A DNA stretch of 10,473 bases from Flectobacillus sp. (GTDB lineage: Bacteria > Bacteroidota > Bacteroidia > Cytophagales > Spirosomataceae), in assembly GCA_029865665.1 (NCBI GenBank), contig JARXAV010000278.1, positions 1 through 10,473 of the forward strand. Reading direction: 5' to 3'. The translations under genes and the position numbers were made by a program. Under the pieces are notes generated by a model. That model saw only the letters and a program-made list of their open reading frames with translations. It was not told the DNA's origin and made no database searches. Positions 1-10,473 of the stretch are shown one piece after another. Numbering within the stretch: position 1 is the stretch's first letter; every line of letters begins with the position of its first letter.

Positions 1-18
1 CTAAGACAGTACATTTTA

Positions 19-62
19 GCCCTGAAAGGGCGACATACCTAAGCCTAGGGTGAAGCCCTAGG
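19..62. repeat. REP-like double hairpin
   Basis: Two short inverted repeats lie side by side. The first pairs GCCCT (19-23) with AGGGC (27-31) around a GAA loop. The second pairs CCTAGGG (44-50) with CCCTAGG (56-62) around TGAAG. Two GC-rich hairpins with similar GAA-containing loops in an AT-rich intergenic region look like the dispersed REP-type palindromes found in many Bacteroidota genomes. A 14-base palindrome, GAAATTTAAATTTC, follows at 67-80. The element lies downstream of the minus-strand rqcH gene, so it could also help end that transcript, although no T-run follows. Only one copy is visible here, so its dispersed nature is inferred from general familiarity. Confidence 0.5.
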
Positions 63-89
63 TCTCGAAATTTAAATTTCCCAAACGTT

Positions 90-148
90 TTTCAATCCTT
101 CGTACACTACTAACTCATCATTACTCGTTCACCACTACGTATTACGCA
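90..148. repeat. degenerate short-word repeat spacer
   Basis: Read on the minus strand, this stretch just downstream of rqcH is built from loosely repeated words such as GCGTAATACGTA, GAGTAATGATGAG and TAGTAGTG. Such degenerate GTAAT/ACG-type tracts are common in Bacteroidota intergenic DNA and have no known coding role. No clean period could be established by eye, so this is a weak call. Confidence 0.25.
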
Positions 149-1720
149 TTATAAACTCGGTTCTATCATAATCACCTCTTCTTTGTCTATAATCACTTGA
201 CCTTCTAATAAATCCCTTGTTTTACGAACGTATTTTTTAGGTGTTACAATCACAGGACAAAGCGTATCCGTTCTTCTTTTAGAATGATAAGCAGCCAAAG
301 CCGCCGCTTTTTCAATCACTGGAATAGGATATTTCTTACCCGCTTGTCGGCGTATAATCACGTGTGAACCTGATACGTCTCGGGCATGTAGCCATAAATC
401 TTCTTTTCGGGCATAGCGTTGAGTAAGCAAATCATTATTCTTCGCATTTTTACCGATTAAGATTTCCCAGCCCTGATAGACGACGTACTTAAATAAATCC
501 TGCACGGTTAGCACTTCTTTTTGAGAAGGTTCAAGCAAATTTGCTTTTAGATACTTACGCAACTCTTTCAGGGTTGCCACTTTCTCGATTGCTTCAATAT
601 GCCCAGATAATTCGGCAAGCAGTTCTTCTTTCACCGAAATATTTTCCATTAACTTCTGAATTTCTATTCGTTCGTTTTTAGATTTTCGATAATAATTTTC
701 TGCATTTTTCTGAGGTGTATAATCCGATTTAAGACGTATTTTGATAGGCCTATCTCGATAAAAATCATACAGTTCTATCACCTCCGTACGTTCGGGAATC
801 GCATGTAAATTAGCCATGATGATATTGGCAATTTCGTCATGTTTTACATCATCTTCTAAGCCCGATAATTGCTGATAACACTTATCAATATAGGTTTGTG
901 TGCGCTGCTGTTGCTTTTGTAAAGTTTTAACGACGGTGGCGGCCTCTTTATCAAAAACATTGATTTTCATCGAAGCATAATAAAGGGCATTACTTGCTTC
1001 TATAGGGTTTTCCATTTCCTGAACAACCTCCTCCCCTGTTTCGATGAGCGATAAAACGGGTTGAAAATTTACGGTCTTGATAAAGTATCTCGGCGAGTCT
1101 AATTGACGAATCACATCCGAGATACGTTGCCATTTCTGAGCCAAGTCTTCATTTGCTTGTTCCTGAGATTTTAAGTATTTGGCAATCTCTTTACCAAATG
1201 TTGGAAACAAGGCATACATATCACCATTCGATGCTTCAAAGGCTTCAAAATGCTGGTCTAAGTCACGATCTAAGGTATCTAAATCAAGATTATTATCAGC
1301 TACTAATTTGTTGTGAAATAAATCCAACACTTCATTTCCTTGAAATAGAATAATATTTGAGCGATTACCATACATTTTAAAGAGTAAAACGTAATCGTTT
1401 TCAAAATACAAAGCAAATGCTCGTTCATTGACAAACTGACGTACCGACAAGACTGGTAGGTCGATTAATTCTTTAAATAAATCAACAGAATTACGTCCCG
1501 CACGTCTGAAATCATTGGGGAAATTAAGGCACGCAAAGTCTGGATGCAGCACCGCTTTGATATAAAATTCACGAGGTTGTTTCCATTGTTTGCCTTCTGA
1601 ACAAAAGCCTAACACCAACTCATCTTTCTCTTGCGAAAAACATTCTGCCAAATATAAGCCCGTAACTTGTTGGGAAATTTGCTGGGAAAGGTGACGCAGA
1701 AAATAATAATTCGTTTGCAT
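149..1720 (-). CDS. rqcH: RqcH / NFACT-family ribosome quality control protein
   Basis: This 523-residue protein is a bacterial relative of eukaryotic Rqc2/NEMF, often annotated as a fibronectin-binding or DUF814 protein. In Bacillus, RqcH binds 50S subunits blocked by peptidyl-tRNA and recruits tRNA-Ala to add C-terminal alanine tails that mark the chain for degradation. The order of parts fits: an NFACT-N domain at about 1-210, a long charged coiled-coil region at about 255-400, and an NFACT-R domain at about 410-505 with the hallmark LWLHARDVSGSHVIIR (442-457). The segment NERAFALYF (98-106) appears to align with the region holding the functional Asp-Arg pair of Bacillus RqcH, here Glu99-Arg100. 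The protein is slightly shorter than Firmicute homologues (about 570). It is cytosolic, with no signal peptide. The ATG at 1720 opens directly into the family N terminus. It is transcribed away from the csp genes. Confidence 0.85.
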   Translation of the reverse strand: MQTNYYFLRHLSQQISQQVTGLYLAECFSQEKDELVLGFCSEGKQWKQPREFYIKAVLHPDFACLNFPNDFRRAGRNSVDLFKELIDLPVLSVRQFVNERAFALYFENDYVLLFKMYGNRSNIILFQGNEVLDLFHNKLVADNNLDLDTLDRDLDQHFEAFEASNGDMYALFPTFGKEIAKYLKSQEQANEDLAQKWQRISDVIRQLDSPRYFIKTVNFQPVLSLIETGEEVVQEMENPIEASNALYYASMKINVFDKEAATVVKTLQKQQQRTQTYIDKCYQQLSGLEDDVKHDEIANIIMANLHAIPERTEVIELYDFYRDRPIKIRLKSDYTPQKNAENYYRKSKNERIEIQKLMENISVKEELLAELSGHIEAIEKVATLKELRKYLKANLLEPSQKEVLTVQDLFKYVVYQGWEILIGKNAKNNDLLTQRYARKEDLWLHARDVSGSHVIIRRQAGKKYPIPVIEKAAALAAYHSKRRTDTLCPVIVTPKKYVRKTRDLLEGQVIIDKEEVIMIEPSL

Positions 1721-1809
1721 AATTCTACTAATTCAAAAGGATGTAATAATGAGTGAGAAACAAAACGGAGAGTCCTAAAATTCAGAATTCTCGTTGATGT
1801 ACCGAACCA

Positions 1810-1817
1810 CAAAGGTA
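1810..1817 (-). promoter_or_regulatory. candidate rqcH promoter (-7 element)
   Basis: On the minus strand this reads TACCTTTG, an exact match to the Bacteroidota -7 consensus TAnnTTTG. It lies about 90 bases before the rqcH start codon and would give a leader of roughly 80 nt. No clear -33 TTG was found at the usual spacing, and an eight-base element with two free positions can occur by chance in AT-rich DNA. Confidence 0.4.
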
Positions 1818-2065
1818 CACAGAATTACCGAAGTAGTTTATACGGGTTTCAGATAGATTGAGGGGCAGAAAAAGGAACTACCTATGACTATTTTAGTGCC
1901 TCCAAAATGGCTATTGAAGCTAACAAAAGAACAGACAACAAACTTCCAAATACTTGTCTATCAATCAATAAAACAGCACAATAGAAAAACAAAGGGGTAC
2001 AAAGTAGTAATACTTAATTAGAAAAAAAATAATCTTAAATAAATAGGATTGTATAAAATTATACC

Positions 2066-2073
2066 TACATTTG
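2066..2073 (+). promoter_or_regulatory. candidate promoter of first cold-shock gene (-7 element)
   Basis: TACATTTG matches TAnnTTTG exactly. A TTG at 2049-2051 lies only 14 bases upstream, closer than the usual 19-21, so the -33 box is poor. Transcription from here would give a leader of about 200 nt before the csp start, comparable in kind to the long leaders of enteric cold-shock mRNAs. Confidence 0.4.
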
Positions 2074-2276
2074 ATGCAGAATAGTTAGAGAACGTAAGAT
2101 AAAGAGGGATAGAGGTGTAGCTTTTCATATAGTTTCGATTGCATTTAGCGTTGGTTTTGTTTGATTACTAACTCGTTAAACTTTTAAAACTTACGAATCG
2201 TACAACTATTTTTAAGTAGAGATCATTCTACGCTTTTATCATTTTTTTACTATTTATTTTATTTTTTATTACAATC

Positions 2277-2471
2277 ATGCAAACAGGTAAAGTAAAATTC
2301 TTCAACGAAAGTAAAGGATTTGGTTTCATCGTTGACGATGCAACATCACAAGAAATTTTTGTTCACGTTACAGGTTTAGGTGGTATCACAATTCGTGAAA
2401 ACGACCTTGTTTCGTTCGAGACTATTGACGGAAAGAAAGGCTTAAATGCCGTGAAAGTGCAGAAATTATAA
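2277..2471 (+). CDS. cold-shock domain protein, first tandem copy
   Basis: This 64-residue single cold-shock domain (CspA family) folds as a five-strand OB barrel that binds single-stranded RNA or DNA. Family members act as RNA chaperones that melt secondary structure or as antiterminators. RNP1 is KGFGFI (13-18) and RNP2 is IFVHVT (27-32). The residue at position 11 is Glu, not the Trp seen in E. coli CspA. The protein spans the whole domain with no extra segments. It is 75% identical (48/64) to the copy 255 bases downstream; residues 1-21 are identical and the differences cluster at 22-25 and 35-38. It is followed by its own terminator at 2555-2590. Its ATG follows a T-rich leader with no Shine-Dalgarno sequence, as usual in the phylum. 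Whether it is cold-induced cannot be read from the sequence. Confidence 0.93.
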   Translation: MQTGKVKFFNESKGFGFIVDDATSQEIFVHVTGLGGITIRENDLVSFETIDGKKGLNAVKVQKL

Positions 2472-2554
2472 TATGTAATACTTGTTTGTAGTGGTTATAT
2501 TTACTGACAACAATCGATTACTATAATATTTAAGAAGATATAGTCTTTTTTAGT

Positions 2555-2590
2555 AAAAAATCCCAGTCAATCGGGCCGGGATTTTTTTTT
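2555..2590 (+). terminator. intrinsic terminator after first csp
   Basis: AAAAAATCCC (2555-2564) can pair with GGGATTTTTT (from 2578) around a 13-base loop, and a run of nine T follows the final GGGA. It lies 84 bases past the csp stop codon and separates the two csp genes. The A-run on the other flank could make it act on both strands. Confidence 0.75.
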
Positions 2591-2725
2591 CTTATTTAAA
2601 GTTCAAATTAAGTAAACGCTCAAAACCTTTACAACAGTTTGCAATTTTGGATAATAGTGTGTGGAGCAGTTCATCACTAAGCATCGCATTTTTTATTTTT
2701 TATTTATACTTTTTTTTTATTTTTT

Positions 2726-2920
2726 ATGCAAACTGGTAAAGTTAAATTTTTCAACGAATCTAAAGGCTTTGGATTTATCGTTGATGACGAGTCAAACGAA
2801 GAAATCTTCGTACACGTTACAGGATTAATCTCATCTGTGATTCGTGAAAACGACAACGTTTCTTTCGAAGTAACTGAAGGAAAACGTGGTTTGAACGCTG
2901 TTAACGTAAGAAAAATCTAG
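2726..2920 (+). CDS. cold-shock domain protein, second tandem copy
   Basis: This is a second 64-residue CspA-family protein with the same RNP1 (KGFGFI, 13-18) and RNP2 (IFVHVT, 27-32). It is the product of a tandem duplication with the gene upstream: same length, 16 substitutions and no gaps. The changes make the 22-25 loop more acidic (Glu22, Glu25) and replace the Gly-Gly-Ile at 35-37 with Ile-Ser-Ser. These residues flank the RNA-binding face and could shift substrate preference. The leader just before the ATG is almost pure T with scattered A, like that of the first copy. The terminator at 2555-2590 implies a separate promoter, but no good TAnnTTTG match was found; CAATTTTG at 2642-2649 is one base off. 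The gene ends with its own terminator at 3034-3059. Confidence 0.93.
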   Translation: MQTGKVKFFNESKGFGFIVDDESNEEIFVHVTGLISSVIRENDNVSFEVTEGKRGLNAVNVRKI

Positions 2921-3033
2921 TTATGTGAATTTGAGAATTCACAATTGGATTTATAAAATTTGAAATTCAGAATTTATCTTTCTATATATAGGATTCTTAT
3001 TTACAAGATCAATCTTATTGAACGTTCTTGAGA

Positions 3034-3059
3034 CCCTTAGCCTGCGGGCTAAGGGTTTT
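3034..3059 (+). terminator. intrinsic terminator after second csp
   Basis: CCCTTAGCC (3034-3042) pairs perfectly with GGCTAAGGG (3047-3055) around a TGCG loop and is followed by TTTTG. The 9-bp GC-rich stem and tetraloop make it a strong terminator, insulating the RNA-repair operon from read-through out of the csp genes. Confidence 0.8.
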
Positions 3060-3103
3060 GTCGTTTTATAGCCACAAGTATTTACTATTTTATTTATTCT
3101 GAT

Positions 3104-3111
3104 TACCTTTG
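3104..3111 (+). promoter_or_regulatory. candidate promoter of RNA-repair operon (-7 element)
   Basis: TACCTTTG matches the TAnnTTTG consensus and is identical in sequence to the candidate in front of rqcH. It lies after the csp terminator and 116 bases before the ligase start, implying a leader of about 110 nt. No TTG lies at the -33 position, so the promoter may be weak or need an activator. Confidence 0.4.
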
Positions 3112-3154
3112 TGTACATTTCAAAACTCTTCTAATGCCATGTAATGCTGTAAAT

Positions 3155-3194
3155 CAATAGTTTACCTTCTCTATTGCTATTATTAAAATAGCAA
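3155..3194 (+). promoter_or_regulatory. overlapping inverted repeats in the ligase operon leader
   Basis: TTGCTATT (3174-3181) pairs with AATAGCAA (3187-3194) around ATTAA, an 8-bp perfect stem ending 33 bases before the ligase start codon. CAATAG (3155-3160) can instead pair with CTATTG (3171-3176), which uses part of the same bases, so the two stems exclude each other. This could be an operator or an RNA switch, but the stems are AT-rich and may simply be chance. Confidence 0.3.
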
Positions 3195-3227
3195 GTGGTT
3201 TTATATTGACTTTACAAAACTTAAAAC

Positions 3228-3923
3228 ATGGCACTTTCTCAAAAGTACAACCGTACTTATCATTACCCTTTTTCACTTGGAGCAAGTTCGGATGATCGTA
3301 TTCATCTTAACTACTGGGAAGACATACAGCAAATCACGCAAATTATACACACTGAGAAATTAGATGGGGAAAACAATTGCCTCTCTAAATACGGAGTATT
3401 TGCACGCTCTCATGCCAGCCCAACTGTTTCTCCATGGACTCAATCGCTTCGACAACGTTGGGAGTTAATCAAACATGACTTAGGAGATTTAGAAATCTTC
3501 GGGGAAAACTTATATGCTATTCATTCTATTGAATATCAAAATATTGAAGATACATTTTTCATTTTTGCCATTCGCTATCTTGATTGTTGGCTAAGTTGGG
3601 ATGAAGTACAATGCTATGCAACGCTATTAGATTTTCCGACTGTTCCTGTAATAAAACAAGCATTAGTGAAAGAGTACACTGCTATTTCACTCGAAAAGGA
3701 AGTAATATCACTCTCGCAAACCTCTAGTGTATTCGGTTCTATAGAACATAGCACTGGAACACCTTGCTCAAAAGAAGGTATTGTTACCCGAAATAGTCAA
3801 GAATTTTTGACATCTAACTTTAAACAAAATGTGTTCAAATTTGTCCGTAAAGGACACGTGACAACTAATGAACATTGGACTAAAAACTGGAAAAAAGCTC
3901 ATGTGGCAATTCACGGAAAATAA
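3228..3923 (+). CDS. ATP-dependent RNA ligase, Rnl2-like nucleotidyltransferase
   Basis: This 231-residue protein is of the covalent nucleotidyltransferase superfamily. It is expected to form a lysyl-AMP with ATP, pass AMP to a 5'-phosphate RNA end and seal it to a 3'-OH. All the expected motifs are present in order: motif I KLDGEN with nucleophile Lys44 (44-49), the Arg-Ser step of motif Ia at 60-61, motif III EIFGENLYAIHSI (89-101), IIIa FFIFAIR (110-116), motif IV EGIVTR (183-188) and motif V FKFVRKGHV (203-211, Lys204 and Lys208). It is little more than the catalytic domain; the C-terminal domain of phage T4 Rnl2 (334 residues) is absent. It overlaps the HD-Pnk gene, which would supply the ends it needs. 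It is presumably cytosolic. RNA rather than DNA as substrate is inferred from motif similarity and context. Confidence 0.85.
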   Translation: MALSQKYNRTYHYPFSLGASSDDRIHLNYWEDIQQITQIIHTEKLDGENNCLSKYGVFARSHASPTVSPWTQSLRQRWELIKHDLGDLEIFGENLYAIHSIEYQNIEDTFFIFAIRYLDCWLSWDEVQCYATLLDFPTVPVIKQALVKEYTAISLEKEVISLSQTSSVFGSIEHSTGTPCSKEGIVTRNSQEFLTSNFKQNVFKFVRKGHVTTNEHWTKNWKKAHVAIHGK

Positions 3924-5007
3924 ACAATGGGAATACCTAAAGCAAACGTTCGACTGGGTTCACGATATGCACGGTGTTCCCCAAGATCCCATATTCCATG
4001 CTGAAGGCGATGTCGCAATCCATACTCAAATGGTATTAAACAGCCTTTTGGAACTAAGAGAATATCAACAACTTGACCCTCAACAACAGGAGATACTTTG
4101 GACTGCAGCCTTGATGCACGATATTGAGAAACGAACGACCACCATTATCGAAGCAGACGGCCGAATTACATCGGCTGGACATGCAAAAAAAGGAGAAAAG
4201 ACTGTTCGAGAATTACTCTACTGTAATTACCCGACTCCTTTTGAGATACGAGAACAAATAGCCAAATTAGTGAGGTATCATGGATTACCTTTATGGATTT
4301 TTGAAAAAGAAAATCCAGAACAAGCTCTAATTAAGGCAAGTCTTGAAGTAAATATGAAAATGCTTACGATGCTTGCCCGAGCAGATGTTCTGGGAAGACA
4401 ATGCAATGATAAACAGGAGTTACTCTATAAAATTGATTTATTTGAGGCCTTTTGTCAAGAATTAACTTGCTGGGAACATCCTAAGTTCTTTGCTTCTAAT
4501 TTTTGTAGGTTTTCTTATTTTCAACAATCTGATTATTATACAGATACTCTGCTTTTCGATGATACTCAAACAACGGTAATTTTGATGGCTGGTATCGCAG
4601 GATCAGGGAAAGATACTTTTATACAAAAGTACTACCCTAATATGAACGTAATTAGTCTTGATGCTATTCGAACGGAATTACAAATTAGTCCAACAGATAA
4701 AAAAGGAAATGGACAAGTGGTTCAGTATGCCAAAAAGCTTGCCAAAGAACTACTTCATAAAAAAAATCCCTTTATCTGGAATGCCACTAATATTACACAA
4801 TCAATGCGGATGCAACTAATTCAACTTTTTAGCACGTATAAAGCGTCCATAAAAATTGTGTATTTGGAAGTTCCTTACCGAAGTTTGTTACAGCAAAATA
4901 AAAACAGACAAGCAGTAGTGCCTACTGATGTCATTCACCGTATGATTTCTAAATTAGAAATTCCGTCACAATGGGAAGCTCACGAAGTCGAATATTACGT
5001 TGTTTAG
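3901..5007 (+). CDS. HD-Pnk bifunctional end-healing enzyme (HD phosphoesterase + 5'-OH polynucleotide kinase)
   Basis: This 368-residue fusion matches the HD-Pnk family characterised in Runella slithyformis, which removes 2',3'-cyclic, 2'- and 3'-phosphates with a metal-dependent HD domain and phosphorylates 5'-OH ends with a P-loop kinase. HD-site residues are all visible: His33, His73-Asp74, Lys77, His94, His127, Asp162 and Arg166. The kinase half starts near 222: Walker A GIAGSGKDT (231-239), Asp254 and Arg257 in SLDAIR matching the substrate-site Asp/Arg of T4 Pnkp, and a lid region with Asn335-Arg336 before VVPTDVIHRM (339-348). I chose the ATG at 3901, overlapping the ligase by 23 bases. 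An in-frame ATG at 3868 would add 11 residues (MNIGLKTGKKL) with no domain value. The overlap suggests translational coupling, with both enzymes acting on the same RNA breaks. Confidence 0.9.
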   Translation: MWQFTENKQWEYLKQTFDWVHDMHGVPQDPIFHAEGDVAIHTQMVLNSLLELREYQQLDPQQQEILWTAALMHDIEKRTTTIIEADGRITSAGHAKKGEKTVRELLYCNYPTPFEIREQIAKLVRYHGLPLWIFEKENPEQALIKASLEVNMKMLTMLARADVLGRQCNDKQELLYKIDLFEAFCQELTCWEHPKFFASNFCRFSYFQQSDYYTDTLLFDDTQTTVILMAGIAGSGKDTFIQKYYPNMNVISLDAIRTELQISPTDKKGNGQVVQYAKKLAKELLHKKNPFIWNATNITQSMRMQLIQLFSTYKASIKIVYLEVPYRSLLQQNKNRQAVVPTDVIHRMISKLEIPSQWEAHEVEYYVV

Positions 5008-5012
5008 TACAT

Positions 5013-5053
5013 AAAAAAGGAGTCCTCAGCAAATAACCGAGGACTCCTTTTTT
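5013..5053. terminator. bidirectional terminator between HD-Pnk and lysS
   Basis: AAAAAAGGAGTCCTC (5013-5027) is perfectly complementary to GAGGACTCCTTTTTT (5039-5053), with an 11-base loop. The GC-rich 9-bp core carries an A-run on one side and a T-run on the other, so it can stop transcription from both convergent genes. It begins 6 bases after the HD-Pnk stop codon and ends 17 bases before the lysS stop. Confidence 0.9.
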
Positions 5054-5070
5054 ATTAATGACTATGAAGA

Positions 5071-6783
5071 TTATTCAAACCATTTCAAGACTTCGTCTTT
5101 TGAAGGAATAGTTAAATCTAATTTTAGTTTTTTACGCATACCACCCAAGTCGTTGAACACTTTGTTTGGATTTGCTTCTTTCAAGGCTGCGATGGTCATA
5201 AAGCCCATTTTTTGCAATACAGGAATCCATGCTGTTGGAACACCTAAGGCTTCGTATTCTTCGTTAGTAGCCATTTCTGCTTTCTTCTCTGGACGCATCT
5301 GAGGGAAGAATAACACTTCTTGAATCGTCGTCTGATTGGTCATTAACATCGTCAAACGGTCGATACCAATACCAATACCTGCTGTTGGAGGCATACCATA
5401 TTCTAACGAACGTAAGAAATCCTCATCCATTGCCATTGCTTCATCATCGCCACGTTCTGCCAATTTCAATTGTTCTTCAAAACGTTCACGTTGATCAATA
5501 GGGTCATTCAACTCGGTGTAAGCATTGGCGATTTCCTTTCCGTTTACAAATAGTTCAAAACGTTCTACTAAACCTGCTTTGCTACGGTGTTTCTTTGTCA
5601 ACGGAGACATTTCTACTGGATAATCTGTAATGAATGTTGGCTGAATTAAGTTTGCTTCTACTTTTTCACCAAACAATTCGTCAATCAATTTACCAGCACC
5701 CATGGTTTCATCCACTTCGATACCGAACGATTTGCAATGCTCACGCAAAGTTGCCTCGTCCATTCCTTCTACATTGATTCCCGTATATTTTTCGATAGCT
5801 CCAGCAATTGTCAAACGTTCGTAAGGGCCTGCGAATTCGATTTCGTTTTCTCCAACTTTAATATTCGACTGTCCGTTTGTTGCCAATGCTACACCTTCAA
5901 AAATACGTTCTGTGGTGTCCATCATCCAATTGTAGTCTTTATAAGCAACATACAATTCCACCGATGTAAACTCAGGATTGTGGGTTCTATCCATTCCTTC
6001 GTTACGGAACATTTTACCAAATTCATATACCCCGTCAAAACCACCAACAATCAGGCGTTTCAAGTATAATTCATTGGCAATACGCATATACAAAGGAATA
6101 TCTAAGCTATTGTGATGCGTTTTGAACGGACGTGCCGATGCTCCACCGTGGATGGGTTGCAAAATAGGCGTTTCCACTTCTAACCAACCTTTTGAATCGA
6201 AGAACGAACGCATGGTCGTAATTACACGAGAACGTTTCAAGAAAATATCCTTGATTTGTGGGTTTACGATTAAATCCACATAACGCTGACGGTAACGAAT
6301 TTCAGGATCAGTTAAGCCATCATAAACGTTTCCATCATCATCACGTTTTACCACTGGCAAAGGACGTAATGATTTATTTAAAATCTTAAATTCAGTAACA
6401 TGAATCGACACTTCACCTGTTTGGGTTGTAAAAACGTAACCGTTTACGCCCACGATGTCGCCAATATCTAATAATTTCTTAAATACGGTATTATAAAGTG
6501 TTTTGTCTTCGCCAGGGCAAAGGTCATCACGACGAAAATACAATTGGATACGTCCTGTAGCGTCTTGCAATTCAGCAAAAGAAGCACTTCCCATGATACG
6601 GAAGCCCATCAGACGACCTGCAATGGATACGTTCTTATAGTCAATCTTATTATTTTCGTAGTTCTGTTGAATGTCGGCTGCCGTCACGTTTACTTCAAAC
6701 GTTGGAGCTGGATATGGGTCGATACCCAATTTCATCAAATCTTCTCGCTTCTGGCGACGTAGTTGTTCTTGTTCTGAAAGCAT
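5071..6783 (-). CDS. lysS: lysyl-tRNA synthetase, class II
   Basis: This 570-residue enzyme attaches lysine to tRNA-Lys using ATP. An N-terminal OB-fold for anticodon binding covers about 50-140 (starting [14 protein letters not shown]). The class II catalytic core follows: [15 protein letters not shown] (213-227), RIANELYLK (234-242), motif 2 around [18 protein letters not shown] (255-272) and motif 3 [12 protein letters not shown] (469-480). The core ends near 500, about where E. coli LysRS ends (505). Here a further 65 or so residues (506-570) form a predicted helical, possibly helix-hairpin-helix module, as in other Bacteroidota LysRS. The ATG at 6783 opens into a charged N-terminal helix typical of the family. 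A well-spaced promoter lies at 6896-6928. It appears to be a single-gene unit, and no T-box or lysine riboswitch was recognised upstream. Confidence 0.97.
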
Positions 6784-6895
6784 TTTTTTATTTGCTTAAT
6801 TAATGCTGGTGAATAGCTCTCGATATTCGCCCTTATCTAACTCACTGATAACGACTAACACATAGAGCTGGGGTATAACAGCTTTTGTTAATTCA

Positions 6896-6928
6896 CAAAA
6901 TTACCGATAAAGGATTTGATAAACAAAA
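6896..6928 (-). promoter_or_regulatory. lysS promoter (-33 TTTTG, -7 TAATTTTG)
   Basis: On the minus strand TTTTG (6928-6924) is followed after 20 bases by TAATTTTG (6903-6896), an exact match to the Bacteroidota TTTG / TAnnTTTG arrangement with normal spacing. It would give a leader of about 105 nt before the lysS ATG. This is the best-formed promoter in the window. Confidence 0.6.
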
Positions 6929-6965
6929 AGAGCAGGAATTTTAAGAATTTAACAAGGTGTGAAAG

Positions 6966-7002
6966 ACGCAGAAATACGAGTAAAGTCACCACGTAGAAAT
7001 AC
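6966..7002. repeat. 12-base direct repeat pair upstream of LytTR gene
   Basis: ACGCAGAAATAC (6966-6977) and ACGTAGAAATAC (6991-7002) differ at one base and are spaced 25 bases start to start. A looser inverted relative, GCGTAGATTTACGC on the minus strand, lies at 7019-7032. LytTR proteins bind paired direct repeats, so this could be an operator for the adjacent regulator. It may instead be a fragment of the degenerate short repeats common between Bacteroidota genes. Confidence 0.35.
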
Positions 7003-7157
7003 TGTTTTTTTGTAAAATGCGTAAATCTACGCTAAAAAAAACCAAGGGTAAGGCCTTACTTTGTATCGTTATAAAAATAATAGCCAAAGCTAGAAAATCC
7101 AAATTAACAGTTTTGTCGTAATTAATCAGGACTTACCCATATAATACTATTATTTCC

Positions 7158-7565
7158 ATGAAAAACTTATCACACAATACAGGACAACCTGCTAACGGAT
7201 TATTTAATAACTTTAGCAGTAGGAAAAGCGTTACGAAAAATATTTACGTTGATAGAAAACGTAACAATATCTCTATCAGTGATATTGTGATGCTAGAAGG
7301 ACTTAGTAATTATACCTTTGTACATTTGAGTAGTGGAGAGAAAGTATTAGTGTCTAAGACCATCAAAGAATTTGAAGAAAGTCTATTGGACAATGGTTTT
7401 TCGAGAATTCATAAGTCATTTTTAATCAACCTTAACTACCTCGTAAGCATTGAAACAAAAGGTGACTTATTTGTGGTTCTTAAAACAGGACAACGAGTGG
7501 AGATTTCAAGAAGAAGAAAGACGGGTTTTCAGAAGGAAGTCTTAAACTTTATGAAGACAATGTAG
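7158..7565 (+). CDS. stand-alone LytTR DNA-binding protein
   Basis: This 135-residue protein is almost only a LytTR (LytR/AlgR-type) DNA-binding domain at about 38-132. Landmarks are IVMLEGLSNYTFVHL (43-57), TIKEFEESL (68-76), FSRIHKSFLIN (81-91) and a basic strand VEISRRRK (114-121). The family binds DNA with beta strands and usually sits behind a response-regulator receiver domain. Here that domain is missing: the first 37 residues are polar, Asn/Ser-rich and likely disordered. No sensor kinase gene is adjacent, so the input signal is unknown; it may respond through protein level or a partner. Direct repeats upstream could be its own operator. The frame also holds internal ATGs, but 7158 gives the longest form without overlapping another feature. 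Transcription ends at the hairpin at 7626-7657, shared with the convergent barrel gene. Confidence 0.85.
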   Translation: MKNLSHNTGQPANGLFNNFSSRKSVTKNIYVDRKRNNISISDIVMLEGLSNYTFVHLSSGEKVLVSKTIKEFEESLLDNGFSRIHKSFLINLNYLVSIETKGDLFVVLKTGQRVEISRRRKTGFQKEVLNFMKTM

Positions 7566-7625
7566 TCTAAACGATATAAATACAATTAACGTATTAAATG
7601 AACTATTTTAGTGGTTAGGTGATAT

Positions 7626-7657
7626 AAAAAGCTTCTCGATTTTCGAGAAGCTTTTTT
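7626..7657. terminator. bidirectional terminator between LytTR gene and barrel gene
   Basis: GCTTCTCGA (7631-7639) pairs perfectly with TCGAGAAGC (7643-7651) around a TTT loop, flanked by five A before and six T after. It lies 60 bases past the LytTR stop codon and 7 bases from the end of the convergent gene, and should work in both directions. Confidence 0.9.
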
Positions 7658-7664
7658 GTTGTTC

Positions 7665-8294
7665 CTAGAATAATCTAAGCCCAGCTGTTAACTGAAAGAG
7701 TTTACCCTTCTGAGAAGCGGTTACATTTTTTGTTAAATCAGAAAGAGCAGAAACCTCTGAAATACTTCCTTCATAACGTAAATCAACAGAGAATGCTCCA
7801 ATATCAATACCAACTCCAGCCTGATACCCATAAGCAGCATTTTTAAACGATTCGCCCACATTAGCAGAATAGTTTTTCAAATCATCATCAATACTTTGTG
7901 ATACCTTGAACGATGCCACTGGACCAGCATTTAGTCGAACTGGGCCTACTTTGAAACCTAATAAAACAGGCACATCAATACTTGAATAGTCGATATCCAA
8001 GGTTTTGGCAGGCGGAGAACCTGGCGTTTGTAAAGCGTTAATTTTACCACCCTTTGCCGAAAACAATAGCTCTGGCTGAATAAATACTTTGTCTCCAAAA
8101 CGGAAGAAAACACCACCAACATAGCCCGTTTTTGTAGCAGTACTTTGCTCATAAATATCCTTAAATGAGCCTGCATCGGTTTTTAATTGAGAAAAGTTAA
8201 TTCCTCCTTTTAGACCAAAGCGGAATGTTTGTGCTGTTAGCTTTGTTAACGAAAAAGCGAACAAGGCTACGAGTAAAATTAGATTCTTTTTCAT
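7665..8294 (-). CDS. PorT-family outer-membrane beta-barrel protein
   Basis: This 209-residue protein has an N-terminal signal peptide (MKKNLILLVALFAFSLTKLTA, cut likely before Gln22). The mature part consists of alternating strands typical of the small outer-membrane barrels (OMP_b-brl_2 type) that are numerous in Bacteroidota. Typical marks are FRFGLKGGINFSQL (24-37), RFGDKVFIQPELLFSAKGG (65-83), DVPVLLGFKVGPVRLNAGP (107-125) and a C-terminal strand ending in Phe (LRLF), the usual signal for Bam-dependent insertion. Strand count by eye fits an eight-strand barrel. Members of this family rarely have a known role; true PorT acts in type IX secretion, but nothing here singles this protein out as PorT itself. 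No type IX genes are adjacent. No good -7 box was found in front of it. Confidence 0.8.
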   Translation of the reverse strand: MKKNLILLVALFAFSLTKLTAQTFRFGLKGGINFSQLKTDAGSFKDIYEQSTATKTGYVGGVFFRFGDKVFIQPELLFSAKGGKINALQTPGSPPAKTLDIDYSSIDVPVLLGFKVGPVRLNAGPVASFKVSQSIDDDLKNYSANVGESFKNAAYGYQAGVGIDIGAFSVDLRYEGSISEVSALSDLTKNVTASQKGKLFQLTAGLRLF

Positions 8295-8521
8295 AATGTA
8301 TTATTTTGGTTATACTTACCCCAGATTTTTGTTCAAGAATTGAAGAGGAATGAGGTAATTAGTTACACAGCAAGATAACGCTTAAATTTTGCTCTTAGGT
8401 ATCCGTAAAATCAAATTACACATAATTTTTATAAGAAATAACAGTATTGAACACTAAAAACTTGTCAATTTCAAAAATTCAAGTCTTGCTTATATTTTTT
8501 CAACATTACCATCAACCAAAC

Positions 8522-9691
8522 ATGAACATCGAACAAATTAGATTAGACACACTGGGTTGCGAAGATAAACTTTTCCTGAATAGTGCTGGTGCTGCTCTTC
8601 CTCCGAAATCAGTCACACAAATCATGCTTGATTATCAGGCACAAGAAGCATTAATGGGTGGTTATGAGCTAGAGGCATTAAAAGCTGCTGATATTAGTTT
8701 GTTTTATAGCGAAATGGCGACCTTACTAAACTGTCAGCCTCATAACATCGCCTACGCATACAGTGCAACGGATGCGTATAACAAGGCGTTATCAGCTATT
8801 CCATTTAAGGCTGGAGATTGTATTTTGACTTCGGATGACGATTACATCTCGAATCAGCTTGCTTTTCTTTCACTTCAAAAACGCTTTCAAATCGAGATTG
8901 TACGAGCAAGTAATTTACCTTCTGGCGAGCTTGATTTGGCAGATTTTGAAGAATTAATACTTCGTAAAAAACCTGTTTTAGTGGCCATTACGCACGTACC
9001 AACGAATTCGGGTCTTGTACAACAAGCCGAAGAGGTAGGAAAACTGTGTGCGAAATACGACGTTTGGTATTTGTTAGACGCTTGCCAATCGGTAGGACAA
9101 ATGCTCGTGGATGTACAAGCTATTCAGTGTGATTTTCTGAATGCAACAGGTAGAAAGTTTTTGAGAGGTCCAAGAGCAACGGGCTTTTTGTATGTTTCGG
9201 ACAAAGCCTTAGCAGCCAAGTTAGAACCCTTATTTATTGATAGAAAAGGAGCAACTTGGACAGGCTTCGATGAATACACGATTCAAGCAAGTGCCAAACG
9301 TTTTGAATCACAGGAAATTTCGGCTTCGCTCCTAGGTCTTGCTGAAGCCATTCGTTATGTCAATGCCATTGGTATCAAAAACATTGAAGCTCGAAATCAG
9401 GAATTAGCAAGCAAACTTCGTAGTAATTTAGCCCGCATTCCTTCGCTTGAATTATTAGACAAAGGCTCTAAATTATGTAATATTATCACCTTTCGTTTAA
9501 CCGATAAAACGTTAGAAGAAGTAGTTACCCATCTGAAAAACAATAAGGTCAATTTTGCCGTAAGCCTTAAAAATTATGCAATCATCGACTTTACCAAAAA
9601 ACAAGTAGATTGGGCTATTCGCTTTTCGCCCCACTACTACAATACATTCGAGGAAATAGACCGTGTAGCAGAGATTGTTGCGGGGATTTAA
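8522..9691 (+). CDS. class V aminotransferase-fold PLP-dependent enzyme
   Basis: This 389-residue fold-type I PLP enzyme is related to the SufS/NifS and isopenicillin-epimerase groups. Visible marks: the N-terminal LFLNSAGAALPP (17-28), the PLP phosphate-loop region AYSATDAYNKAL (79-90), THVPTNSGL (157-165), the cofactor-binding DACQSVGQ (186-193: Asp186, Gln189) and the Schiff-base Lys212 in ATGRKFLRGPRATGF (208-222). The C terminus RFSPHYYNTFEEIDR (367-381) is typical of the group. The Cys-bearing active-site loop of cysteine desulfurases is not recognisable: the matching stretch reads NFAVSLKNYAIIDF (344-357). A desulfurase role is therefore unlikely, and a lyase, epimerase or transaminase acting on an unknown amino acid is more plausible. 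I chose the ATG at 8522; a TTG at 8447 would add 25 residues unlike the family. It is a single gene, cytosolic. Confidence 0.85.
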   Translation: MNIEQIRLDTLGCEDKLFLNSAGAALPPKSVTQIMLDYQAQEALMGGYELEALKAADISLFYSEMATLLNCQPHNIAYAYSATDAYNKALSAIPFKAGDCILTSDDDYISNQLAFLSLQKRFQIEIVRASNLPSGELDLADFEELILRKKPVLVAITHVPTNSGLVQQAEEVGKLCAKYDVWYLLDACQSVGQMLVDVQAIQCDFLNATGRKFLRGPRATGFLYVSDKALAAKLEPLFIDRKGATWTGFDEYTIQASAKRFESQEISASLLGLAEAIRYVNAIGIKNIEARNQELASKLRSNLARIPSLELLDKGSKLCNIITFRLTDKTLEEVVTHLKNNKVNFAVSLKNYAIIDFTKKQVDWAIRFSPHYYNTFEEIDRVAEIVAGI

Positions 9692-9698
9692 TAAACAG

Positions 9699-9734
9699 GG
9701 AAGGCTTATCAAAACTAAGCTCGATAAGCCTTCC
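9699..9734. terminator. hairpin between PLP enzyme and secreted protein gene
   Basis: GGAAGGCTTATC (9699-9710) pairs perfectly with GATAAGCCTTCC (9723-9734) around a 12-base loop, 7 bases after the PLP-enzyme stop and 25 before the end of the convergent gene. The 12-bp stem is strong but no long T-run follows, so it may be a terminator of limited efficiency or an mRNA 3'-end stabiliser. Confidence 0.65.
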
Positions 9735-9759
9735 TCTATTAGGCTTTAGTGGATAACTA

Positions 9760-10464
9760 TTAAAAATGCAATGCAACTCCCACATTCATCCGATTATAAT
9801 CGCTTTGGTAAATAAGCGGACTAAAAGAAACTTTTCGTTCTAAGATGCCCCTATTATAGATATTAATTACATCTCTTAACCTAGAATTAGCTGAAGACTG
9901 AAGAAGTAACCCTAAAGCAGTAATCCCTATACTTGCGGCAAAAAGCCCTCCATTTAACCTTTCGTAGTACATCATGTCGTATAAAGTATGACCAAGCATA
10001 GCCCCTCCTCCAATCTGAAATAGTAGTGCACTTGTTCTTAAAGAAGCATAATCGTCCAAGTTGCTCTCAAGAAAACTATCGGGCTTGTACAATATAATCT
10101 TTTTCAACTCTTTAACTGTCCATTTTCGGTATGTCTGCCCCTTATAAATAAGTTTACCCTTTTCATAACCGAGAAGTCGATTAACCATTGTATCCTTAGG
10201 CAGTACGGTTTTAGGTTTTACTTTAGTGGGTAGCACAACACCTAGTGGTTCTACTTTTCCAGCTTGATATTCAATGGCACTTAACAAACTCTTAGCGATG
10301 GTAAATTGCTCGTTAGTAGCCAAATCAAGACAGGTAATTGTAGTTTCGGAAGTAGTAAGAATAGATACCTTATGCACTTTACCATTCTTATAAGTAATTT
10401 GATCTTGACAATAAGTCGTAAAAACAAACAATAGAAGGCACGCAAATGTGTAGATTAATTTCAT
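9760..10464 (-). CDS. exported protein of unknown function
   Basis: I do not recognise this 234-residue protein as a named family. It starts with a signal peptide (MKLIYTFACLLLFVFTTYC, about 1-19); Cys19 is not in a proper lipobox. Residues 22-67 form a small beta-rich stretch (ITYKNGKVHKVSIL, then FTIAKSLLSAIEY) like the 'turn a setting into a strand' modules at the start of many Bacteroidota envelope proteins. A second, similar stretch lies at 101-126. Two hydrophobic, Gly-rich segments (about 144-164 and 172-190) could be membrane-spanning. The C terminus ends VGVALHF, a strand with terminal Phe as in outer-membrane proteins. An envelope location is likely. Its promoter lies beyond the window: only nine bases upstream of the ATG are present. 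Confidence 0.65.
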   Translation of the reverse strand: MKLIYTFACLLLFVFTTYCQDQITYKNGKVHKVSILTTSETTITCLDLATNEQFTIAKSLLSAIEYQAGKVEPLGVVLPTKVKPKTVLPKDTMVNRLLGYEKGKLIYKGQTYRKWTVKELKKIILYKPDSFLESNLDDYASLRTSALLFQIGGGAMLGHTLYDMMYYERLNGGLFAASIGITALGLLLQSSANSRLRDVINIYNRGILERKVSFSPLIYQSDYNRMNVGVALHF

Positions 10465-10473
10465 TATAAATGG

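Follow-up and report, generated by a model that had tools for sequence, protein, structure and literature searches.

A horizontally mobile ligase/HD-Pnk gene pair, probably an RNA break-repair operon, that co-occurs with Tpt1 and RtcB

The window, by which we mean the whole 10,473-nt stretch of DNA analysed here, carries a gene for a small RNA ligase followed by one for HD-Pnk, with two cold-shock protein genes on one side and lysS on the other. The features of this region are listed below by coordinates and strand, with the evidence for each in brackets.

2277..2471, +, cold-shock protein (csp) 1, in the flank outside the operon (PF00313)
2726..2920, +, csp 2, upstream border of the insertion (PF00313)
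3029..3060, +, terminator-like hairpin between csp 2 and the ligase (14-pair stem, T-rich tail)
3104..3111, +, possible but weak Bacteroidota-type -7 box, TAnnTTTG, 5' of the ligase start (motif scan)
3228..3923, +, ATP-dependent RNA ligase, 231 aa, nearly all one nucleotidyltransferase domain (PF09414 RNA_ligase, E 9.4e-28)
3357..3374, +, ligase motif I, KLDGEN, with the predicted AMP-accepting Lys44 (homologue alignment)
3901..5007, +, HD-Pnk, 368 aa from the conserved start (PF01966, PF13671, homologue alignment)
3901..3923, +, 23-base overlap of ligase and HD-Pnk (ORF coordinates, aligned start)
4015..4296, +, N-terminal HD phosphoesterase domain (PF01966, E 4.7e-7, residues 50-143 of the 379-aa reading)
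4576..4965, +, C-terminal P-loop polynucleotide kinase domain (PF13671, E 1.2e-22, residues 237-366 of the 379-aa reading)
4591..4614, +, P-loop GIAGSGKD (Gly236 and Lys237 in 80/80 homologues)
5071..6783, -, lysS, downstream border of the insertion (PF00152)

The ligase contains KLDGEN, GEN, EGIV and KFVRK, which we take to be nucleotidyltransferase motifs I, III, IV and V. Lys44, Asp46 and Gly47 of motif I were the same in 77 of the 78 aligned homologues, the remaining one having a gap; the Gly of column 92 was present in just 53/78. The AlphaFold model (pLDDT 93.4, 34-sequence alignment) has a ligase fold, with RNA ligases ranking first among its structural matches. No meaningful match was obtained when the PDB was searched by sequence with the ligase.

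The longest ORF of HD-Pnk runs from 3868 to 5007 (379 aa), and the homologue alignment favours a start at 3901 (MW..), which makes the overlap with the ligase 23 bases. A ligase with complete motifs overlapping HD-Pnk to this extent had been described in an earlier note on this DNA, with which the ORFs, the Pfam matches and the alignment agree. Like the two P-loop residues, His33, His73, Asp74, His94, His127 and Asp162 were found in 80/80 homologues, and His41 in 79/80. For both proteins, conservation of the predicted catalytic residues is far beyond chance. HD-Pnk has the layout of its family, an HD domain and then a P-loop kinase within about 370-400 aa, with the predicted catalytic residues intact. 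In its AlphaFold model (pLDDT 94.5, 25-sequence alignment), the best fold match of the kinase part is the Pnkp-like polynucleotide kinase of Clostridium thermocellum, and the fold of the HD domain resembles that of a tRNA-processing enzyme. The HD-Pnk of Flectobacillus sp. isolate NLJ.8 (a MAG) is a 98% match to that of the window. In a PADLOC scan the ligase had no match, and HD-Pnk matched PtuA (E 3.3e-4) and Csm2 (0.026) weakly.

The motif TAnnTTTG is the -7 promoter motif of Bacteroidota type. It has 16 matches in the 10,473-nt window against 14.3 expected, so the box upstream of the ligase is not significant on its own. Similarly, two terminator-like sites were found in the scanned stretch against 1.8 in shuffled sequence. 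Promoter and terminator motifs around the operon are thus not above chance expectation.

The two genes belong together well beyond the window. From the 185 homologous loci found in the genome collection, 80 were kept for analysis; the ligase adjoins HD-Pnk in 79 of these, and the remaining locus ends at a contig edge. This agrees with the statement of the earlier note that HD-Pnk homologues are often found beside a putative ligase. In a separate survey of 59 relatives, true HD-Pnk (at least 255 bits) was present in nine, with the ligase upstream in 9/9.

The pair occupies what is an empty site in related genomes. It sits between csp 2 and lysS both in the window and in the nearest genome, G001 (a MAG, 88% complete). 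The five relatives examined (G646, Flectobacillus sp. BAB-3569; G647, Cellulophaga sp. BC115SP by its title; G002; G028; G006) all have csp-csp-lysS contiguous without the pair. In the two longest matches, similarity to these empty sites breaks off at about 3002-3006 of the window; it starts again at 5071. At another place in their genomes, three of these relatives (G646, G647 and G028) do have the pair, in a version that is 61-65% identical. The distribution is patchy: the pair was found in 5/37 genomes of the family of G001, and HD-Pnk in 44/241 genomes of the order. A phylum-wide survey, with at most five candidates scored in the genomes listed, found HD-Pnk in 3/392 genomes, too few for a co-occurrence test. 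The ligase/HD-Pnk pair is horizontally mobile, which is newly seen here.

The two csp genes directly upstream might suggest a cold-adaptation operon; the earlier note, which says nothing of these genes in its entry, had named cold among the stresses to try. We reject this candidate because of the empty csp-csp-lysS sites: the csp pair stays beside lysS without the operon in 5/5 relatives, and the cold-shock neighbours are therefore accidental. A terminator-like hairpin also separates csp 2 from the ligase, and we regard this reading as extremely improbable. An NFACT/RqcH-like gene of the window (149-1720, -) had no match in the 12-13 kb around csp-lysS of the five relatives, so the neighbourhood differs there too. 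Downstream of this rqcH-like gene lies an Acido-Lenti-1 RNA (RF01687, 18-62, -, 45.7 bits), the one sRNA that Rfam detects in the window, far from the operon. The window has no tRNA genes.

The pair has also crossed into Enterobacterales, a Klebsiella carrier among them. Of 5426 complete E. coli genomes, 981 (18%) carry it, always on the chromosome, and it lies between emrB and luxS in the two carriers that were opened. In one of them, CFT073 (L200, 5995-6692), the ligase is annotated as frameshifted; the adjacent HD-Pnk is unflagged. The emrB-luxS site is empty in E. coli K-12 MG1655, where the two genes are 63 bases apart, which makes K-12 a convenient test host for a pair so common in its species.

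Among 90 viral loci fetched, HD-Pnk was matched in 15, the match covering only about 100 residues in L118 and L119; ten of the 15 also had a ligase, not always adjacent. Two lie beside arrays of 14 and 12 tRNA genes; a lone tRNA gene accompanies one of the others, and the fetched stretches of the remaining 12 contain none. In the phage contigs L126 (10001-13132) and L122 (10001-12383) the ligase is near HD-Pnk and tRNA arrays are close by, with three small ORFs between the two genes in L126 and one in L122. Phage copies near tRNA arrays fit tRNA repair as counter-defence.

Two other RNA-repair genes recur near the pair. Tpt1, identified by PF01885 or the NCBIfam RNA 2'-phosphotransferase model, is near it in 6/80 loci spanning four genera, against about 0.25 expected: directly beside it in two Runella loci (same strand) and two Spirosoma loci (divergent), and no more than about 10 kb away in two others. 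RtcB lies within 10 kb in 4/80 loci, against about 0.5 expected (both expectations assume one Tpt1 and two RtcB copies per 5.5 Mb genome). rtcB-prfH pairs were found within 10 kb in three of the 80 loci (L046, L037 and L052), the RtcB scoring under the cut-off of the PrfH-linked RtcB model, and one Mucilaginibacter has the gene order rtcB-prfH-ligase-HD-Pnk on a single strand. Separately, Tpt1 and RtcB are about 2-3 kb apart in G446 (C10), G459 (C14) and G519 (C383), possibly a linkage of these two genes that is independent of HD-Pnk.

The earlier note had proposed a survey of the neighbours of homologous operons for ribonuclease toxins. We ran it on the 68 non-enterobacterial loci (12 of the 80 were left out), with up to two ORFs of at least 70 aa per side, called by a simple script, using Pfam and, at E 1e-10, PADLOC as databases. 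It covered 128/128 upstream and 131/135 downstream ORFs, four very long proteins being left out. No recurrent toxin or defence family was found among the 25 commonest families listed per scan, and no PADLOC family in more than 3/131 downstream or 1/128 upstream neighbours. The endoribonuclease YbeY appeared in 2/128 upstream, and AAA_21 and AAA_15 in 2/131 downstream each. These counts do not support physical linkage to toxin genes or to defence systems that have a name. The patchy, mobile distribution would suit an anti-phage or toxin-linked module that stands alone and has a nuclease partner of its own; single neighbours match BrxHI, AriA, AbiLi or PtuA models, and AAA_21 is described as a putative AbiEii toxin. 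Such a module is nevertheless improbable, given the rarity of any defence family beside the pair and the phage contigs that carry it too, which are a better fit with counter-defence.

The association with Tpt1 extends to whole genomes. In 241 genomes of the order, those unlisted as matching being taken as without the gene, Tpt1/KptA was present in 37/44 HD-Pnk genomes and 43/197 others (OR 18.9, p 1e-14); hand-counted by genus, the figures were 22/27 and 21/77 (p 2e-6). RtcB was present in 41/44 and 85/197 (OR 18), and is itself co-distributed with Tpt1 (75/80 vs 51/161). Two unrelated controls gave a weak association for KatG (35/44 vs 112/197, OR 2.95, p 0.006) and none that was significant for urease, strong hits only (8/44 vs 21/197, OR 1.9, p 0.20). 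Since all three of RtcB, Tpt1 and HD-Pnk are co-distributed, lineage or lifestyle may account for some of the signal.

The link between HD-Pnk and Tpt1 holds among RtcB-positive genomes, where Tpt1 was found in 34/41 with and 41/85 without HD-Pnk (OR 5.2, p 2e-4), and among RtcB-negative ones (3/3 vs 2/112). Family and genus strata were confined to the 126 RtcB-positive genomes, family labels being incomplete for the negatives. Stratified by family (OR 6.2, p 0.011) or by size (permutation p 0.0007), the genomes of this set still show the link; within genera it is not significant (OR 4.6, p 0.22, four informative genera). It was repeated in the enterobacterial family of the Klebsiella carrier, with Tpt1 in 8/12 HD-Pnk genomes and 5/97 others. 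Removal of fragmentary hits changed this to 7/11 and 3/98, and with the negatives, which include genomes of 0.5 to 2 Mb, trimmed so that 50 genomes were left, the OR was still 13. Fragmentary hits were otherwise scored as present (HD-Pnk in G484, G528 and G777; Tpt1 in G528, G741, G789 and G798; RtcB in G001).

Of the 80 named carriers, 50 were compared in this respect, and Tpt1 was found in 32 of them, G646 and G647 included. G001 has no Tpt1 match and a fragmentary RtcB match only. In 22 hand-picked genomes of the 37 with both genes, Tpt1 and HD-Pnk are on separate contigs in 18, although separate draft contigs may still adjoin; in the other four they share a contig, with 75 kb to 2 Mb between them. 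Tight linkage can thus account for only a small part of the association.

Tpt1 is widespread among bacteria, in many of which no pathway making its substrate is known, and bacterial Tpt1 has been called a longstanding conundrum (PMC6333775, in part). The ligase/HD-Pnk pair, co-occurring with Tpt1 in two phyla, is a concrete partner candidate. In a fungal- or plant-like route the HD domain would open the cyclic phosphate to a 2'-phosphate, the ligase would seal over it, and Tpt1 would strip it with NAD. The co-distribution, with its survival across RtcB classes and family strata, its repetition in Enterobacterales and the adjacency in Runella and Spirosoma, favours such a route. Against it, 43 of the 80 Tpt1 genomes of the order have no HD-Pnk, and 7/44 HD-Pnk genomes, the nearest relative of the window among them, have no Tpt1. 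In addition, the E. coli control genome (strain unspecified) has Tpt1, while the operon site of K-12 MG1655 is empty; Tpt1 also tracks RtcB, so it may serve other repair routes; RtcB is associated with HD-Pnk just as strongly; the link is not significant within genera; and the HD-Pnk of Runella reportedly removes the 2'-phosphate itself. On balance we hold the route as a tentative possibility. If it were true, the operon would provide bacterial Tpt1 with the substrate whose source has been missing. The broader proposal, that the pair is the sought upstream partner of bacterial Tpt1 and heals, seals and strips toxin-cut RNA in parallel to fungal tRNA splicing, having spread horizontally across phyla and phages, is similarly speculative. 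No HD-Pnk/Tpt1 link was found in the literature searched, in which subscription journals were thinly covered, and we claim no priority.

Taken as a whole, the locus is probably a horizontally moving two-gene operon for RNA break repair, serving accessory repair of ribotoxin-cut RNA. The catalysis, RNA substrate and trigger that we infer are these. The HD domain would clear 2',3'-cyclic or 3'/2'-phosphate ends, the kinase domain would phosphorylate the 5'-OH end, and the small ligase, once charged with AMP, would seal the break. Likely targets would be tRNA or rRNA cut by metal-independent ribotoxins, whether these come from rivals, from defences set off by phage or from toxin-antitoxin systems. 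The operon would act alongside Tpt1/KptA and RtcB as one member of an accessory repertoire for RNA repair, and would not be a self-contained defence system. RNA repair is supported by the domains and motifs, the RNA-ligase and Pnkp-like folds, the 79/80 linkage and the empty sites. It is also supported by the co-occurrence with Tpt1 and RtcB, the enterobacterial replicate, the rtcB-prfH neighbours and the phage copies by tRNA arrays. Several observations count against it: the lack of Tpt1 and the fragmentary RtcB in G001, the non-significant Tpt1 link within genera, the correlation with the unrelated KatG, and the 13/15 viral HD-Pnk loci without a tRNA array.

Further evidence against RNA repair comes from Deinococcus. 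In excerpts of PMC1997131, the kinase of the homologous operon is active on DNA and the ligase adenylates itself, but sealing was not observed and phosphatase activity not proven; a role in DNA repair was considered. The inference of the earlier note that the pair carries out all three repair steps stands in part: components for 3'-end clearing, 5'-phosphorylation and sealing are all predicted and travel together; the Deinococcus ligase homologue gave no sealing (PMC1997131, excerpts). Could HD-Pnk and the ligase instead act on DNA, mending nicks with 3'-phosphate and 5'-OH ends that oxidative or radiation damage has left? Gamma-irradiation upregulates the Deinococcus ligase, and DNA is a substrate of the operon kinase (parts of PMC1997131 and PMC11833690); KatG correlates with HD-Pnk. 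DNA break repair is nonetheless unlikely, as the ligase is in the RNA_ligase family with RNA ligases as its best-ranked structural matches, the co-occurring and neighbouring genes Tpt1, RtcB and PrfH act on RNA or ribosomes, and two phage copies lie by tRNA arrays.

The gene pair itself is of known type, represented by the HD-Pnk of Runella and the DRB0100-0098 operon of Deinococcus; new here are its mobility, its spread in E. coli and its co-distribution with Tpt1 and RtcB. The HD-Pnk of Runella slithyformis is said, by Munir and Shuman, to be an end-healing enzyme often encoded in the same operon as a putative ligase. The HD-Pnk of the window is like it in domains, order and size and is not a new family; compared with it, the window, which is Flectobacillus-like, adds evidence for cassette mobility and for the co-distribution with Tpt1 and RtcB. 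The DRB0100 ligase of Deinococcus radiodurans is a clear homologue of the window ligase (profile probability 100, E 1.6e-61), as is its HD-Pnk of that of the window (probability 99.9, E 2.3e-33). The ligase precedes HD-Pnk in DRB0100-DRB0099-DRB0098 as in the window, but a TIGR02452 gene (PARG, DRB0099) lies between the two (PMC11833690, in part), whereas the genes of the window overlap without an insert. The same source, as far as excerpted, notes the PARG gene as a member of the ligase/HD-Pnk operon and describes bacterial PARG as stripping ADP-ribose from RNA or DNA phosphate ends made by Tpt1-like enzymes. PARG within the Deinococcus operon is an independent hint of a Tpt1-type connection.

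The RNA ligases of T4 (Rnl2), Naegleria and the Trypanosoma editing system are 13-16% identical to the window ligase, whose 231 aa hold little beyond the nucleotidyltransferase domain; the chain of T4 Rnl2 has 319 aa and that of Naegleria 335-340 aa. Pnkp1-Rnl-Hen1, which repairs ribotoxin-cut RNA, likewise has a separate kinase/phosphatase and ligase (PMC4411300, in part), but with Pnkp architecture where the window protein has an HD phosphoesterase. Accordingly, HD-Pnk scored 52.8 bits against TIGR04075, the model of full-length bacterial Pnkp with a cut-off of 750, and in the kinase part only. No Hen1-type gene was found among the eight scanned proteins of the window. The RtcB2-PrfH ribosome repair operon is, like the pair, a sporadic accessory RNA repair operon, in which RtcB, unlike ligase/HD-Pnk, ligates a 2',3'-cyclic phosphate end straight to a 5'-OH end and requires no healing; rtcB-prfH was reported to protect E. 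coli against colicin E3 (PMC9223846, in part). KptA plus 2H enzymes were also proposed for phage RNA repair (a portion of PMC9503650). Finally, the pair may be compared with the Trl1 and Tpt1 proteins of fungal tRNA splicing. By analogy, a ligase, a kinase and a 3'-end phosphoesterase would be expected in the window pair too, and a Tpt1 gene is present in most sampled carrier genomes, though not in G001. The fungal route uses a cyclic phosphodiesterase, in whose stead the window pair has the HD domain.
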